In this document: positions 1-64,000 of the stretch, one piece after another
Layout of the letters: every line of letters begins with the position of its first letter
Position numbering within the stretch: the first letter of the stretch is position 1
Origin: Bacteroidota bacterium
GTDB taxonomy: Bacteria; Bacteroidota; Ignavibacteria; UBA10030; UBA6906
Reading direction: 5' to 3'
Assembly: GCA_019637975.1 (NCBI GenBank)
Contig: JAHBUR010000006.1
Coordinates: forward strand, 62,001-126,000
Length of the DNA: 64,000 nucleotides
Notes under the pieces: generated by a model
Databases searched by the model: none
Told to the model about the DNA's origin: nothing
The model's input: the letters and a program-made list of their open reading frames with translations, nothing else
Position numbers and translations under genes: made by a program

Positions 1-2583
1 AGAACAGCTCCCGCCACCTCAACCGTTATGGGATTCATCACGCAACTCACCTTCCGCAACGACAAACTCCGGATTATGTGCGAAGCCGGGATGATTGAGT
101 ACAATGTTCCTACGAATACAAGTTCATTTGTAGATAGAAAAGAGATTGCAGACGGCACGCTCAGCTTGCGGCGCGTGCTTCATGATCCAAACGGGTACGT
201 TTGGTTCGGAACGAACAACGGACTTGTTCTCTGCGACTCAAGCTACAACACGCTTGTGCACGCAACGCACGAATCCGACAACAAACACTCCCTTACGAAC
301 AGCTTCGTTCTTTCCCTTTTTCAATCGAGAGAAGGGATTGTGTGGGTCGGTACGAGGGACGGACTGAACAGATTGGACGCCGTCAAAGGAAATTTCCAAA
401 CTCTCCGGCGTAAGACAAATTCCTCCAACACACTCAGTCACAGAACAGTGAGAAGGGCAATAGAGGATGCGAGAGGTATTCTCTGGATCGGAACAGTTGA
501 CGGACTCGATGCGTACGACAGAAGCCGAAACTCCTTCACGTCATTCAAGCATGAGCCTTCAAACACGAACACCATCAGTTCAAGCTACATCCTGCATCTC
601 TATGAAGACAGCAAACAGAACATCTGGGTCTCGACACGCGGCGGAGGGCTTAACCGCCTGTCATTCCCCAATGGAGATTTGACGCGTGTGGTCGTGAGGA
701 GATTTCCGGGTGGAGGGGCACAAGGATTACTTTCCGCTTCGGTGTATTGCGTGCTTGAAGATCGGAGCGGAACGATGTGGGTTGGAACGCAAGGGCACGG
801 TCTGGCGAAGTATGTTGCGGAACAGGAGAAGTTTATCCATTTCTCCAGCGCATCCGACGGCACAGGGCCGAGCCATTCGTATGTCTATTGCATGCTCGAA
901 GACAGGTTCGGCAACTTCTGGATTGGGACGCCAACCGGCGGCTTGAATCTGTTTGATCGCGAGAGCGGACGCTTCATCTATTTTCGAAATCATCCGGATA
1001 ATCCTCACAGCCTCAGCAACAACATCGTACTTTCTCTGCACGAAGCTGCGAACGGGTCGTTGTGGGTTGGAACCTCGGGCGGGCTGAACAAGCTCACGAT
1101 TCCACTGCGGCCGCATCTCTTTCGCCATTTTCAAGATTCGGCGGGATTTGAAACGGATTCCTTGTTTGTGGTGTACGGAAGGCATCACGGACTCCCGAAC
1201 GAAGTCATTTATGGAATTCTCGAAGATGGAAAGGGACAACTCTGGCTCAGCACGAACCGCGGTCTCGCCGTGTTCGATCCCCGCCTCACGAATCCCGTGA
1301 TCAAGCTGTACGATGCGAGCGATGGTTTGGCGGGAAACGAGTTCAACCAGGCCAGCTATTTCAAAAATGCGCGGGGAGAAATGTTCTTCGGCGGAACGGA
1401 CGGGCTGACCTATTTCCATCCCGATAGTATCCGCGGGAATACTTATGTTCCGCCTGTTGTGTTCACGGAATTTCGCTTGTTCAACAAACCCGTTTCCGTT
1501 TCGGCTAAGTCGCCGCTGCGTCAGGCGATTCACCGGACTGACGTTCTTGAATTGTCGTATGATGACTACGTCGCTTCGTTCGACTTTGCTGCGCTGAGCT
1601 TTGTCAATCCTGAAAAAAATAAATACTCGTACAAACTGGAAGGCTTTGACAAGGAGTGGAGTCCGGCGAGTACACAGCATTCAGCGACGTACACGAATCT
1701 TAGTCCCGGCGACTATGTTCTGCGGGTGAAAGCGTCGAACAGTGACGGCGTCTGGAATGAAGAAGGCGCTTCGCTGCGGCTTTCGATTGCGCCGCCCCTC
1801 TGGCTTCGCTGGTATGCATACATCGCTTATGTCGGGATGTTCGTTGCAGGAGTGATGATGTTCGTTCGATATCGTGTGCGTTCAGCGAGACGTGAAATGG
1901 AAACAGAGACGAAAATCGAGCGGGCGAAGTTGCAGGAGCGCGAGGATGTTCGACGGCAAAGTTCCGCCGATTTTCATGACGAGGCAGGACACAAACTCAC
2001 CAAGATTACGCTGTTCACGGAGCTTGCGAGAGGGGAAGCCGTGAATAATTCTTCTCTCAAAGAATATCTCGGCAGGATAGAAGAACAAACCAAGGAACTC
2101 TCCGCCGGGATGCGTGACTTCATCTGGGTACTCGATCCGGTGAAGGATTCCCTGTTCGAGACGGTGAGCAGATTGAAGGATTTCGGCAATGCGATGTTCG
2201 GATATACGGAGACATCGTTTGCCGTACACGGATTACGCGACATCATGAGCGCCATCCCTCTTTCGATGGAGAGCAGAAGGGCGTTGATGCTTATCTTCAA
2301 AGAAGCAATGAACAACTGCATGAAGTATGCGCGGGCAAAGAATGTTGTGCTGGAGGTCCGGCTTGACAATGACATGCTTGAGCTTTCGCTGCGGGATGAC
2401 GGTGCGGGATTCGATTGCAGCAAAGCATCGGGTGGATACGGTATGACGACAATGCGTGACCGTGCGCGGAAACTCGGAGCAGAATTCACCGTCACATCAT
2501 CCCCGGGAGAGGGAACAACGATTTCCCTTCACGCACCGCTTCATCTCTTTACAAAGGAGAAAGGAAGCAAACATGAGTCATGA
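1..2583 (+). CDS. Propeller/Y_Y_Y-domain sensor histidine kinase (5' partial)
   Basis: The reading frame is open to the first base, so the gene starts before the window; the first ATG at 28 lies inside a propeller repeat. The N-terminal two thirds carry repeated blades of the two-component regulator propeller type (recurring WVGT and WIGT with a G.L.. pattern), followed by a Y_Y_Y domain (YSYKLEGFDKEW), one transmembrane helix (LRWYAYIAYVGMFVAGVMMF) and a HisKA_3-like dimerisation box (DFHDEAGHKLTKI, with the phospho-His). A HATPase_c domain follows (N box KEAMNNCMKYA, G1 DDGAGFD, G2 GYGMTTMRDRA). The layout is that of a large periplasmic-sensing NarL-class kinase in the inner membrane. Its partner is almost certainly the LuxR-type regulator 120 bp downstream. 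The ligand is unknown. Confidence 0.93.
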   Translation, partial: RTAPATSTVMGFITQLTFRNDKLRIMCEAGMIEYNVPTNTSSFVDRKEIADGTLSLRRVLHDPNGYVWFGTNNGLVLCDSSYNTLVHATHESDNKHSLTNSFVLSLFQSREGIVWVGTRDGLNRLDAVKGNFQTLRRKTNSSNTLSHRTVRRAIEDARGILWIGTVDGLDAYDRSRNSFTSFKHEPSNTNTISSSYILHLYEDSKQNIWVSTRGGGLNRLSFPNGDLTRVVVRRFPGGGAQGLLSASVYCVLEDRSGTMWVGTQGHGLAKYVAEQEKFIHFSSASDGTGPSHSYVYCMLEDRFGNFWIGTPTGGLNLFDRESGRFIYFRNHPDNPHSLSNNIVLSLHEAANGSLWVGTSGGLNKLTIPLRPHLFRHFQDSAGFETDSLFVVYGRHHGLPNEVIYGILEDGKGQLWLSTNRGLAVFDPRLTNPVIKLYDASDGLAGNEFNQASYFKNARGEMFFGGTDGLTYFHPDSIRGNTYVPPVVFTEFRLFNKPVSVSAKSPLRQAIHRTDVLELSYDDYVASFDFAALSFVNPEKNKYSYKLEGFDKEWSPASTQHSATYTNLSPGDYVLRVKASNSDGVWNEEGASLRLSIAPPLWLRWYAYIAYVGMFVAGVMMFVRYRVRSARREMETETKIERAKLQEREDVRRQSSADFHDEAGHKLTKITLFTELARGEAVNNSSLKEYLGRIEEQTKELSAGMRDFIWVLDPVKDSLFETVSRLKDFGNAMFGYTETSFAVHGLRDIMSAIPLSMESRRALMLIFKEAMNNCMKYARAKNVVLEVRLDNDMLELSLRDDGAGFDCSKASGGYGMTTMRDRARKLGAEFTVTSSPGEGTTISLHAPLHLFTKEKGSKHES

Positions 2584-2645
2584 GTCAAACCCTCAGAAAC
2601 GCTCATGTCATGGATCGGCGTCATTGTTCACACTGCTATGAATGC

Positions 2646-2690
2646 CCCAAATGGGTAATTGATTCTCGCCGATATAGTTGACTACATTTG
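2646..2690 (+). promoter_or_regulatory. Bacteroidota-type promoter with CCCA-AA-TGGG dyad
   Basis: TTG (2659-2661) lies 21 bp before TACATTTG (2683-2690), which fits the TTG / TAnnTTTG promoter form of Bacteroidota. Immediately upstream, CCCAAATGGG (2646-2655) is a short dyad that runs into ATGGGTAATTG. The same ATGGGTAATTG and a TACATTT box recur with nearly the same spacing at 3349-3387. The promoter would drive the response regulator gene separately from the kinase gene. Confidence 0.5.
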
Positions 2691-2704
2691 ATTCCGGAGA
2701 AATG

Positions 2705-3334
2705 ATGGAAGAAAATAACATTACCGTAACTATCGTAGAAGATGATCCGGAAATCCGGCAGATGCTGAGCCTGATTATTGACCGGTCGCCCGGGTTCTCG
2801 TGCAAACATGCATTCGGGGACTGCGAGGGCGCGATCGAGCCGGTGATGCGCAACAGACCCGATGTTGTGCTGATGGACATCGGCTTGCCCCGGATGTCCG
2901 GCATTGAGGCGGTGAGATTGCTGAAGGAATCCATGCCCGACACCGATTTCATTATGCTGACGATTCAGGATGACGACAATTCGGTGTTTGACTCATTATG
3001 TGCGGGGGCAACGGGCTATCTGCTGAAAGATACGCCCCCTGCCGAGCTTCTCCAATCCATCAGGGAGGTTCGAAACGGAGGCGCTCCAATGACGCCGAGT
3101 ATTGCCCGGAGAATTGCCGGCTCATTCCGCCGTTCGGTGGAATCACCCCTCTCGTCCCGCGAAACTGAAGTCCTGCAAAAGCTCTGCAACGGCGACAACT
3201 ACAAGACGATTGCGGATTCCCTCTTCATCTCCGGCAATACCGTTCGTGCCCACATCAAATCCATCTACCGGAAGCTTCACGTTACTTCCCGCGCACAAGC
3301 CGTAAGTACCGCCCTCCGCGACAAGCTCGTCTGA
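2705..3334 (+). CDS. NarL/FixJ-family response regulator
   Basis: The 209-residue protein has an N-terminal receiver domain (acidic pair VEDD, phospho-acceptor Asp about residue 58 in LMDIGLP, conserved Lys in LLKDT) and a C-terminal LuxR/GerE helix-turn-helix (LSSRETEVLQKLCNG ... TVRAHIKSIYRKL). It is the expected output partner of the upstream HisKA_3-type kinase. The ATG at 2705 was chosen because GGAGA (2696-2700) sits 4 nt before it; the ATG at 2702 is too close. A TTG start at 2678 would lie inside the promoter region. The shared promoter motif before this gene and before the next secreted-protein gene suggests autoregulation and a local target (inference). Confidence 0.93.
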   Translation: MEENNITVTIVEDDPEIRQMLSLIIDRSPGFSCKHAFGDCEGAIEPVMRNRPDVVLMDIGLPRMSGIEAVRLLKESMPDTDFIMLTIQDDDNSVFDSLCAGATGYLLKDTPPAELLQSIREVRNGGAPMTPSIARRIAGSFRRSVESPLSSRETEVLQKLCNGDNYKTIADSLFISGNTVRAHIKSIYRKLHVTSRAQAVSTALRDKLV

Positions 3335-3347
3335 CAAGAACTACTCA

Positions 3348-3387
3348 TATGGGTAATTGTCTGCGTTGAGATTGCGCAGTACATTTA
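3348..3387 (+). promoter_or_regulatory. Second copy of the ATGGGTAATTG promoter
   Basis: ATGGGTAATTG (3349-3359) is followed after 20 bp by TACATTTA (3380-3387), a near copy of the promoter before the response regulator gene. The flank CTCATATGGG keeps part of the CCCA-TGGG dyad. It lies about 60 bp ahead of the T9SS-exported protein gene at 3445. Confidence 0.5.
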
Positions 3388-3444
3388 TTCCACATCGGAA
3401 GTCCGTTCTTCGACACATCAACAACATTCTTTCGGAAGGGATAT

Positions 3445-4833
3445 ATGAGAAAGCAGCTACTCCTCGGTCTTGTGGTTTTCAGCCATGTCTCCGCGCTATC
3501 CCAGGTTCCCAATGAGAGCTTCGAGAATTGGGTTGGAACCGAACCGGTTGCCTGGACAACGAACAACGTTCCGGCAATCTCGGTATTTCCGATCACGCCA
3601 TCTTCCACCAGTCATCACGGTATGCTTGCCATGAAGGGAGAAGTGGTTGATTTCATGAGCGCGGCAATTCCCCCGGTCGTCTACACGAACACGCAGCCAC
3701 TCGGATTCCCTATTGACAAGAAGTTCCAGTGCCTGTACGGATATTTTCAGTATTCGCCTGTCGGGGGTGATGCCCTGAAGATCTCCGTAGGGATGACAAG
3801 AAACGGAGCCGCCGTTGGGGGAGGGGAACTTGTGATTGTCAATCCGCAAAACACATGGCAGGAGTTTGTTGTTGATATCAACTACATCTCCAACGACACC
3901 TCTTCCGTACCCGATCACTGCATGATCAATATTACGATCACAAACATCCCCGTTACACACGCAGGGTCGGCGTTTCTGCTTGACGCTCTTGCATTCTGCG
4001 GCGAGCAACTCTTTACTTCGTTTTCGACGTTCGGGTCGCATACTGTCATCTCGCAGAATTTTCTTGACCTCAGCGCGACAGCAGAAGGGGCGGATGATTT
4101 CGTCGTCCCGGCGGGAAGCCGCTGGACGTTGCAGGCGGTCGAGATACTTGGATCCTATACCCGGGGCGGGCAGGGATTCCAATCGGCAACAGTCAACGTG
4201 CGTGCCGACGACAACAACAAGCCGGGCCCGGTGATCTTCTCGGACACGACATTCATCAATCGCGGGCCGAACTTCTTCATCATTCTCAGGGATACGGTCG
4301 GGTTCGGTCCGGGACGGTATTGGTTGAACTTCGTCGTCAACATGCCGCGCGGCCCGGACACTTCATACTTCGGATGGGCGACAAGTGCGTCACAAGCGGG
4401 CGCACCATTCCACTGGCGCGATCCAAACAATATCCTCGGATTCAATGTGCCTGCCTGGGCTCCGGGTAATCAGAATGGTGTAGGCGGTGGCGATCCCGAT
4501 CTTGTGTTTGAACTGTTGGGATACCAGCCGGGAACCACAGGCGTCGTTCGAACAGATGCGGGGTTGCCCGATGGATTTGCCCTTGGGCAGAACTATCCCA
4601 ATCCGTTCAACCCGTCAACCAGAATAGTGTTTACCGTTCCGCAACAATCGCTGGTGACCCTGCGAGTGCACAATCTACTCGGTCAAATCGTGGCGACGCC
4701 GGTTCACGAAGAGTTGTCCCCGGGCGAGTATGCAGTCAACTGGAATGCCTCCGGGTTGTCAAGCGGCACGTATTTCTACTCGTTGACTGACGGGCAACGA
4801 ATGCTGACCCGAAGAATGATACTTCTCAAATGA
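3445..4833 (+). CDS. Secreted protein with T9SS type A sorting domain
   Basis: The 462-residue product begins with a signal peptide (cleavage probably after SALS, before QVPNESFENW). It ends in a T9SS C-terminal domain (NYPNPFNPSTRIVF ... LRVHNLLGQIV ... SGTYFYSLTDG ... RRMILLK), so it should cross the outer membrane and be processed at the cell surface. The first ~190 residues form a domain shared with the next gene (QVPNxSFExW ... AWTTNN), resembling carbohydrate-binding-like N-terminal modules of Bacteroidota. A second beta-sandwich-like region follows (about 195-360). No catalytic motif is visible. The start has GGAAGGG about 6 nt upstream. It probably belongs to the output of the adjacent two-component system. 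Confidence 0.88.
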   Translation: MRKQLLLGLVVFSHVSALSQVPNESFENWVGTEPVAWTTNNVPAISVFPITPSSTSHHGMLAMKGEVVDFMSAAIPPVVYTNTQPLGFPIDKKFQCLYGYFQYSPVGGDALKISVGMTRNGAAVGGGELVIVNPQNTWQEFVVDINYISNDTSSVPDHCMINITITNIPVTHAGSAFLLDALAFCGEQLFTSFSTFGSHTVISQNFLDLSATAEGADDFVVPAGSRWTLQAVEILGSYTRGGQGFQSATVNVRADDNNKPGPVIFSDTTFINRGPNFFIILRDTVGFGPGRYWLNFVVNMPRGPDTSYFGWATSASQAGAPFHWRDPNNILGFNVPAWAPGNQNGVGGGDPDLVFELLGYQPGTTGVVRTDAGLPDGFALGQNYPNPFNPSTRIVFTVPQQSLVTLRVHNLLGQIVATPVHEELSPGEYAVNWNASGLSSGTYFYSLTDGQRMLTRRMILLK

Positions 4834-4859
4834 TAGTACAAACAGAAAGGAGATAGACA

Positions 4860-5741
4860 ATGTTACTTCGCTATTCACTCGCGGCCGTCCTCATCCTTGT
4901 GTGCTGGTATTCCGGCAGCGGTCAAGTTCCCAATGCCAGTTTCGAGAGTTGGAGCAGCGGGAATCCCGTGGATTGGTTCACGACGAACACCGGGTTCACC
5001 AACAACATCACTCAGTCTTCGATCGCTTACTCAGGTTCGTCCTCGGCGAAAGGTGAGATTGTCTCATTCTCCGGCGTACCTTTCATTCCGGGCCTTACCG
5101 CAGGGGGGGTGACGCAGCGTGTTCCCATTTCTCAAAATTACTCCGCGGTGACATGCTACTTTCAGTTTTTTCCCAACGTTCCCACCTTGACGATGAGCCT
5201 GTACATCGCAGTCAACTTCTTTGATGCACAAAGCAACATGACGGCGCAGGGAAGCCTTCTTGGCCCGTTCGGCACTACCTCGACGTGGCAACAACTCACC
5301 GTGCCGATGAACTACAGCGGCGGAAGCGGCCAACCCTCCACCTCTGCAAATATTCAGTTCACGATCAGCGGAACAGGAAACCCCACTCCGTCCGACATGA
5401 TTGGATCGTACTTCCTGTTGGATAGTGTTGGATTGGTTCTGCCCACTGGCGTAAGAGAACAGCCCGGTGAAATCCCGGCCGAGTTTTCATTGGAGCAGAA
5501 CTATCCCAACCCGTTCAATCCTTCAACCAACATCCGGTTTCAGATTCCGGAGGGGTCGGCAGTGAAGTTAACGGTTCATAACGTGTTGGGTGAGGAAGTG
5601 GCGACCTTGGTGAATGAAGCGCTGAATGCCGGCAGCTATGTCGCCGACTGGAATGCCACGGGAATGCCGAGCGGCGTGTATTTTTACACACTCAACACCA
5701 ACGGCAGAGTGTTGACGAAGAAAATGATGTTGACGAAATGA
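4860..5741 (+). CDS. Secreted protein with T9SS type A sorting domain, paralogue of the preceding gene
   Basis: The 293-residue protein has a signal peptide, then a QVPNASFESWSSGNPVDW module matching the N-terminus of its upstream neighbour. It closes with a T9SS sorting domain (NYPNPFNPSTNIRFQIP ... VHNVLGEEVATLV ... SGVYFYTL ... KKMMLTK). It lacks the middle domain of the 462-residue paralogue, so the pair probably arose by tandem duplication followed by loss or gain of that domain. A strong AAAGGAGA ribosome site precedes the ATG. The spacing of 26 bp suggests co-transcription. Confidence 0.87.
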   Translation: MLLRYSLAAVLILVCWYSGSGQVPNASFESWSSGNPVDWFTTNTGFTNNITQSSIAYSGSSSAKGEIVSFSGVPFIPGLTAGGVTQRVPISQNYSAVTCYFQFFPNVPTLTMSLYIAVNFFDAQSNMTAQGSLLGPFGTTSTWQQLTVPMNYSGGSGQPSTSANIQFTISGTGNPTPSDMIGSYFLLDSVGLVLPTGVREQPGEIPAEFSLEQNYPNPFNPSTNIRFQIPEGSAVKLTVHNVLGEEVATLVNEALNAGSYVADWNATGMPSGVYFYTLNTNGRVLTKKMMLTK

Positions 5742-5764
5742 CTTTCCACAAACCGGGAATACGC

Positions 5765-6739
5765 ATGAACCGTTTAGCATTGATTCCGCTTCTTGCTGCA
5801 TTAAGCTGTGTAGCCTTCGCGCAAACCGACGTAACGGGAAGTGCGGACCATCCACTTGTGACGCGCTATCCCGGCTCGACAATCGGATACTATGAACAGC
5901 AGAACTTTGTGGAGTATTCGATTGCCACCGGTCCGGTCGTATCATACAAGACCATCAAGGACTGGAAGAAGGTGGAAGGGAAGTTGACGCGCATCTATTA
6001 CATAGTGAAGGGTACGCAAACGTTGAATGAGGTCTATGGAAACTATGCTAACGCTTTCAGGAAGTCCGGTTTCAAGGAACTTGCCCGCGGGATCAAGCCC
6101 ACAAGTGGTGCTTCAAATGAAATCGGCAGCAACATTTGGCTCGGCACGTTCTACGACAAGAACCCTTTTCCGACCGGGAAGAACATTCTTCTTCTTGCCG
6201 GTTCTTCAACATCGGCTGGCTCGTGCTATTGGGCGGGTGAGTTGACGACTGAAAAAGGAACGGTGTTTGCCGTTCTTGGCGGACATCAATACAGCGCCGA
6301 TCAGAAGGTGTTTCTTCTTGACATCGTCGAACAATCTTCGATGGAGGATGATCTCATCACCGTCAACGCCGATGCGATTCTCAAAGGCATCAGGGCGACG
6401 GGCAAGTTTATCATCTACGGCATCTACTTCGATTTCGACAAGGCAGATGTGAAACCCGAATCGGAACCGACACTCACAGAAATCAGTAAGGTGTTGAAAA
6501 GCGATCCGTCACTCAGTCTTTACGTTGTCGGCCACACGGATATGAAGGGGAAACTCGAATACAATGTCGATCTCTCGAAGAGACGGGCTTCGGCTGTCGT
6601 GAAGGAGCTGATGACGAAGTACGGTATTGCATCAAACCGGCTGACACCCGACGGCGTGGGTCCGCTCGCACCGGTTGCCACCAACGAAACAGAAGAGGGG
6701 AGAAAGAAGAACAGAAGAGTGGAATTGGTAGCGAAGTAG
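5765..6739 (+). CDS. OmpA-family outer-membrane/peptidoglycan-binding protein
   Basis: The C-terminal ~110 residues form an OmpA/MotB-like peptidoglycan-binding domain (IYFDFDKADVKPES, VVGHTD, NVDLSKRRA, RKKNRRVEL). The N-terminal part (~190 residues) follows a signal peptide (MNRLALIPLLAAL ... AFA before QTD) and has no family I can name; it may be a DUF4892-like region. An upstream in-frame ATG at 5738 overlaps the preceding stop codon, but the signal peptide begins at the ATG at 5765, so that start is used. It is predicted periplasmic or outer-membrane and tethered to peptidoglycan. It is probably the last gene of the 3445-6739 transcription unit, since a hairpin follows. Confidence 0.87.
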   Translation: MNRLALIPLLAALSCVAFAQTDVTGSADHPLVTRYPGSTIGYYEQQNFVEYSIATGPVVSYKTIKDWKKVEGKLTRIYYIVKGTQTLNEVYGNYANAFRKSGFKELARGIKPTSGASNEIGSNIWLGTFYDKNPFPTGKNILLLAGSSTSAGSCYWAGELTTEKGTVFAVLGGHQYSADQKVFLLDIVEQSSMEDDLITVNADAILKGIRATGKFIIYGIYFDFDKADVKPESEPTLTEISKVLKSDPSLSLYVVGHTDMKGKLEYNVDLSKRRASAVVKELMTKYGIASNRLTPDGVGPLAPVATNETEEGRKKNRRVELVAK

Positions 6740-6748
6740 TTGCAACGA

Positions 6749-6774
6749 AAAGGCGGCTCGCATAGGTCGCCTTT
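6749..6774 (+). terminator. Hairpin between convergent genes
   Basis: AAAGGCG (6749-6755) pairs with CGCCTTT (6768-6774) around a 12-nt loop, just after the OmpA-like gene and before the converging response regulator gene. The T run is short, so termination strength is uncertain. Confidence 0.5.
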
Positions 6775-6796
6775 GTAGTGTCACTTCAAAACCCCG

Positions 6797-7207
6797 TTAC
6801 CGTTTTTCTCGCAGTACTGCTTTTACAGAACTCAATAAATACTCCGCATCGAAGGGCGTGGGTATGTAATCACTCGCCCCCCGCTTCATAGCCTTGATTG
6901 CGGCAGACAGTCCTTCGATTCCGGTTATCATAATGACGCGTGTACGCATTTGCCGGTCGCGGATGAATTGCAGAACCTCGAGTCCCGACTTGCCGGGCAG
7001 CGCAACATCAAGTATTGCAAGGTCAAACCGTTCCTTCGACAGCCGGGCAATGGCATCGAGTCCGTTGCCCAGCACTTCGACACTATAGCCGGCACGGGCG
7101 AGTTCGGATTCAACAACCATTCTCAGTCCCTGCTCATCTTCAACCAGCAGAATCCGCCTTGAACTTTCCGTTGCGCCGCTGCGTCCTTTTTGAAGTTCCT
7201 GTTGCAT
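6797..7207 (-). CDS. Receiver-only response regulator
   Basis: The 136-residue protein is a single CheY-like receiver domain. It has the acidic pocket (LVEDE), the phospho-acceptor Asp in LAILDVALP, the Thr in IMITG and the conserved switch position in IPTPFDAEYL. The usual KPF lysine is replaced (TPF), which may weaken or alter phosphorylation-dependent switching. No output domain is attached. It is convergent with the OmpA-like gene and divergent from the large lamin-tail protein gene. The kinase partner is not evident nearby. Confidence 0.85.
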   Translation of the reverse strand: MQQELQKGRSGATESSRRILLVEDEQGLRMVVESELARAGYSVEVLGNGLDAIARLSKERFDLAILDVALPGKSGLEVLQFIRDRQMRTRVIMITGIEGLSAAIKAMKRGASDYIPTPFDAEYLLSSVKAVLREKR

Positions 7208-7292
7208 GTTTCAGATGAATTTGTAAATTACAGCCATCCTCCCGAACAAAATTGTCATTCTTCGGGCCCGTTCGTTCCAATATGCTGATGCC

Positions 7293-10200
7293 ATGCGACA
7301 ACGACTCTTGGTTGTATTGACCGTTGCCGTGGTGACTCTGGGGGAATTCGCCACCCGCTCTCCTGCACAGATTTCCGCATTTCCATACGTGCAGAACTTT
7401 GATTCTGTTCAAACGCCGTCTCTGCCGACGGGGTGGAGTTCGACACAGAACAGGACTCCGGGGACGAATGACTTTCTAACCGTCTCATCGAATCCCACAA
7501 ATTCGCCGCCCAATGCGGTACAGTCGGGCAACAGCACTTCTGTGGAACAATCCTTTGTGTCGCCGCTTTTCAATTTTGCCGGTTTATTGCCGCAGTCGAT
7601 GGGATTCTATGTCCGTCGAACCGGCGCTCATATGGCTGTCATGTTGGTTGAGGCTTCAATTGACAGCGGAGTGACGTATTCCATTTCGCTCAGTGATTCT
7701 CTCCGGAATCCAGGCAACACGAACTATATTCCCATACTCCTGGACCTGCCTGTTCAACTCGCAGCACATTCAGCCGTGAGGTTTCGCTGGAGGATTTTAC
7801 CGGCAGCGGGAGCAGCAACTGTAACACTTCGAATTGATGATGTTACGATCAATGCGAGAACCCCCGATGATCTTCACCTTTCCGCTGTGCGGTTCGTCCC
7901 ACAATTTCCTGTTGAAGGTGATTCTGTTATCGCCTCTGCAAAGATAATAAATGTCGGACAAGAAAGCGCACAAAATTTTTCTGCTGAGTTCTACATCGAT
8001 GCCAACAACGATTCTATACCGCAGCCGTCGGAACTGCGGGCCACGGTGCTGAGTACCTCAGTACTCGCCGTGTCGGATTCAATTGACCTGAATGCCAACC
8101 TCGGAGTGTTTGCTGCCGGTTCGCATGTCGTGATCGTCAAGGTTGTCTATCCCCCCGATCAAAATCTCTCCAACAATCAGCGCATCGGAATCTTAAACGT
8201 CGGATACCCTGTTCGCAGCGTTGTCATCAATGAGATCATGTACGCTCCGACGAGTCCCGAGCCGGAGTGGGTTGAACTGATGAACACAAGGGCCGATTCT
8301 GTCAGTCTGAAAAACTGGATGGTTGCCGACAGTAGCAGGGTCTTCAGGCTTATTGCTTCGCAAGATGTGAAGATTGCGCCCGGTGGATTTGCTGTCCTGA
8401 CAGGCAATCCTGCTTCGTTCATCACCATTCATCCAAATATCCTCGCTCCGATTGTCGGTGTTACAGGTTTCCCGTCGTTGAATAATGGGGGAGATGCAGT
8501 CATGCTGTACGACAATCGGGGTTTTGCGATGGACAGCGTCCGATACACGCCGGCGTGGGGAGGAAGCACAGAGAGGAGCCGCTCGCTTGAGCGTATCGAT
8601 CCGCTTGGTCCGTCAACCTCACCCAATCGAGCGGGCGGCAGCCAGAGTGCAGGCAGAAGTACTCCCGGCGAACGTAACTCTGTAAGTCGTAAAGACAGGG
8701 ATTTGGCGGCCGATTCGCTGTGGACGATTCCGATGCAGCCGCTCGTTGGTAATGCTGTTCATGTCGCTGTCAGAATACAAAACATCGGTCGCGAAACGGT
8801 TCCTGCCTTTTCCGTGAGCCTGTTTGAAGACGCGAACGCCGATTCAATTCCGCAGCCCGGCGAACTGGTGAGTACTCTGATGCACTCCGCGCCGTTGGCT
8901 CCGCTTTACTCGGCGCTGGTTCAGTTCTCGCTGGGTATAGTTCTGGCCGACAAATTCCTGATTGCTCGTATTGATTACGCCGCTGACGAAGATACTTCCA
9001 ACAATATCATATTCGGAAAGATCCTGCCCGGCTATCCAACCGGTTCGGTACGCATAAACGAAATCATGTATGTTCCGACGGGTACCGAGCCTGAATGGAT
9101 TGAGTTGTTCAACACCCGGCCCGATTCCATCAATCTCAAAGGATGGCTGGTATCCGATAATATAGTGACGAGCAAGCGCGTGATTACGGAACACAATGTT
9201 ATGTTGTTCCCAAACAACTATGTGGTGCTTGCCAGGGATTCAGCGGCGTTGCTCGATATTCATCCGGGCATTCCTGTGCGTGTTGTTCATGTCGCCAGTC
9301 TCCCGACACTCAACAATTCGGGCGACGCTGTTATTGTGTATGATAACCGCACCGTAATGATGGATAGTGTTGCTTATCTCTCCGCGTGGGGAGGAAGCAA
9401 CGGCACATCGTTGGAACGTATCGATCCGCTCGGTTCGTCGACTGCCCAGACAAATTGGGGATCTTCACGGAATCCTGCGCGCAGCACACCCGGGTTTCGC
9501 AATTCGCTTGCGCGAAAAGACCATGACCTTGCGCTTGATTCGGTGCGAACAACTCCGCCGCTGCCGCTCGCGGGTGATACCCTTTCGATTTTTGCCCCCG
9601 TGAGAAACCCCGGGCACGAGACAGCCCAAGCGTTTTCGATTCATCTCTACAAAGATGAGAATGCCGATTCGTTGGGCCAACCCGACGAACTGCTTTCCAC
9701 TGTTGTCCGATCTTTTCCGCTTCCACCTCTTGATTCTACGTTGGTAGTCTTCGCTGTCGAAAGCATACCGGCGGGAAACCACCTATTCATCGTTCGGTTG
9801 GAGTTTGCATCTGACGAAGATACTTCAAACAACACTCGCTACATGAGACGTATAGTAGGATATCCTGCCGGTGCCGTGCGCATCAATGAAATCATGTATG
9901 CTCCGTCGAGCGGCGTTCCGGAGTGGATCGAATTGGTGAGCACACGGTCGGATACGATTGATATCGGCAAGTGGTTCCTGGGCAACCGTTCGAGTACATC
10001 CCGATACGAAATCTCTCCAACATCGCTTTTCCTTCTACCTGATGAATATCTTGTCGTGTCGAAAGATACGGCCCTGTTCCGTGCAGCGTATCCGTCAGCC
10101 GGGCAAAGGATCGTTCAAACATCATCGCTTCCGACATTCTTGTGGAACAATTCGGGCGATGCGGTGGTATTGGCAGACAGCCGGAAGATAATAATGGACT

Positions 10201-11540
10201 CCGTGTTCTATTCCTCGACGTGGGGCGGGACGGGAGGAAAATCATTGGAGCGATTGGATGCGCTCGACGCGGCCAATGATTCCACCAATTGGGCAACCTC
10301 TGTTGATTCACTGGGGGCAACTCCCGGAAGGAGAAACTCGCAAGTGCGCTTCGATCACGATCTGCGTGCCGTAAGAATCGAATCCGATACGGCGTCGCCG
10401 GGTTCGAATGTGAACCTCCGTATCATCGTCAGAAATGTAGGAAAGAATCCATCTGCCCAATTCTCGCTTCTCTTGTTCGATGATGTGGACGGAGATTCAG
10501 TCGGCTCGTCTGCAGAGTTATTTCATCAACTGACTGTCTCGCAACAGTTGGACTCAAGAGATTCATTGACTGTTCCGGTTTTGTGGAGTCGCCCGGCGAG
10601 TGGAGTTCATCGCGTGATCGCGGAGATTGTTTACGTGCCGGATGAACGCGTCTCCAACAACACTGCATTTGCATTGGTTCGTGTCGGGTATGCTGAGCGG
10701 ACTCTTGTTATCAACGAAATTATGTATGCTCCCCTTTCAGGCGAAGCTGAATACGTCGAGTTCTACAATTCATCTCAACACGCTGTTGATGTTGCCCAAT
10801 GGAGGATTGTTGACCGGCCGACGGGCAGCAGTTCCAGAAACGAATTCACGCTTTCCGTAAACTCCAAGTTCGTTCGTCCGGGAGAGTACTTCGTGCTTGC
10901 ATCGGATTCGAGTATTACACGCCGCCTCCTTACCGGCACCGAACAGCGGCCCCTCGTAATCGTCAATCAGTCAAGTCTCAGTCTGAATAATGACGGAGAT
11001 GATATCGTGTTGATGGATGCATCGGGATTTGTGATTGACAGCGTTTCCTATTTGCCGTCGTGGCACAACCCGAATGTCACCGACAAATCGGGGCGATCAC
11101 TTGAGAAGATCAATCCGCTGTTATCATCGAACGATTCGCGCAACTGGTCGACATGTGCTGAAGCCGGAGGCGGAACGCCAGGAAGAACGAACAGTGTGTT
11201 CGCCACAACACTGCCCGCTCGTTCGAACCTTTCCTTTTTCCCCAATCCCTTCTCACCGGACGGGGATGGGCGGGAGGACTTTTGCATCATTCAATATGAA
11301 GTGCCGCTAACCGTCTCAACCATTCGTGTGCGTATCTATGACGCTCTCGGCCGGCGCATTCGAACTCTTGTTAACAACGAGCCGGGAGCGGCCCGCGGCA
11401 GTGTTGTGTGGGATGGAATGGACGATGACAAACAGAAAGCCCGTGTTGGCATCTACGTCGTTTTGCTCGAGGCCATTGACGACAAAGGTGGCGTTGTGGA
11501 AACGGCAAAAGGTGCTGTTGTGCTTGCCGCCCGGTTGTGA
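7293..11540 (+). CDS. Large secreted surface protein with four lamin-tail/CARDB repeats
   Basis: The 1415-residue protein has a signal peptide and an N-terminal jelly-roll-like domain (FPYVQNFDSVQTPSLPTGW). It then carries four repeats of about 275 residues, each pairing a CARDB-like beta-sandwich with a lamin-tail domain. The lamin-tail hallmark [VL][VR]INEIMYxP occurs at about residues 309, 587, 863 and 1138, each followed by EW(V/I)EL and later DSVxYxxxWGG. The C-terminus (NPFSPDGDGREDF ... RVRIYDALGRRIRTLV ... YVVLLEAID) resembles FlgD-like or gliding-motility type C-terminal domains rather than the NYPNPFNPST type. It is probably a cell-surface or extracellular adhesive protein. Bacterial lamin-tail domains are often linked to extracellular nucleases, but I see no nuclease domain here. 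Confidence 0.87.
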   Translation: MRQRLLVVLTVAVVTLGEFATRSPAQISAFPYVQNFDSVQTPSLPTGWSSTQNRTPGTNDFLTVSSNPTNSPPNAVQSGNSTSVEQSFVSPLFNFAGLLPQSMGFYVRRTGAHMAVMLVEASIDSGVTYSISLSDSLRNPGNTNYIPILLDLPVQLAAHSAVRFRWRILPAAGAATVTLRIDDVTINARTPDDLHLSAVRFVPQFPVEGDSVIASAKIINVGQESAQNFSAEFYIDANNDSIPQPSELRATVLSTSVLAVSDSIDLNANLGVFAAGSHVVIVKVVYPPDQNLSNNQRIGILNVGYPVRSVVINEIMYAPTSPEPEWVELMNTRADSVSLKNWMVADSSRVFRLIASQDVKIAPGGFAVLTGNPASFITIHPNILAPIVGVTGFPSLNNGGDAVMLYDNRGFAMDSVRYTPAWGGSTERSRSLERIDPLGPSTSPNRAGGSQSAGRSTPGERNSVSRKDRDLAADSLWTIPMQPLVGNAVHVAVRIQNIGRETVPAFSVSLFEDANADSIPQPGELVSTLMHSAPLAPLYSALVQFSLGIVLADKFLIARIDYAADEDTSNNIIFGKILPGYPTGSVRINEIMYVPTGTEPEWIELFNTRPDSINLKGWLVSDNIVTSKRVITEHNVMLFPNNYVVLARDSAALLDIHPGIPVRVVHVASLPTLNNSGDAVIVYDNRTVMMDSVAYLSAWGGSNGTSLERIDPLGSSTAQTNWGSSRNPARSTPGFRNSLARKDHDLALDSVRTTPPLPLAGDTLSIFAPVRNPGHETAQAFSIHLYKDENADSLGQPDELLSTVVRSFPLPPLDSTLVVFAVESIPAGNHLFIVRLEFASDEDTSNNTRYMRRIVGYPAGAVRINEIMYAPSSGVPEWIELVSTRSDTIDIGKWFLGNRSSTSRYEISPTSLFLLPDEYLVVSKDTALFRAAYPSAGQRIVQTSSLPTFLWNNSGDAVVLADSRKIIMDSVFYSSTWGGTGGKSLERLDALDAANDSTNWATSVDSLGATPGRRNSQVRFDHDLRAVRIESDTASPGSNVNLRIIVRNVGKNPSAQFSLLLFDDVDGDSVGSSAELFHQLTVSQQLDSRDSLTVPVLWSRPASGVHRVIAEIVYVPDERVSNNTAFALVRVGYAERTLVINEIMYAPLSGEAEYVEFYNSSQHAVDVAQWRIVDRPTGSSSRNEFTLSVNSKFVRPGEYFVLASDSSITRRLLTGTEQRPLVIVNQSSLSLNNDGDDIVLMDASGFVIDSVSYLPSWHNPNVTDKSGRSLEKINPLLSSNDSRNWSTCAEAGGGTPGRTNSVFATTLPARSNLSFFPNPFSPDGDGREDFCIIQYEVPLTVSTIRVRIYDALGRRIRTLVNNEPGAARGSVVWDGMDDDKQKARVGIYVVLLEAIDDKGGVVETAKGAVVLAARL

Positions 11541-11555
11541 TCGCAGAAAAAGAAA

Positions 11556-11576
11556 ACGCGAGGCCGTGCCTCGCGT
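11556..11576 (-). terminator. Perfect 9-bp hairpin terminator between convergent genes
   Basis: ACGCGAGGC (11556-11564), loop CGT, GCCTCGCGT (11568-11576). On the minus strand the hairpin is followed by TTTTCTTTTT, so it is a good intrinsic terminator for the response-regulator genes. It may also stop transcription from the plus-strand gene. Confidence 0.75.
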
Positions 11577-11608
11577 CTTCGGTGTTGCGGCAAGCAGGTA
11601 TGTCCCCC

Positions 11609-11992
11609 TCACACCCACTTACCCGCAAACTCTCCAAACATCAGATTGTCGATAAACGCAAGAAGTTCAGCAACGGGGGTTGTCTTCGAGAAAAAGAAAT
11701 CAATGTCGGAGTCAAGACAGAGAACATCCGAGTATGCATCGCCGTAGCCCGAGATAAATATGAACTTGGTCTTCTTGTATCGCTCCAGCTCCCGGGCGTA
11801 CGAGTGCAGCATGATGCCGTCAAGCGTCGGCATCTTGATATCCGAGATGATCAGATCGATGTCGGGCCGGTCGAGAAGCTGGCATGCTTCCGATCCGTCG
11901 GTTGCCGTTAGCACGGTATAACCGTTCAGAAACAGCGACTCCTTCATGAAATTGAGATAGTCTTCGTTATCATCTACGAGGAGGATATTCAT
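11609..11992 (-). CDS. Receiver-only response regulator (paralogue 1 of 3)
   Basis: A 127-residue CheY-like receiver domain. The acidic pair lies in LLVDDNEDYL, the phospho-acceptor Asp about residue 51 in LIISDIKMP, and the switch Ser in FIFISGY; the invariant Lys is SKTTP. The ATG at 11992 was chosen because the product then aligns end to end with its two upstream paralogues (MDILLVDDNVDYL). An upstream in-frame ATG at 12040 would add 16 residues and overlap the neighbouring stop codon. There is no output domain. It probably shares a transcript with the 12031 gene. Confidence 0.86.
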   Translation of the reverse strand: MNILLVDDNEDYLNFMKESLFLNGYTVLTATDGSEACQLLDRPDIDLIISDIKMPTLDGIMLHSYARELERYKKTKFIFISGYGDAYSDVLCLDSDIDFFFSKTTPVAELLAFIDNLMFGEFAGKWV

Positions 11993-12030
11993 TGTAACCC
12001 CATGTCCTTGTTGTTTGCTTTCATTCCGCT

Positions 12031-12414
12031 CTACACCCACACTTCAGCGTATTTTCCGAACATCAGCCGGTCGATAAACCGGATAATTTCCTGTGCCGCC
12101 ATTGTCTTGTCAAGAAAATAGTCGCGTTCCGGGTTCAAGTTCAGTTCGCCTTCATACACTTCACGGTACCCTGAGATGAACACAAACTTGGTTTTCTGAT
12201 AACGCCTCATTGTCCGGGCAGCCTTGTGCAACTGAATGCCGTTGAGATTCGGCATCTTGATATCCGAAATGATGAGATCAACAGTTGCCGCCGACATGAT
12301 CCGGTGTGCCTGTTCACCATCATCCGCCGCGTACACCGTGTATCCATGCTCGTACAACGCCTCCTTCATCGGGAAGAGATAGTCCACATTATCATCAACC
12401 AGAAGTATGTCCAT
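12031..12414 (-). CDS. Receiver-only response regulator (paralogue 2 of 3)
   Basis: A 127-residue single receiver domain (MDILLVDDNVDYLFPMKEAL, Asp in LIISDIKMPNLNG, FISGY, DKTMA). It is strongly similar to both flanking paralogues over the full length, including the unusual FxSGYxxxY segment. It lies 38 bp upstream of the 11609 gene on the same strand. The partner kinase is unknown; it may act as a phosphorelay intermediate or control protein activity rather than transcription (inference). Confidence 0.86.
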   Translation of the reverse strand: MDILLVDDNVDYLFPMKEALYEHGYTVYAADDGEQAHRIMSAATVDLIISDIKMPNLNGIQLHKAARTMRRYQKTKFVFISGYREVYEGELNLNPERDYFLDKTMAAQEIIRFIDRLMFGKYAEVWV

Positions 12415-12550
12415 TGCTCAACCGCGTGAATTATTCATCTGAGTAGATACATGCGAAATCCTTGCCAATTTTTTTGTGCAGTAATACGTGAAAGATTGCA
12501 GGGAAAAGTTGAGCGAAGAGATAAGATGCTGTGAGATTGTAGAAACGAAA

Positions 12551-12575
12551 AAGGGTGGCTCTTTGAGCCACCCTT
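12551..12575 (-). terminator. Perfect 11-bp hairpin terminator
   Basis: AAGGGTGGCTC (12551-12561), loop TTT, GAGCCACCCTT (12565-12575). On the minus strand it is followed by TTTCGTTTCT. It lies just past the stop codon of the 12595 gene, so this paralogue is transcribed separately from the other two. Confidence 0.8.
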
Positions 12576-12594
12576 GTCCGGTTATACCGTGAAA

Positions 12595-12981
12595 TCAATG
12601 CGCAGACGAGTGTATGAAGCTGCCGAACATCACCTCATTTACCTTGCGGACAATTTCCGCGATTGGCGTTGTTTTGCTCAATAGGAAGTCCTTCTTGGGA
12701 TCCAACTTCATCAGATCGGCATACACATCGTCGTAGCCGGTGACAAAGATGAACTTCGTATTGCGATACTTGTCCATCTCGCGGGCAAAGGCGTGGAGCT
12801 TGATTCCGTCCAATCTTGGCATCTTGATATCGGAAATGATGAGATCAATGTCTGTGCTGTCAAGAATTTCACAGGCTTCGGACCCGTCTGTAGCCGTGAC
12901 TACCGAGTACCCGTTCTCGAACAACACCCGCTTCATGAGCTCGAGATAGTCAACATTATCATCAACCAGAAGTATGTCCAT
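12595..12981 (-). CDS. Receiver-only response regulator (paralogue 3 of 3)
   Basis: A 128-residue receiver domain (MDILLVDDNVDYLELMKRVL, Asp in LIISDIKMPRLDG, FVTGYDDVY, SKTTP) that keeps all phosphorylation residues and closely matches the two genes downstream. It has its own terminator, and AT-rich DNA precedes the other two genes, so it forms a separate unit. The 12982-13156 stretch ahead of it holds no gene that I can support. Confidence 0.86.
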   Translation of the reverse strand: MDILLVDDNVDYLELMKRVLFENGYSVVTATDGSEACEILDSTDIDLIISDIKMPRLDGIKLHAFAREMDKYRNTKFIFVTGYDDVYADLMKLDPKKDFLLSKTTPIAEIVRKVNEVMFGSFIHSSAH

Positions 12982-13156
12982 TGCGCGTTCCCTTTTGTAA
13001 GAAGAAGATGAGACCGATGAAGGGAGTGAAGCAATACTGATGCCGAAAGTAACCCGTGTCGCGTTTTACATTGCGGCGGGAAACCCGGCTTGAGAAATCA
13101 TGCAATTCTTCAAAATAATAGGGAAGTGTGCCGGGTGTGATGAGTTTCGGCCGTCG

Positions 13157-13657
13157 CTACGAGTTCCGGTCGAGTAATTCTTTCATATCCGAACGTACCA
13201 ATCTGTACAAATGCCAATCGCGCATATGTGATGCCCCAAGCCGTCGGTAAAAATCTATGGCAAGTTGGTTCCAATCGAGCACGGTCCATTCCATTCGCCC
13301 GCAGCCGCGTGTATAGGCCTCCTTCACCATCTCCGCAAACAACGCATAGCCTGCTTTCTTGCCCCGGTACTCCGGCAGAACGAACAAGTCTTCAAGGTAT
13401 AACGTCGGCAGCGCCAGAAAACTTGAGTACGTTTCGAACACAAACGCATACCCGGCCGGTTTTCCGTCGAGTTCGGCCAGATACGCGTTCAGCTTAGGCG
13501 GCTCAGAGAACATATCGCGGATAAGCCTTCCTTTTGCTTCCGCATCCGGTGGAGCAAGCTTCTCATATTCAGCGAGGGCATCAACAAGGGAGAGAATTGT
13601 CTCTGCATCGGCCGGTGTTGCTTTCCGGACTGTCGGGATACTGGCGGCGGCGTTCAT
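13157..13657 (-). CDS. SSAT-like GNAT N-acetyltransferase
   Basis: A 166-residue GNAT protein. The diagnostic stretch is YLEDLFVLPEYRGKKAG (acetyl-CoA pyrophosphate-binding loop), followed by GCGRMEWTVLDWN, AIDFYRRLGA and DWHLYRL, the signature of the spermidine/spermine (or thialysine) N1-acetyltransferase subfamily. The expected reaction is acetyl transfer from acetyl-CoA to a polyamine or small amine. The ATG at 13657 is used because GTGAGG lies 3-5 nt before it; an upstream ATG at 13729 would add 24 residues without family similarity. Confidence 0.88.
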   Translation of the reverse strand: MNAAASIPTVRKATPADAETILSLVDALAEYEKLAPPDAEAKGRLIRDMFSEPPKLNAYLAELDGKPAGYAFVFETYSSFLALPTLYLEDLFVLPEYRGKKAGYALFAEMVKEAYTRGCGRMEWTVLDWNQLAIDFYRRLGASHMRDWHLYRLVRSDMKELLDRNS

Positions 13658-13906
13658 AAACCTCACGGGTTGGTGATGTTGAAATGTGAGCGTAAGATAG
13701 CGGAATCCGGCCGGATGAACAAGACGCATAATGATTGATTTTGGACGGTCGCTTGTTTAGATTGGTAGCGTATTCAAGTTCCTTGGTCAAAGGGATACTG
13801 CATCCCTCACAACACCCGCCCTGTGGGCGATACCCGCTCCTTTCCATTACGTTTCAAGCAGCCGTTTCATCAGCCGTTCGCTGTATCAGTGTTCGGAGCA
13901 ATCCAG

Positions 13907-16390
13907 ATGGTTGGGCATACGATTTCACATTATACGATTCTTGAGCAACTCGGAGAAGGCGGGATGGGAGTCGTGTACAAAGCGCGTGATGAAAGGCTGG
14001 ATCGCATCGTTGCATTGAAGTTTCTCTCAGGCTCAACAGCGATGTCACCCCGGGAAGTCGCGCGGTTTCGTCAGGAAGCCAAGGCTCTCTCCGCACTGAA
14101 CCACCCTCATATTGCAACCATTTATGATTTCGATGAAGCCGGCGGCAAGCTATTCATCGTACTTGAGTATCTGTCTGCCGGTACGCTCAGAACCATGATC
14201 AATGAGGCCGCCTCCCGGCACGCGACAGTCCCCATTGACGACGTAGTGAGGTATGCGATGCAACTTGCGGGGGGGCTGTCGCATGCGCACAGTCGCAAGA
14301 TTGTTCACCGTGATGTTAAGTCCGACAATGTGATGATGGCTGAAGACGGCTCGGTGAAGATCACGGACTTTGGACTTGCCAAGTATCGGGGGGCAGCATC
14401 AGTGACAAAAACCGGTGACAGGCTCGGAACCACCGCGTATATGTCGCCTGAACAACTGCGTGGGGAAGAGGTTGACTTGCGTTCGGACATATTCTCCCTT
14501 GGCATTGTTCTGTATGAGCTGGCGACTCTGCACTTGCCGTTTCGTGGCGACCATGAGCCTGCCTTGGCATATTCTATCGTAAATGAAGATCCGATCCCGA
14601 TGCGCGGATTCCGTGATGATATTCCGGATGGTCTGGAAAAGATCATCATGAAATGTCTGGAAAAGAACATGTCGGATCGGTATCAGTCAGCTGAGGAAAT
14701 TGTGCAGGACTTGAAAAGCCTGCGGGCCCGGGATGAGGTTCATGTGGTCAGCGGAAAGAGTTCGTTGTTGTTGGGGGGTGTTGCTATTCTCATTACCGCT
14801 CTCATTGCTGCAGTGTATCTGTTTACGAAACCTGCGGAGCCGACGCCCGATATCAGAAAGACCATCGCCGTGTTACCGTTTATGAACTTTAGCGACAACA
14901 AGGAAGACGAGTACTTCAGCGACGGAATCACCGAGGATATTCTCACTCAACTTTCTAAGATTGCCGACCTCAAAGTCATTTCCCGAACATCCATCATGCA
15001 GTACAAGAACACGCCGAAGAATGTGCGTGAGATCGGAAAAGAACTGAATGCAGGTGTTGTGTTGGAAGGCAGTGTGAGGCGCTCCGGCAATCGGATACGG
15101 ATTGTCGGGCAACTTGTTGATGCGAGGAACGATCAACATGTATGGGCGGAAACATACGATCGTGAGATGGAAGATGTGTTCGACCTTCAAAGCGATGTAG
15201 CGCGGAAGATTGCGGCAGCGTTGCACGCAACGCTCTCGGCGGATGAAAAGCGCCAACTCGGCAAGAAGCCGACCTCCGTGCCCGAGGCGTACAACTACTA
15301 CCTCAAAGGCCGCGATTATTACTACCGTTACAGGATGCAGGACAACGAAACAGCAATCGGGCTGTTTCGGAAGGCGATCGACCTTGACCCAGCGTACGCG
15401 CTTGCCTGGGCTGGATTGGGCGACGCCTATGCGCAGAAATTCGGGCGGTTTGGCTCGGAAATTTCATGGTTGGATTCCGCTGTCGCTGCAAGCCGGCGAG
15501 CAATCGAACTGGATGAATCATCTGCCGAAGCGCATAAGGCTCTGGCAAATGCGTACTTCTACAAAGGATTCTACAACCAAAGTCTTGCAGGCAATCTGCG
15601 TGCCGTTGGTTTGGATCCCAATAATTATGGCGCAATCGGAAACATAGGAGTTATACATATCTTTCAAGGCAAGCTCGATGAAGCGCTGCCATGGTTGAAG
15701 CGCGGCCTTGCGCTTGCTCCAACCAATCCCGTTCAGGCAACCAATATCGGTGACGTGTATCGCCGGCTCGGATTGGATCGTGAAGCCGAGGAATGGTTGA
15801 CGAGAGCACTGGCGCTTCAGCCGGACCTTGGTGATGCAAATTTTAATCTGGCGTTGGTGTACCTTCTGCGTGGAGAGACCGAAAGGGCTGTCAGCCAAAT
15901 GAGCGTGTCGGTTGCGGCCAACTCCGATGATCCAAGAGTGCTGGATAATGCCGGCTTCGTGGCAAGTTGGGCGGGCAAGTTTGCGATAGCGAGACAATAC
16001 TACGAACGTTCAGCCAGCAAGAGTTCAAGTTCAGAAGCCCAAATCGGATTGGCATTTCTTCTCATGAAAGAAGGTAAGCAGCATGAGGCGAAGCGCCTGC
16101 TGGATATTGCCGAAGAATATCTGCGCCGCCTCATCGAATCGGGTGACGAGTCGTATGAGCCACGGTTTCGCCTGGCTGCAATCGGTGCAATTCGGGGGAA
16201 CAGTGCCGAATCACATGCGTGGTTGCTAAAGGCAATCGAGTCCGGATATCGTGAGTATTATTTGCTTCAGCGGCATCCTTGGTTCGGGAAGGCGCTTACT
16301 GCCGGTCAATTCGGGAAATCCCTCCTACAACTGCAGACCATGATCGAGGGCATGAGGCACACGGTTAAGGAGAATGAGGTTATGGAGTAG
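13907..16390 (+). CDS. Serine/threonine protein kinase fused to TolB-like and TPR domains
   Basis: The 827-residue protein starts with a Hanks-type kinase domain (P-loop GEGGMGVVY, VALK lysine, catalytic HRDVKSDN near residue 135, DFG in ITDFGLA). One transmembrane helix follows near residues 287-306, then a TolB N-terminal-like module (IAVLPFMNFS ... DGITEDILTQLS ... LEGSVRR) and an array of TPR repeats to the end. The kinase faces the cytoplasm, with the remainder outside. The ATG at 13907 has GGAG 7 nt upstream and starts the kinase core exactly; an earlier ATG at 13823 adds unlike sequence. A weak TTG-N20-TAGATTGG promoter candidate lies at 13735-13765. Substrates are unknown. Confidence 0.92.
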   Translation: MVGHTISHYTILEQLGEGGMGVVYKARDERLDRIVALKFLSGSTAMSPREVARFRQEAKALSALNHPHIATIYDFDEAGGKLFIVLEYLSAGTLRTMINEAASRHATVPIDDVVRYAMQLAGGLSHAHSRKIVHRDVKSDNVMMAEDGSVKITDFGLAKYRGAASVTKTGDRLGTTAYMSPEQLRGEEVDLRSDIFSLGIVLYELATLHLPFRGDHEPALAYSIVNEDPIPMRGFRDDIPDGLEKIIMKCLEKNMSDRYQSAEEIVQDLKSLRARDEVHVVSGKSSLLLGGVAILITALIAAVYLFTKPAEPTPDIRKTIAVLPFMNFSDNKEDEYFSDGITEDILTQLSKIADLKVISRTSIMQYKNTPKNVREIGKELNAGVVLEGSVRRSGNRIRIVGQLVDARNDQHVWAETYDREMEDVFDLQSDVARKIAAALHATLSADEKRQLGKKPTSVPEAYNYYLKGRDYYYRYRMQDNETAIGLFRKAIDLDPAYALAWAGLGDAYAQKFGRFGSEISWLDSAVAASRRAIELDESSAEAHKALANAYFYKGFYNQSLAGNLRAVGLDPNNYGAIGNIGVIHIFQGKLDEALPWLKRGLALAPTNPVQATNIGDVYRRLGLDREAEEWLTRALALQPDLGDANFNLALVYLLRGETERAVSQMSVSVAANSDDPRVLDNAGFVASWAGKFAIARQYYERSASKSSSSEAQIGLAFLLMKEGKQHEAKRLLDIAEEYLRRLIESGDESYEPRFRLAAIGAIRGNSAESHAWLLKAIESGYREYYLLQRHPWFGKALTAGQFGKSLLQLQTMIEGMRHTVKENEVME

Positions 16391-16396
16391 AGATCC

Positions 16397-16424
16397 CGGT
16401 CACAGCCTGTTTGTGCCGTTTTTT
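16397..16424 (+). terminator. Hairpin with T6 tail
   Basis: CGG-T-CACA (16397-16404) pairs with TGTG-CCG (16412-16418) with one bulged base and a 7-nt loop, followed by six T residues. It lies directly after the kinase gene stop codon and separates it from glnD. Confidence 0.6.
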
Positions 16425-16455
16425 GAAAATCCCCTCTCACTCACTATATTCATTC

Positions 16456-19113
16456 ATGCCTTTACCATCCCTTACTGTCAAGACGTTCATCGCTGGGCGA
16501 ACTGCTACCATTGCCGCGGGCCATCAAGCCGGCGCCGGCGGCTTTGCCACTTGCGCATCGCTCACCGCTATGATGGATGAGGCTCTCATTCTTGCCTACA
16601 ATCACCTTTCCTCCCGGCAGAAACGGATTGCTGTTCTCGCTCTTGGCGGATATGGCCGTGCCGAACTGTGCCCCAAGTCCGACATTGATGTGATGGTGCT
16701 TGCCGAAGACGGCGAAAGCCGAGATGAAGCCGAACATATTGCAAAGTCATTTCTATTGCAGTTGTGGGATGCCGGAATCAATGTCGGCCACAGTGTGCGG
16801 ACTGTGAACGAAGCAATGGCGCTGAACGGTGAGTTGGTTGATTCATGGGCATCGATGCTGGAGAGCCGATTTGTGTGCGGCAACGCTGAATTGGCAGCGA
16901 CATTTTTCGATACACTGAAAAGGCACGTTGAACGCGGAAACGATACCTGGTTCATCGAAGGCGTGTTTGAAGAGGTTCGAGCACGGCACAGACGATTTGG
17001 AAATTCAGTAAAACTCCTTGAACCCAACATCAAAAAAAGCGCGGGCGGATTGCGTGATTTTCAATCCGTATTCTGGCTGCATCGCGCAAACGATTCCCAG
17101 TATTGGTTCCCTGTTGAGACCCATTCTCCCGCCTCGTTGACGTTCGTTGACATGCTTGCTCGTAATGGTGTACTGGAGAGTCAGGAACGCGATATTGTAG
17201 TGCGGGCTCTTCAGTTTCTTTTTCGTGCCCGGCACGAAATGCACTTCCGCAGGCAGTCGGCAAGCGACGGGCTCGAGTATGCGTTGCAACGTGAGGTGGC
17301 GGAGGCTCTTGGATTCGGCGGCAAGGCGGAGTTGCGATCGGTCGAGGTGTTCATGCGGGAATACTATCTTCATGCCCGAACAATCCACAGGTTTCATCAG
17401 AATCTCTCCCATCGGTTCAGGGAGATGATTGAGCCTGTGCGGCACAGTTCTTCGACGGCCGAGCAAGTGGGTGAAGGATTTTTCCGCGTTGACGATCTTC
17501 TCGCTGTCGAGCCGGGAACCGGACGTCTTGCCGGAGCGAAACAGATCCTTGAAGCATTTGCTCTTTCGGCTGAACTGGAGGTGGACTTGCATGTGGATCT
17601 GCGGCGGGCAATTGCAAGCAGTCTCGATCTTTTTTCAAATGAGCAGCTATGCTCTGCCGGGGTTGCGGCGCAATTCCGGAGAATTCTCAATACCCGCCGG
17701 GTTGCCGCGACACTGCATGATATGAACGAGCTTGATGTTCTTGCAGCGTATATTCCCGAGTGGGGGGAACTCGTGGCATTCTTCCAGCATAACATGTATC
17801 ACTATTTTACGGCAGACGAGCATACGGTAATTGCCCTGGCGAATGCAGAACGGTTGCGTGAGCGGCAAAGCATTCTGCGCGAAGTATTCCGTATGTTACG
17901 GCGGAAGGATGTTCTCTATCTTGCCATCCTGCTTCACGATATTGCCAAGCCGCGCGGTGTTGCCGATCATGAGGTCACCGGTGTTGCCGTTGCCCGTACC
18001 GTGCTCGATCGTCTCGGCATGTCCGATGTATTTGATGATGTCGCGTTTCTCATCCGCAATCATCTGGTCATGGAACAGATTGCATTCCGCCGGAACATTC
18101 ACGATCCGGCAACGATCAGGGAATTTGCTGCAAAGTTCCAACGCCCCGAACAGTTGGACTATCTGTACGTGCTGACGTACGCGGATCTTTCTGCTGTGAA
18201 CACGAATGTCTGGACGGAATGGAAATCATCACTCCTCCAAGAGTTGTACCAGCTGACCTCCGAGGTATTGAGAAGAAATTTGAAAGGTACCGAGATCGAT
18301 GAGTTCAAGCAATCCCGACACGAAGCTGCTGTTGAAGCGCTGGTTGACCGGCTCAGTGAAGCGCTTCCGCGAGACAGGGTTCACGACCACATCAACGGTA
18401 TCGGCAGCGATGCCTATGTTGCATTGTTTTCGGATGAGGAGATTGAACAGCATATTCGCAAGAGCGCAACCGATGAAACGGTGTCTGCGATTTTTGTCCG
18501 GCAGGAGGGGCACAGCGAGATTACGGTTATTGCCCGGGACGCCCCGTTTCTGCTTTCAAAATTCTGCGCCGTGCTGGCGGCAAATGACGCGAACATCTTT
18601 GACGCAACTATCTTCACCCGTGAAGACGGCATTGTGATCGACCGCTTCCGTGTCAGTGATGCCGCAACGCATGGAGAATTGCGTGAGGCGGTCTGTGTCA
18701 AGATCACGAGAGATCTCACCGATGTGTTGGAGGGACGGCTTGACATTGAACATCTCTTTGCCGCGCACCGGAGAAAGTGGAAGCGCAGGCAGAAGGCGCC
18801 CGCGAACCCGAATATCAGAACCGATGTGCAGTTTGAAGACCATCCGCGGTTTACGATCATCGATGTGTATGCGCCCGATTCACTCGGCTTCCTCTACCGG
18901 GTTACGGAGGCCATCTCGAAACACGGACTCGATATCTACTTTGCAAAGATTGCGACCCGTGTGGACGGTATCGTGGATGCATTCTACGTGCTTGACCGGA
19001 ACGGCAATCACATTACCGAACCCGCTCACCGCGAAGCGGTTCGTGAGGATATTCTCTCGATGATCAGGCAGCTTGCTGAACAGGAATTATCCGGATCATC
19101 ACATGAACTCTAA
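16456..19113 (+). CDS. glnD: [Protein-PII] uridylyltransferase/uridylyl-removing enzyme
   Basis: The 885-residue protein has the GlnD order. A nucleotidyltransferase domain (LGGYGRAELCPKSDIDVMVL, about residues 63-82) is followed by a GlnD helical linker (KKSAGGLRDFQSVFWLH), an HD hydrolase domain (AILLHDIAKPRG near residue 493, DEHT earlier), and two C-terminal ACT domains (about 690-760 and 800-880) that sense glutamine. It uridylylates and de-uridylylates PII to report nitrogen status. The ATG at 16456 begins family-like sequence; 16411 would add 15 residues. No PII or ammonium transporter gene is adjacent. Its end overlaps murI by 11 bp. Confidence 0.93.
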   Translation: MPLPSLTVKTFIAGRTATIAAGHQAGAGGFATCASLTAMMDEALILAYNHLSSRQKRIAVLALGGYGRAELCPKSDIDVMVLAEDGESRDEAEHIAKSFLLQLWDAGINVGHSVRTVNEAMALNGELVDSWASMLESRFVCGNAELAATFFDTLKRHVERGNDTWFIEGVFEEVRARHRRFGNSVKLLEPNIKKSAGGLRDFQSVFWLHRANDSQYWFPVETHSPASLTFVDMLARNGVLESQERDIVVRALQFLFRARHEMHFRRQSASDGLEYALQREVAEALGFGGKAELRSVEVFMREYYLHARTIHRFHQNLSHRFREMIEPVRHSSSTAEQVGEGFFRVDDLLAVEPGTGRLAGAKQILEAFALSAELEVDLHVDLRRAIASSLDLFSNEQLCSAGVAAQFRRILNTRRVAATLHDMNELDVLAAYIPEWGELVAFFQHNMYHYFTADEHTVIALANAERLRERQSILREVFRMLRRKDVLYLAILLHDIAKPRGVADHEVTGVAVARTVLDRLGMSDVFDDVAFLIRNHLVMEQIAFRRNIHDPATIREFAAKFQRPEQLDYLYVLTYADLSAVNTNVWTEWKSSLLQELYQLTSEVLRRNLKGTEIDEFKQSRHEAAVEALVDRLSEALPRDRVHDHINGIGSDAYVALFSDEEIEQHIRKSATDETVSAIFVRQEGHSEITVIARDAPFLLSKFCAVLAANDANIFDATIFTREDGIVIDRFRVSDAATHGELREAVCVKITRDLTDVLEGRLDIEHLFAAHRRKWKRRQKAPANPNIRTDVQFEDHPRFTIIDVYAPDSLGFLYRVTEAISKHGLDIYFAKIATRVDGIVDAFYVLDRNGNHITEPAHREAVREDILSMIRQLAEQELSGSSHEL

Positions 19114-19903
19114 GCCTATCGGCGTTTTTGACAGCGGTATCGGCGGATTGACGGTCGTCCGGGCGCTGACGCATCGGCTGCCGCATGAAAATATCGTCTA
19201 CTTCGGGGATACGGCCCGCGTGCCGTACGGGCCGAAATCCCCCCAAGTTATACGCGAATATGCTGCACAAGATGTTGGTTTTCTCACGTCAAGAGACGTG
19301 AAGATGATCGTGATTGCTTGCAACACCGTGTCCGGCGTGGCACTGGATGTTGTGATGAAGCATGCAAAAGTACCGGTCGTTGGAGTTATCCTTCCCGGGG
19401 CTGACGCCGCAGTTGCGGCGAGCAAGAAGAAGAGAATCGGTGTCATCGGAACCATTGCAACCGTGAACAGTAAAGCGTATGTTCACGCAATCAGGTTGTT
19501 GGATAAGGAGATGGAGGTGTTTTCACAGGCATGTCCGCTCTTTGTGCCGTTGGCGGAGGAAGGTTGGACGCATCATGCTGTGACCGGGCTTGTTGCGAAG
19601 GAGTATCTCTTTCCCCTCAAACTCGAAAAGATCGACACGCTTATTCTCGGCTGCACGCATTATCCGATTCTCAAAGATGCTATCAAAGCAGCCGTTGACG
19701 GGAGCGTGACGTTGATCGATTCCGGCGAAGCAACAGCAGTGGAGGTGGAACGGATTCTCGACGAAAAAAATCTGCGTAATTCTTCAAAACTCAAACCGCA
19801 TCTCCAGTTCTTCGTGAGTGATCTTCCGGCAAAGTTCTCTGAAATTGGCGAGAGGTTCCTCGGACAGAAGATGGGGCGGATAAACAAGACCGGGGAATTC
19901 TAA
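19103..19903 (+). CDS. murI: Glutamate racemase
   Basis: The 266-residue product matches MurI. It has the N-terminal IGVFDSGIGGLTV, the first catalytic Cys in IACNTVSG (about residue 73; the usual Thr follows), the second in LGCTHYPIL (about residue 183), and FGDTARVPYG. It interconverts L- and D-glutamate in the cytoplasm for peptidoglycan synthesis. The ATG at 19103 overlaps the glnD stop codon, so translation is probably coupled. An earlier ATG at 19073 lies deeper in glnD and adds non-family residues. Confidence 0.94.
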   Translation: MNSKPIGVFDSGIGGLTVVRALTHRLPHENIVYFGDTARVPYGPKSPQVIREYAAQDVGFLTSRDVKMIVIACNTVSGVALDVVMKHAKVPVVGVILPGADAAVAASKKKRIGVIGTIATVNSKAYVHAIRLLDKEMEVFSQACPLFVPLAEEGWTHHAVTGLVAKEYLFPLKLEKIDTLILGCTHYPILKDAIKAAVDGSVTLIDSGEATAVEVERILDEKNLRNSSKLKPHLQFFVSDLPAKFSEIGERFLGQKMGRINKTGEF

Positions 19904-19947
19904 CTTCAGACCGGACTCGTTTTTTCAAGGACTATCTCACCCAAACA

Positions 19948-19981
19948 ACAACGCCTTGCCCCTTCCGGAACAAGGCGTTGT
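19948..19981. terminator. Bidirectional 11-bp hairpin terminator
   Basis: ACAACGCCTTG (19948-19958) pairs perfectly with CAAGGCGTTGT (19971-19981) across a 12-nt loop, followed by GTTTTC on the plus strand. It lies between the convergent murI and T9SS protein genes. Confidence 0.75.
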
Positions 19982-20004
19982 GTTTTCAGCTCTGCCGTCT
20001 ATCT

Positions 20005-22326
20005 TTATTTCAGAAGGACCAGCTTCTTGGCTTGCGAGAAGTTGCCCGCCTGCAAGCGATAGAAATACACGCCGCTTGCCATGTTGGAAGCATTCCATGT
20101 GGCTTCGAACGATCCCGCATTCAGCTCCCCGTCTTGCAATGTCGCAACGAGCTGCCCGATGGTATTATAGATCTTCAACGTGACATGCTCTTTCAACGGA
20201 ATGGCAAACTTGATTGTTGTACTGGGATTGAATGGATTCGGATAGTTCTGCGATAGCACGTAAGTTACGGGGACTCCTTGTCCGGTTTCCCTCACATCCG
20301 TGCTGCCGAAAGCGTAGTGAATCTCGCCCACGAGTGCGCGTGATGTGAAGAAGCTGCCGGTCGTCGTGAACGGCGCCGACCGTACGTCACCTGTCACGAG
20401 TCTCAAATTGGCATCGAAGTAAGTTTCGTAAGGCGGTGTTCCCGTGCCGAAGTAGCGCGGACCGATCGTGTTGAATCGCATTGCAACACCGACGGTATCC
20501 CCGGGTGTGACGACAATCGGCGGGGTGGAGAACAACAGCGACACACCGCTAGCGACTGGACCTTGTGTAACCGGCACCGTGCCAACTGAAGTCCAACCGT
20601 CTGTCGAACTGCCCGGTCCTGATCCAACCGGTCCGCCCAGCGCGTTGCCCGTTCGGGTAAAGAACTCAATACTGAAAGCAGCTCCGGCGGTTCCGGCATT
20701 GGCAGTTGTCATGTTAGTGATGGTGACGGTTTGTGCACCGCCAATAAGATTGAAGAACATTCCCCAACCTGGCGACCCGCCGTTATTTGCCGGTCCGGGA
20801 TTGGCAATGAGAATTGTGGGCGGAACAGCCCGCTTGAAGGTTATGTCGAAAGTCTGGCTTGAGGCAAGGGAATCTGTTCCTGAGTATGCGTATACGCGCC
20901 ACTGACCTGTTATCGAATCTCCTTGCGCAACGCCCAATCCGGCAATAAGCGAATCAAGCTGGGAACTGCGGAATGTGGCGGATGTATCCAAGCCCGCTGG
21001 AATATTCAGCCGGATGGTTCCCGCAAAGGTAGGTGTTGCAAACTTCCACCTGTATGATGCACCGTCACCCGATTTCCTCCACACTACAGTAATGGGTGCA
21101 GTTGAGGCGGCGCTTGTTACAACGGTCGCGTCGTTGGCAGGAGAGACAAGACCGAACGCCGAGAGTACAGGCCGACCGCGTTTGAAGGTAATTGCTCTCG
21201 GGCCATTACTCGATTTCAGTGAATCGTTGGCAGGAGGATTGTTTCTGAACGCCCAGACATCCCACTGGCCCGTAACAGAATCTCCTTGTTGTACACCCAA
21301 GCCTGCGAGTATGGCATCAACTTCGCCCAACGTCGTGTTGATGGAGTTGGTGGAAGAGGGTAACGTCACAATGCGCGGCGGAACGATCGGCGCGCCGAAA
21401 ATCCATTTGTACGTCGCCGTTGCCGTGGAGGTATCCCACGTAACAGTGACGGGAGTCGTCGAACCGGGAAGCGTCGTTATCGTCACTCCGGCTGCAGGGG
21501 TTTGCAGCGCAAAGGGATTCAACGGATTGGAACTGGCCGTTCCGTACATGGTAAACGGAGCCCCTTGCGGATTTCCCGTTGCCGGTGCCACGCTATCGCG
21601 CATCGCCTGCCATATTGTACCTGTGAACTGTCGCGCATTGCCTGTCTCAAACTGTCCCAGAATTGTCACAGCCGGTTGCCACGGACCGCTCGCCAGTGAA
21701 CCCGTCATTGTCCAATCCAGCCAGTACGTACCGGGCAGCAGCAGAAGGCCGCCGACATCAACAATATTGCGCATGATGGGGCGATCGGATGCCAAAAGGT
21801 TGGTAGCTATCACCCGGTAAATTCCGGAAAACCGTGTGGCAATCATGCGGTTGGTGGTGATGTCCCCGAAGATAATGTTGCTTCCAGCCTCTCCGGGCGG
21901 TCCGTCCCAAATCTGTAATCGCACAGCCGTCATTGTCGAGGTCGTGGTACTGCCCGTCTGATATCCGAAAAACGCGATTGAGTCGACAATCCATGCACCA
22001 CCGCTGACGGTAAAATCATCGGCAACACGGAAACTCGCGCCTGCGTTCACGTTGTACCCGTAGGTATTCAGCACGGTATTCTGCAACGAACTGGCATCAG
22101 CACCGCCCAAGCCACCACCCGGGTGCGTGACAAGGGGGCCGTTGTCATAGAGTAATGCAAGAGGAGACAGGATATGCGACTGGCTGCCATCGCCGGTCGG
22201 TTGTACCAACGGGGTCGTTCCCCCGGCAGGCATGTTGGCTTCATCGCGGGCGTTGCTATTGTCTTGGCCAAAACCGGTTGAACAAATAAAGGCAACACAC
22301 GCAAAGAGAGTACAGAGGTGTTTCAT
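20005..22326 (-). CDS. Secreted protein with two SusE-like domains and T9SS sorting domain
   Basis: The 773-residue protein has a signal peptide (MKHLCTLFACVAFICSTG, then FGQDNSN) and an N-terminal domain of about 270 residues shared in style with other Ignavibacteria-type surface proteins. Two tandem SusE-like beta-sandwich repeats follow, each ending in GLGVxQGDSxTGQW. The protein closes with a T9SS type A sorting domain (NYPNPFNPSTTIKFAIP ... LKIYNTIGQLVATL ... SGVYFYRL ... KKLVLLK). The ATG at 22326 has GAGAGGA about 8 nt upstream; longer starts would bury the signal peptide. No catalytic motif is visible. Glycan binding is a guess from the SusE-like modules. Confidence 0.87.
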   Translation of the reverse strand: MKHLCTLFACVAFICSTGFGQDNSNARDEANMPAGGTTPLVQPTGDGSQSHILSPLALLYDNGPLVTHPGGGLGGADASSLQNTVLNTYGYNVNAGASFRVADDFTVSGGAWIVDSIAFFGYQTGSTTTSTMTAVRLQIWDGPPGEAGSNIIFGDITTNRMIATRFSGIYRVIATNLLASDRPIMRNIVDVGGLLLLPGTYWLDWTMTGSLASGPWQPAVTILGQFETGNARQFTGTIWQAMRDSVAPATGNPQGAPFTMYGTASSNPLNPFALQTPAAGVTITTLPGSTTPVTVTWDTSTATATYKWIFGAPIVPPRIVTLPSSTNSINTTLGEVDAILAGLGVQQGDSVTGQWDVWAFRNNPPANDSLKSSNGPRAITFKRGRPVLSAFGLVSPANDATVVTSAASTAPITVVWRKSGDGASYRWKFATPTFAGTIRLNIPAGLDTSATFRSSQLDSLIAGLGVAQGDSITGQWRVYAYSGTDSLASSQTFDITFKRAVPPTILIANPGPANNGGSPGWGMFFNLIGGAQTVTITNMTTANAGTAGAAFSIEFFTRTGNALGGPVGSGPGSSTDGWTSVGTVPVTQGPVASGVSLLFSTPPIVVTPGDTVGVAMRFNTIGPRYFGTGTPPYETYFDANLRLVTGDVRSAPFTTTGSFFTSRALVGEIHYAFGSTDVRETGQGVPVTYVLSQNYPNPFNPSTTIKFAIPLKEHVTLKIYNTIGQLVATLQDGELNAGSFEATWNASNMASGVYFYRLQAGNFSQAKKLVLLK

Positions 22327-22671
22327 GATAGATCCTCTCTGGTTTGTGATTGGTTGATTGTTTGGTGATGTTTTGATTGTGGTGGAACAGGTAAAGAAAA
22401 TTACACATGCTGCATGATCAAGAATCAGAGCCGGAAACATTAAGAGGATTGAACACACAGGAACGAAAGGTCTTCTGTGCGTGATGAACTTCCGAATCAT
22501 CAAGCGTGATAGAAACAGAAGTCTGGTTTGAACGAATGGGAGAAGTTCGTGTCACTGGTTGATTTACCGCTGAATCCGTTATGACAACCTTCTGCTCACA
22601 ACTCGATTCGGAGTGACTACACAACGGGAACTTAGAAATAGTGAATGAAAAAAGCAAGCATTCTGCAATTT
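22327..22671. other. Left part of a 670-bp divergent intergenic region
   Basis: No gene can be supported between the two divergent T9SS genes (22327-22999). This part holds the leader of the minus-strand gene and a perfect 11-bp dyad CATGCTGCATG (22406-22416), about 85 bp before its start. The dyad is a possible operator. The region is AT-richer than its flanks. Confidence 0.4.
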
Positions 22672-22705
22672 CGGTAGTGTCTCGGTTTGAACTGAGACAC
22701 TACCG
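22672..22705. repeat. 34-bp palindrome bracketed by 9-bp direct repeats
   Basis: CGGTAGTGTCTC (22672-22683) and GAGACACTACCG (22694-22705) are perfect inverted repeats. The 10-bp centre GGTTTGAACT is itself partly self-complementary, so the whole can form one long hairpin. GCAATTTCG occurs on both sides (22665-22673 and 22705-22713). There is no T tail. It looks like joined ends of a mobile element rather than a terminator (inference). Confidence 0.6.
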
Positions 22706-22890
22706 CAATTTCGCGTTGACTCATGGTATGGCTCGACAAGAATCCGCGCAGAAGCTATGCCAATCTGAGCAGGTTCATCAGAGCACCGGGCTTTGGTTTA
22801 CACCGTTTTCTCGTTCCTGTCTCTCTCGCCCGCATCCATCTTTTAGAGGAGAAGGTTCAATGTGGCGGTGATGTACGATCCCGTCCACCC

Positions 22891-22921
22891 TTGTTTGCTC
22901 TATTTCCTCTTGGTATATTTT
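22891..22921 (+). promoter_or_regulatory. Bacteroidota-type promoter
   Basis: TTG (22891-22893), 20 bp, then TATATTTT (22914-22921), about 80 bp ahead of the T9SS protein gene. The spacing equals that at 3357-3387 and 31539-31569. Confidence 0.45.
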
Positions 22922-22999
22922 GACTGATTTGTTTGATCGCGTTACTCTCCTGAAATCATGAACAAATCCAACCAATCCCCAAATAGGAAGGAGTCCCCT

Positions 23000-25900
23000 A
23001 TGAAGCCTTCGGTGTTGTTTTCTGTTCTGTTGTGCCTCTCGATCCCGGCATTTGCCGGTGAACCCGGTTCCTCTCATGTCGGTACGAGCGTTGTCACATC
23101 AACGTCGAACGGACACATCCTCCAACGATCCGAAACTGTTGCGGAAAGGAATCCGCTTCCTGCGGCGGTAAGCGAACTTGAGCGCATCCGCAGCACACCG
23201 GTGCCGGGCACTATGCGTTTGAATTCGTACGTTAAATGGAATGCAAGTGATGCCACCGCCATTGCACAGGATGTTACCATCAACACGAACGGCGGAAGTC
23301 CGTTTGTCGGGTGGAACCTGAATTCTCCCCGTGTCTCATTCTTTGACGATGCCTCCAATGCGCCGCTGTGGGAGTATTTTTCCGATCCGCAGGTGTACCG
23401 GAATTTTATTGCATTGTCGGCGACAGCGGATATTGTTGCCAATGCGAGCTATCATAATATCTATCTCTTCAACAAGAACACGGGAACGGTCACGTTCAAT
23501 TTCGAGATTCCGGATGGACGCATCGGCGGACCGATTGCTGTTTCGCGTGACGGCAGCTTCATGACGTGTGCAACATCGTCGCCGCTTTCGGGGGGAATGC
23601 ATCGTGTGTACGCGTTCAATCCCACTTCTACAACTCCGCTCTGGACGTTCGATTTCAGCGATGCACAGAGTACGGGAATCTATGGCATCAACATCAGCGT
23701 GGATAAGTCGACGGTTATTGTCAACGGCAAATTCCGTGCGTGGGTGTTGAATGCCGCCACCGGAGCGGTAAAAGCCGAACTCGAAATCAGCAACACCGAA
23801 TCCCGCGTTGCGATGAGTGCCGACGCCTCGGTAATTGCCATTGCGGAGCTTTCGGGCTTTGTCCGCACGCTCACGTGGAGCGCCGGGCAGAATCGTTACA
23901 ACCAACTCTGGCAGTACAAAATTCCTCCCGGCGCATTTACGAACTGGGCAAGCGCCGTCGACATCTCCGCCGACGGTTTGACGATTGCCGCCGGCTCGCT
24001 GATTTTCCTCAGCGCGGGCTACGACGGCTCGATTTACATGTTTGATACGTTCGGCGACGGCACGCCGAACTGGGTTGTGCCGAATGTGGGAGATGAAGTG
24101 GGACAGATTGCCCTTTCGGATGACGGTTCGATTGCGGCCGTTGCCACATGGGGCGATCTCGGCAATGCACTTCCCGATATCTACATCTTCGAACGAAACT
24201 CGAACATCCCCGCTTTTACGGTGAATACGCCCGGCTCGATGTTCTCCATTGCCATTTCAGCGGATGGCAAAAGCGTTGCTGCGGGAGGTAAAGCCGTTCA
24301 CGCCCGAACGTTCGGCAACGGCGGCAACGTTTATAATATCGGTGTCGACCTTGGCGGCGGCGCTATTGCAGGTACGATCACGCTTGCCGGAGGCGGGTCG
24401 CAAAGTGGAGCGAAGGTGGAGGTGCTGGGGACGATTCGTTCCGATACAACGGATGCAACGGGAAAGTACGTTGTGAAGAATGTGCCTGCCGGAACATATA
24501 CCGTCAGAGTGTCAAAGCGGGGATACGTTGCCACGGCTCTCGCGGGCATTACCGTTACGGGCACAGACACGACGCACAATGTGAACGCGTCTCTCTCGCA
24601 AACAGGCGCCGCACCGACGAATCTCGTCGCGTCGCATAGTCTCGATTCCCGCATCCAGCTTTCGTGGACGAATCCTGCGCTAAGGATGAGTGTTGAAGAA
24701 AAGCTGCTTTCAGCCGACGAGTACACCATAACGAATTCTATTCCGCTTCGCCCGACAGGAGCGACACGGTTCATGCAGCAGCCTCTTGCTCCGCTATCTC
24801 CTGCTCTGGTTCCGGACAGTGTTCGCATTTACCGCGGCTATCGTTCGGGCGGGCCGTACTATCTTCGTAAAACAATCGCAGGCTCGCAGTCGTCATACAC
24901 CGACTCGACGGCGATCCCGTTGAAAGACTACTACTATCGTGTTACGGCGATGTACGGACTTGGAGAAAGCGTCTATTCCAACGAAGCGTACGGAACTGTT
25001 GACAGTTCGTTCCTCCAATTCAGCATCACAACTCCGCATAGAACGACGGCACCAACGATTGACGGCGTTCTTTCGCCGGGAGAATGGACGGATGCGTTGA
25101 AAGTTGATGTGTCCGATGTGTTTGGCTTGGGCGGCGGTATTGCACTCCCTCGCGGAAGCGTCTTCATGTACTTCAAGTACGACAGCGTTGCACAACGGCT
25201 GTATATTGCGGGAGAAGATTTCCTGAACACCGACGGCGTGCAGGCAAATGAAGGCTTCGGGCTTTATTTCGATGACAATAATAACAAGAACTTCGAGCCT
25301 CGCGGAACGGATTCCCTGCTTCGAGAAGGGAATTATTGGGCCTATTACTTCAGTACAGGTTCAACAGTCCGGTTCAGGGAAATCTACACGGGCGGAGGAG
25401 TAAATGCGGTTGTTGACACGGTCACGGATGCGCAAACGGCTTTTTCGTCTGCTTCCGGCAGGGTGACGGGAGAAGTGAGCATTCCGCTCGGTTTCTTCAA
25501 CAAGAACCACTTGCAGGTGTACGGTCCCGACCGCAAAGTCGGAGCGGGTTTGTTTATGATCAGCCGTGACGCCGGCAACGCCGTGTTCCACGGCTGGTGG
25601 CCGCAAACGATGGCAAGCGTCTTCACGCCGAGCGGATTCGGAGAAATACAGATTCCGATTCGTTTGCTCGCAGCTCCCAAAGCGCCCACAAACCCGGCAG
25701 TTGCCAAACTCGGTAACTTCTTGCGCGTATCGTGGACTGACCCGACGCACGGTCTCAACAACGAACCGCTGACGGTTCCGGTCACAATGCAGATCTACCG
25801 AAACGGCACATTGCTGGTTGAGTTGCCGACCGGCGCGCAGGCGTTCATCGACTCGAACGTGATTGCGCAAGGCTGGTACGAGTACACGATTCGAGGCTCG

Positions 25901-26779
25901 ATCACCATCTCGACGCAAACATACTACGGCCCGTTCACGGCTCCCGTCGGCGATTTCGCCGTGACCAACCCGCAGCTTACCGAGATGCGTTACGATGACG
26001 GAATTCCCGAGGCGTTTTATGTTGTGGATTTCACCTACAACGACAACAAGTTTGGTATCCGGTTTACGCCGCAAGCCTATCCGGCGCGGGTGTATCGGGT
26101 GAAGGCGTTCACCAATAACGGGTTTAGTCCCATACTCGTTTCGATTCATGAAGACAGCTCGGGATTGCCCGGCCCGGTCAAAGCCGGGCCGTACACGGCG
26201 CAATCGTACCAAAGTTCCGGCGTCGACAGCTTCCTGGTCACTCTTCCGGCCAACGACCCGCCGACGGTGATCAGCGGTGATTTTCACGTGGTGCTGAGTT
26301 TCTTGCCGTCGAGTCCCGGCGCCCCGGGTATCGGCGGCGACATCACCCCGCCGATTGACGGCAGGTCGCAGTACTATACTGCGTCTTCGGGCTGGGTTGC
26401 GATCACCAACGCCGACTTGATTGTCCGTGCATTCCTTACCGGACAACCTGCATCGGTGAACGAAGAGGATGGAGTTCCGACGGCGTATGCGCTGGAGCAG
26501 AATTATCCCAATCCGTTCAACCCGTCAACAACTATCAAATTCCAAATCCCAAATTCCAGCGTGGTTACATTGAAGGTCTATGACCTTCTCGGCCGCGAAG
26601 TCACGACGCTTGTGAACGGGCAGATGAACCCGGGGAGCTACTCGGTGCGATGGGATGCAACAGGGTTTGCGAGCGGCGTGTACTTCTGCCGCATGTCCGC
26701 TGTAAGCGAGGCCGGCAGGGCTTCGACAGGCTCAGCACAGAGCTTTGTGCAGACGAGGAAGCTTGTGTTGCAGAAGTAG
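23000..26779 (+). CDS. Very large secreted beta-propeller/FN3 protein with T9SS sorting domain
   Basis: The 1259-residue protein has a signal peptide ending at AFAG. About residues 60-450 look like a PQQ/WD40-type beta-propeller (repeated ISADG, LSDDGS, VSRDGS turns). A carboxypeptidase-regulatory-like fold follows (GTITLAGGGSQSGAKVEVLG ... KYVVKNVPAGTYTVRVSKRGY), then fibronectin-III-like segments (APTNLVA, APTNPAVAKLG), a DOMON-like region (APTIDGVLSPGEW) and a T9SS type A sorting domain (NYPNPFNPSTTIKFQIP). The final strand is interrupted by about 19 extra residues before RKLVLQK, encoded by an inserted repeat at 26718. AAGGAG lies 7 nt before the ATG at 23000. It is exported to the surface; the function is unknown. 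Confidence 0.88.
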   Translation: MKPSVLFSVLLCLSIPAFAGEPGSSHVGTSVVTSTSNGHILQRSETVAERNPLPAAVSELERIRSTPVPGTMRLNSYVKWNASDATAIAQDVTINTNGGSPFVGWNLNSPRVSFFDDASNAPLWEYFSDPQVYRNFIALSATADIVANASYHNIYLFNKNTGTVTFNFEIPDGRIGGPIAVSRDGSFMTCATSSPLSGGMHRVYAFNPTSTTPLWTFDFSDAQSTGIYGINISVDKSTVIVNGKFRAWVLNAATGAVKAELEISNTESRVAMSADASVIAIAELSGFVRTLTWSAGQNRYNQLWQYKIPPGAFTNWASAVDISADGLTIAAGSLIFLSAGYDGSIYMFDTFGDGTPNWVVPNVGDEVGQIALSDDGSIAAVATWGDLGNALPDIYIFERNSNIPAFTVNTPGSMFSIAISADGKSVAAGGKAVHARTFGNGGNVYNIGVDLGGGAIAGTITLAGGGSQSGAKVEVLGTIRSDTTDATGKYVVKNVPAGTYTVRVSKRGYVATALAGITVTGTDTTHNVNASLSQTGAAPTNLVASHSLDSRIQLSWTNPALRMSVEEKLLSADEYTITNSIPLRPTGATRFMQQPLAPLSPALVPDSVRIYRGYRSGGPYYLRKTIAGSQSSYTDSTAIPLKDYYYRVTAMYGLGESVYSNEAYGTVDSSFLQFSITTPHRTTAPTIDGVLSPGEWTDALKVDVSDVFGLGGGIALPRGSVFMYFKYDSVAQRLYIAGEDFLNTDGVQANEGFGLYFDDNNNKNFEPRGTDSLLREGNYWAYYFSTGSTVRFREIYTGGGVNAVVDTVTDAQTAFSSASGRVTGEVSIPLGFFNKNHLQVYGPDRKVGAGLFMISRDAGNAVFHGWWPQTMASVFTPSGFGEIQIPIRLLAAPKAPTNPAVAKLGNFLRVSWTDPTHGLNNEPLTVPVTMQIYRNGTLLVELPTGAQAFIDSNVIAQGWYEYTIRGSITISTQTYYGPFTAPVGDFAVTNPQLTEMRYDDGIPEAFYVVDFTYNDNKFGIRFTPQAYPARVYRVKAFTNNGFSPILVSIHEDSSGLPGPVKAGPYTAQSYQSSGVDSFLVTLPANDPPTVISGDFHVVLSFLPSSPGAPGIGGDITPPIDGRSQYYTASSGWVAITNADLIVRAFLTGQPASVNEEDGVPTAYALEQNYPNPFNPSTTIKFQIPNSSVVTLKVYDLLGREVTTLVNGQMNPGSYSVRWDATGFASGVYFCRMSAVSEAGRASTGSAQSFVQTRKLVLQK
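26718..26740. repeat. CTTCGACAGGCTCAGCAC-type dispersed repeat inside a coding sequence
   Basis: GGGCTTCGACAGGCTCAGCA and the bases after it interrupt the otherwise conserved end of the T9SS domain. They encode RASTGSAQS between YFCRM and RKLVLQK. Core sequences of this kind (TTCGACAGGCTCAG) are known as dispersed short repeats in many environmental genomes. The insert is in frame, and the terminal sorting motif is kept. Confidence 0.5.
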
Positions 26780-26794
26780 AATGGGGAGTGAACC

Positions 26795-27022
26795 ATGAAC
26801 GACTATCATATCAACATATTCCACAGCGAAGAGGATCAGGGATGGATTGCGGATATTCCCGACCTTGTTCATTGCTCGGCATTCGGCGAAACGCCGGAGG
26901 AGGCGCTGCGCGAGGCACTCATTGCAAAGGAGGCGTGGCTTGAAGCAGCCCGATCAGAGGGGAAAGAGATTCCTCTTCCAAAATATCGTCCTGTCATCTA
27001 TCAGATGCCCCAGCAGGCATGA
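26795..27022 (+). CDS. HicB-family antitoxin-like protein (orphan)
   Basis: A 75-residue protein with the HicB partial RNase-H fold pattern: YHINIFHSEEDQGWIADIPDL, then GETPEEALREALIAKEAWLEAA. It lacks a C-terminal ribbon-helix-helix or HTH extension. HicB normally neutralises the HicA mRNA interferase, but no HicA-like gene is visible on either side. It starts 15 bp after the large T9SS gene with GGAGTG upstream, so it may be read from the same message. It could be a stand-alone HicB-like protein or the remnant of a toxin-antitoxin pair. Confidence 0.85.
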   Translation: MNDYHINIFHSEEDQGWIADIPDLVHCSAFGETPEEALREALIAKEAWLEAARSEGKEIPLPKYRPVIYQMPQQA

Positions 27023-27104
27023 GAAGCTTCCATACGACTCGTAAGACGTTGGTTGCAACATGTTGCTGTTGACGTAACGAGTTCGAAGAGACGAGGAAAA
27101 GGAT

Positions 27105-27347
27105 ATGAATCACGACCTATGCCCGCTGTGCAGCGGAACAAAGCGGAAGGGAACCATCACATTTACAGTGGATTATTCCGACGGCGTGTTGGTGGTGAGA
27201 AACGTTCCCGCGACAGTTTGCTCACAGTGCTGTGAAGAATGGATTGCGGATACTGATGCCTCCCGACTTGAGCAGTATGCCCGGATCGCCCGCAACGAAA
27301 AGAAACAATTTGAAGTTGTGGACTTCACCCTGGCGTCAGCGGCGTAA
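27105..27347 (+). CDS. YgiT-type zinc-finger (MqsA-like) protein
   Basis: The 80-residue protein carries two CxxC knuckles (CPLC near the N-terminus and CSQC near residue 41) and YSDGVLVVRNVPATVC, the pattern of YgiT-type zinc-finger antitoxins. These usually accompany a DUF4258 or MqsR-like toxin encoded just upstream. None is found between 27022 and 27105, so the gene appears orphaned. AAAGGAT lies immediately before the ATG. A hairpin follows at 27378. Confidence 0.87.
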   Translation: MNHDLCPLCSGTKRKGTITFTVDYSDGVLVVRNVPATVCSQCCEEWIADTDASRLEQYARIARNEKKQFEVVDFTLASAA

Positions 27348-27377
27348 ACAATTCCAAAGTTCAAAAGGCATACTTGC

Positions 27378-27402
27378 AAGGGCGAGCCGATGGTTCGCCC
27401 TT
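27378..27402 (+). terminator. Hairpin after the YgiT-type gene
   Basis: AAGGGCGA (27378-27385) pairs perfectly with TCGCCCTT (27395-27402) across a 9-nt loop. The downstream tract is only weakly T-rich (CGTGTTATTG), so the strength is uncertain. Confidence 0.5.
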
Positions 27403-27478
27403 CGTGTTATTGAGCGTCGCCGCCGATGGACGGACGTTCTCTATTTCCCGCGATCCCGCAAAGCGGTCCGACCGGATG

Positions 27479-27673
27479 CTATCCCAACAATCTGTCTATT
27501 TCGTACCGTTCGTTTGCGATCGCTTCACCCTGCGACCGGAACCACTCGCCTTCCCCCTTCTTGGCGCTGCAACTGTTCGTGCATGCATACTTGGTGATGT
27601 TTCCCACCCGATCCGACAACACAACGATTTCTACTCCCCTGTACGTGGCTTTCGTGGTCGTGGTTTTCCTCAT
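27479..27673 (-). CDS. Small hypothetical protein
   Basis: A 64-residue basic protein (MRKTTTTKATYRGVEIVVL ... YACTNSCSAKKGEGEW ... ERYEIDRLLG). I do not recognise a family. It is supported by a strong ribosome site, AAGGAG 4 nt before the ATG, and by the absence of a better reading of this strand. Two Cys in CTNSC could bind a metal or form a disulfide. It is convergent with the YgiT-type gene. The stretch from 27674 to 28024 holds no other gene that I can support. Confidence 0.5.
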   Translation of the reverse strand: MRKTTTTKATYRGVEIVVLSDRVGNITKYACTNSCSAKKGEGEWFRSQGEAIANERYEIDRLLG

Positions 27674-28024
27674 AGCTCTCCTTGTGCTGCGGGGTGAATG
27701 TTCCTGATTGAGTCAATATACGCTACTTCGGAGACGAAAGTGGAAAAAGTTCATTGCGGCGGCTGAGGCATCTGATTTGTTGGCATCCGAAGATTTAGTT
27801 GCACGGGAGACGGCAATTGCATACGTTGCTGCGGCTCATTCAGCGTCACATCACAGTATCCGCGACCGACGGGCATTCCCGGCGGTCAAGAACATCCGAT
27901 CCAGCCTATTGAAGGTCAACATCTTCTGCGCGAGGGTCCGGCAACAGCAGCATGACAATGCGTTACGCTCGGGGGGGAACAGGTCACCAGAGTCCACGGA
28001 ACATTCATTCAGGAAGGAACGAAT

Positions 28025-29593
28025 ATGCGTACGTTGCGTATCGGCGTAATAGATCTTGTCAGTCAGGGACCGACAAAGGCTCTCTGGGCCAGGGTGATGA
28101 ACGCGAACCTTTCCAGCATCATGCCCCAGGCGGTTGCGTTGTGGTGCCGGGAAGAAGGTCATGACGTGACCTTTGCCTGCTACACCGGATTCGAGAATCT
28201 GGAGGAAGAACTCCCTGCCGATGTCGATCTCCTGTTTATCGGTGCGTTCACAGAAGCTGCGCAACTTGCATACGCAATAAGCAGCCAATTCCGTTCCCGC
28301 GGAGTCGTCACGGTGCTTGGCGGGCCGCATGCCCGTTGCTACCCGGAGGATGCGCAGAAGTACTTCGACTTTGTCCTCGGGTTCACCGACAAGAATATCA
28401 TTCGCGACGTGTTGGGCGACTGCACCCAGCACCGGCCATTAGGCATCCGCCTGTCGGCTCCGGCGCAGCCTGCGCAGATTCCGGGCGTGCGGGAACGCTG
28501 GCCGTTCATTGAAGCCAATCTTCGCAAAGCGCCGATGTTCAAAATGGTGCCGATGCTCGCCAGTATCGGCTGTCCCTACACGTGCAGTTTTTGCATTGAT
28601 TCGACTGTTCCGTATCAGCCGTTGAGTTTCGAGACCATGCGGGAGGATCTCCGCTTCCTCCGCACAAAATTCAAGCGGCCGCTCGTCGGGTGGCACGATC
28701 CGAATTTCGGCGTACGGTTCGATGATTTCATGGATGTCATCGAGGATGCGATTCCTCCCGGGAGTATTGACTTTGCGGCGGAGAGCAGTCTCTCGCTTCT
28801 CTCCGAGCCGCACATGAAGCGGCTTCAGCGCAACGGATTCAAAGCGCTGCTGCCCGGCATCGAGTCATGGTACGATCTCGGAGAGAAATCGAGAACCGGG
28901 CTTGCCCACGGCATGGAAAAAGTGCGGCGGGTGTCCGACCACGTGAATATGATCCTGCGCCACGTGCCGTATGTGCAGACCAATTTCGTGTTGGGGCTCG
29001 ACACGGACGCGGGACCGGAGCCGTTCGAGCTGACGAAGCGATTCGTCGATCTGACGCCCGGGGCCTTTCCCGGCTTTTCGCTGCTGTCGGCATTCGGGGA
29101 AGCGGCGCCGCTGAACTTCGAGTACCAGCGCGCCAACCGCGTTATTCCTTTCCCGTTCCATTTCCTGAACAACAACAGCGCGATGAACCTGAAGCCGATC
29201 CACTACCCGTGGCCGGTGTTCTACGACCATGTTATCGATTTGACCCGCTATGCATTCTCCAACAGGTCCATCGGGCGCCGTTTTACTGCAACGAACGCGT
29301 TCATCCCGCGGTGGCTGAATGTCGTGCGGGCAATCTCGTCCGAGGGATATGGGCGTATTCGAAAATACGGCAGGATCCGCAGACTGTTAGACCATGACCG
29401 GCAGTTCCGTCACTTCTTCGAAAAGGAAACGGATGTGATACCGGATTACTATGTTGAACAGGTGCGGCGGGACTTGGGCCCGATGTGGCATTGGCTGCCG
29501 GAAGGCGCCCTCGCACACGATCCGAACGCGTACCTGAAGTCGGAATCCGCCGCCGGCCGCGCCGAAGCGTACCTCAATGCCGTGAACGAGTAG
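28025..29593 (+). CDS. B12-binding-domain radical SAM protein
   Basis: The 522-residue protein begins with a Rossmann-like cobalamin-binding-type domain (residues 1-130; VDLLFIGAFTEAAQLAY, VTVLGGPHARCYPEDA). A radical SAM core follows, with the 4Fe-4S motif CPYTCSFC near residue 183. After the core come about 200 residues, rich in aromatic and Arg positions, with no family I can name. The B12 domain lacks the DxHxxG cobalamin ligand motif. It resembles BchE/P-methylase or Elp3-like B12 radical SAM enzymes, so a methyl or carbon-skeleton transfer is possible. The substrate cannot be told, because no biosynthetic neighbours are present. AAGGAACGAAT precedes the ATG. Confidence 0.86.
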   Translation: MRTLRIGVIDLVSQGPTKALWARVMNANLSSIMPQAVALWCREEGHDVTFACYTGFENLEEELPADVDLLFIGAFTEAAQLAYAISSQFRSRGVVTVLGGPHARCYPEDAQKYFDFVLGFTDKNIIRDVLGDCTQHRPLGIRLSAPAQPAQIPGVRERWPFIEANLRKAPMFKMVPMLASIGCPYTCSFCIDSTVPYQPLSFETMREDLRFLRTKFKRPLVGWHDPNFGVRFDDFMDVIEDAIPPGSIDFAAESSLSLLSEPHMKRLQRNGFKALLPGIESWYDLGEKSRTGLAHGMEKVRRVSDHVNMILRHVPYVQTNFVLGLDTDAGPEPFELTKRFVDLTPGAFPGFSLLSAFGEAAPLNFEYQRANRVIPFPFHFLNNNSAMNLKPIHYPWPVFYDHVIDLTRYAFSNRSIGRRFTATNAFIPRWLNVVRAISSEGYGRIRKYGRIRRLLDHDRQFRHFFEKETDVIPDYYVEQVRRDLGPMWHWLPEGALAHDPNAYLKSESAAGRAEAYLNAVNE

Positions 29594-29793
29594 GAGACAC
29601 GTGCCGGTTGTAGAAGACGGTTTGTTGACCGCCGGGCAACAACTCCGGTAGGTGGGTCTCGGAGAGTTTGAATTGTGTGCTTCAAGCCGAGAGCGAGTTC
29701 GCAAGGAGCGAGTTCCAACGTCTCAACGTCCGGGCGCGAGTATCTACCTGCTTTCAATATCGGTTCTGTTGTGCGCAGTTTGCAGCCCACTCG

Positions 29794-30612
29794 TCATTTG
29801 AGAAACTCATATTGGGAAGCGTCAACTTGGTAGTATTTGACGGGCTCACTTCTCATTCCAATATTGTGCTCGGCAAAGAGGTCAAGAATCTCATCATGTT
29901 CAATGAAATGTATTGGGTCCTTACCAGCCTCCTTCGCCTTTGTCTTTGCATCCTCGTTCAGTTCACTAGTGGTAATGAGGATTCCCTGCTGACATTGATA
30001 AGTTGATAAGTTGTCTCTTAGCGTACTTACGTCTTTAGGTCCGATTCGGTTCTCGAGTTTCTTGCACTTGCATTGGATGGCAACCCGCATCTTAGTGACC
30101 CCATCTCTCTTTTCACAAAGGATGTCAACCCCTTGATCATCCTTTCCTCCTATTACCTCTACATTTTGATAGCTAAGGGCGATCAGAAGGTCGGCCACCA
30201 TTGTCTCGAAGTTGTCCCCTTGATTCTTTGAGGTCAGTCTTTTGTAGAGTTCATCGCACGCTTCCTTACGGGATTGACGAACCTGTTCGATGGCACTCTG
30301 TGTCTTCTTTGCAGGTGCGCCAGTCAGCAACTCAACCAATGTGAAAAGGCCATTACCAAGAAATACGAAACGTTGAGGCTCGTTTCTCTGTTCACGCCGC
30401 CTGATCTCACTTCGAAGGGAAACGTGCATCGAGATTTCAGGGGTTTTCGACTCAGTCTGAATCAGCTTTTCCTGCAAAGCCTTCTTAGCAAGGTCTCGGT
30501 GGCTAAGGGGTTTGCGTTCCTTCAGCAGTATGGTTTCAGCAGCATCACAGAAAGACAGATACTTGTCAGTGTTCGGCTGAGCTTGTTTTAACTTTAGGTT
30601 GAGCTTTGCCAT
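29794..30612 (-). CDS. HARE-HTH / Mrr-type restriction endonuclease-like protein
   Basis: The 272-residue protein joins an N-terminal HARE-HTH winged-helix domain (about residues 17-95; FCDAAETILLKERKPLSHRDL ... FVFLGNGLFTL) to a C-terminal Mrr-like PD-(D/E)xK nuclease domain. The nuclease core is visible: GDNFETMVADLL, then Asp163 in GVDIL and Gln180-Cys-Lys182 in AIQCKCK. Mrr enzymes cut modified DNA, and HARE-HTH domains have been proposed to recognise modified or otherwise marked DNA, so a type IV restriction role is likely. No methylase is adjacent. The gene is visibly AT-richer than its neighbours and sits beside a repeat cluster, which suggests horizontal acquisition. GGAG lies 8 nt before the ATG. 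Confidence 0.87.
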   Translation of the reverse strand: MAKLNLKLKQAQPNTDKYLSFCDAAETILLKERKPLSHRDLAKKALQEKLIQTESKTPEISMHVSLRSEIRRREQRNEPQRFVFLGNGLFTLVELLTGAPAKKTQSAIEQVRQSRKEACDELYKRLTSKNQGDNFETMVADLLIALSYQNVEVIGGKDDQGVDILCEKRDGVTKMRVAIQCKCKKLENRIGPKDVSTLRDNLSTYQCQQGILITTSELNEDAKTKAKEAGKDPIHFIEHDEILDLFAEHNIGMRSEPVKYYQVDASQYEFLK

Positions 30613-31130
30613 TTATTGTTCTCCGTAGACGTATTTCCATTGGGCTGCAAATTGCACATAGGTACGTGACCTACTAAACCTTTCGTGTTTTATTCCATCG
30701 TGATACGAAAAGCGAAACGTGCGTTCATTCGCATTTGAGTGACTTGCCTTTGAGTCACAGGTCGTCCGGGATAAAGGACGGAAATGTAAAGAGACTGGAA
30801 ACTCCCCTTGATGGAGTGTCACTGGCATTGCTCAATCGTTCGGTGCCTTGCACTGTGCAAAGGCAAGTTCAACAATCAGTGTCTAAAGAACACCCCGCAT
30901 AGGACTCCGCGGGGGCAATACATCCATGTTCATCTCCTAAAGTGTACGGCGTGCATGCCCTGTACATGCAACTGTGAGGGGGGAGATGGTGTTTGCCCTG
31001 TCCGTCCGCAATCAGTGTAGCAAATGGCATTGAAACCCGCAAGCGCGGGGAGGGAAAATCGAGACACAGGTCACATGCGGCGGCAGGCATGTTTTGGCCT
31101 GCTCGGCAACCCGCATCATCTGCGCGCTGC
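30613..31130. other. Non-coding stretch ahead of the Mrr-like gene
   Basis: I find no supportable gene here. The part next to the Mrr-like gene is AT-rich and would hold its promoter. GTGACT/AGTCAC (near 30750-30770) forms a short hairpin. The remainder up to 31130 is GC-richer and leads into the repeat cluster. Confidence 0.4.
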
Positions 31131-31207
31131 ACCGTGAGGACACGCCTGAGGCGTGTCCCTACTACATTCTTGTTTGTAGGGACACGGCTCCGCCGTGTCC
31201 AACCTCG
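31131..31207. repeat. Double-hairpin (BIME-like) repeat, copy 1
   Basis: Two GC-rich 9-bp hairpins, GGACACGCC-TGA-GGCGTGTCC and GGACACGGC-TCC-GCCGTGTCC, are themselves arranged as an inverted pair. They are joined by CCCTAC/GTAGGG around the spacer TACATTCTTGTTT. The unit is framed by ACCGTGA and AACCTCG. A second copy lies at 31373. The downstream segment 31210-31252 resembles 31328-31371. Confidence 0.75.
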
Positions 31208-31372
31208 TAGGCCGTCACGGGAATCTCGGTTTATCCACCTCCCGTGGCGTTGTTCCTTCTTTCGTTCCCTCGGCGGTCACGTCAACCTGCATCATCTGCA
31301 TACCGTGACAGAAAAGCCGCTGTATCGTTGTCACGGAGCTCGGTTGATGCCGCCTCCCGTAACGACTCGGAC

Positions 31373-31485
31373 ACCGTGAGGACACGCCTGAGGCGTGTCC
31401 CTACTGGATTCTTGTTTGTAGGGACACGGCTCCCCGCTGCTATGGTGGCTCATAGAAGGCGGGCAGGCTGCCGTGTCCAACCTCG
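31373..31485. repeat. Double-hairpin repeat, copy 2, with a nested 36-bp insert
   Basis: This repeats copy 1 nearly base for base from ACCGTGAGGACACG through GGGACACGGCTCC, and again from GCCGTGTCC to AACCTCG. A 36-bp segment (31434-31469) sits exactly in the loop of the second hairpin. The insert contains its own dyad, CTATG/CATAG. Confidence 0.75.
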
Positions 31486-31538
31486 CGAGCCAGGGTTACC
31501 ATTCCCCCCGGCTGTCACGTGCATCTTTTTACACTCCC

Positions 31539-31569
31539 TTGTGTTCCACGTTGAGAATCTTTACCTTTC
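31539..31569 (+). promoter_or_regulatory. Bacteroidota-type promoter
   Basis: TTG (31539-31541), 20 bp, TACCTTTC (31562-31569), about 40 bp before the start of the T9SS metalloprotease-like gene. Confidence 0.45.
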
Positions 31570-31611
31570 ACATCCAAAACTCATCTAATCACAAACCAAG
31601 GAGGGGGCTGT

Positions 31612-33450
31612 ATGAAACTATTGCGAGTTGCTTTACTGACTGTTGTTCTTGCCGCCATATCGGTGGGGCAAGAATTGCTGCCGGTTCGTTCACCAATTGC
31701 TGTTGGCGAGCAAGCATCCGTTGCGCCGCAGCATCAGGCGGTTATTCGGGGCGTTTTGCGCGATATGAATACGTTTGTTCCCCCTCCGTCTACGCTCAAC
31801 CGTCCTGCCACCGCAACATTCATCGTCACCTACAACGGATTCACGCCGCAGGCGCAGGCGGCGTTTCAACATGCCGTGAATATCTGGGCGTCGTTGCTCA
31901 CTTCGACTGTCCCGATCAGGGTGACGGCGAACTGGACTGCGTTGCCTCCGAACGTTCTCGGATCGGCGGGCGCCTCCACGTTGTACCGCGATTTTCCGAA
32001 CGCGCCGCAAGCGGGAACATGGTACGCTGTTGCTGTTGCCGAGAAACTCGCGGGAGCAGATCTCAACCAGACAACCGATTCCGACATTAATGCCAACTTC
32101 AGCAGCGCAATCCCCAACTGGTACTTCGGCACCGACGGCAATACACCCTCCGGCCAGTTTGATTTTGTGACGATTGTGTTGCACGAACTCGGCCACGGCT
32201 TGTCGTTCTTCGGATCGATGACGGTTTCATCCGGGCAGGGAAGTTGGGGCGGAGGCACGGCGTTCCCGTATATTTATGATCGCTACGCGGAGAATGGTTC
32301 GGCACAAGCGCTGTTGAATACATCTCTCTTCCCGAATCCGTCCGTGGCGCTTGCAACACAACTTCAAAGCAACAACCTCTTCTTCAACGGACCGCAAGCC
32401 GTTGCCGCGAACGGCGGTGTTCGTCCCCGGCTGTACGCTCCGGGTTCCTGGATTCAAGGCTCGAGCTACTCGCATTTGGATGAAGCGACGTATCCGGCGG
32501 GGAACCAGCATTCACTCATGACTCCCGAAATCGGAACGGCGGAAGCCATCCATTCTCCGGGCGGGATTACGTTGGGAATGTTCCGCGATATGGGATGGAC
32601 GACAGGTGGCGGCGGAAGCTCGAACATCAAGTTTGAAGAACGCTTCACCACCACAACAATTCCTGCCGGATGGCGCGTGGTCGACAACGACGGCGGCGGC
32701 ACTCCGCTCGCGTTTCGCCAACTGCTTGTCTTCCAGAGCGGTGATACCATCCGCCCGCAAATCGGCACAAGTTTCTGGTTCGGCAGCTTCAACGGAGCCA
32801 ATGCCAGCGGCCGCATTGATGAATGGCTGATTGGCCCGAGAATCAACAACATTGCGGTCGGCGATACGCTCAGCTTCTGGGCCGGAGCAATCGGCGGGCA
32901 ATTCAACGACTCGCTGCGTGTCTGGATTTCCACAACGGACAGTAACCGAACGAGCTTCACCAACATGATCGCCTATTTCAGAGTGCCCGGCCCCATCCGG
33001 TCGTGGCATGAGTTCAAGTTCCCTCTCTCGCAGTTCGCCGGCTCGCATATTTTCTTCGCCGTGAATTATTTCATCGTTGATGGCGGCCCGAGCGGCACGC
33101 ATTCGGACAATGTGTGGATTGATCACTTCACCGTCACGTCGGTTGGTTCGTCCTCTGTTCCGGAACGTCGTCCGGGTGAAATTCCCGTTGCGATGGCGCT
33201 TGAGCAGAACTATCCGAATCCGTTTAACCCGGCAACAAAAATCCGCTTCGACCTTCTGACGCCCGAACATGCAACACTCAAAGTGTTTGACATGTTGGGG
33301 AGAGAAGTGACAACGCTGGTTGACGCACCGCTCAATGCCGGCAGCTACGAATCGACATTCGATGCCGGGCGGCTTTCGAGCGGGATGTATTTCTACCGGT
33401 TGCAGGCAGGAACATTCAGTGAAACGAGGCGTATGATGTTGCTGAAGTAG
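31612..33450 (+). CDS. Secreted zinc-metalloprotease-like protein with choice-of-anchor and T9SS domains
   Basis: The 612-residue protein has a signal peptide. A catalytic-looking domain (residues ~60-330) carries HELGHGLSFFG near residue 193, a HExxH zinc motif, followed by YDRY and the SHLDE/SLMTPEIG segment that often closes such active sites. The third zinc ligand is not the metzincin HxxGxxH arrangement. A jelly-roll domain of the choice-of-anchor J/cleaved-adhesin type follows (FEERFTTTTIPAGWRVVDND ... FWFGSFNG ... DEWLIGPRI). Last is a T9SS sorting domain (NYPNPFNPATKIRFDL ... MLLK). It is probably an exported protease that acts outside the cell. AAGGAGGGGG precedes the ATG. Confidence 0.87.
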   Translation: MKLLRVALLTVVLAAISVGQELLPVRSPIAVGEQASVAPQHQAVIRGVLRDMNTFVPPPSTLNRPATATFIVTYNGFTPQAQAAFQHAVNIWASLLTSTVPIRVTANWTALPPNVLGSAGASTLYRDFPNAPQAGTWYAVAVAEKLAGADLNQTTDSDINANFSSAIPNWYFGTDGNTPSGQFDFVTIVLHELGHGLSFFGSMTVSSGQGSWGGGTAFPYIYDRYAENGSAQALLNTSLFPNPSVALATQLQSNNLFFNGPQAVAANGGVRPRLYAPGSWIQGSSYSHLDEATYPAGNQHSLMTPEIGTAEAIHSPGGITLGMFRDMGWTTGGGGSSNIKFEERFTTTTIPAGWRVVDNDGGGTPLAFRQLLVFQSGDTIRPQIGTSFWFGSFNGANASGRIDEWLIGPRINNIAVGDTLSFWAGAIGGQFNDSLRVWISTTDSNRTSFTNMIAYFRVPGPIRSWHEFKFPLSQFAGSHIFFAVNYFIVDGGPSGTHSDNVWIDHFTVTSVGSSSVPERRPGEIPVAMALEQNYPNPFNPATKIRFDLLTPEHATLKVFDMLGREVTTLVDAPLNAGSYESTFDAGRLSSGMYFYRLQAGTFSETRRMMLLK

Positions 33451-33475
33451 TTTTAGAGCTAACCTGAGTCTATTC

Positions 33476-33556
33476 GCCACAAAGGCTCCAAGAAGAAAAG
33501 GATTCACGAAGATAGTTTTTCCTTTGTGAGTCCTTTCTTTTTTGTGTCTTTGCGGC
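33476..33556. repeat. Imperfect inverted repeat of the CCRCRAAGRC family (gene-less)
   Basis: GCCACAAAGGCTCCAAGAAG at 33476 is mirrored by CTTTGCGGC and the bases before it, ending at 33556. An inner pair GGATTCAC/GTGAGTCC continues the symmetry, so the ~80 bp can fold into one long hairpin. It belongs with the repeats at 45719, 48899 and 52242 by sequence pattern. It sits between two plus-strand genes. Confidence 0.5.
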
Positions 33557-33611
33557 AATTTCCATTTCTTGAATGAGTATCCTGCTTTGTATTCCATTTT
33601 GGAGATCAATC

Positions 33612-35354
33612 GTGAAACTCCCCAAGCTATGCAGACTTGCTTTTTGTCTCTTGTTCGTATTTCTGCCCGATACCCTCTTGCCTCAAAATGCACCGCTTCG
33701 ATTCTCACTCTCATTCCCGTTGGAACACAGCAGGCAGGCTCTCGACGGCCGGATGTTGCTTCTCATTTCCTCCGACAGCACAAAGGAACCCCGCTTTCAA
33801 ATCGGCGAAGGGGCGGAGACACAACTCGCCTTCGGCGTTGATGTTGACGGGTTGAAGCCCGGCAGCCAGGTCGTGATGGATGCGAATACATTTGGTTTTC
33901 CGAAGAAGAGTATCTCCGACATTCCCGCCGGATGGTATTGGGTACAGGGACTTCTGCACAAATACGAAACATTCCGCCGGGCCGACGGGCATACTGTGAA
34001 ACTGCCAATGGATAGGGGAGAAGGACAGCATTGGAATCTTGCCCCGGGAAACCTCATCAGCGCGCCGAAGAAAATGTGGATTGATCCCAAAAAGAGAGAA
34101 ACGATCACGGTAGTTCTTGACAAGGAAATTCCGCCGATCGAGCCGCCGAAAGATACGAAGTACGTCAGGCATGTGAAGATCAAAAGCGAGAAGCTCTCAC
34201 ATTTCTGGGGGCGGCCGATGTACCTCGGCGCAAACGTGTTACTGCCCGAGGGATTCGACACGAATCCCGAAGCACGCTATCCGCTGATGGTGTATCACGG
34301 ACATTTTCCTTACACATTCGGCGGGTTTAGTGAAACGCTTCCTGATACCGCGTCAATGAAGGGCGAGTACAGCAAGCGGTTCAGGCTTCCGGATTACAAC
34401 AAGATTGAAGCGATGGCGGAGTATGAATTCTATAAAGAATGGACGTCTCCCGGTTTTCCCCGCGTCGTTGCCATCGAAATCCAACATCCCAATCCCTACT
34501 ACGACGATTCGTATGCAGTGAATTCGGCGAACCTCGGCCCTTACGGCGACGCCATTATGTACGAGTTGATTCCGTTTGTCGAGAAGCAGTTCCGTTGCCT
34601 CGGCGAGGGCTGGTCGCGGTTCATGTATGGCGGCTCAACGGGTGGCTGGGAGGCGCTTGCAGTTCAGATCCTCTATCCCGATGAATTCAACGGTTGCTTT
34701 GCCGCGTGTCCCGACCCGGTGGATTTCAGAGCCTACGGCATTGTCAACGTGTACGACCATGAGAATGCGTACTACTATGACAGTGATTGGAAAACAACTC
34801 CCCGCCCGGCAACACGGAATTACCTGGGCGAGACTCTTGCCACGCTTGAGGAGGCCAACCACCTTGAGCTTGTGCTCGGAACCAACAGCCGCTCAGGCGA
34901 GCAGTGGGATATCTGGCAGGCGGTGTTCGGGCCGGTCGGTTCCAACGGTTACCCGAAACCGATTTGGGATAAGATGACGGGGAAAATTGACCACGCTGTC
35001 GCGCAATACTGGCGGGAGAATTACGATCTCTGTTATATTCTCCGGCGCGATTGGGACAAAGGGCTCGGCAAGAAGTTGGAGGGAAAGATTCACATCTACT
35101 GCGGCGAAGCGGACAACTACTTCCTCAACAACGCCGTGTATCTGATCGAGGAATTCCTCAAATCAACCAACAATCCGTTTTATGGCGGAGAAGTGGATTA
35201 CGAACCCCGCGCCGAACATTGCTGGAACGGCGACCACACCCGCCCGAATGCCTTCTCACGCCTCCGCTACCATCAAATGTTCATTCCCCGCAGTGTCGAG
35301 CGGATTCTCAAGACCGCGCCCCGAGGGGCCGATCTAAAGAGTTGGAGATACTGA
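33612..35354 (+). CDS. Secreted alpha/beta-hydrolase (putative esterase)
   Basis: The 580-residue protein has a signal peptide and an N-terminal beta-rich domain (residues ~20-190). An esterase-D-like alpha/beta-hydrolase domain follows, with the nucleophile elbow YGGSTGGWEA near residue 340 (Ser in GxSxGG), RYPLMVYHGH earlier and a possible catalytic His in EHCWNGDH near the end. The GTG at 33612 is preferred because GGAG lies 7 nt upstream and the signal peptide starts there (VKLPKLCRLAF); an ATG at 33573 has no ribosome site. Ester cleavage on a polysaccharide or lipid-like substrate is inferred from the fold only. Confidence 0.85.
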   Translation: MKLPKLCRLAFCLLFVFLPDTLLPQNAPLRFSLSFPLEHSRQALDGRMLLLISSDSTKEPRFQIGEGAETQLAFGVDVDGLKPGSQVVMDANTFGFPKKSISDIPAGWYWVQGLLHKYETFRRADGHTVKLPMDRGEGQHWNLAPGNLISAPKKMWIDPKKRETITVVLDKEIPPIEPPKDTKYVRHVKIKSEKLSHFWGRPMYLGANVLLPEGFDTNPEARYPLMVYHGHFPYTFGGFSETLPDTASMKGEYSKRFRLPDYNKIEAMAEYEFYKEWTSPGFPRVVAIEIQHPNPYYDDSYAVNSANLGPYGDAIMYELIPFVEKQFRCLGEGWSRFMYGGSTGGWEALAVQILYPDEFNGCFAACPDPVDFRAYGIVNVYDHENAYYYDSDWKTTPRPATRNYLGETLATLEEANHLELVLGTNSRSGEQWDIWQAVFGPVGSNGYPKPIWDKMTGKIDHAVAQYWRENYDLCYILRRDWDKGLGKKLEGKIHIYCGEADNYFLNNAVYLIEEFLKSTNNPFYGGEVDYEPRAEHCWNGDHTRPNAFSRLRYHQMFIPRSVERILKTAPRGADLKSWRY

Positions 35355-35438
35355 ATCCGATTCCCTTTCTGCCCTCTTTTCTTGGGAGGCATGCTCACCC
35401 GTTTCTTCTTCTGGCCACCGACCGGACGAATTGTTCAG

Positions 35439-35456
35439 ATGACTAATATTGGTCAT
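35439..35456. promoter_or_regulatory. 18-bp near-perfect palindrome ahead of the GldL-like operon
   Basis: ATGACTAATATTGGTCAT is symmetric except for one base pair on each side. It lies about 145 bp before the first gene of the operon and overlaps a weak TTG box (35449-35451) with TACATCCC 21 bp further on. A dimeric repressor or activator site is a plausible reading. Confidence 0.4.
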
Positions 35457-35597
35457 CACGTTTTGTAATCTTTACATCCCCTTCCCTGTTTTCGAGTCTT
35501 TTTCCGCAGTTCCTCTGTGCATTCCCGTGGCATGTGAATTGACATAGTGCCCCGCATGACAAACACATCTACCCCCAACTTATCCGAGGAGAGCGTA

Positions 35598-36179
35598 ATG
35601 CAGAGGTATTTCAATGTGATTCAGGCGCTGGTGTATGCGGGAGCGGGCTTCCTTGTTGTGATCGTCGGCCTTCGGGGACTTGGCGATCTGAGTCAGCTTC
35701 AGTTTGTTCCCGGGTGGGTGCTTGAGGAAAGCACCGGAAGGATTTCCGTCAACATCGTCATCTTCGGATTGGTTGCCGAGTTTGTGATGCTGATGGCCCT
35801 CGCGTACGTCTTCTACAAAGGGCCGAGGCTTACTCCTGAAACTGCAGTTGAAGGGAACCATGCGGTGCATGCTGTCACTGCGTCTCCGGATATTACGAGA
35901 CTTCTCGAAGCAGAGCGGGAGATGATAGAAGCGTTGGGCAAAAAGATTGAAACACTTGTGGACGCCGAACGTCGTGTTATCGAGCAGATCGGGAACAAGT
36001 ATAATACGATTGCCGAATCACAGCGGGGTATTCTGGACTTGCTTGCCCGCCGGCTCGACGAACACCATGCCGCTGATGAGAGTATTCTTGAACGCATTGA
36101 GGCGAATGTTGATTTCCTGAAGAGCGCACATCTCGTTCGCCGCCGGCCCCAAGCGGAAAACAGTTCAACGCTTTCGTGA
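35598..36179 (+). CDS. GldL/PorL-like two-helix motor protein
   Basis: The 193-residue protein starts with two transmembrane helices (ALVYAGAGFLVVIVGLRGLG and VNIVIFGLVAEFVMLMALAYVFY) and then a long coiled-coil cytoplasmic tail (LLEAEREMIEALGKKIETLV ... RRVIEQIGNKYNTI). The second helix carries a Glu inside the membrane in GLVAEFVM. This parallels the GL(V/I)TEALIFF segment of GldL, whose intramembrane Glu is needed for proton-driven T9SS and gliding motors. The size also fits GldL. GAGGAG lies before the ATG at 35598; an ATG at 35547 would add a non-conserved leader. It is the first gene of a tight four-gene operon. The identification rests on topology and the Glu motif. Confidence 0.7.
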   Translation: MQRYFNVIQALVYAGAGFLVVIVGLRGLGDLSQLQFVPGWVLEESTGRISVNIVIFGLVAEFVMLMALAYVFYKGPRLTPETAVEGNHAVHAVTASPDITRLLEAEREMIEALGKKIETLVDAERRVIEQIGNKYNTIAESQRGILDLLARRLDEHHAADESILERIEANVDFLKSAHLVRRRPQAENSSTLS

Positions 36180-36192
36180 GAGAGGTGTCCCA

Positions 36193-37479
36193 ATGCCGAA
36201 AGCCTCATTCTATTTTGTGTTGTATTTGATTGGAATCGTCAATCTTCTCTCCATCATCACCGAGCGGGACTATGCGCTTGACAGTCTTGTCAAAGACTAC
36301 GAGCAGCCGCTCAAACTTTCGGCCCCGTCAATGTCGCAGTTTGTCGCCGGCCGTTCCGAATCGGTCGAAGTCCTGGTGTCCAACATCAAGTCGCCCGCAG
36401 AGAGATCCTCCATCCAATATCATATCGCCCCGCATTCCGATTACGGCGAGAACGGGTTTGCTTCGTTGCCCGTGATCGAGAGTGAAACGGGGAATGCAAG
36501 ATTCACCGGGGCGTTTGTCAAGCCCGGCGAGTACCGTTACAGCGTTTGGGCAAACGTGATGCGCCAACTTCCGAAAGGCGCCGGCGGACAGCGTGTGCGT
36601 ACCGGCTCCGACACGGTAACAGTGCTGATTGTTGTTTCGCATGAGAAGAGTGAAATTCCGGGAACGAAATTCTCGATGGCTGTTGACAAGAAAGCAGAAC
36701 AGTGGGTGTCGGGAATTCCCTACATCAAGACGGTGTTCGTGAATACCGATCCGCGCAACGTGAGTCTTGCCGGGTTGCCTGCCGGATTCCGTCGGGGGGC
36801 AGTTGGCGAGAACAGCATCCAGCTCATCTGGGACAAGCCGATGCCGGGAACCGCGAAGATTGCGTTGAATGGAAACGCCGGCAGAAATCTCACCGCTGCA
36901 CTCGATGCCGCATCGCTTGCATTCTCGGTGAATGTCGAGCCGCCGGCGTGGAATCCGGTGCCCGCGAGAACGGCCTACTGGAATATCCCCTATACATTTC
37001 AGAGCAGGGTCGGCGAATTGGATGTGAACGAGTATACCATCAACGTCTTCGCGAACGGAAGTATCCCGGTTTCATCGTCGAGGCAATTCCCGATTGTGGT
37101 GATGCCGGAACGGACATGGTCGAGCCTGACGTTTGTCGCGACGTCGTTTCACGGGCATGAAATGCTTCGAACCGAAATTCCCGTCAAATCCCCGCCGCCT
37201 CCGCAGATCAAGTGGACAAGTTCGAGACTGGAAGGAGACGACTATGTTGTCAGCTTTACGGCGGAAGATGTCGGCGGGAAAGATGTGAACGTGAACTGCG
37301 TGCTCGTTCAGCCGTCGGGTCTGACCGCCGTGTTGAGCGCCCGTCATGGCAAGTCATTTACGTTTACCATCAAGAATGTTACCGCTACCCGTCCACAAGC
37401 ACTCGTCGTTCGAACATCAATTCACGGTATTGGCGGCGTGTCGGTTCCGTTGGACAGAACATTCCCCATTCTTTACTAG
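36193..37479 (+). CDS. GldM/PorM-like single-anchor periplasmic protein
   Basis: The 428-residue protein has one N-terminal membrane helix (FYFVLYLIGIVNLLSII). The rest is predicted periplasmic and made of successive beta-sandwich-like segments (SESVEVLVSNIKSP, YRYSVWANVMRQLP, IPYTFQSRVGELDVNEY, KDVNVNCVLVQPSG). This is the topology of GldM, the rod that couples the GldL motor to outer-membrane partners. Overall sequence similarity to classical GldM is not obvious to me, so the call depends on its position 14 bp after the GldL-like gene. It probably forms an inner-membrane complex with that protein. Confidence 0.6.
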   Translation: MPKASFYFVLYLIGIVNLLSIITERDYALDSLVKDYEQPLKLSAPSMSQFVAGRSESVEVLVSNIKSPAERSSIQYHIAPHSDYGENGFASLPVIESETGNARFTGAFVKPGEYRYSVWANVMRQLPKGAGGQRVRTGSDTVTVLIVVSHEKSEIPGTKFSMAVDKKAEQWVSGIPYIKTVFVNTDPRNVSLAGLPAGFRRGAVGENSIQLIWDKPMPGTAKIALNGNAGRNLTAALDAASLAFSVNVEPPAWNPVPARTAYWNIPYTFQSRVGELDVNEYTINVFANGSIPVSSSRQFPIVVMPERTWSSLTFVATSFHGHEMLRTEIPVKSPPPPQIKWTSSRLEGDDYVVSFTAEDVGGKDVNVNCVLVQPSGLTAVLSARHGKSFTFTIKNVTATRPQALVVRTSIHGIGGVSVPLDRTFPILY

Positions 37480-37496
37480 AAAGGTCGAGGATTGTC

Positions 37497-38930
37497 ATGA
37501 AAAACACAGAATGGAAACAAGACCTGGTTCACGGCCTTGAACTCGTGCTCTTCATCATTCTTCTGTACGGGATTTTCGTGATTACCGCGTACGGGCAGTA
37601 TGCCGCGACATCACGCATGGATATCGGGCGTGACACATCACGGATTACGATTGCGCCCGCGACACTGCTGACGGAAAGGGCGATTACGACGCGGCTGCAG
37701 GATTCGCTGCAGATTGTACGCGAGCGTGTCGAGCAGTTGTATACGTTGCTCGATGGTATCGAACGATCGTCATTCAACTTCTCGGGTTTGCGTTCGTGGC
37801 GCGTCAACGATTTCGAGTTCCAGGATGTGTTGCGCAACGCCGTGTTCAGAGTAACGCAGGATTCGAACATCATTCTCGAGAAATCGGATATTCAGGTAAT
37901 CGCAACACCTCATCCACATAACGATCTCGTGGCCATCTATTTCGGCGAGAATGAGCTTCAAGGGAAACGGTTGCGGGAGGTTCTCCTGAATCCTGAGAAC
38001 AAGCCGCTTCGTCTCAAACAGAAACTGATTGCCAGCGGTCAGTTCGGGCAGGATCGCGAGCTTGTTGACCGGAATTTCAAGATCGAGAATATCCTTCCGC
38101 CGATGCTCGTCACGGAAAGCGACAGCATTCTCGGCAACTTCAACCGGTACAATCTCGCGTATGACGGGCGTACGGAGCCGGTGGTATTGAACGTACGCTT
38201 CGTTGATAACGCAAACATCCGGTTCGGGAATGATTGGGGAGTGGAAGCAAAGCTCGGCAACGACGAACTCGGCTACCCGATGTGGACGAGCGGCAACCTT
38301 GCAGTAATGGCATTGTACAAGCGCATCAAGCTGGGAATGCAACTTCCCTTTGCGGGCGGGACTGGTACGACGTCATTTCTTGGCTCGTCATTGAAGCCGC
38401 GGCGTCTTGACGGAACATACGGAGTGGCAGGTGAGTTCGATTTCGCATTCGCCGGAGGTTCATTCACATTCGGAGGCAGGCGTCGTGATACGGATGGAAC
38501 TTTCTCCGATCCCAGCCGCATCTACTCCATCCGGACGTCGGCAATGTTGTGGTATTCCTACACGCTGAACATCAACAACAAGGCGAACCTGATGCGCGTG
38601 AAATTCGGAGCGGGCATGCATTCGATTTCACAGGATGCGCTGATGCCGCCAACCGGAACTGAGAAGGAACGCATTGTGACGACGGATCATACCAGATTCT
38701 TCTGGAGCCCGTACCTCAAAGTTGAATTCATGAATCAACAATTCTCCAACAGGTTCGGTGCAAGTCTGCAATACTACAAAGAGTGGGGGCTTGCCACCGC
38801 CTGGTTGGAGATTGTCAATAATACACTGCGTGTAGAACTTAAGGGCGCATTGCCGCTTCTGCGATCAAGTGCGGACTGGGAGCCGTCGCATTTCGTGATG
38901 GTCACTATACCGTACACAGTTACATTGTGA
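37497..38930 (+). CDS. Envelope protein of unknown family, operon partner of the GldL/GldM-like genes
   Basis: The 477-residue protein has an N-terminal membrane helix (VLFIILLYGIFVITAY), a helical stretch with coiled-coil character (SLQIVRERVEQLYTLLDGIE), a mixed domain to about residue 230, and a beta-rich C-terminal half with alternating aromatic strands that looks like an outer-membrane barrel. RFGNDWGVEAKLGNDELGYP recurs in altered form (RFGNDWRITGIIGTDELGY) in the next gene, so the two are paralogues. GAGG lies about 7 nt before the ATG at 37497. Extension further upstream would run through the preceding gene. No family is recognised. Confidence 0.8.
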   Translation: MKNTEWKQDLVHGLELVLFIILLYGIFVITAYGQYAATSRMDIGRDTSRITIAPATLLTERAITTRLQDSLQIVRERVEQLYTLLDGIERSSFNFSGLRSWRVNDFEFQDVLRNAVFRVTQDSNIILEKSDIQVIATPHPHNDLVAIYFGENELQGKRLREVLLNPENKPLRLKQKLIASGQFGQDRELVDRNFKIENILPPMLVTESDSILGNFNRYNLAYDGRTEPVVLNVRFVDNANIRFGNDWGVEAKLGNDELGYPMWTSGNLAVMALYKRIKLGMQLPFAGGTGTTSFLGSSLKPRRLDGTYGVAGEFDFAFAGGSFTFGGRRRDTDGTFSDPSRIYSIRTSAMLWYSYTLNINNKANLMRVKFGAGMHSISQDALMPPTGTEKERIVTTDHTRFFWSPYLKVEFMNQQFSNRFGASLQYYKEWGLATAWLEIVNNTLRVELKGALPLLRSSADWEPSHFVMVTIPYTVTL

Positions 38931-38941
38931 AAGGTGATAGT

Positions 38942-40189
38942 ATGAGAAATCAAAGTGTACTGTTCTTTGTCGTGTTGCTGCTGCTGTGCGGCATGAGTCG
39001 GACGACGGCACAGATCGAGCACCTGCGAGCTGATCTCCAATCTGAAAACGAAGAACTGAAATCGCTCGAACGCATTCTCGCAACGCTCAACAGCGGCGAT
39101 ACGACATATGCATCGTACTTTCCGATGTGGACTGTTGTTGACAGAAACACGAAACTCAGCATCTATTCGGCATTCAGAAATCGCGGGAAAGAATTTTCGG
39201 AAGACGATCAGGTAATTGTCATCGCGAATCCCAACATGCAGGGAATAGCCGACATTCGCATTGGCAACATGTCATACGGGAGACTGTATACGTCAAAGTC
39301 ACTCGACCCGGAATTGCAGAAGAGACTCCTGAAGAAAGAGTATGTGCTTGTCGAGGAGACGCCGTTCGGGTACCGGAACGCCGCACGGCAACAGCGGTTA
39401 CCGGCCGGGAATCCCAATTGGGTTTCGATGAACATCTCTTTGTTTGGCGGAGAGATGCGATTCGGCAACGACTGGAGGATTACAGGGATAATCGGCACGG
39501 ATGAATTGGGCTATGCATTCTGGTCGTCAGGACAAATCAGAATGCTGGCGGGGTACAAGTCGGTTGAACTCGGCGCCTATTTGCCGCTGCAGGGCGGGCT
39601 CATTGAAACGAATCATGCTGAACGGCCGCTTTCGCTAAAGCCGAGGTTGCTGAACGGAAGCACCGGAGTTGCGGGGAGATTCGAGTTTGAGTGGGACGAG
39701 GTGAAGATCAATTCTTCCCGCTTCACATACGGCGGAATCGGCGGTTCGTTCGCAGTCGGCAGTCTCGACCGCCGAAGACCCGAATATCTCACAAACAATC
39801 TTGAGAGACTCTATTCGATCAGCGGCCTGTTGCAACTCTACTACGCCTTCAACTACAGTTTCGACGAAGAGAAGAGTGTCTCAGCGCGGGCAGGCGTATC
39901 ATGGCACCGCGTAACGATGAACAGATTTCTCGCGAATGAGATATTTAAGTACGATCATGAAAATGTTGTCACACCCGTCGTTGCACTCGAATACAAAAAC
40001 AGCGGGGCGGATTGGTTCCGGCTTAACATGCAGTACTCGCGTTTGCTGAGTTTCGGGGCCTGGGCTGAAATTGTGCCGCGGTACATCAACGCTGAAGTGA
40101 GGTACTCAACGGTGTTGTTGCGTGAGCCGGGGGAGTGGGAGCATCCGTACTATCTGTACGCAACGCTCGGTTTCAACTTCGATTTTTGA
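38942..40189 (+). CDS. Outer-membrane beta-barrel-like protein, paralogue of the preceding gene
   Basis: The 415-residue protein has a classical signal peptide ending at TTA before QIEHLRADLQ, a short coiled-coil segment and a domain shared with its upstream neighbour. Its C-terminal half has many amphipathic strands and ends in a terminal aromatic (FNFDF), as outer-membrane barrels do. The shared motif is RFGNDWRITGIIGTDELGY ... WSSGQIRMLAGYKSVELG. It begins 11 bp after the previous stop codon, so it is co-transcribed. The neighbour has a membrane helix where this protein has a cleavable signal, suggesting different anchoring of two related parts. Confidence 0.8.
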   Translation: MRNQSVLFFVVLLLLCGMSRTTAQIEHLRADLQSENEELKSLERILATLNSGDTTYASYFPMWTVVDRNTKLSIYSAFRNRGKEFSEDDQVIVIANPNMQGIADIRIGNMSYGRLYTSKSLDPELQKRLLKKEYVLVEETPFGYRNAARQQRLPAGNPNWVSMNISLFGGEMRFGNDWRITGIIGTDELGYAFWSSGQIRMLAGYKSVELGAYLPLQGGLIETNHAERPLSLKPRLLNGSTGVAGRFEFEWDEVKINSSRFTYGGIGGSFAVGSLDRRRPEYLTNNLERLYSISGLLQLYYAFNYSFDEEKSVSARAGVSWHRVTMNRFLANEIFKYDHENVVTPVVALEYKNSGADWFRLNMQYSRLLSFGAWAEIVPRYINAEVRYSTVLLREPGEWEHPYYLYATLGFNFDF

Positions 40190-40270
40190 GGTGGATAAGA
40201 GTTCGGTGATCTGCGATGCCGGGCGGCGGGCAGTTCATGCAGCGCGTATGTTGGCTGGATGATCTGCCCG

Positions 40271-40600
40271 TCAGTATTTTTTGATTGAGTGGTCGATCTT
40301 GTCGGACCAGGCGAGAATGCCCCCGGTAAGGTTGTAGAGATTGGGGAATCCGAAACGGCGCTGCAACTCGGCAATAATCCGGCCGCTTCTGTTTCCGCTT
40401 CGACAGTAGACTACGACTTTCTTGTCCCTGCTAATCTTGTCGGCATGAAGAAGAACCACTCCCATCGGAATCAACTCGCCGCCGATATCGGCAAAATCTT
40501 TCTCCCGTTGCTCACGAACATCAATCAGTTGGAAGTCCTCATTCGCATCCATCATATGTTTGAGTTCATCGACGGTGACGGATTTGATTTCCTGCGACAT
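40271..40600 (-). CDS. Rhodanese-like sulfurtransferase domain protein
   Basis: The 109-residue single-domain rhodanese (VTVDELKHMM, FQLIDVREQREKDFADIGG, VVVYCRSGNRSGRII, GFPNLYNLTGGILAW) has the active-site Cys in YCRSGNRS. It could carry sulfane sulfur in the cytoplasm. The ATG at 40600 has AAGGA 8 nt upstream; a longer reading to 40741 adds unlike residues. It is divergent from pdxB. Confidence 0.9.
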   Translation of the reverse strand: MSQEIKSVTVDELKHMMDANEDFQLIDVREQREKDFADIGGELIPMGVVLLHADKISRDKKVVVYCRSGNRSGRIIAELQRRFGFPNLYNLTGGILAWSDKIDHSIKKY

Positions 40601-40762
40601 GACTTGATTCCTTGCTGCATGTATAGTTGGAAGAACAGTTCGAACGTAGTATAGCAAATTCCGGTTTTGGAAGAAATCATCGCAAGCTGCAGCTTGATAA
40701 TCTCCGAGAGGTTGAATACTTTGCATACAATTCATCGTCACAAATCTTCTTCACATTGAGCT

Positions 40763-41923
40763 ATGCGAGTTGTTGTGGACGCCAAACTTCCCCACGCAGC
40801 AACGGCATTCGGCCTGTTTGGCGAGGTCAGAATTCTTCCCACACAACAGATAACCCGTCAGTCGATTGCAGACGCCGATGCCGTGCTCGTCCGCTCTGAG
40901 ACGAAGGTAAACGGAGACTTGCTTGACGGAACGAAGGTTCGCTTTGTCGGTACTGCAACAATCGGCACCGATCATGTTGATCTGGAGTATGTGAACAGGC
41001 ACAGAATCACATTTGCAAGTTGTCCCGGCAGCAATGCAAACTCGGTCGCCGAATACGTCCTCGCGGCGTTGCTCGAAACAAGCTTCATGCTGGGGTTCAC
41101 CCTGAAAGGCAAAACGCTCGGCGTGGTGGGGCATGGAAATACGGGAAGCAGAGTTGCGCGGAAAGCTGAAGCGATCGGCATGCGAGTGTTGCTGAATGAT
41201 CCGCCCCTTGCACGCTTGTCGGGCGATACGCGCTATCTTCCACTTGACGCATTGATGGATGCCGACGTTATTTCTCTTCACGTTCCACTCACAAAGTCAG
41301 GCGATGATCCAACGTATCATATTTTTGATGAACGACGGCTCTCGGCGATGCAGAAGGGAAGTATCCTTGTCAATTCCTCCCGGGGTGCTGTTGTTGACAC
41401 TCAGTCACTCAAGAAGATGATTCGGGAACAGCATGTGAGGGCGTGTGTTCTCGATGTGTGGGAGCGAGAGCCTGACATTGATATCGACATGCTTCAGCTG
41501 GCGTTGATCGGAACACCTCATATTGCGGGCTACTCGTATGACGGGAAGGTGAACGCGACACGAATGCTGCGACAAGCGCTTGGAGAGTTCGTGCACCAAC
41601 CGGTTGCAGGTGACGTTGTCGACGATACAGGTGACTTGAAGGAGATCAGGTTGTCGCAGACCGACCCGCTGTTTGAAGCGATGCTGCGTTCTGCTGTGAG
41701 AGAGTGCTACAACATTGAAGAAGACGATAGACGCCTGCGGCATCTCACATCGCTCGCGCCTGAGCTGCGGGCGGACCACTTCCGGCAGTTGCGGGCGAAC
41801 TATCCGATCAGAAGAGAATTCCACAATTACCATATCAATCCCCGAAACCTCCCGGCGGAAGCGGCTCAAATCCTCTCCGCGGTAGGTTTCTCACTTCACA
41901 CAAAGAGAAAGAACCATGACTAA
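40763..41923 (+). CDS. pdxB: Erythronate-4-phosphate dehydrogenase
   Basis: The 386-residue protein matches PdxB in length and sequence. It has an N-terminal substrate domain (MRVVVDAKLPHA, VRSETKV, VGTATIGTDHVD), the nucleotide-binding motif GVVGHGNTGSRVA, a catalytic region (ISLHVPLT, LVNSSRGAVVD, TPHIAGYSYDGK) and the C-terminal PdxB extension (LSSVG-like NPRNLPAEAAQILSAVGF). It oxidises 4-phosphoerythronate with NAD in the DXP-independent pyridoxal phosphate route. The next gene overlaps its end by 8 bp. Confidence 0.94.
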   Translation: MRVVVDAKLPHAATAFGLFGEVRILPTQQITRQSIADADAVLVRSETKVNGDLLDGTKVRFVGTATIGTDHVDLEYVNRHRITFASCPGSNANSVAEYVLAALLETSFMLGFTLKGKTLGVVGHGNTGSRVARKAEAIGMRVLLNDPPLARLSGDTRYLPLDALMDADVISLHVPLTKSGDDPTYHIFDERRLSAMQKGSILVNSSRGAVVDTQSLKKMIREQHVRACVLDVWEREPDIDIDMLQLALIGTPHIAGYSYDGKVNATRMLRQALGEFVHQPVAGDVVDDTGDLKEIRLSQTDPLFEAMLRSAVRECYNIEEDDRRLRHLTSLAPELRADHFRQLRANYPIRREFHNYHINPRNLPAEAAQILSAVGFSLHTKRKNHD

Positions 41924-42599
41924 AGAAATCACCCTGACTTCCTGGCCCATCCCCGCTCCGGAGAAACTTGAGGGCAAGCACGTCCGTATTGCGCGCCTCA
42001 ACCCTGATGCAGATATCGATGACCTTTACGAAGTCTCCCACGCAAAGCAGGAGTACAATGTGTTGTGGAAGTACATGCACTACGGTCCGTTTCGCGACAA
42101 GAAGGAAATGTATGAATGGCTGATTGGCCTGAAGGAGAGTACCGATCCGCTGTTCTATACCGTCTTCAGCAAGCAGCTCAACAAAAGAGTCGGCATGTAT
42201 GCAATCATGAATGTAGAGCCGAATGACGGCCGGGTTGAGCTGGGGAACATCTGGTACAGCCCGCTCGTACAGAAAACGATTGTGAATTCGGAGGCGACGT
42301 TTCTCTTTCTTTCCTATCTCTTTGACGAACTGAAGTACCGCAGAGTGGAATGGAAATGCGACGACGAGAACGAAGCAAGCAAATACGCCGCAGTCCGGCT
42401 TGGATTTTCGTATGAAGGATTGTTCCGGCAACACATGGTCGTGAAAGGCAAGAATCGCGATACGGCATGGTTCGCCATGCTCGATAGCGAGTGGCCCGAG
42501 CGCAAGGGTGATTTCGAGCGGTACTTCGCCAACCCCGGACTTTCGCTTACCAAACTTCATGGCAAGCAGGAACATTCATTACCGAAGGATCAGCAGTAG
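41916..42599 (+). CDS. RimJ/RimL-type GNAT N-acetyltransferase
   Basis: The 227-residue protein has a GNAT fold of the RimL-like group (EGKHVRIARLNPDADIDDLYE, VGMYAIMNVEPNDGRVELGNIWYSP, VEWKCDDENEASKYAAVRLGFSYEG). It is likely to acetylate an amino group of a protein N-terminus or a small molecule; the target is unknown. The 8-bp overlap with pdxB indicates translational coupling. Confidence 0.88.
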   Translation: MTKEITLTSWPIPAPEKLEGKHVRIARLNPDADIDDLYEVSHAKQEYNVLWKYMHYGPFRDKKEMYEWLIGLKESTDPLFYTVFSKQLNKRVGMYAIMNVEPNDGRVELGNIWYSPLVQKTIVNSEATFLFLSYLFDELKYRRVEWKCDDENEASKYAAVRLGFSYEGLFRQHMVVKGKNRDTAWFAMLDSEWPERKGDFERYFANPGLSLTKLHGKQEHSLPKDQQ

Positions 42600-42644
42600 A
42601 AACACGCAAAGGTCTGTATTAAGTACATCTGAAAGTTCCTTGTC

Positions 42645-44708
42645 TTGAAAGTCTCCACACCTCGATTGAAGAACCGCGACCTCAGTTGGCTCGGGTTCAA
42701 CCACCGCGTGCTGCAGGAAGCCGCCGACCCTGCGGTTCCATTGTATGAGCGCATCAAATTTCTCGCCATCTGGTCGTCGAATCTTGATGAGTTCTTTCGC
42801 GTGCGTGTTGCCTCGTTGCGCGCTTTGGCGCGGCTCAAGAAAAAGACAAAACGAAAACTCGATGTCGAGCCGGAAAGACTTCTCAAGAGGCTTCTGAAGG
42901 TTGTCTGGCTGCAGCAGGAGGAATCTGGAGAGATCTTCAAGAAACGTATCAAGAAGGATTTGGCAAAGGAAGGGATATTCCTCGTACGGGAAAATGAGTT
43001 GAGCAAAAAGCAGAAAGAGATGGTGATCTCCCACTTTCATACCACCGTTCTCCCGAAGCTCTCGCCTGTGTTTTTGAGCGCGGAAAAGGCGCCTCCGTTT
43101 CTTCATAATCGTACGCTGTATCTGGTTGTCCGTCTCCGGCGCAAGTCCGAAGAGCCCAAGAAACAGCCCGAACAGTATGCTCTCGTTGAGATTCCGACCG
43201 CTATCGTGCCCCGGTTCTTTTCCATTGAAGGCGGAGAGCATCACCACTACATCCTTTTTCTTGACGATGTTGTTCGTCTCGGGTTGGATGATGTGTTCCC
43301 GCAACATTTCGTTTCTGGCGCTTACGCAGTGAAGTTGACCCGCGATGCCGAGTTGGAGTTGGGTGATGAGTATAGCGGAGATCTTCTCGAAAAGATAAAA
43401 AAAGCGCTCGGAAAACGCAGCGAAGGTGTTCCTGCTCGCTTTCTGTACGATACCGAGATGCCGAAGAAGCTTCTCCTTTTCCTGCAGAGGATGTTCGAGC
43501 TTGCGGATGATGATCTCATTCCGGGAAGCCGGTATCACAATTTCAGCGATTTCTTCTCGTTCCCGAATCCCAAAGCGCCTTCTCTGCTGTACGAACCAAT
43601 GCCGCCGTTGCCGGTATTTGACAATGAGGATTCAATATTCCGGGTCATGCAAGAGAGGGATACGATCATCCATTTCCCGTACCACTCGTACGACAGTGTG
43701 GTACGGTTTCTCAGCGAGGCCGCTGATGACGAGTCGGTTCGTTCAATCAAGATCACTTTGTATAGAGTTGCGAGAAACTCCAAGGTTGTCGGGCACCTCC
43801 TGCGGGCGGCGAACAACGGGAAAAGCGTAACGGTGTTCGTTGAAGTGAAAGCGCGCTTCGACGAAGAGTCGAACATCTTCTGGGCCGAAGAGTTGGAGAA
43901 GGCGGGCGCACGAGTGTTGTACAGTATTCCCAATCTGAAAGTGCACGCAAAGCTCTGCCTTGTCACACGGGAGGAAAGCGACGGCACACGGCGGTATGCC
44001 TATTTCAGTACGGGAAATTTCAATGAAGCGGCCGCTACCCAGTATACTGATTTCGGGTTCTTTACTTCCGACAAACGCCTCACGAACGAGGCGGAAAAAA
44101 TTTTCCAAGTTCTGCACAGGGGGAAGAACAACGTTGCATGCGAGCATCTTCTTGTCTCGCCGTTTTCGATGCGAACAGGTTTTGAAGCACTGATCGGGAG
44201 GGAAATCAAGCACGCCAAAAAGGGGCGTGAAGCACGAATAGCCGCAAAAATGAATTCGCTCGAAGATCCCGGTATGATCGAAAGACTGTACGAGGCCAGT
44301 AACGCCGGTGTGCAGGTGAGGCTCATCGTGCGCGGCATTTGCTGCCTGATTCCCGGCATCAAGGGAATGAGTGAGAACATTGAAGTCACCAGCATCGTCG
44401 ACCGGTTTCTTGAACACACCCGTGTGTTTCTGTTTCACAACAACGGAAACCAACAGGTGTATCTTTCCTCCGCTGATTGGATGAGGCGGAACCTTGACAG
44501 ACGCATTGAAGTTGCGTTCCCGATCTATGACAAGCAGATTCAGCATCGGCTGAAGGAAATCCTCGACATGCAGCTTTGTGACAATGTGAAAGCACGCATT
44601 ATCGACAAGAAGGTCAGTAACCGCATACGTTCTGCACAAGATGGGATCACAGTACGATCACAATCTGCCGCCTATGAACTGTGGCGCGACTCGTTTCCTC
44701 GTCCCTGA
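42645..44708 (+). CDS. ppk1: Polyphosphate kinase 1
   Basis: The 687-residue protein shows the Ppk1 signature throughout: NRDLSWLGFNHRVLQEA at the N-terminus, SSNLDEFFRVRVASL, the phospho-His segment NLKVHAKLCLVTR near residue 434, STGNFNEAAA and the second conserved His in RFLEHTRVFLFHN near residue 590. It transfers the gamma phosphate of ATP to polyphosphate, probably at the inner membrane. No ATG is available between the in-frame stop at 42630 and the conserved N-terminus, so a TTG start at 42645 is used; another TTG at 42666 is possible. It lies 45 bp after the acetyltransferase gene. Confidence 0.94.
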   Translation: MKVSTPRLKNRDLSWLGFNHRVLQEAADPAVPLYERIKFLAIWSSNLDEFFRVRVASLRALARLKKKTKRKLDVEPERLLKRLLKVVWLQQEESGEIFKKRIKKDLAKEGIFLVRENELSKKQKEMVISHFHTTVLPKLSPVFLSAEKAPPFLHNRTLYLVVRLRRKSEEPKKQPEQYALVEIPTAIVPRFFSIEGGEHHHYILFLDDVVRLGLDDVFPQHFVSGAYAVKLTRDAELELGDEYSGDLLEKIKKALGKRSEGVPARFLYDTEMPKKLLLFLQRMFELADDDLIPGSRYHNFSDFFSFPNPKAPSLLYEPMPPLPVFDNEDSIFRVMQERDTIIHFPYHSYDSVVRFLSEAADDESVRSIKITLYRVARNSKVVGHLLRAANNGKSVTVFVEVKARFDEESNIFWAEELEKAGARVLYSIPNLKVHAKLCLVTREESDGTRRYAYFSTGNFNEAAATQYTDFGFFTSDKRLTNEAEKIFQVLHRGKNNVACEHLLVSPFSMRTGFEALIGREIKHAKKGREARIAAKMNSLEDPGMIERLYEASNAGVQVRLIVRGICCLIPGIKGMSENIEVTSIVDRFLEHTRVFLFHNNGNQQVYLSSADWMRRNLDRRIEVAFPIYDKQIQHRLKEILDMQLCDNVKARIIDKKVSNRIRSAQDGITVRSQSAAYELWRDSFPRP

Positions 44709-44804
44709 GTTCCTTCCTTCTCTCCCTTGAATCTCTTCACTTTTTGAGGTATTCTTCTATAGTTCTTTCCAATCGACACTCCAATCACTAACATCACGTT
44801 TGTT

Positions 44805-45713
44805 ATGATGACAACAACATGGTCAGGCATTTTCAGCGCCGTCACAACAAAATTCGATAAGGACGGACGGCTTGATTTTCCTGCAATGGAAAAACACTTC
44901 AACTTTCAAATCGAGTCGGGCGTGCACGGACTCATCGTCCTTGGCTCGCTTGGTGAGAATGTGACGTTGGCACCGATTGAAAAGCAGGATGTGTTGAAAG
45001 TAGCGCTGAGTGTAAGCGGCGGAAGAGTGCCGGTACTTTCCGGTGTTGCCGAAACATCCACCGCCATGGCCTGCAACTATATCAAACAAGCACAGGCGAA
45101 TGGCGCAAACGGTTTCATGGTGATGCCGGCGATGGTGTATCCGGCGGATCGACGGGAGACGCTTGAGTACTTTCGGAGTGTAGCCGCCGCAAGCGATGTG
45201 CCGATCATGCTGTACAATAATCCCGTTTCGTACAAAGTCGATCTCACGCCCGACATGTTCGCCGAACTTGCCGACGAACCGAAGTTTGTTGCCCTCAAAG
45301 AATCTTCGGATAATGTTCGGCGTATCACCGACATTGTCAACGCTGTGGGCAATCGTTATCAGATCTTCACCGGCGTGGATGATCTTGCGATGGAGAGTCT
45401 GATGTTAGGCGCGGTTGGTTGGGTGGCCGGACTCGTATGCGCATTCCCCAAAGAGACTGTCGTGTTGTACAAGTTGGTCAAAGCGGGAAGAATGGAAGAA
45501 GCTCTGAAACTCTATCGCTGGTTCATGCCGCTGCTGCATCTCGATGTTTCGACGAAGTTCGTGCAGAATATCAAGCTTGCGGAGGCGATGGCCGGCGTCG
45601 GTACTGAGTATGTTCGAGCACCGCGGATGCGACTTGAGGGTGATGAACGACGCCGTGTCGAACAGATTGTATCCACCGCGTTGAAGACGAGACCCGATCT
45701 ACCCAATATCTGA
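44805..45713 (+). CDS. DapA-family lyase, probable pyrroline-4-hydroxy-2-carboxylate deaminase
   Basis: The 302-residue protein belongs to the dihydrodipicolinate synthase/N-acetylneuraminate lyase superfamily (GLIVLGSLGENVTL, YNNPVSYKVDLTPDM, Schiff-base Lys in FVALKESSDN). By sequence alone it could be DapA. Its neighbours are a 2-oxoglutarate-semialdehyde-type dehydrogenase, a 4-hydroxyproline epimerase and a DadA-like oxidase, so it most likely removes ammonia from pyrroline-4-hydroxy-2-carboxylate in trans-4-hydroxy-L-proline breakdown. The GSLGEN loop differs from the GTTGE usual in true DapA, which supports this. ATG codons at 44805 and 44808 are both possible. Confidence 0.85.
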   Translation: MMTTTWSGIFSAVTTKFDKDGRLDFPAMEKHFNFQIESGVHGLIVLGSLGENVTLAPIEKQDVLKVALSVSGGRVPVLSGVAETSTAMACNYIKQAQANGANGFMVMPAMVYPADRRETLEYFRSVAAASDVPIMLYNNPVSYKVDLTPDMFAELADEPKFVALKESSDNVRRITDIVNAVGNRYQIFTGVDDLAMESLMLGAVGWVAGLVCAFPKETVVLYKLVKAGRMEEALKLYRWFMPLLHLDVSTKFVQNIKLAEAMAGVGTEYVRAPRMRLEGDERRRVEQIVSTALKTRPDLPNI

Positions 45714-45718
45714 AAGCA

Positions 45719-45785
45719 AACCACGAAGGCGCGAAGATGCGACGAGTTCTTCATCTATAAAGTTCTGCTTCGTGCCTTCGCGGTT
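45719..45785. repeat. CGAAG-type inverted repeat (gene-less copy)
   Basis: AACCACGAAGGCGCGAAG (45719-45736) and CTTCGTGCCTTCGCGGTT (45768-45785) match as inverted repeats in 16 of 18 positions around a 31-bp centre. The arms are the same motif as those that frame the GxxExxY gene at 48899-49362. The unit lies 6 bp after the deaminase stop codon. Confidence 0.65.
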
Positions 45786-45817
45786 CTCTTTATCTTTTTC
45801 AATCCCAAGAGACGTAC

Positions 45818-47254
45818 ATGAACATCTTTAACAATCTCATTAACGGCGAGTGGGTACCATCCCCTCACACATCCAAAAACATCAATCCGTCTGACATTAC
45901 CGACATTGTCGGCGAGTATGCCCAGGCTGATGTCGAGCAGGTGAACACCGCCGTTGCCGCTGCAAAGGCTGCGCAGCCAGGCTGGGGCGCGAGCACGCCA
46001 CAACAACGCTTCGATGTTCTGGACTTCATCGGCGCGGAAATTCTTGCCCGCAAGGACGAATTGGGAAGATTGCTTTCCCGCGAAGAAGGCAAGACGCTAC
46101 CCGAAGGCATCGGCGAAGTCGTTCGGGCGGGCAACATTTTCAAATTCTTCGCTGCAGAAGCGTTGCGTGTCGGCGGTGAGCACATCCCGTCTGTTCGTCC
46201 CGGCATCGAAATCGACACGATGCGCGAGCCGCTCGGAGTCGTCGGGTTGATCACGCCGTGGAATTTTCCGATGGCGATTCCGTCATGGAAAGTTGCTCCG
46301 GCATTGGCGTTCGGCAATGCCGTGTTGTTGAAACCGGCCGAGCTTGCGCCGGCGTGTTCATGGAATCTTGCCGAAATCATCTCACGTTCCGGACTTCCCA
46401 AGGGCGTGTTCAATTTAGTAATGGGAAAAGGAAGCGCCGTCGGCAACACCATTGTCAACCATCCCGACGTTGCCGGTGTGAGCTTTACCGGATCTGTTGA
46501 AGTCGGCAGAACGTTGGCGTCGAATCTCGCACGACGCCTTGCGCGTGTTCAGCTTGAAATGGGTGGAAAGAACCCGCTGGTTGTGCTGGATGACGCCGAC
46601 CTGACTGTTGCGGTGAATGCGGCGATCAACGGCGCGTTCTTCTCTACCGGACAGCGCTGCACAGCATCAAGCCGGTTGATAGTAACGGAAGGAATTCACG
46701 ATCGTTTCGTTCAGGCGATGGTGGAGAAAATGAAAACCTTGAAAGTTGATGACGCCCTTGCTCCGGGTACAGATATCGGCCCGGTGATCGATGGCGCACA
46801 GCTCATGAAAGACGAGAGCTATATCGAGTTGGCGAGAAGAGAAGGAGGGAAGCTTGCTTTCGGCGGGCAACGCCTGAAGCGCGAGAAAAACGGCTGGTAT
46901 CTCGCGCCAGCACTCTTCACAGAAACAACAAACTCGATGCGTTTCAACTGTGAAGAAGCTTTCGGGCCGCTGGCGGGAGTGATTCGCGTGAAGAATTACG
47001 ATGAAGCACTCGCCGTTGCCAACGATACCGAGTTCGGGCTTTGTGCTGGTATCTGCACAACGTCGCTCAAGCACTCCACGCATTTCAAGCGCAACGCGCA
47101 AGCCGGTATGGTGATGGTGAACCTGCCGACCGCCGGCGTTGATTACCACGTTCCCTTCGGCGGACGGAAAGGTTCGAGCTACGGGACACGCGAGCAAGGG
47201 TCTTATGCGAAGGAGTTCTACACTGTAGTGAAGACGTGTTATGTGGCGGGGTGA
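45818..47254 (+). CDS. Aldehyde dehydrogenase, probable 2-oxoglutarate semialdehyde dehydrogenase
   Basis: The 478-residue NAD(P)-dependent aldehyde dehydrogenase has all active-site elements: ITPWNFPMAIPSWKVAPAL, LKPAE, FTGSVEVGR, general base Glu in LEMGGKNP, nucleophile Cys in STGQRCTASSR and EEAFGPLAGV. Within the hydroxyproline cluster it should oxidise 2,5-dioxopentanoate (the deaminase product) to 2-oxoglutarate, which enters the TCA cycle. Related enzymes act on other semialdehydes, so the assignment comes from context. Confidence 0.88.
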   Translation: MNIFNNLINGEWVPSPHTSKNINPSDITDIVGEYAQADVEQVNTAVAAAKAAQPGWGASTPQQRFDVLDFIGAEILARKDELGRLLSREEGKTLPEGIGEVVRAGNIFKFFAAEALRVGGEHIPSVRPGIEIDTMREPLGVVGLITPWNFPMAIPSWKVAPALAFGNAVLLKPAELAPACSWNLAEIISRSGLPKGVFNLVMGKGSAVGNTIVNHPDVAGVSFTGSVEVGRTLASNLARRLARVQLEMGGKNPLVVLDDADLTVAVNAAINGAFFSTGQRCTASSRLIVTEGIHDRFVQAMVEKMKTLKVDDALAPGTDIGPVIDGAQLMKDESYIELARREGGKLAFGGQRLKREKNGWYLAPALFTETTNSMRFNCEEAFGPLAGVIRVKNYDEALAVANDTEFGLCAGICTTSLKHSTHFKRNAQAGMVMVNLPTAGVDYHVPFGGRKGSSYGTREQGSYAKEFYTVVKTCYVAG

Positions 47255-47270
47255 TTCACCTAGCGTGTCA

Positions 47271-47322
47271 AATCCCGATTCATCGGGATTCGTTTGCCCA
47301 GCGTGACGGTTCACCGTCATGC
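47271..47322. repeat. Two REP-like hairpins left of the transposase
   Basis: AATCCCGA-TTCA-TCGGGATT (47271-47290) is a perfect 8-bp hairpin. GCGTGACGG-TTCA-CCGTCATGC (47301-47322) is a 9-bp hairpin with one G-T pair. Both have TTCA loops. The next bases GCGAGATA recur right of the transposase gene (47870-47877). Confidence 0.65.
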
Positions 47323-47365
47323 GAGATAGTCAGGGGATCACATCACAACCAGCGGAGGATCGCCC

Positions 47366-47818
47366 ATGGGACAGGTCTATTACAAACTGTTTTATCATGC
47401 CATTTGGCGAACGAAGTACAATCAGTCGGCCATCACTCCGGCGATTGAAGCCGTTCTGGTTCCATTCATGGAGAACAAAGCAAAGCGGTTCGGTTGCCAT
47501 TTGCATGGTATCGGCGGGACGGAAGACCACATTCACATTGCTATTGAAATTCCTCCCGCTGAATCGGTGAGTGATATTATCGGCAAACTCAAAGGCAGCA
47601 GTTCCTATTTTCTGAACAAGGAGTTGCAGATCACAAAGGATTTCTACTGGCAGGACGGGTTCGGCGTTCTTTCGTTTGCCGAGCGGGATTTGCCCAAGGT
47701 TCTTGATTATATACAGCGTCAAAAAGAACATCACGCGTCACACAAGCTGAACGCACCGATGGAGCGGGTGGATGGGGAGGAGGCTGATTCACGGGTCTGT
47801 GCACACAAATCGTCCTGA
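47366..47818 (+). CDS. IS200/RAYT-like tyrosine (HUH) transposase
   Basis: The 150-residue protein has the Y1-transposase pattern of IS200/IS605 TnpA: YKLFYHAIWRTKY, the HUH motif as HIHIAI, FYWQDGFGVLSF and the catalytic Tyr in VLDYIQRQKEHH. It would cut and join single-stranded DNA at hairpin ends. It sits alone (no TnpB), between the aldehyde dehydrogenase and epimerase genes, with hairpins on both sides, as RAYT elements do. All motifs are intact, so it may still be active. It interrupts the hydroxyproline operon. Confidence 0.88.
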   Translation: MGQVYYKLFYHAIWRTKYNQSAITPAIEAVLVPFMENKAKRFGCHLHGIGGTEDHIHIAIEIPPAESVSDIIGKLKGSSSYFLNKELQITKDFYWQDGFGVLSFAERDLPKVLDYIQRQKEHHASHKLNAPMERVDGEEADSRVCAHKSS

Positions 47819-47832
47819 AGGACGATAGGTTT
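47809..47832 (+). terminator. Hairpin overlapping the transposase stop codon
   Basis: ATCGTCC-TGAA-GGACGAT (47809-47826) is a perfect 7-bp hairpin whose loop contains the TGA stop codon. AGGTTTTTCTT follows. It fits an intrinsic terminator or a right-end hairpin of the element. A weaker dyad CGTCA/TGACG lies at 47849-47864. Confidence 0.6.
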
Positions 47833-47893
47833 TTCTTGCTTCAGAATTCGTCATCCGGTTGACGGTCACGCGAGATATACCAGAGATTTCAAA

Positions 47894-48898
47894 ATGCCTA
47901 CACACACCTTCTTCTGCATCGACGCCCACACCTGCGGTAACCCGGTCCGGGTTGTAGCCGGTGGCGGGCCGCAACTCAACGGCGCCAACATGAGCGAACG
48001 GCGGCAGGATTTTCTCCGCCGTTACGACTGGATTCGTACAGGATTGATGTTCGAGCCCCGCGGGCACGACATGATGAGCGGCAGCATTCTCTATCCGCCA
48101 ACGCGGGAGGATACAGACATCGGCATTCTCTTCATCGAAACCAGCGGTTGCCTGCCGATGTGCGGGCATGGAACAATCGGTACAGTAACGGTGATGATTG
48201 AACACGGACTCGTTTCGCCAAAGACTCCGGGCAAATTGCGACTCGAAGTCCCGGCGGGAATAGTCGAGGCGTATTATGAAATGGAAGGAAGGAAAGTGAA
48301 GAGCGTACGTATTGTGAACGTCCCGGCGTTCCTTCATTCCACCAATCTCGAAGTGGAATGTCCCGACCTCGGCATGCTGAAGGTTGATGTCTCATACGGC
48401 GGCAATTTCTACGCGATTGTTAACCCGCAGGAAAATTTCAAGGGACTTGAACTCATTGCCGCTTCTGATGTATTGCGCTGGAGTCCCGTCGTCCGACGAC
48501 GCATCAACGAAAAATACACGTTTGTCCATCCCGACAATCCGACCATCAAAGGATGCAGTCACGTGATGTGGACGGGTAAGCCGAAGCATCCGGAAGCCAC
48601 GGCCCGTAACGCGGTCTTCTATGGTGAGAAAGCTATTGACCGCTCGCCATGCGGAACGGGGACTTCGGCGCGTGTGGCGCAATGGGCTGCGAAAGGCAAG
48701 CTGAAAGAAGGCGACGTGTTTGTGCACGAGAGCATCATCGGCAGTCTCTTCAAAGCCCGCATCGAAGGGCGGGCGAAGGTCGGCGAGTACGATGCGGTGA
48801 TTCCGAGTATCGAGGGCTGGGCGAAGATTTACGGCTTCAATACGATTTCGATTGATGATGAGGATGATCCGTTCGCGCGTGGGTTCCAGGTATTGTAG
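47894..48898 (+). CDS. 4-hydroxyproline 2-epimerase (proline racemase family)
   Basis: The 334-residue protein has both catalytic cysteines of the proline racemase superfamily. One is in LPMCGHGTIG (about residue 91) and the other in RSPCGTGTSAR (about residue 255). Having both marks a racemase/epimerase rather than trans-3-hydroxyproline dehydratase, which has Thr at the second site. With its neighbours it should convert trans-4-hydroxy-L-proline into cis-4-hydroxy-D-proline. The N-terminus HTFFCIDAHTCGNPVRVV is typical. It lies 75 bp after the transposase and probably depends on its own promoter or on read-through. Confidence 0.92.
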   Translation: MPTHTFFCIDAHTCGNPVRVVAGGGPQLNGANMSERRQDFLRRYDWIRTGLMFEPRGHDMMSGSILYPPTREDTDIGILFIETSGCLPMCGHGTIGTVTVMIEHGLVSPKTPGKLRLEVPAGIVEAYYEMEGRKVKSVRIVNVPAFLHSTNLEVECPDLGMLKVDVSYGGNFYAIVNPQENFKGLELIAASDVLRWSPVVRRRINEKYTFVHPDNPTIKGCSHVMWTGKPKHPEATARNAVFYGEKAIDRSPCGTGTSARVAQWAAKGKLKEGDVFVHESIIGSLFKARIEGRAKVGEYDAVIPSIEGWAKIYGFNTISIDDEDDPFARGFQVL

Positions 48899-49362
48899 AG
48901 AAAACCGCGAAGGCGCAAAGACACGAAGGTGTTTGAGATGAGTCTAGACTTGGATCGGGAAACTGAGCGGATAGCAACTACAATTGTAGATTCTGCCTTC
49001 AAGGTGCACAAAGCCCTTGGACCCGGTTTGCTGGAATCAGTTTACGAAATCTGCCTGTCTCATGAACTTCGACTGAGAGGCCTGAAGGTCGAAACTCAGC
49101 TCGCCGTCCCAATCGAGTACGAAGCAATGCAAATTGATGCTGCTCTTCGGTTGGATTTGCTTGTGAATAGTCTGGTAATAGTTGAACTCAAAGCCGTTGA
49201 AAAGATGATTCCTCTCTATGAAGCCCAGGTTTTGTCATATCTACGGTTGATGAAGAAACGCCTTGGTTTTATCATCAACTTCAATGTCCCTTTGATTAAG
49301 GATGGCATTAAACGCATAGTTCTCTCATGAAACTTCGCGACTTCGCGTCTTCGCGGTTTTCT
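48899..49362. mobile_element. Candidate GxxExxY element with 30-bp inverted repeats
   Basis: Left arm 48899-48928 and right arm 49333-49362 are inverted repeats matching in about 26 of 30 positions. Each is built of CGAAG-like units (AGAAAACCGCGAAG at the outer end). They enclose exactly one gene, the GxxExxY protein: its ATG is 9 bp after the left arm and its stop 2 bp before the right arm. Related arms without a gene lie at 45719, 52242 and 33476. Mobility is an inference. Confidence 0.55.
48938..49330 (+). CDS. GxxExxY protein (PD-(D/E)xK-like)
   Basis: The 130-residue protein matches the GxxExxY family, with the name motif as GPGLLESVY (Gly30, Glu33, Tyr36). Downstream, Asp73 in LRLDLLV and Glu83-Leu-Lys85 in VELKA form the D-ExK core of PD-(D/E)xK nucleases. 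The biological role of the family is not established. It separates the epimerase from the DadA-like gene in the hydroxyproline cluster, has no metabolic link to them and is framed by inverted repeats. The ATG at 48938 has GAAGG 8 nt upstream. Confidence 0.9.
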   Translation: MSLDLDRETERIATTIVDSAFKVHKALGPGLLESVYEICLSHELRLRGLKVETQLAVPIEYEAMQIDAALRLDLLVNSLVIVELKAVEKMIPLYEAQVLSYLRLMKKRLGFIINFNVPLIKDGIKRIVLS

Positions 49363-49378
49363 TTAGAAAGTGAAACAA

Positions 49379-50629
49379 ATGAAATCTAATGTAATCATCA
49401 TCGGCGGCGGCGCAATAGGCCTCTGTTCCGCCTACTACCTCAACAAAGCAGACGCAAGCGTCACTGTTATCGATAAAGGCGAGTTCGGTCACGGCTCGTC
49501 GTTGCACAACGCTGGTTACGTGTGCCCGAGCCATTTCATTCCGCTCGCATCACCGGGCATCATCTCACAGGGATTGAAATGGATGCTAAGTCCCACAAGT
49601 CCGTTTTACGTCAAGCCACGTCTCGATTCTGATTTTGTTTCGTGGGCGTGGAAGTTCAGGCAATCATGCACACAAGAGAACGTAAGTCGGGCCATGCCGT
49701 TGCTCCGCGATCTCGGCAATGCAAGTCTTGACTTGTACGAAGAATTTGCCGCGTTGAAGGCATTTGACTTTGAGTGGACGCCAAAGGGTTTGCTGATCTT
49801 GTATCGTACTGAAAAGGGACGACACGATTGTGAAGAAGAAGCAAACTTGGCAAAAGAAGTCGGAATCAACGCACGGCTGCTCGACAAATCGTCCCTCGAG
49901 CGACTCGAACCGAACGTCGAAATGCGGGCTGAGGGCGGCTTGTACTTCCCCGACGATTGCCACATGACCCCTTCAAAGTTCGTCGAGGGATTGGCAAGGC
50001 ATCTTGAGACAAGCGGAGTGAAGCTTCTGAAGAATACAGAGGTTTCAGGGTTTAGGGCTCAGGGCAAACGCATTGTTGGAGTCTCGACTTCGGCAGGTGA
50101 CTTTTCGGCGGATGAGTTTGTGCTTGCGGGCGGTTCTTGGTCACCTGGGATCGTGAAGGAGTTAGGAATCAAATTGCTTGTTCAGGCTGGCAAAGGATAC
50201 AGCGTCACCATTCCCCGCAAAGAAAACAAACCAGCAATTCCTCTTATCTTCACCGAAGCTCGCGTCGCTGTTACGCCAATGGGTGATACAATCCGGTTCG
50301 CGGGGACGATGGAAATTGCAGGACTCGATCTCAGCATCACGCGCCGCCGCGTTGATGCGATCCTCAATTCCATTCCAAACTACATCGGCGGATTTGAGAA
50401 GTCGGATTTTGACGGAGCAGAACCGTGGGCCGGACTTCGCCCTGTGAGTCCTGACGGTGTTCCGTACATCGGCAGATTCTCTTCATACTCGAATCTGATT
50501 GCGGCAACGGGACACGCAATGATTGGTATTTCGCTTGCACCGATTACCGGAAAACTCGTTTCCGAAATTGCGACGAACGCGCCACCATCATTCGACTTGA
50601 GCTTGACAAATCCTGACAGGTTCGCCTAA
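49379..50629 (+). CDS. DadA-like FAD-dependent D-amino-acid (D-hydroxyproline) dehydrogenase
   Basis: The 416-residue protein has an N-terminal FAD-binding Rossmann motif (VIIIGGGAIGLCSAYYL). It shows DAO-family motifs (HNAGYVCPSHFIPLASPG, AGGSWSPGIVKELG, GLRPVSPDGVPYIGR, ATGHAMIGISLAPITG). In this cluster it should oxidise cis-4-hydroxy-D-proline to pyrroline-4-hydroxy-2-carboxylate, passing electrons to the respiratory chain. It completes the four enzymes of the epimerase-type hydroxyproline pathway. An in-frame GTG at 49370 is an alternative start. Confidence 0.87.
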   Translation: MKSNVIIIGGGAIGLCSAYYLNKADASVTVIDKGEFGHGSSLHNAGYVCPSHFIPLASPGIISQGLKWMLSPTSPFYVKPRLDSDFVSWAWKFRQSCTQENVSRAMPLLRDLGNASLDLYEEFAALKAFDFEWTPKGLLILYRTEKGRHDCEEEANLAKEVGINARLLDKSSLERLEPNVEMRAEGGLYFPDDCHMTPSKFVEGLARHLETSGVKLLKNTEVSGFRAQGKRIVGVSTSAGDFSADEFVLAGGSWSPGIVKELGIKLLVQAGKGYSVTIPRKENKPAIPLIFTEARVAVTPMGDTIRFAGTMEIAGLDLSITRRRVDAILNSIPNYIGGFEKSDFDGAEPWAGLRPVSPDGVPYIGRFSSYSNLIAATGHAMIGISLAPITGKLVSEIATNAPPSFDLSLTNPDRFA

Positions 50630-50691
50630 ACAGCATATTCGCAGTCTTCAACCGGATTCTCTTAATAATTCCCTAACTCCATATAAATCAG

Positions 50692-50720
50692 TTGACAATT
50701 TGATGTGAATACTGTATCGT
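50692..50720 (+). promoter_or_regulatory. Sigma70-like promoter of the RNA unit
   Basis: TTGACA (50692-50697), 17 bp, TATCGT (50715-50720). The -35 box is a perfect consensus. A start near 50727 would open with GTGGGGGC. Unlike the other promoters in this window, it has the classical -35/-10 form. Confidence 0.5.
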
Positions 50721-50726
50721 TAGGTG

Positions 50727-50850
50727 GGGGCAGGAGACCCCGAAGCTAACGGAGATTCGAACCTGTCACACAGTTTTCATAGCTCGTCAATCTTGAAGTC
50801 AACAAGAACATCTGACTGAACCAAGGCGTCAACGCGGCGCCTTTTTTTAT
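50727..50850 (+). ncRNA. Candidate structured RNA or leader upstream of phoH
   Basis: A stretch of about 120 nt runs from the promoter to an intrinsic terminator without any supportable reading frame. It can pair GGCAGG (near 50729-50734) with CCTGTC (near 50762-50767) and contains GGGG/CCCC close by. I do not match it to a known riboswitch, SRP RNA, 6S RNA or tmRNA consensus. It could be an independent small RNA or an attenuating leader for phoH, whose start lies 50 bp further on. Confidence 0.45.
50823..50848 (+). terminator. Intrinsic terminator with T7 tail
   Basis: AAGGCG (50823-50828) pairs with CGCCTT (50838-50843), followed directly by a run of seven T residues (50842-50848). It ends the candidate RNA before phoH. 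Confidence 0.75.
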
Positions 50851-50900
50851 TTGCGCGTTCCGTTCATTGCACAATTCACAGAAGAGGAGGATGCACCGTA

Positions 50901-52232
50901 TTGGCCCGTTCTCAGAAGAAGACTTTCGTGCTCGACACCAACGTGATTCTGCATGACAGTTCATGCATCACGCAGTTTGCAGAACACAATGTTGTGGTTC
51001 CCGTGACCGTGTTGGAAGAGCTGGATCAGTTCAAGAAGGGGAATGAGGTATTGAACTATCACGCACGGGAATTTGTACGGACACTCGACGAACTGAGTCA
51101 GGACAAGTTGTTCAACGGCGGCGTGAAGATCGGGCCGAAGCTCGGCAAAATTTCGGTGAAGTTAGAACGGGAGCTTCACCCGGATTTGCAGTTGAACTTC
51201 TCGCCCGACAAACCCGATCATCATATTCTGAACATTGCCTATCATGTTGCGAAAGAGAAGCCGGATGTTCCGGTGACGCTCGTGACGAAGGATGTGAATC
51301 TGCGGATGAAGGCGAAAGCGCTCGGACTGATGTCGCAAGACTACAAGTCTGATCAGGTGAAGGATATCGATGCGCTGTACACCGGACACAGGGTTGAAGA
51401 AAATCTCCCGGGTGAAATCATTCAGCGGTTGTATGTGAAGCCGTATCATATCGATGAAGAGGAGATTGCGTTCAAGCGGAAATTGCTGGCGAACGAGTTT
51501 CTCGTCATGCGCAACGGCAAACACTCGGCTCTTGCGATGTTCTACGCTGCCGATCATTTCATCAGGAAAGTTGAAAAGCTCAGCGCTTATGGCATCGTAC
51601 CGCGCAACGCAGAACAAACATTTGTGTTGCAGGCGCTCCTCAATCCTGATATTCAACTCGTGAGTATTTCCGGAAAGGCGGGAACCGGCAAAACGCTGCT
51701 TGCTCTTGCCGCTTCGCTCGAATGCCGCAAATACTACCGGCAGATCCTCGTTGCGCGTCCTGTCATACCGTTGAGCAACCGCGATATCGGCTTTCTTCCC
51801 GGCGATATCGAGCAGAAACTTGATCCGTACATGAAGCCGTTGTTCGATAATCTTGCCGTGATTCAACACCAGTTCTCCGAATCGGATGAACGGTACAAGA
51901 AGATTACGCAGCTTGTTCAAGAGAAGAAGCTGATCATCGAAGCTCTTGCGTATATTCGCGGGAGAAGTCTGGCAAAAGTATTCTTCATTGTTGACGAAGC
52001 GCAGAACCTGACGCCACATGAAGTCAAGACGATCATCACTCGTGCGGGCGAGGGAACGAAACTGATCTTCACAGGTGACATCTACCAAATCGATCATCCG
52101 TATCTCGACAGTCGTTCGAACGGGCTCAGCTACTTGATCGAGAAGATGAAGGGACAGCCGCTGTACGCCCATATCAATTTGGAAAAAGGTGAACGCTCCG
52201 AGCTTGCAGAGCTTGCGAGTAATGTACTATAG
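50901..52232 (+). CDS. PhoH-family ATPase with N-terminal PIN domain (PhoH2-like)
   Basis: The 443-residue protein joins an N-terminal PIN RNase domain (KKTFVLDTNVILHD, VLEELDQFKK, VTLVTKDVNLRMKA, with the acidic residues kept) to a C-terminal PhoH ATPase (Walker A SGKAGTGKTLLA, Walker B AKVFFIVDEAQN, FTGDIYQID). Such PIN-PhoH fusions act as RNA helicase/RNases. The start is TTG at 50901, because no ATG lies in frame before the PIN domain; GAGGAGG lies 10 nt upstream. The ATG at 50891 is in another frame. A terminator-ended RNA unit precedes the gene. Confidence 0.92.
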   Translation: MARSQKKTFVLDTNVILHDSSCITQFAEHNVVVPVTVLEELDQFKKGNEVLNYHAREFVRTLDELSQDKLFNGGVKIGPKLGKISVKLERELHPDLQLNFSPDKPDHHILNIAYHVAKEKPDVPVTLVTKDVNLRMKAKALGLMSQDYKSDQVKDIDALYTGHRVEENLPGEIIQRLYVKPYHIDEEEIAFKRKLLANEFLVMRNGKHSALAMFYAADHFIRKVEKLSAYGIVPRNAEQTFVLQALLNPDIQLVSISGKAGTGKTLLALAASLECRKYYRQILVARPVIPLSNRDIGFLPGDIEQKLDPYMKPLFDNLAVIQHQFSESDERYKKITQLVQEKKLIIEALAYIRGRSLAKVFFIVDEAQNLTPHEVKTIITRAGEGTKLIFTGDIYQIDHPYLDSRSNGLSYLIEKMKGQPLYAHINLEKGERSELAELASNVL

Positions 52233-52241
52233 AAAAGATTC

Positions 52242-52320
52242 CAACACGAAGGCACGAAGTACAACGAAGTTGCACAAAGCAATGCTCTGTGGACTTCGAG
52301 GCCTTTGAGCCTTTGTGTTG
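52242..52320. repeat. CGAAG-type inverted repeat (gene-less copy)
   Basis: CAACACGAAGGCACGAAG (52242-52259) and CTTTGAGCCTTTGTGTTG (52303-52320) match as inverted repeats in 15 of 18 positions. The centre also contains CACGAAGTACAACGAAG-like units. The arm pattern is that of the GxxExxY-flanking repeats, but no gene is inside. It lies between phoH and the M24 peptidase gene. Confidence 0.6.
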
Positions 52321-52340
52321 AAGAAAACAAGGAATAAACA

Positions 52341-53519
52341 ATGCTCATTCAAGAAAAAGTCAATCAAGCCAAGGCAATCCTCAAAGAATTCGATATTGAT
52401 TGCTGGATCACGTTCGTCCGGGAAAGCTCGCTCAACGGCGATCCGACACTGCCATTTTTGATAGATGGTGATGTTACCTGGCATTCCGCGTTCATTCTTA
52501 CGCAAACCAATGCGTATGCAATTGTCGGGCAGTATGACAAACGGGGAGTGGAGGATGTACAAGCGTACGACGAGGTTGTCGGCTACGTACAGGGCATCAA
52601 GGAACATCTCCTCGCATTCATGAAGCGCATTGATCCGAAGAAGATTGCCGTGAACTATTCTACCGGAAGTGAAATCTGCGACGGCCTGACGCACGGCATG
52701 TACCTGACACTGAGGGACTTTCTGTATGAGATTGACTTTCAGGACAGGCTCATCTCCGCTGAAAAAATCATTTCTGCTCTTCGCCAGCGGAAGACGAAAG
52801 CTGAAATAGACAACATCAAAGAAGCAATTCGCATTACAGAGAACATCTACTCAGATGTTGCTCAATTCGTCAAGCCGGGGAAGACAGAGAAAGAGGTCGC
52901 GGAGTTCATGAGGCAAAAAGTGAAGAAAGCCGGCGTGACGTATGCGTGGGATCCGAAATCGTGTCCCGCAGTTTTCACCGGGCCCGACACGGCAGAGGCG
53001 CATTATGGTCCGACTGATCGAATTATAGAACGCGGGCAAATTCTGAATATGGATTTTGGCCTGAAGTACAATGAGTATTGTTCTGATTTACAGCGAACAT
53101 TCTACATCCTGAAAGAAGGAGAGGACAAAGCTCCGCCGGAAGTTCAACGAGGGTTCGACACAATTGTGACCTCAATCGAGCTGGCGAGAAAACAGATGCG
53201 ACCGGGGATTGAGGGAATCGAAATCGACAAGACGGCCCGCGGATACATTACGCAGGCAGGCTATCCCGAATATCCTCACGGTTTAGGACATCAGGTCGGA
53301 AGATTTGCGCATGACGGAACAGCGTTGCTCGGTCCCGCATGGGAAAAGTATGCGCAGAAGCCATTTCAGAAGCTTGAAGCGGGCATGGTATTCACGATTG
53401 AGCCGCGGCTTCCGGTTTCGGGTCGCGGCATCGCTACAGTCGAGGAGATGGTTGTTGTGAAGGAAAACGGTGCCGAGTTCCTCTCGACTCCTCAGAGGGA
53501 ACTGCTGCTGGTCAAATAA
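52341..53519 (+). CDS. M24-family metallopeptidase (Xaa-Pro aminopeptidase/prolidase-like)
   Basis: The 392-residue protein has a creatinase-like N-terminal domain and a pita-bread C-terminal domain with the five metal ligands: Asp in NMDFG, Asp in CSDLQRT, His in GLGHQVG, Glu in FTIEPR and Glu in ATVEEMV. It should cleave Xaa-Pro bonds in the cytoplasm. Together with the hydroxyproline cluster 2 kb upstream and the P5C dehydrogenase at 63254, it suggests use of proline-rich peptides (inference). Confidence 0.9.
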   Translation: MLIQEKVNQAKAILKEFDIDCWITFVRESSLNGDPTLPFLIDGDVTWHSAFILTQTNAYAIVGQYDKRGVEDVQAYDEVVGYVQGIKEHLLAFMKRIDPKKIAVNYSTGSEICDGLTHGMYLTLRDFLYEIDFQDRLISAEKIISALRQRKTKAEIDNIKEAIRITENIYSDVAQFVKPGKTEKEVAEFMRQKVKKAGVTYAWDPKSCPAVFTGPDTAEAHYGPTDRIIERGQILNMDFGLKYNEYCSDLQRTFYILKEGEDKAPPEVQRGFDTIVTSIELARKQMRPGIEGIEIDKTARGYITQAGYPEYPHGLGHQVGRFAHDGTALLGPAWEKYAQKPFQKLEAGMVFTIEPRLPVSGRGIATVEEMVVVKENGAEFLSTPQRELLLVK

Positions 53520-53523
53520 GCAG

Positions 53524-54744
53524 CTACGGATTATCTGAAGTATCTTTCCGGCTTGAAGGCGTAAAGGGCAGTTTTGCCGGCAGTCTGTAGTGAGTTGATT
53601 TCAGCACCTTCGCAAGCCTGTCGTTATCTCTTCTCAGTCCCTCATACGAATAGAACACCTCGCCGTTGTATCCAAGATAGCGGTTGTAGCGGATTGCTTC
53701 CTTCAGGAATTCGTCCGACATGGTGAATGTGCCCTCATGCAACAGGACGCCGGGATACAGGTACCGTTTCTCGCTATGAATGCGGAGAGAATCGCGATGC
53801 TGCGATTCAAGTGTTCGTTTGTAGCTTTCGATGTCGGGGCGGAAAATTCTCGGGTGCATGATGTCTGCCGAGTATTCGCCGTCGGGGCTTTTGCTGATCC
53901 AGATACGCCAGTCCTGCAAGTACTCGTCCAGTGACCAAGGATACACGAAGGGGGACCAGGAAACCACCGCCTTCGGTTTGGTTGCTTTCACTTTCCAATA
54001 GACTTGTCGGGCAAACGTGTTGAGGCGTACGGCGCGCCAGAATTTCCAATGCTTCTCACTGATGTCGAGCGGTGGGGGCGTTCCGGCGTGCAGGTCGGTG
54101 TACTCCGCGGCAAACACAGAATCGTAGCCTGCTTCAATGGGCTGGGCGGGCAGACGTGTTCCGCCCTGCACGCCGTCGATATCATATTTCTGAACTACTT
54201 CGCCGATGATTGCAAACATGAAGTTCTGCACTTCAGGCAGGAATGCATTCAGCCATGCGACGCCGTCTTTGACTGCAATCTTGTTCGTTCGGTCGCGGGC
54301 AGCCCAATGCGGTTTTGAACGGATGATAATGCTCTCTGAATTGCCGGCCGAAAATCCCCCCTCGAAATAGGGAATAACGGCGATGCCGTGTTTGCGCGCT
54401 TCTTCGATAACCTCCGCAAGCGGGTCACGGCCTTTGTATGCGGCAAGCGTGTCTATCTCAATGCCGAATACCACTTTCATCGTTGTGCTGGGGAACAGCG
54501 TCATACCGTCGTTCCATACAACCGGAAAAACAACATTGAAATGATGGTCGGCAAGAAATTGCATGGCGGTTGCGATACTTTCCCTGCTTTCCAACACACG
54601 ATCGTGTTGTGTGATCCACACGCCGCGAAGCTCAACAGGAAGCAATAGCTGTTGTGTTGGTTTGCTGCCACCCGTGCATCCGGGAAGCAGGTTATACCCA
54701 ACGGCTAACAAGAGAAAAACAGTGAAAGAAAACCCCTTGAACAT
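53524..54744 (-). CDS. Glycoside-hydrolase-like (GHL10/YddW-type) lipoprotein
   Basis: The 406-residue protein starts with a lipoprotein signal peptide (lipobox LPGC, about residues 18-21). A GHL10-like TIM barrel follows (VELRGVWITQHDRVL, FNVVFPVVWNDGMTLFPS, RDPLAEVIEEARKHGIAVIPYFE, YDIDGVQGGTRLP). This family resembles family 10 glycosidases and YddW. The barrel contains several Asp/Glu candidates, and the substrate is probably a cell-wall or extracellular glycan. The ATG at 54744 is used, as the longer frame to 54963 buries the signal sequence. Its stop lies 4 bp from the convergent M24 gene. Confidence 0.87.
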   Translation of the reverse strand: MFKGFSFTVFLLLAVGYNLLPGCTGGSKPTQQLLLPVELRGVWITQHDRVLESRESIATAMQFLADHHFNVVFPVVWNDGMTLFPSTTMKVVFGIEIDTLAAYKGRDPLAEVIEEARKHGIAVIPYFEGGFSAGNSESIIIRSKPHWAARDRTNKIAVKDGVAWLNAFLPEVQNFMFAIIGEVVQKYDIDGVQGGTRLPAQPIEAGYDSVFAAEYTDLHAGTPPPLDISEKHWKFWRAVRLNTFARQVYWKVKATKPKAVVSWSPFVYPWSLDEYLQDWRIWISKSPDGEYSADIMHPRIFRPDIESYKRTLESQHRDSLRIHSEKRYLYPGVLLHEGTFTMSDEFLKEAIRYNRYLGYNGEVFYSYEGLRRDNDRLAKVLKSTHYRLPAKLPFTPSSRKDTSDNP

Positions 54745-54865
54745 ATCCAAATAGATGTCGTTATTGAGTGTGCTTACGGAAGAGAATAACACAATGTAAG
54801 AAATCAACGCTGTTCCGACAAGTCTTTCTGAATCTCCAACATCACTATCTTTCGTTCCGATATAG

Positions 54866-55273
54866 ATGGCTCTTGCATTTCCAACAAGACCCGTCACAGT
54901 TGACTGTGTGGTTTTTGAGGACGACGCTGTTGTGCTGATTAAACGCGGGCACGAGCCGTTCAAGGGTTGTTATGCTCTGCCCGGCGGCTTTGTTGACGTG
55001 AACGAGACTGTCGAGGAAGCATGCAAACGGGAGATGTTGGAGGAGACCGGACTTGTCGTGCATAGTCTCAAAATGATCGGCGTGTACTCAGATCCGCAAC
55101 GGGATGAAAACCGGCATACAATTGCAGTTGCATTCCTTGCTGAAGCCGACCTCTCGACGTTGAAGGCGGGCGACGATGCGTCACACGTGGAGCAGGTAAG
55201 AGATTGGCAGAGTATCCCGCTTGCGTTCGATCATGCGAAGATCATAAGGGAAGCAGTCCGCCTCAAATCCTGA
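54866..55273 (+). CDS. NUDIX hydrolase
   Basis: The 135-residue protein has a complete Nudix box (GGFVDVNETVEEACKREML, then EETGL). VTVDCVVFEDDAVVLIKRGHEPFKG and YALPGG are typical of the ADP-ribose pyrophosphatase/MutT-like group. It hydrolyses a nucleoside diphosphate linked to another group; the substrate cannot be fixed from sequence. It is 30 bp upstream of truA on the same strand. Confidence 0.92.
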   Translation: MALAFPTRPVTVDCVVFEDDAVVLIKRGHEPFKGCYALPGGFVDVNETVEEACKREMLEETGLVVHSLKMIGVYSDPQRDENRHTIAVAFLAEADLSTLKAGDDASHVEQVRDWQSIPLAFDHAKIIREAVRLKS

Positions 55274-55303
55274 ATCTGAACCTCACATTCTGAATCATTC
55301 CAG

Positions 55304-56095
55304 ATGCCCCGTTTCAAACTCTATATCGAATACGAAGGAACCCGCTACAGCGGCTGGCAGGTGCAGAAGAATGCGCGCACGGTTCAGGGGGATCTGATCG
55401 GGGCGATGAAGACGGTGTTCAAGACAAGCGATTTCGAGTTTCACGGCGCCGGACGGACTGACGCCGGCGTGCATGCGCTGATGCAGGTTTCCCACCTCGA
55501 CGTGAAAACAATGCTCGCTCCGGAAATCATCCGGATGAAAGTGAATGATGAGCTTCCGGCGGACATCAATATCATTGAGGTAGAAAAGACCCGACCCGAT
55601 TTTCACGCACGACACGACGCCGTTGCACGCAGCTATCTCTACCAGATTTCCCGTCGCCGCACGGCGTTCGGCAAGCGGTACGTTTGGTGGATTAAAGACA
55701 AACTTGACGTCCGAAAGATGGAGCCAGCGTTGCATCTCTTTGCGGGCATGAAGAATATGCAATCATTCACTGATGACGATCCGGAGGAGAAGTCAACGAA
55801 GGTATTGATCGAGTCTGTTGAGATTGTGGAAGCAGGCGATCTGATTCTCCTGCGCATCGTCGGTTCCCATTTTGTGTGGAAGCTCGTTCGTCGCATTGTC
55901 GGAGTTGTGGCGGAAGTCGGACGGGGAAAGCTTGACGTTGAGGATGTTCGTCGATTTCTCACCATCAAATCCAACGAACCGGCAGCTTTCACATCTCCAC
56001 CATCAGGACTCTTTCTTGAACGCGTCTATTACAAAGGTGACAAGAAAGAAACAGGGCTGCAACCGACAATCCATCTGCCCGGTTTCAGGCGATAA
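55304..56095 (+). CDS. truA: tRNA pseudouridine synthase A
   Basis: The 263-residue protein has the TruA signature: YIEYEGTRYSGWQVQ at the N-terminus, the catalytic Asp in GAGRTDAGVHA near residue 52, and HARHDAVARSYLYQI. It makes pseudouridine at tRNA positions 38-40. Length and motifs are normal. Confidence 0.95.
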   Translation: MPRFKLYIEYEGTRYSGWQVQKNARTVQGDLIGAMKTVFKTSDFEFHGAGRTDAGVHALMQVSHLDVKTMLAPEIIRMKVNDELPADINIIEVEKTRPDFHARHDAVARSYLYQISRRRTAFGKRYVWWIKDKLDVRKMEPALHLFAGMKNMQSFTDDDPEEKSTKVLIESVEIVEAGDLILLRIVGSHFVWKLVRRIVGVVAEVGRGKLDVEDVRRFLTIKSNEPAAFTSPPSGLFLERVYYKGDKKETGLQPTIHLPGFRR

Positions 56096-56189
56096 ATCAC
56101 CGTTTCTTGAAAATTCCCTTTCTTGCAATTCCAGCACCGATTATCTATATTTTTCATGAGTTCTTGAATGAACGACAAGTGAGAATTGC

Positions 56190-57212
56190 ATGACGGCGAC
56201 TGAAATCCAACCGCAAACAACACGCGCGCACGAGGTATTCGGCGATTTCTGGTTCAACTCTGAACCGGTAATCATTTCTGCTTTGCGGGGTCGCGTGGTG
56301 CTGATCCAGTTCTGGGATTACACGTGCGGCAGCTCTTTGCGTGCGGTGCCGTATGTCAATGAATGGTACAAGCGCTACCGGCAGCATGGCTTGGTTGTGA
56401 TTGGAGTGCACACACCGAAGTTTCCTTTCGGCAAAAATCCGGAATACGTGCAAAAGGCTATCGAGCGGTTGGGAATTTCGTACCCTGTTGTGATGGATAA
56501 TGAGGCGGTTATTGCCGCACGATATGGCAACCGCGATTGGCCGACGACATATCTTATCGACAAACACGGCTTCATACGCTACAAGAACACGGGTGAGGGG
56601 CAGTACGCAACTACGGAGCGTGTGTTGCAGACGCTGTTGTATGATGCGGGGGTTTTCGACGAAATGCCGATGGTGATGGAACCGTTGCGGGAAGAAGACA
56701 AAGCGGGCTCCGTCCTGTACCGGTCAACGCCCGAGCTCTTTGCCGGCTATTTGAGAGGAAGCATAGGTAATGTGGAAGGCTACGCGCCGGAGTCGGTTGT
56801 GCACTATGATGACCCTGATTTCTATCTCGGCGACAGAATTTACGCGGTCGGCGTTTGGATGAATGACCGCAACAGCTTGCGTCATGATGAACATGGAACA
56901 GGAAAGATCATTCTCCGTTATCATGCGCTTGGAGTAAACGTTGTGGCAAAACCGGAAGGCAGCAACGCAATTGAAGTTGTTGTGACGCAAGATGATGAGT
57001 TTCTCACCGGTGAAAACAGGGGCAACGATATTGAGATTGACAGTGAAGGAAGAAGTGTTGTCGCTATTTCCGAGCCGCGGATGTATAATTTGGTAAAGAA
57101 TCCCGCCTACGGTGAGCATGTTCTGCGGCTTGTGACGGAGAGCGACGCATTCTCTCTTTATTCGTTTACATTCGTGTCGAGTGTTATTCCTGAATTGATA
57201 TCGAATAACTGA
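56190..57212 (+). CDS. TlpA/DipZ-like redoxin with single active-site cysteine
   Basis: The 340-residue protein has a thioredoxin-fold redoxin domain (residues ~15-155; VVLIQFWDYTCGSSLRAVPYVNEWY, VIGVHTPKFPF, WPTTYLIDKHGFIRY). A beta-rich C-terminal domain of about 170 residues follows (FYLGDRIYAVGVWMN, LRYHALGVNVVAKPEG), as in DipZ-like proteins. The usual CxxC is CGSS here (Cys46, Ser49), so only a monothiol mechanism is possible. There is no signal peptide, so it is probably cytoplasmic. A strong terminator follows. Confidence 0.87.
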   Translation: MTATEIQPQTTRAHEVFGDFWFNSEPVIISALRGRVVLIQFWDYTCGSSLRAVPYVNEWYKRYRQHGLVVIGVHTPKFPFGKNPEYVQKAIERLGISYPVVMDNEAVIAARYGNRDWPTTYLIDKHGFIRYKNTGEGQYATTERVLQTLLYDAGVFDEMPMVMEPLREEDKAGSVLYRSTPELFAGYLRGSIGNVEGYAPESVVHYDDPDFYLGDRIYAVGVWMNDRNSLRHDEHGTGKIILRYHALGVNVVAKPEGSNAIEVVVTQDDEFLTGENRGNDIEIDSEGRSVVAISEPRMYNLVKNPAYGEHVLRLVTESDAFSLYSFTFVSSVIPELISNN

Positions 57213-57241
57213 CACATCTCCGGCACGAACGAAGGAAGTAA

Positions 57242-57266
57242 AACGGCGGGCACTGTACCCGCCGTT
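57242..57266 (+). terminator. Perfect 9-bp hairpin terminator
   Basis: AACGGCGGG (57242-57250) pairs with CCCGCCGTT (57258-57266) around a 7-nt loop, followed by GTTTGTTTTC. It ends the redoxin gene before metH. Confidence 0.75.
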
Positions 57267-57300
57267 GTTTGTTTTCTGAATCGCGAAAGCAGCAAATACA

Positions 57301-59121
57301 ATGAAAACCTTTCTTGATCTTCTCAACGAAAAAATCATCGTCTTCGATGGTGCCACCGGCACGCATTTGCAGGGGCAGAATTTGACCGCCGACGATTTCG
57401 GTGGCGAGCATCTGAACGGATGCAACGAATATCTCGTCGTCTCGAAACCGTCTGCAGTGGAACACGTACACAGCGACTATCTTGAAGCCGGAGCTGATGT
57501 TATCGAGACGAACACCTTCGGCTCAATGTCTCTTGTGCTTGCTGAATACAATCTTGCCGATCGTGCATACGAGTTGAGCATCAAAGCCGCACAACTTGCA
57601 AAGCGCGTAGCGGCCGATTTCTCAACTTCCGACAAACCCCGCTTCGTTGCCGGTTCAATGGGTCCGACGACGAAACTTCCTTCCCTCGGACACATCAAGT
57701 TTAAAGAAATGGCGATGTCATACAAGGAGCAGGCGAAGGGGCTGATCGAAGGAGGTGCCGACCTGCTGTGTGTGGAGACATGTCAGGATATTCTGCAAAC
57801 GAAAGCTGCGCTCTACGGCATCTTCGAGTATTTCGAGGAGGCGAGAAAACGTGTTCCCATTATTACTTCCGTAACAGTCGAAACGATGGGAACGCTTCTG
57901 CTGGGCACGGAAATCTCGGCCGCGCTCACGTCGCTTGAGCCGTACGATATTGATGTGATTGGAATGAACTGCGCAACGGGCCCCGCCGAAATGTCGGAAC
58001 ATGTCCGGGTTCTCTGTTCAACCAGTCCGAAGCCCGTATTCGTCATGCCGAATGCAGGCATTCCGGAGAACGTCGGCGGGCATGCACACTACAAACTCTC
58101 GCCTGAGGAGCTTGCCCGGTTCATGTCACACTTCGTGAAAGATTTGGGCGTGAGCATTGTCGGCGGCTGCTGCGGAACGACGAAGGAACACATTCGCCAG
58201 CTTGCGAACGCTGTTGGTGGACTTGCTCCGAAAAAGCGCGAGATTGACTTTGTCCCGAGCGCATCGAGTCTGTATCAATCCGCGCCGCTAACCATCAATC
58301 CCCCTCCGGTATTGATCGGGGAGCGGACGAATGCCAACGGCAGCAAGCTCTTCAAGGATCTTCTTGCAAAAGAGGATTGGGAAGGCATCGTAGCAATGGG
58401 TCGTGAAGCAGTGAAAGAGGGAGCACACATGGTGGATGTGTGCGCGGCGTATGTCGGACGTGACGAAGTGAAAGATATGCACGAAATCATCTTTCGATTC
58501 AATACGCAAGTACAACTGCCTATTGTGATTGATTCCACCGAAGCAAATGTTATCGAGGAATCTCTTCAACTGATTGGCGGGAAAGCCATTATTAACTCCA
58601 TCAATCTTGAGGATGGAGAAAAGCGCATTGACGATGTTGTGCCTCTCTGCAAGAAGTATGGAGCTGCCGTAATTGCGTTGACGATTGATGAGCAGGGAAT
58701 GGCAAAGACAGCGGAGAAGAAACTTGCCATTGCCAGGCGCATCTACGATCTCGTGGTCAACAAATACAAGATGCAGCCGCACGATCTCATTTTCGATACC
58801 CTGACATTCACACTCGGGTCGGGTGACGAAGAATTTCGCCGAGCGGGAATGGAGACCATTGAGGCAATCCGGCTGATCAAGAAGGAACTTCCCGGCGTGA
58901 AAACAATTCTCGGTGTCAGCAATATCTCGTTCGGACTCTCGCAACATATGCGGCATGTGTTGAATTCCGTCTTCCTCCATTACGCCATCGAAGCCGGACT
59001 CGACATGGCAATCGTTCACGCCTCGAAGATTATGCCGCTCTACAAGATTGATGAGCGGGGAAGAGAATTATGCCGCCAGTTGATTTTTGATGAGAGGAAG
59101 TTTGAGGAAGTTGCAGCATGA
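57301..59121 (+). CDS. metH: Methionine synthase N-terminal half (homocysteine and methyl-THF domains)
   Basis: The 606-residue protein contains the homocysteine-binding zinc domain (FDGATGTHLQ, ETNTFGS, zinc Cys in GMNCATGP and GGCCGTT) and the pterin-binding domain (PPPVLIGERTNANGSKLF, SQLIGGKAIINSI-like, YGAAVIALTIDEQGMA, GVSNISFGL). Together these make the methyltransfer module of cobalamin-dependent MetH. The cobalamin-binding and reactivation domains are in a separate gene 152 bp downstream, in a different frame. It should work only with that second polypeptide. Confidence 0.92.
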   Translation: MKTFLDLLNEKIIVFDGATGTHLQGQNLTADDFGGEHLNGCNEYLVVSKPSAVEHVHSDYLEAGADVIETNTFGSMSLVLAEYNLADRAYELSIKAAQLAKRVAADFSTSDKPRFVAGSMGPTTKLPSLGHIKFKEMAMSYKEQAKGLIEGGADLLCVETCQDILQTKAALYGIFEYFEEARKRVPIITSVTVETMGTLLLGTEISAALTSLEPYDIDVIGMNCATGPAEMSEHVRVLCSTSPKPVFVMPNAGIPENVGGHAHYKLSPEELARFMSHFVKDLGVSIVGGCCGTTKEHIRQLANAVGGLAPKKREIDFVPSASSLYQSAPLTINPPPVLIGERTNANGSKLFKDLLAKEDWEGIVAMGREAVKEGAHMVDVCAAYVGRDEVKDMHEIIFRFNTQVQLPIVIDSTEANVIEESLQLIGGKAIINSINLEDGEKRIDDVVPLCKKYGAAVIALTIDEQGMAKTAEKKLAIARRIYDLVVNKYKMQPHDLIFDTLTFTLGSGDEEFRRAGMETIEAIRLIKKELPGVKTILGVSNISFGLSQHMRHVLNSVFLHYAIEAGLDMAIVHASKIMPLYKIDERGRELCRQLIFDERKFEEVAA

Positions 59122-59130
59122 GTTCAGAGT

Positions 59131-59242
59131 GTAGGGGGATGGAGCATTGGAGTATTGGAGTGTGGAGTATTCAAGTGTTTGTTGCATGACCATCACCCGG
59201 CACAAATCCAACACTCCATGACTCCATTAAACCATCAATCCC
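59131..59242. repeat. GGAGTATTGGAGT-type inverted repeat between the metH halves
   Basis: Tandem GGAGyATTGGAGT units (59140-59170) are mirrored by ACACTCCATGACTCC and the bases after it (59211-59242). The best local match is 13 of 15 positions. No gene lies inside. It occupies most of the 152 bp that separate the two methionine synthase genes. Confidence 0.55.
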
Positions 59243-59273
59243 TTGATCCGTTTATTCACGAATCCACAAAGTA

Positions 59274-60986
59274 ATGGCTGACTTATCTCAAAAGACGCTG
59301 AAAGTCGTCTACGATCCGCTCACCGAACTCATGGCGTACTACGCCGATAAAAAAGGCGTGAAGAAAGAGAAAGCCGCCCGCGCCGGAACGGTGGAAGAAC
59401 GCCTGAAGAACCGCATCATCGACGGCGACAAAGTGGAGATGCAAGCCGACCTCGATGAAGCCCTGAAAAAGTACTCCGCTCTCGACATCATCAATACTCT
59501 CCTGTTGGATGGAATGAAGGTTGTCGGAGAATTGTTCGGCAGCGGACAAATGCAGTTGCCGTTCGTCCTCCAATCTGCAGAAACAATGAAAACTGCAGTC
59601 GCCTATCTCGAGAAGTTCATGGATAAGGCGGACTCGACGAGCAAAGGGACTTTTGTCATCGCGACAGTGAAGGGAGATGTTCACGACATCGGCAAGAATC
59701 TCGTTGATATCATCCTGACCAACAACGGGTACAAGGTTGTCAATCTCGGCATCAAATGCGCGGTTGAGACAATGTTACATGCCGCTGAAGAACATAATGC
59801 TCACGCTCTCGGCATGAGCGGCCTGCTTGTGAAATCCACGCTCATCATGAAAGAGAACCTTGAAGTGATGAACGAGCGGAACGTGACGATTCCTGTTGTA
59901 CTCGGAGGCGCCGCCCTCACACGGCGCTACGTTGAGCAGGATATGCGCGCCATCTACAAAGGCAAAGTATTCTACGCCAACGACGCGTTTGACGGACTTC
60001 ATTTCATGGAACGAGTCACGTCGGGTACCATTGAGTATCCGCCGCAGGTTCGTACGGATGAGGATGAAGAAGAGAAACTCACCGGTACAGAAGCAAAAAT
60101 TGCGCTTGCACAAAGAGAAAATCAGTTGTATACGCAGGCGAGCAATGGAGGCGGGAGGACAGGCACTTCACGCGTCTCAAAAGACGTGTCCATTCCGAAG
60201 CCGCCGTTCTGGGGCGCGAAAGTCGTCGATGATGTTCCGCTCGATGACGTCTTTCAGTATGTTAACGAGATAGCGCTGATTCGAGGGCAATGGCAGGTTC
60301 GAAAAGGGAAGATGAAGGAAGATGAATACCGGAAGCTGTTGGAGCAGAACATCTATCCCGACTATGAAAACCTGAAATCCAAAATCAAATCGGAAAAACT
60401 CCTGCAGCCGAAGGTTGTGTACGGCTACTTTCCTTGCCAATCTGAAGGTGACGATCTCATCATCTATCACGATGACATGAACAGCGAGCGAATGCGGTTC
60501 ACGTTCCCCCGCCAATCGGATGACCGGTTTCTCTGTCTTTCTGACTATTTTGCCTCCGTCGAGTCGGGCCGGATGGATGTTGTTGCATTGCATCTTGTAA
60601 CCATGGGAAGAGTTGCTTCCGAGTATTCTGCGAAATTGTTTGCAGCAAACAATTACAAAGACTACCTTTACTTTCACGGCCTCAGCGTCGAATCTGCTGA
60701 GGCGCTTGCAGAGTTGTGGCACAAGAGGATTCGTGAGGAATTGGGAATCGCCGGAAGAGATGCACAAGAAATCAAGCGGTTGTTCTCGCAAGGATATCAG
60801 GGCTCGCGGTACAGCTTCGGGTATCCGGCGTGCCCGAATCTGGAAGATCAAACACAACTCTTCGAGTTGCTCGATGGCGAGCGCATCGGTGTTCGCCTGA
60901 CGGATGAATTTTCGCTTGAGCCGGAGCAAAGCACGAACGCGATAATCGTTCATCATCCCGAAGCGCGTTACTTTAACGTGAAGTAG
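59274..60986 (+). CDS. metH: Methionine synthase C-terminal half (cobalamin-binding and AdoMet activation domains)
   Basis: The 570-residue protein begins with the MetH helical cap (DGDKVEMQADLDEALKKY, LLDGMKVVGELFGSGQMQLP). The cobalamin domain follows with the Co-ligating His in GDVHDIGKN, then MGMSG-like GMSGLLVKS and VVLGGAALT. It ends with the AdoMet-dependent activation domain (VVYGYFPCQSEGDDL, RFTFPRQ, QGYQGSRYSFGYPACP). It supplies the B12 and reactivation functions missing from the upstream half. A linker of about 40 residues near residues 280-320 joins the B12 and activation domains. The start codon follows an AT-rich spacer. Confidence 0.92.
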   Translation: MADLSQKTLKVVYDPLTELMAYYADKKGVKKEKAARAGTVEERLKNRIIDGDKVEMQADLDEALKKYSALDIINTLLLDGMKVVGELFGSGQMQLPFVLQSAETMKTAVAYLEKFMDKADSTSKGTFVIATVKGDVHDIGKNLVDIILTNNGYKVVNLGIKCAVETMLHAAEEHNAHALGMSGLLVKSTLIMKENLEVMNERNVTIPVVLGGAALTRRYVEQDMRAIYKGKVFYANDAFDGLHFMERVTSGTIEYPPQVRTDEDEEEKLTGTEAKIALAQRENQLYTQASNGGGRTGTSRVSKDVSIPKPPFWGAKVVDDVPLDDVFQYVNEIALIRGQWQVRKGKMKEDEYRKLLEQNIYPDYENLKSKIKSEKLLQPKVVYGYFPCQSEGDDLIIYHDDMNSERMRFTFPRQSDDRFLCLSDYFASVESGRMDVVALHLVTMGRVASEYSAKLFAANNYKDYLYFHGLSVESAEALAELWHKRIREELGIAGRDAQEIKRLFSQGYQGSRYSFGYPACPNLEDQTQLFELLDGERIGVRLTDEFSLEPEQSTNAIIVHHPEARYFNVK

Positions 60987-61034
60987 CGACGGCTGTTCTG
61001 CAACTGTTCTTTCCACATCATCTGTGCGTGATTC

Positions 61035-62111
61035 ATGGACTCCACGATTCAACGCGGATATTTTGTTCTCGCCGATATTTCCGGCTACACACCCTTCATG
61101 GCCGAAAGCGAATTGGACCATGCCTATGTCATTCTCAATGACATTCTTACCCTTCTCATCAAACATCTGACACCGGCACTCCGTCTTGTTGAAGTTGAGG
61201 GCGATGCCGTGTTTGTGTATGCCCCAGAAGCATCCGTCACACGTGGCGAGACCATTCTCGAGATGATCGAAGCAACCTATGTTGCCTTTCGTGACAGAAA
61301 AGGGATGATGCAACATAATTCCGTTTGCCCCTGCGTTGCCTGCCGTTCCATTGCCGCTCTTGATTTGAAGTTTGTTGCTCACTACGGAGAGTATGCCATG
61401 CAGCGGCTTCCGGGCAGCAAGGCAAAACCGGTTGGCTCGTCCATCAATCTCGCTCACCGGTTGTTGAAGAATCCTGTTCGCGAGTCAACAGGGTGGCAGA
61501 GTTACGCACTGTTTACACATGCGGCACTTGACGCGATGAAGATTTGGCCGAAGAATCTGCACGAAGAGCCGCTGTCATACGAACATTTTGATCGCATAAC
61601 ATCCTACAGCGTCGATTTACATAGGCGGTACCGTGAACTGACCGAGGGCCGACGGGTTCTTCTTGAGCCACCGGAAGCGCATGTATCCATCACCCGCACG
61701 TATCCGTTTCCCTCTGCGATTCTATGGGATTGGTTGAGCGACCCCGCAAAAAGGAAGGTGTGGCATCTTGGGTCGGACTGGAGAATTTCGGGGCGGCCGG
61801 CAGGCCGTACTGATGTCGGCGCGCGTAACCATTGTGCCGCTTCCGGTTTTCTGGAGGAAGTGTTGGATTGGCGTCCGTTCGAGTATTATACTGTCCGCTA
61901 CCGCAAAGGCATCGTGAATATTCTGATCAGTGCCAGGCTCGAAGAAGTCGAAACCAACACCCGTCTGGAATGGAACATGAAGATCGATAGCAAACTCCCT
62001 CGCTGGCTCATGAAGCCGACGTCGACGTTCGTAGTGTCGAGGCTTATGCAGGTGAAAGAAGGGCTTGAAAAGCTGGAACACTTAGCTTCCGAGAGCTTCT
62101 CGCTGGCGTGA
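61035..62111 (+). CDS. DUF2652 (class III cyclase-like) protein with SRPBCC domain
   Basis: The 358-residue protein has an N-terminal domain of DUF2652 type, related to class III nucleotide cyclases (GYFVLADISGYTPFM, RLVEVEGDAVFVYAP, and Cys-rich CPCVACRSI). The C-terminal SRPBCC/START-like domain begins near residue 215 (VSITRTYPFPSAILWDWLSDPAKRKVW). The cyclase metal-binding Asp (ADISGY) and GDA are present. Whether it has cyclase activity cannot be told. It could sense a hydrophobic ligand through the SRPBCC pocket. Confidence 0.82.
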   Translation: MDSTIQRGYFVLADISGYTPFMAESELDHAYVILNDILTLLIKHLTPALRLVEVEGDAVFVYAPEASVTRGETILEMIEATYVAFRDRKGMMQHNSVCPCVACRSIAALDLKFVAHYGEYAMQRLPGSKAKPVGSSINLAHRLLKNPVRESTGWQSYALFTHAALDAMKIWPKNLHEEPLSYEHFDRITSYSVDLHRRYRELTEGRRVLLEPPEAHVSITRTYPFPSAILWDWLSDPAKRKVWHLGSDWRISGRPAGRTDVGARNHCAASGFLEEVLDWRPFEYYTVRYRKGIVNILISARLEEVETNTRLEWNMKIDSKLPRWLMKPTSTFVVSRLMQVKEGLEKLEHLASESFSLA

Positions 62112-62281
62112 TTCCCTGCATGTTTTGCGTTCTCCTGTCTGCGGGTCTTCCGTTTCCAACAAAGCCCTCTTCCCCCCGGCCCTCAACCCCCCAAATGTGA
62201 CATTCTCCCCCATTTTCCGTAAATTTTGTAAGCTTGTATTTGCCTCCGACAGGCTCGCGTTCATTCATTTTCCAGTACTTC

Positions 62282-63217
62282 ATGAAAACTCTCGTCTTTG
62301 GCGCCGATGGCGGGGGAACGAAAACCCTCGGGCTCATCGCGGATGGGAACGGTTCAGTTCTTGTACAGAAGCATGTTGAAGGAACCAATGTGAACGTGGT
62401 GGGCTTTGATGTCGCAGCCGCCCGACTCTACAGCCTGATTGCCGATTGTTGTGCGGATGCAGGTTGTGCAGTTGCCGAGTTGCAGGGGATTGTTCTCGGA
62501 CTCGCCGGAGCAGGAAGAGCAGAGAATCGGACGCGTCTGCGCGAGGAGATTGCAAAGCTTGCCGCGCGTGAGCTTCCGCTTGTGATTGAAACTGATGCGA
62601 GGGTCGGGCTGGAAGGCGCGTTCAACGGAGGACCGGGCATTCTCGTTATTGCAGGCACTGGCTCGGCAGTGATGGGAAAGAACAATGCAGGCAAGATTGT
62701 ATCAGCCGGAGGTTGGGGGAGAATGTTGGGGGATGAAGGGAGCGGATTCTGGTTAGGGTCCGAGGCTCTGAAATCCGTTGCTCGATGGTACGATGGCCGC
62801 GGAGGCTCGCATCCTCTTGCCGGATTGATAAGGCAAGAATTCGGATTTGACAATCGCGATAGTGTGATTGGTGCCGTCTATCACGAAGGTTTTGAGTTGT
62901 CGCGACTTGCTCCGCTTGTGATCAAAGCTGCGGCGGAAGGCGTAGACGTTGCGCGGGAGATTCTTGCTCGCGGTGCGGCAGAATTGGCCGGGCAAGCACA
63001 ATCAGTTGCCGCGCAGCTTGCCATCGAGGGTCAGGTAGGGGTGGTGTTGTCGGGCGGATTGCTTGAGCATGAATCCGGTTACACCCGCATTCTGCGCACG
63101 CTGATGGTGGATCGTGTGCCGGATGCAACTGTTCAAACGGCCCTGCATCCGCCGGCATACGGCGCAGCGTTGCTGGCGCGTGAGTACGCAAAAAGATCAC
63201 TACAGTTCAACACATGA
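62282..63217 (+). CDS. BadF/BadG/BcrA/BcrD-family ATPase, N-acetylglucosamine-kinase-like
   Basis: The 311-residue protein has an ASKHA ATPase fold (FGADGGGTKTLGLIAD phosphate-1 loop, VIAGTGSAVMG, GGWGRMLGDEGSGFWLG, VVLSGGLLEH). The GDEGSG motif matches N-acetylglucosamine kinases of this family, which phosphorylate free GlcNAc or related amino sugars, for example during peptidoglycan recycling. The ATG at 62282 begins the family-like sequence; an earlier one at 62234 adds unrelated residues. It lies 36 bp before the P5C dehydrogenase gene. Confidence 0.86.
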   Translation: MKTLVFGADGGGTKTLGLIADGNGSVLVQKHVEGTNVNVVGFDVAAARLYSLIADCCADAGCAVAELQGIVLGLAGAGRAENRTRLREEIAKLAARELPLVIETDARVGLEGAFNGGPGILVIAGTGSAVMGKNNAGKIVSAGGWGRMLGDEGSGFWLGSEALKSVARWYDGRGGSHPLAGLIRQEFGFDNRDSVIGAVYHEGFELSRLAPLVIKAAAEGVDVAREILARGAAELAGQAQSVAAQLAIEGQVGVVLSGGLLEHESGYTRILRTLMVDRVPDATVQTALHPPAYGAALLAREYAKRSLQFNT

Positions 63218-63253
63218 TTCCATGTTCAATACACCATAAACTGAAGGTATAGT

Positions 63254-64000
63254 ATGCCAATCCCAAAATTCAGAAACGAACTGCTTGCAGATTTCTCGAA
63301 AGCCAAAAACCGCAAAGCACAGGAAGCAGCTATTGCGAAGGTACGATCGCAGATCGGGAAGGAATACCCGATTGTGATCGGCGGCGAGAAGATTTACACG
63401 CAAGAGAAATTCAACTCCTATAATCCCTCCAAGTCATCGGAGATTGTCGGCGTCTTTCAAAAAGGAACCACGGAGCTTGCCAACAAGGCTATGGACGTTG
63501 CCCTGGCGAAGTTCGAAGACTGGAAGAACGTTCCGTACAAGAAGCGGGCTGACTATCTTTTCAAAGCCGCAAAGCTGATGCGCAAGCGCCGGTTCGAGTT
63601 GAATGCTACGATGATTCTCGAAGTCGGAAAGACTTGGATTGAAGCGGACGCCGATACAGCCGAAGCGATTGACTTCCTCGAATTCTATGCGCGTGAAATG
63701 CTGCGCTATGGCGGCCCGCAACCGGTGGTTCCGAACAAAGGAGAAAAGGGAAAGCTCCTCTACATTCCGCTCGGTGTCGGCGTTGTTGTTCCGCCGTGGA
63801 ACTTTGCGCTTGCCATTCTCACCGGAATGACTTCGGCGGCGATTGTCACGGGCAACACCGTCGTGCTGAAACCATCCAGCGACTCGCCGCTGACAGGATG
63901 GAAATATTACGAGATTATGGAAGAAGTCGGATTGCCTGCGGGCGTACTCAATTTCGTCAGCGGTCCGGGCGGAGCAGTAGGCGATACGCTTGTTACGCAT
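63254..64000 (+). CDS. RocA-type 1-pyrroline-5-carboxylate dehydrogenase (3' partial)
   Basis: The first 249 codons of an aldehyde dehydrogenase run off the right edge with no stop. The product starts MPIPKFRNELLADFSK, then YPIVIGGEKIYTQEKFNSYNPS and IPLGVGVVVPPWNFALAILTGM, and reaches LNFVSGPGGAVGDTL. This is the RocA/PruA pattern of L-glutamate gamma-semialdehyde dehydrogenase, which makes glutamate from P5C. The catalytic Cys and Glu lie beyond the window. GAAGG is 6 nt before the ATG at 63254. It would complete proline oxidation; a proline dehydrogenase gene may follow. Confidence 0.88.
   Translation, partial: MPIPKFRNELLADFSKAKNRKAQEAAIAKVRSQIGKEYPIVIGGEKIYTQEKFNSYNPSKSSEIVGVFQKGTTELANKAMDVALAKFEDWKNVPYKKRADYLFKAAKLMRKRRFELNATMILEVGKTWIEADADTAEAIDFLEFYAREMLRYGGPQPVVPNKGEKGKLLYIPLGVGVVVPPWNFALAILTGMTSAAIVTGNTVVLKPSSDSPLTGWKYYEIMEEVGLPAGVLNFVSGPGGAVGDTLVTH

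Follow-up and report, generated by a model that had tools for sequence, protein, structure and literature searches.

A GldL-GldM-like gene cassette with a pair of predicted outer-membrane barrels in an Ignavibacteria genome

Organization of the four-gene locus

The window, a stretch of 64,000 nucleotides from a Bacteroidota bacterium of the class Ignavibacteria, was examined around four consecutive genes on the + strand, here called L, M, OM3 and OM4. The intergenic gaps are 13, 17 and 11 bp; the genes are tightly spaced, as the first-pass annotation had described. It had placed them at 35439 to 40189; the end is that of OM4, which stops at 40189, while position 35439 is intergenic, upstream of the first ORF. 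Searches of Pfam, NCBIfam and PDB sequences gave no curated-family or PDB sequence match for L, M, OM3 or OM4, and GldK is not encoded beside the cassette.

L (35547–36179, + strand) encodes a GldL-like inner-membrane protein of 210 aa, with two helices and a coiled-coil tail (the latter judged by eye), starting at GTG 35547 or ATG 35556. Its hydrophobic helices span residues 24–42 (35616–35672) and 70–88 (35754–35810; IVIFGLVAEFVMLMALAYV). G32 and A33 of helix 1 are invariant, and R43, just past the helix, is near-invariant. E78 (35778–35780) lies inside helix 2 and is conserved in 63/63 relatives, so that the earlier description of a two-helix protein with an intramembrane glutamate was borne out.

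M (36193–37479, +) encodes a 428-aa protein with one membrane anchor, predicted to extend into the periplasm as an arm of tandem Ig-like beta domains. The sole anchor, a transmembrane helix at residues 4–22 (36202–36258, +), opens a class-wide signature, YFVLYL...ERD. An AF2 model of M (mean pLDDT 87) consists of one helix and, after residue 36, of beta structure throughout except for short helices. The N-terminal helix and multi-domain arm of this model fit the single-anchor periplasmic protein proposed from the first reading.

OM3 (37497–38930, +) is predicted to be an outer-membrane barrel with an N-terminal coiled coil and a periplasmic alpha/beta domain, and is a homolog of the class-wide barrel protein OMA. 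OM4 (38942–40189, +) is its paralog (phmmer 8e-29), and RFGNDW and DELGY are common to both. The AF2 model of OM3 (pLDDT 75) contains the coiled coil, the alpha/beta domain and some 14 barrel strands; in the fold search, porins matched it best. OM3 and OM4 of the window are related to two class-wide barrels, OMA (hhalign 96%) and OMB (80%). The shared motifs and the outer-membrane character assigned to the pair in the first-pass annotation are therefore upheld, and the two paralogs are both predicted to form barrels in the outer membrane and to carry a periplasmic domain.

Copies in the genome and distribution in the class

A second complete four-gene set is present in the same genome at locus L014 and a third at locus L101, beside hslU, together with a five-gene relative at locus L102 in which M is split; the genome thus holds three four-gene copies, the window included, and one five-gene copy. 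In a tree of M these loci are ancient paralogs, and for three of them genus mates have an ortholog. When the genome collection was scanned, 34 loci came up, almost all of them in metagenome bins of Ignavibacteria-type, Chlorobi-type or unplaced Bacteroidetes, some of which are assigned to Melioribacter roseus. The query was a six-row subset of the 11-row L alignment, the full alignment having no stretch conserved enough. In about 23 other Ignavibacteria loci whose flanks reach far enough, the order is without exception L, M, M', barrel, barrel, with M in two genes, and the barrel pair is frequently doubled. The L profile and an independent profile of the M N-terminus picked identical genomes, 20 of the 148 sampled from the phylum and all of them in the window's class. 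With complete second and third copies in the genome and both profiles in the same 20 genomes, the gene set is far beyond chance, and its expected conservation was confirmed. M' is a secreted protein of about 360 aa; it showed no profile similarity to M that would make it the missing C-terminal half, and neither M', OM3/OM4 nor OMA/OMB showed profile similarity to GldN or GldK beyond signal peptides.

Other families of the class carry an M-like protein that has the N-terminal signature of M and a length of 535 to 800 aa; barrel-type proteins come next, in many cases together with a VWA/OmpA protein. At L178:7754-14743, and similarly at loci L176, L177 and L182, a large M-like protein precedes one or two barrel-type proteins and a protein with VWA and OmpA domains, which is possibly a peptidoglycan-anchored partner. 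In some relatives L genes occur with no M next to them; at L024:7558-10559 and L105:9671-15456 such L-like genes are followed by a gene that was identified by eye as a putative AAA/STAND-type ATPase. One further fragment (L185:392-5106; G258 C111) contains an L–M pair, without barrels within the fragment, that adjoins an 806-aa ORF resembling an SLBB/Wza-type export protein.

Relationship of L and M to known motor proteins

L has the topology of GldL: two N-terminal helices and a strictly conserved glutamate in helix 2, as for GldL E49, which is needed for motor function (PMC8986121). A G-A-x-x-hydrophobic sequence and a basic residue 11 positions past the G also occur in L with the same spacing as in GldL. 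A match of L to the GldL profile, which the first reading would have led one to expect, was not obtained: TIGR03513, which works elsewhere in the phylum (matches in 39/148 genomes), found nothing in L or anywhere in the whole genome. Profile–profile comparison of L with GldL over both helices (hhalign) gave a weak similarity (P 0.003), and 9/200 block shuffles scored as high. At the sequence level the resemblance to GldL is one of residues and is statistically weak.

For M, which likewise has no curated-family match, residues 262–412 align with domains D3–D4 of GldM (hhalign, P 5e-4), a level that 0/100 block shuffles reached. For another M subfamily the alignment with GldM D3–D4 had P 4.5e-4, with the same register in 54/75 shared columns and a register within 3 in all of them. 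One reversed GldM control, however, equalled the C-terminal half of M in score (25.7 versus 25.2), and the beta pattern alone therefore accounts for part of the signal. We regard the second half of M as distantly similar to GldM D3–D4 on the strength of these alignments. Fold searches with M returned generic tandem-Ig proteins, with GldM absent among the best 50 matches; such a search cannot separate GldM from other proteins of this kind and was set aside as a test of kinship. The helical D1 domain of GldM (residues 32–232; PMC5790014) is not seen in the model of M, which has Ig-like domains instead. The original likening of M to GldM thus stands for the single anchor, and the distant D3–D4 alignment speaks for it, whereas helical D1 and a curated-family match were not found.

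The cassette shares with GldL-GldM and PorL-PorM adjacent genes in the same order, a single-anchor M and a long periplasmic beta arm, and differs from them in giving no GldL or GldN profile match, in occurring in several copies per genome and in having two barrels after M. OM3 and OM4 occupy the same operon place and envelope side as the GldK-GldN and PorK-PorN ring, but that ring combines an FGE-fold lipoprotein with a periplasmic protein, whereas OM3 and OM4 are predicted membrane barrels without profile similarity to either. With the 5:2 motors MotAB, ExbBD and TolQR the proposed principle is alike, a proton-driven ring protein and a single-helix arm; the acidic residue of the cassette, however, is carried by the ring protein, where GldL also has it, and not by the single-helix partner. 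Neither L nor M gave a Pfam match to MotA_ExbB or ExbD at E up to 10. A divergent canonical set in genome G112 (family f22, L068) resembles the cassette in its short GldM without helical D1 and in an apparent barrel-like segment within the operon; it differs in keeping a recognizable FGE-type GldK and in being found by the GldL profile. Its genes, at L068:287-5136, run gldL-gldM-(gldN-like)-gldK, the GldK being fused behind the apparent barrel-like N-terminal segment.

Type 9 secretion and the proposed machine

SprA is encoded in 117 of the 148 phylum genomes, including all 36 of the window's class, while canonical GldN was found in 36/148 and canonical GldL in the 39 noted above. Within the class GldL gave one weak match only, in the coiled-coil part (G009), and GldN (TIGR03523) had no match in the window's own genome or in any of the 36 class genomes sampled. 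The claim that gldN is missing is thus borne out at the profile level genome-wide, and a canonical GldL or GldN elsewhere in the same genome, which was looked for, gave no profile match. In that genome SprA appears split into frames of 1728 and 618 aa (L103:4958-11981; G000 C20), where a genus mate (G055) has one open frame of 2343 aa; the split would be a frameshift or an assembly error. The window itself encodes, at 31612–33450, a secreted, metalloprotease-like protein that carries a choice-of-anchor J domain as well as a C-terminal sorting domain of the type 9 kind.

These features raise the possibility that L, M, OM3 and OM4 power type 9 secretion, and maybe gliding, in this lineage, standing in place of GldL, GldM, GldK and GldN and driving the SprA translocon. 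SprA is present along with at least 150 proteins that bear the type 9 tail (Por_Secre_tail; the count is a lower bound), M resembles GldM, GldL and GldN are silent, and type 9 secretion is found in Bacteroidetes only according to TXSScan (PMC4793230). However, 16 of the 36 class genomes (for example G004, G093, G124 and G132) have SprA and no L-like, M-like, GldL or GldN match, and the cassette is therefore not required for type 9 parts across the class. Beyond the class, the GldL profile has no match in about 42 SprA-positive genomes either, and G112 holds its diverged canonical set, so that profile silence is no proof that a motor is absent. The genome carries four paralogous loci, moreover, none of them beside sprA (locus L103). 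Mainly because of the 16 genomes, we consider it doubtful that the cassette is simply the type 9 motor.

It is also conceivable that the cassette is an energized machine of the same general kind but unrelated to GldLM, the likeness having arisen by convergence between motor pairs of a two-helix and a one-helix protein. The failure of L against the GldL profile and its marginal similarity would agree with this, as would an M without helical D1 and with the common Ig-like arms. Two subfamilies back the M–GldM D3–D4 register, however, and no MotA/ExbB or ExbD/TolR family matched, which makes convergence improbable. Least probable of all, and in our estimate a very slim chance, is a passive tether or signalling complex in which L and M hold the barrels in place or act as envelope sensors and do no proton-driven work. 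A single-helix Ig-domain protein could serve as a tether, but a buried helix glutamate that is invariant in 63/63 relatives would be costly there and is typical of proton-coupled motors (PMC8986121, PMC9389320).

The balance of these observations leans towards a trans-envelope machine built like GldL-GldM and equipped with a dedicated barrel pair, OM3 and OM4; L and M probably share descent with GldL-GldM, and we infer that they act as a motor. In this GldLM-like machine a ring of several L subunits would encircle the helices of an M dimer, and proton flow past E78 of L would move M. The tandem Ig-like arm of M, crossing the periplasm, would push or turn the periplasmic domains of OM3 and OM4, which would stand where GldK and GldN stand in type 9 secretion and would, as the first-pass annotation had proposed, replace them. 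Secretion, surface movement and transport are candidates for the outer-membrane process energized in this way. The presence of four loci in one genome suggests several specialized machines rather than one housekeeping system. More tentatively, and with less than even confidence, we propose that the cassettes form a class of their own among proton-driven trans-envelope machines, a sister of the type 9 motor; each L/M pair would drive its own barrel pair, and several would operate in parallel per genome, for export or surface movement outside the described systems. No motor of such a kind in Ignavibacteria was found in the open-access literature searched (PMC), although one may be described elsewhere.

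To our knowledge, proton-driven motors that exert force on the outer membrane are few, and GldLM had been taken to come with the GldK/GldN ring. The motor design itself is already known; what would be new is that a divergent GldLM-type motor cassette has a barrel pair of its own. Cultured relatives exist, such as Melioribacter roseus, and the machine is therefore open to testing. The genome also raises the question of how export is energized in an organism with SprA, more than 100 type 9 cargo proteins and no recognizable gldL or gldN. If our reading is true, the GldLM design has been re-used, as a motor cassette that brings along its own two barrels, is widespread among Ignavibacteria relatives and occurs four times in this genome.

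Follow-up and report, generated by a model that had tools for sequence, protein, structure and literature searches.

Results

The window analysed here is a stretch of 64,000 nucleotides of a Bacteroidota genome (G000), and within it a GxxExxY gene encoding a protein of 130 amino acids (48938–49330, plus strand) lies between the genes for a 4-hydroxyproline epimerase and a DadA-like FAD oxidoreductase. A repeat search placed one arm of an inverted repeat on either side of the gene. The left arm, AGAAAACCGCGAAGGCGCAAAGACACGAAG (48899–48928, plus strand), ends 9 nt 5′ of the ATG at 48938, and the right arm, CTTCGCGACTTCGCGTCTTCGCGGTTTTCT (49333–49362, minus strand), begins 2 nt past the TGA (49328–49330). 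The core of the left arm, CCGCGAAGGCGCAAAGACACGAAG (48905–48928, plus strand), reads as CCGCGAAG-G-CGCAAAG-A-CACGAAG, that is, three CRCNRAK units, and three such units also make up the core of the right arm (49333–49356, minus strand). The arms match at 26 of 30 positions, including the outer AGAAAA/TTTTCT, and the cores at 20 of 24; a repeat finder stretches the pair to 46 nt (78%). The inverted-repeat score of the gene is 21.0, versus 14.5 for the 99th percentile of 387 control window pairs from the same locus. These re-measured coordinates agree throughout with the first-pass annotation, which had described 30-bp arms enclosing only the GxxExxY gene; the gene indeed sits exactly between the two arrays. 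The start codon is ATG 48938, which is kept in a congener (G001); the GTG proposed by the ORF caller (48929) is not kept there.

Two other features of the window deserve mention. An IS200/IS605-like Y1 transposase gene (47366–47818) lies just upstream of the epimerase gene, outside the arms, and another gene is found there in G001. About 160 bp at 59130–59290 hold TGGAGTATTGGAGTG-type repeats of period 8 with an inverted partner, and the same place in G001 is without them.

GxxExxY proteins are common and, to our knowledge, have no known role. The protein of the window matches the profiles TIGR04256 (GxxExxY; 1.5e-40, 138.2 bits against a cut-off of 35) and PF13366 (PDDEXK_3; 2.1e-39, 134.9 bits against a cut-off of 22). 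These family models do not mention flanking arrays. The nuclease core that had been read from the translation, D73 followed by E83-x-K85 (numbered from the ATG), corresponds to D64, E74 and K76 of an alignment of 29 sequences (A1) and is kept there: D64, K76, E24 and Q88 (of a QxxxY motif) are invariant and E74 nearly so. An AlphaFold model (mean pLDDT 96) has a restriction-endonuclease-like fold. Its nearest structural match is the Cas4 protein SSO0001 (Z 9.9 over 99 residues, 3.3 Å), followed by many matches at Z of about 6–8 that are common to this fold; the match to a Cas4 profile is weak, and a sequence search returned no relative of solved structure. Judged by its motifs and predicted fold, the GxxExxY protein is a compact Cas4-like PD-(D/E)XK nuclease. 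It shares with Cas4 and RecB-type QxxxY nucleases the fold and the D, E-x-K and QxxxY motifs, but the matched Cas4 chains have 202–215 residues as against 130, and cas genes were not seen adjoining the gene. Intact GxxExxY genes have a median dN/dS of 0.06, indicating strong purifying selection. Elsewhere, many copies carry truncations or frameshifts, and presence across genomes is very patchy.

Framing by arms is general in the family. All four GxxExxY genes of G000 lie between inverted arms, but the arms are of a different class for each copy: CGCGAAG units for the window gene, and CACAGAG/CACGGAG, CACAGAT and CACCAAG/CTCAAAG units for the other three. The first view, of CGAAG-type arms as a fixed end sequence of the element, is thus not supported, since the class varies even between copies of one genome. 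Across the phylum set, 90 of 113 genes have an inverted repeat between their 300-nt flanks that exceeds the 95th percentile of same-locus controls, where about 6 are expected. An array of two CRCNRAK units was found within 150 nt upstream of 125, downstream of 120 and on both sides of 102 of 171 GxxExxY genes; the background is 12 of 559 windows, and 1 of 33 four-helix IVP genes. About a quarter of the genes lack an array by the strict test, and some arms are decayed or unusual. Loci of named genomes were collected with a single-protein query, as alignment A1 was too diverse; 25 of 36 exceed the 95% control, and this set extends the framing to further phyla, among them Planctomycetota, Acidobacteriota, Pseudomonadota and Cloacimonadota.

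Several loci depart from the simple layout. Direct-repeat matches between the flanks of GxxExxY genes are strong and mostly resemble several arrays per side. GxxExxY genes stand side by side at G147:C4:68683-69764 and G249:C1:3199652-3200531, possibly as tandem duplications, and at L088 (1547–1815) CRCNRAK arms are in tandem with a period of 49 bp. Locus L019 (1500–2300, contig C3 of G000) has three single arms, two of them within a longer repeated unit in which a GTCGGGGCTTTGCCCCGAC palindrome is also present.

The arms have a simple grammar: the unit is the 7-bp CRCNRAK, and an arm contains 2–4 units (four being the upper limit of the search pattern) separated by spacers of 1–4 nt. When the two arms of gene-bearing elements are compared, mismatches affect 41% of the positions in spacers and 40% of those at position 4 of the unit, compared with 2–3% at positions 1, 3, 6 and 7, 14% at position 2 and 9% at position 5; positions 2 and 5 give the fairer contrast, because the search pattern dictates positions 1, 3, 6 and 7 on one of the two arms. 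In gene-less inverted pairs the corresponding values are 61% for spacers and 17% for positions 2 and 5 together. The same holds among 34 dispersed arrays of genome G045, where the units are almost invariant (0.06 bit per unit column) and the spacers near-random (1.58 bit per spacer column), with some longer matches between copies.

This pattern bears on the idea that the arms are selected in the transcript, as terminators or as a stem like that of 23S intervening sequences. The arms are able to pair, and intergenic gene-less pairs resemble hairpins. However, the spacers, which would have to pair in a stem, mismatch at the 41–61% just given, G-U is no more frequent than A-C in the sense strand among arm-to-arm transitions (234 versus 237, p=0.93), and the window has no Rfam match. 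We find this explanation scarcely credible, and a conserved base-paired transcript stem (an RNA or IVS-type element) was rejected as a candidate on the strand-asymmetry and spacer tests. Because the units are kept, the spacers are unpaired and a G-U bias is absent, the arms look like inverted arrays of a protein-recognition unit, and the comparison of sequences disfavours RNA stems. That the gene usually lies between such arrays, whose unit also occurs by itself in the same genomes, suggests that the GxxExxY protein may be the reader of the CRCNRAK unit.

Between genomes, arm distance falls as protein identity rises (Mantel r=-0.33, 0 of 1,000 permutations), and among copies of the same genome the arm classes differ as much as those of random copies. 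Arm class thus tracks the protein, which shows that gene and arms travel together; binding is not implied, as joint inheritance suffices. In a tree of 179 proteins, in which few columns leave many forks open, the four G000 copies are far apart and sequences from other phyla are mixed among those of Bacteroidota. Separate arrival is thus the most likely origin of the GxxExxY copies of one genome. Among 98 same-genome pairs (side-by-side copies such as G147:C4 excluded) none was close, the maximum identity being 0.70. The gene thus does not proliferate in the manner of an insertion sequence, which is present in many near-identical copies. GxxExxY genes were found in none of 50,697 phage records and in 7 of 72,556 plasmid records. 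We also asked whether copies that share their arms exclude one another from a genome, and the data do not support this (p about 0.2).

Most arrays carry no gene. In the window, a gene-less inverted pair whose arm class is that of the window gene lies at 45712–45793 (array matches at 45722–45736, plus strand, and 45768–45782, minus strand), between a dihydrodipicolinate-synthase-like and an aldehyde-dehydrogenase-like gene (names read off the translations). A second pair, of CACGAAG/CACAAAG units, is intergenic at 52243–52320 (array matches at 52245–52259, plus strand, and 52285–52317, minus strand). When 130 strict arms were sorted, 58 fell in close inverted pairs, 41 were single, 14 framed a GxxExxY gene and 17 were otherwise arranged, mostly in clusters. 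Gene-less inverted pairs therefore outnumber gene-bearing ones, and not every arm belongs to a gene-carrying unit. Their loop has a median of 32 bp, and their intergenic placement was read in the window and in examples from G000. As their spacers are near-saturated, most gene-less pairs are either old or never were simple copies.

The arrays are nevertheless not distributed independently of the genes. Of the gene-bearing genomes, 27 of 35 have strict arrays, as do 4 of 25 gene-free ones (Fisher p=4e-6, a nominal value because relatives are not independent data points; p-values throughout come from small samples of related genomes). Gene-bearing genomes account for 326 of the 332 strict arrays, and array abundance goes with presence of the gene (Spearman 0.70 across 60 genomes); the array-rich genomes G043 and G045 weigh heavily in these counts. 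Gene-less arrays are also nearer to the arms of the resident gene than to those of other genomes, a modest effect (p about 0.024, residents being partly sampled).

These results can be set against the possibility that some other machinery spreads the arrays as mobile or mutable repeats, with the GxxExxY gene riding along. The excess of gene-less arrays would fit, and so would other genes found in arrays. Four-helix IVP genes have inverted arms of another tandem-repeat grammar, and in G023 CACAAAG arrays exactly enclose a gene for a methylase with an Mrr-type C-terminal domain (L219, 6289–7992). But the concentration of strict arrays in gene-bearing genomes and the way in which arm class follows the protein speak against it, and the boxing of the methylase is limited to one genus; we regard this explanation as highly improbable. 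Among relatives, methylase homologues have an array alongside in G028 only, and the methylase/Mrr gene was rejected as a second general cargo, its boxing being confined to that genus.

The IVP genes (PF05635, four-helix bundle; loci L231–L260, from relatives) show their own form of framing: 17 of 32 exceed the 95% control with inverted arms of tandem repeats of about 7 nt, such as TTAGGGN, TCAGCAA and TAGAATT, a grammar distinct from CRCNRAK. Like the GxxExxY gene, the IVP of 23S rRNA intervening sequences is a small ORF with tandem-repeat inverted arms, chromosomal and patchy; unlike it, IVP belongs to another protein family, with repeats of the form [TCA]AGNNNN and next to no CRCNRAK arrays (the 1 of 33 given above).

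We then compared orthologous sites. At the epimerase–dadA junction, G001 has the insert and the arms in common with G000, and its gene is frameshifted; the gene was thus not met in this place without arms. Seven other relatives, namely G002 (of the same genus), G003, G006, G008, G009, G018 and G020, have the junction without the insert, and in these empty junctions the CRCNRAK arrays are absent altogether. At the junction matching 55245–55304 of the window, G001 has a decayed GxxExxY remnant and a right arm, and G000 has none. Occupied and empty sites, the framing of most genes and the tracking of the protein by arm class together support the view that the gene evolves as a unit with its arms and that this unit is gained between genes. 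To this extent the inserting unit proposed in the first-pass annotation stands, but most arms are without a gene and close copies are lacking. The intergenic flanks were too diverged for a target-site duplication or a base-exact insertion boundary to be read, and inverted ends are present. For the G001 copy L188, neither G000 nor G002 offered a homologous site that could be used for comparison of the flanks. At two junctions that hold CRCNRAK arrays in G000, the spacers of G002 (L091, 841–978; L228, 3249–3342) have AGGTT-type arrays instead, as if different elements enter the same intergenic sites.

The orthologous sites also bear on homing, in which the nuclease would cut a close gene-less pair and repair from a gene-bearing copy would fill the loop, the gene then parting the two arrays and making the site resistant. 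Homing endonuclease elements have a nuclease gene that splits its own target, and the position of the GxxExxY gene exactly between the arrays fits that layout; gene-less pairs, moreover, consist of the same arrays around a short loop. Against homing, the comparison of orthologous sites turned up none at which one relative had a gene-less pair and another the gene, and the empty sites of relatives are wholly without these arrays. We therefore hold this route to be distinctly improbable.

Discussion

The above results describe a chromosomal gene of a predicted nuclease family that is framed by arrays of a 7-bp unit and accompanied by dispersed gene-less arrays. Our confidence is a little better than even that these form a REPIN-RAYT-like system in which the enzyme is a Cas4-like PD-(D/E)XK nuclease. 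We infer its steps, namely binding, cutting, movement and the route of copying, as follows. The element would consist of two inverted arrays of 2–4 CRCNRAK units. Between them would lie the gene in the longer form (about 0.5 kb) and a loop of a few tens of bp in the miniature form (about 80–100 bp). The GxxExxY protein would, most likely as a multimer, bind the units of its own subfamily, and the nuclease would cut at or near the inverted pair. Repair or copying after the cut may then lead to the gain of gene-bearing and gene-less elements at intergenic sites. The model for this scheme is the RAYT transposase, which is held to move REPINs.

Alternatively, the protein may bind the units in a chromosomal job, such as regulation, repair or a role against invaders, with the arms as autoregulatory sites; the unit would then spread by horizontal transfer and recombination rather than by its own nuclease. 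Such a job would agree with units that are constrained though spacers are saturated, with a gene that is under strong purifying selection and lacks close same-genome copies, and with its near-absence from plasmids and absence from phage records. Autoregulation, however, does not need arms on both sides of a gene, often a few bp past the stop codon, and the very patchy presence, the many broken copies and the different arm class of each copy in a genome are not what it would lead one to expect. We consider this alternative unlikely.

The REPIN-RAYT-like reading draws on several likenesses. In REPIN-RAYT systems, too, the repeat lies on either side of a small protein gene, inverted doublets with a short spacer are scattered through intergenic regions, the repeats occur mostly in genomes that hold the gene, close gene copies are missing and the gene is rare on plasmids (PMC3116915, PMC8049555). 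There are also differences. The RAYT enzyme is of the HUH/Y1 type, whereas the framed GxxExxY enzyme is an unrelated PD-(D/E)XK protein; REP is one palindrome, whereas GxxExxY arms are arrays of 7-bp units with free spacers and several classes per genome. RAYTs are described as vertically inherited, in contrast to the spread of the GxxExxY gene over phyla. REPIN copies are near-identical; the gene-less CRCNRAK pairs have near-saturated spacers, although the units themselves are near-identical in G045. With its unrelated enzyme and its different repeat design, the GxxExxY system is not a member of the REPIN-RAYT group.

In the literature, GxxExxY has been mentioned in passing beside a reverse transcriptase. 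Outside subscription journals and preprints, we found no earlier description of a GxxExxY gene with its arrays; a search of the literature for literal array sequences likewise gave no related description.

We tentatively propose, as a possibility that falls short of an even chance, a new class of miniature elements, in which a Cas4-like PD-(D/E)XK nuclease present in several phyla would recognise, and move or maintain, subfamily-specific arrays of 7-bp units; the four-helix IVP genes are perhaps a parallel second system with another unit. The role of GxxExxY proteins becomes testable, because the flanks of each gene reveal a cis-acting, subfamily-specific unit, and many short intergenic repeats of environmental genomes that lacked an explanation are tied to one gene family. 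If it is true that the nuclease moves the arrays, an arrangement like that of RAYTs would have been reached by an unrelated family.
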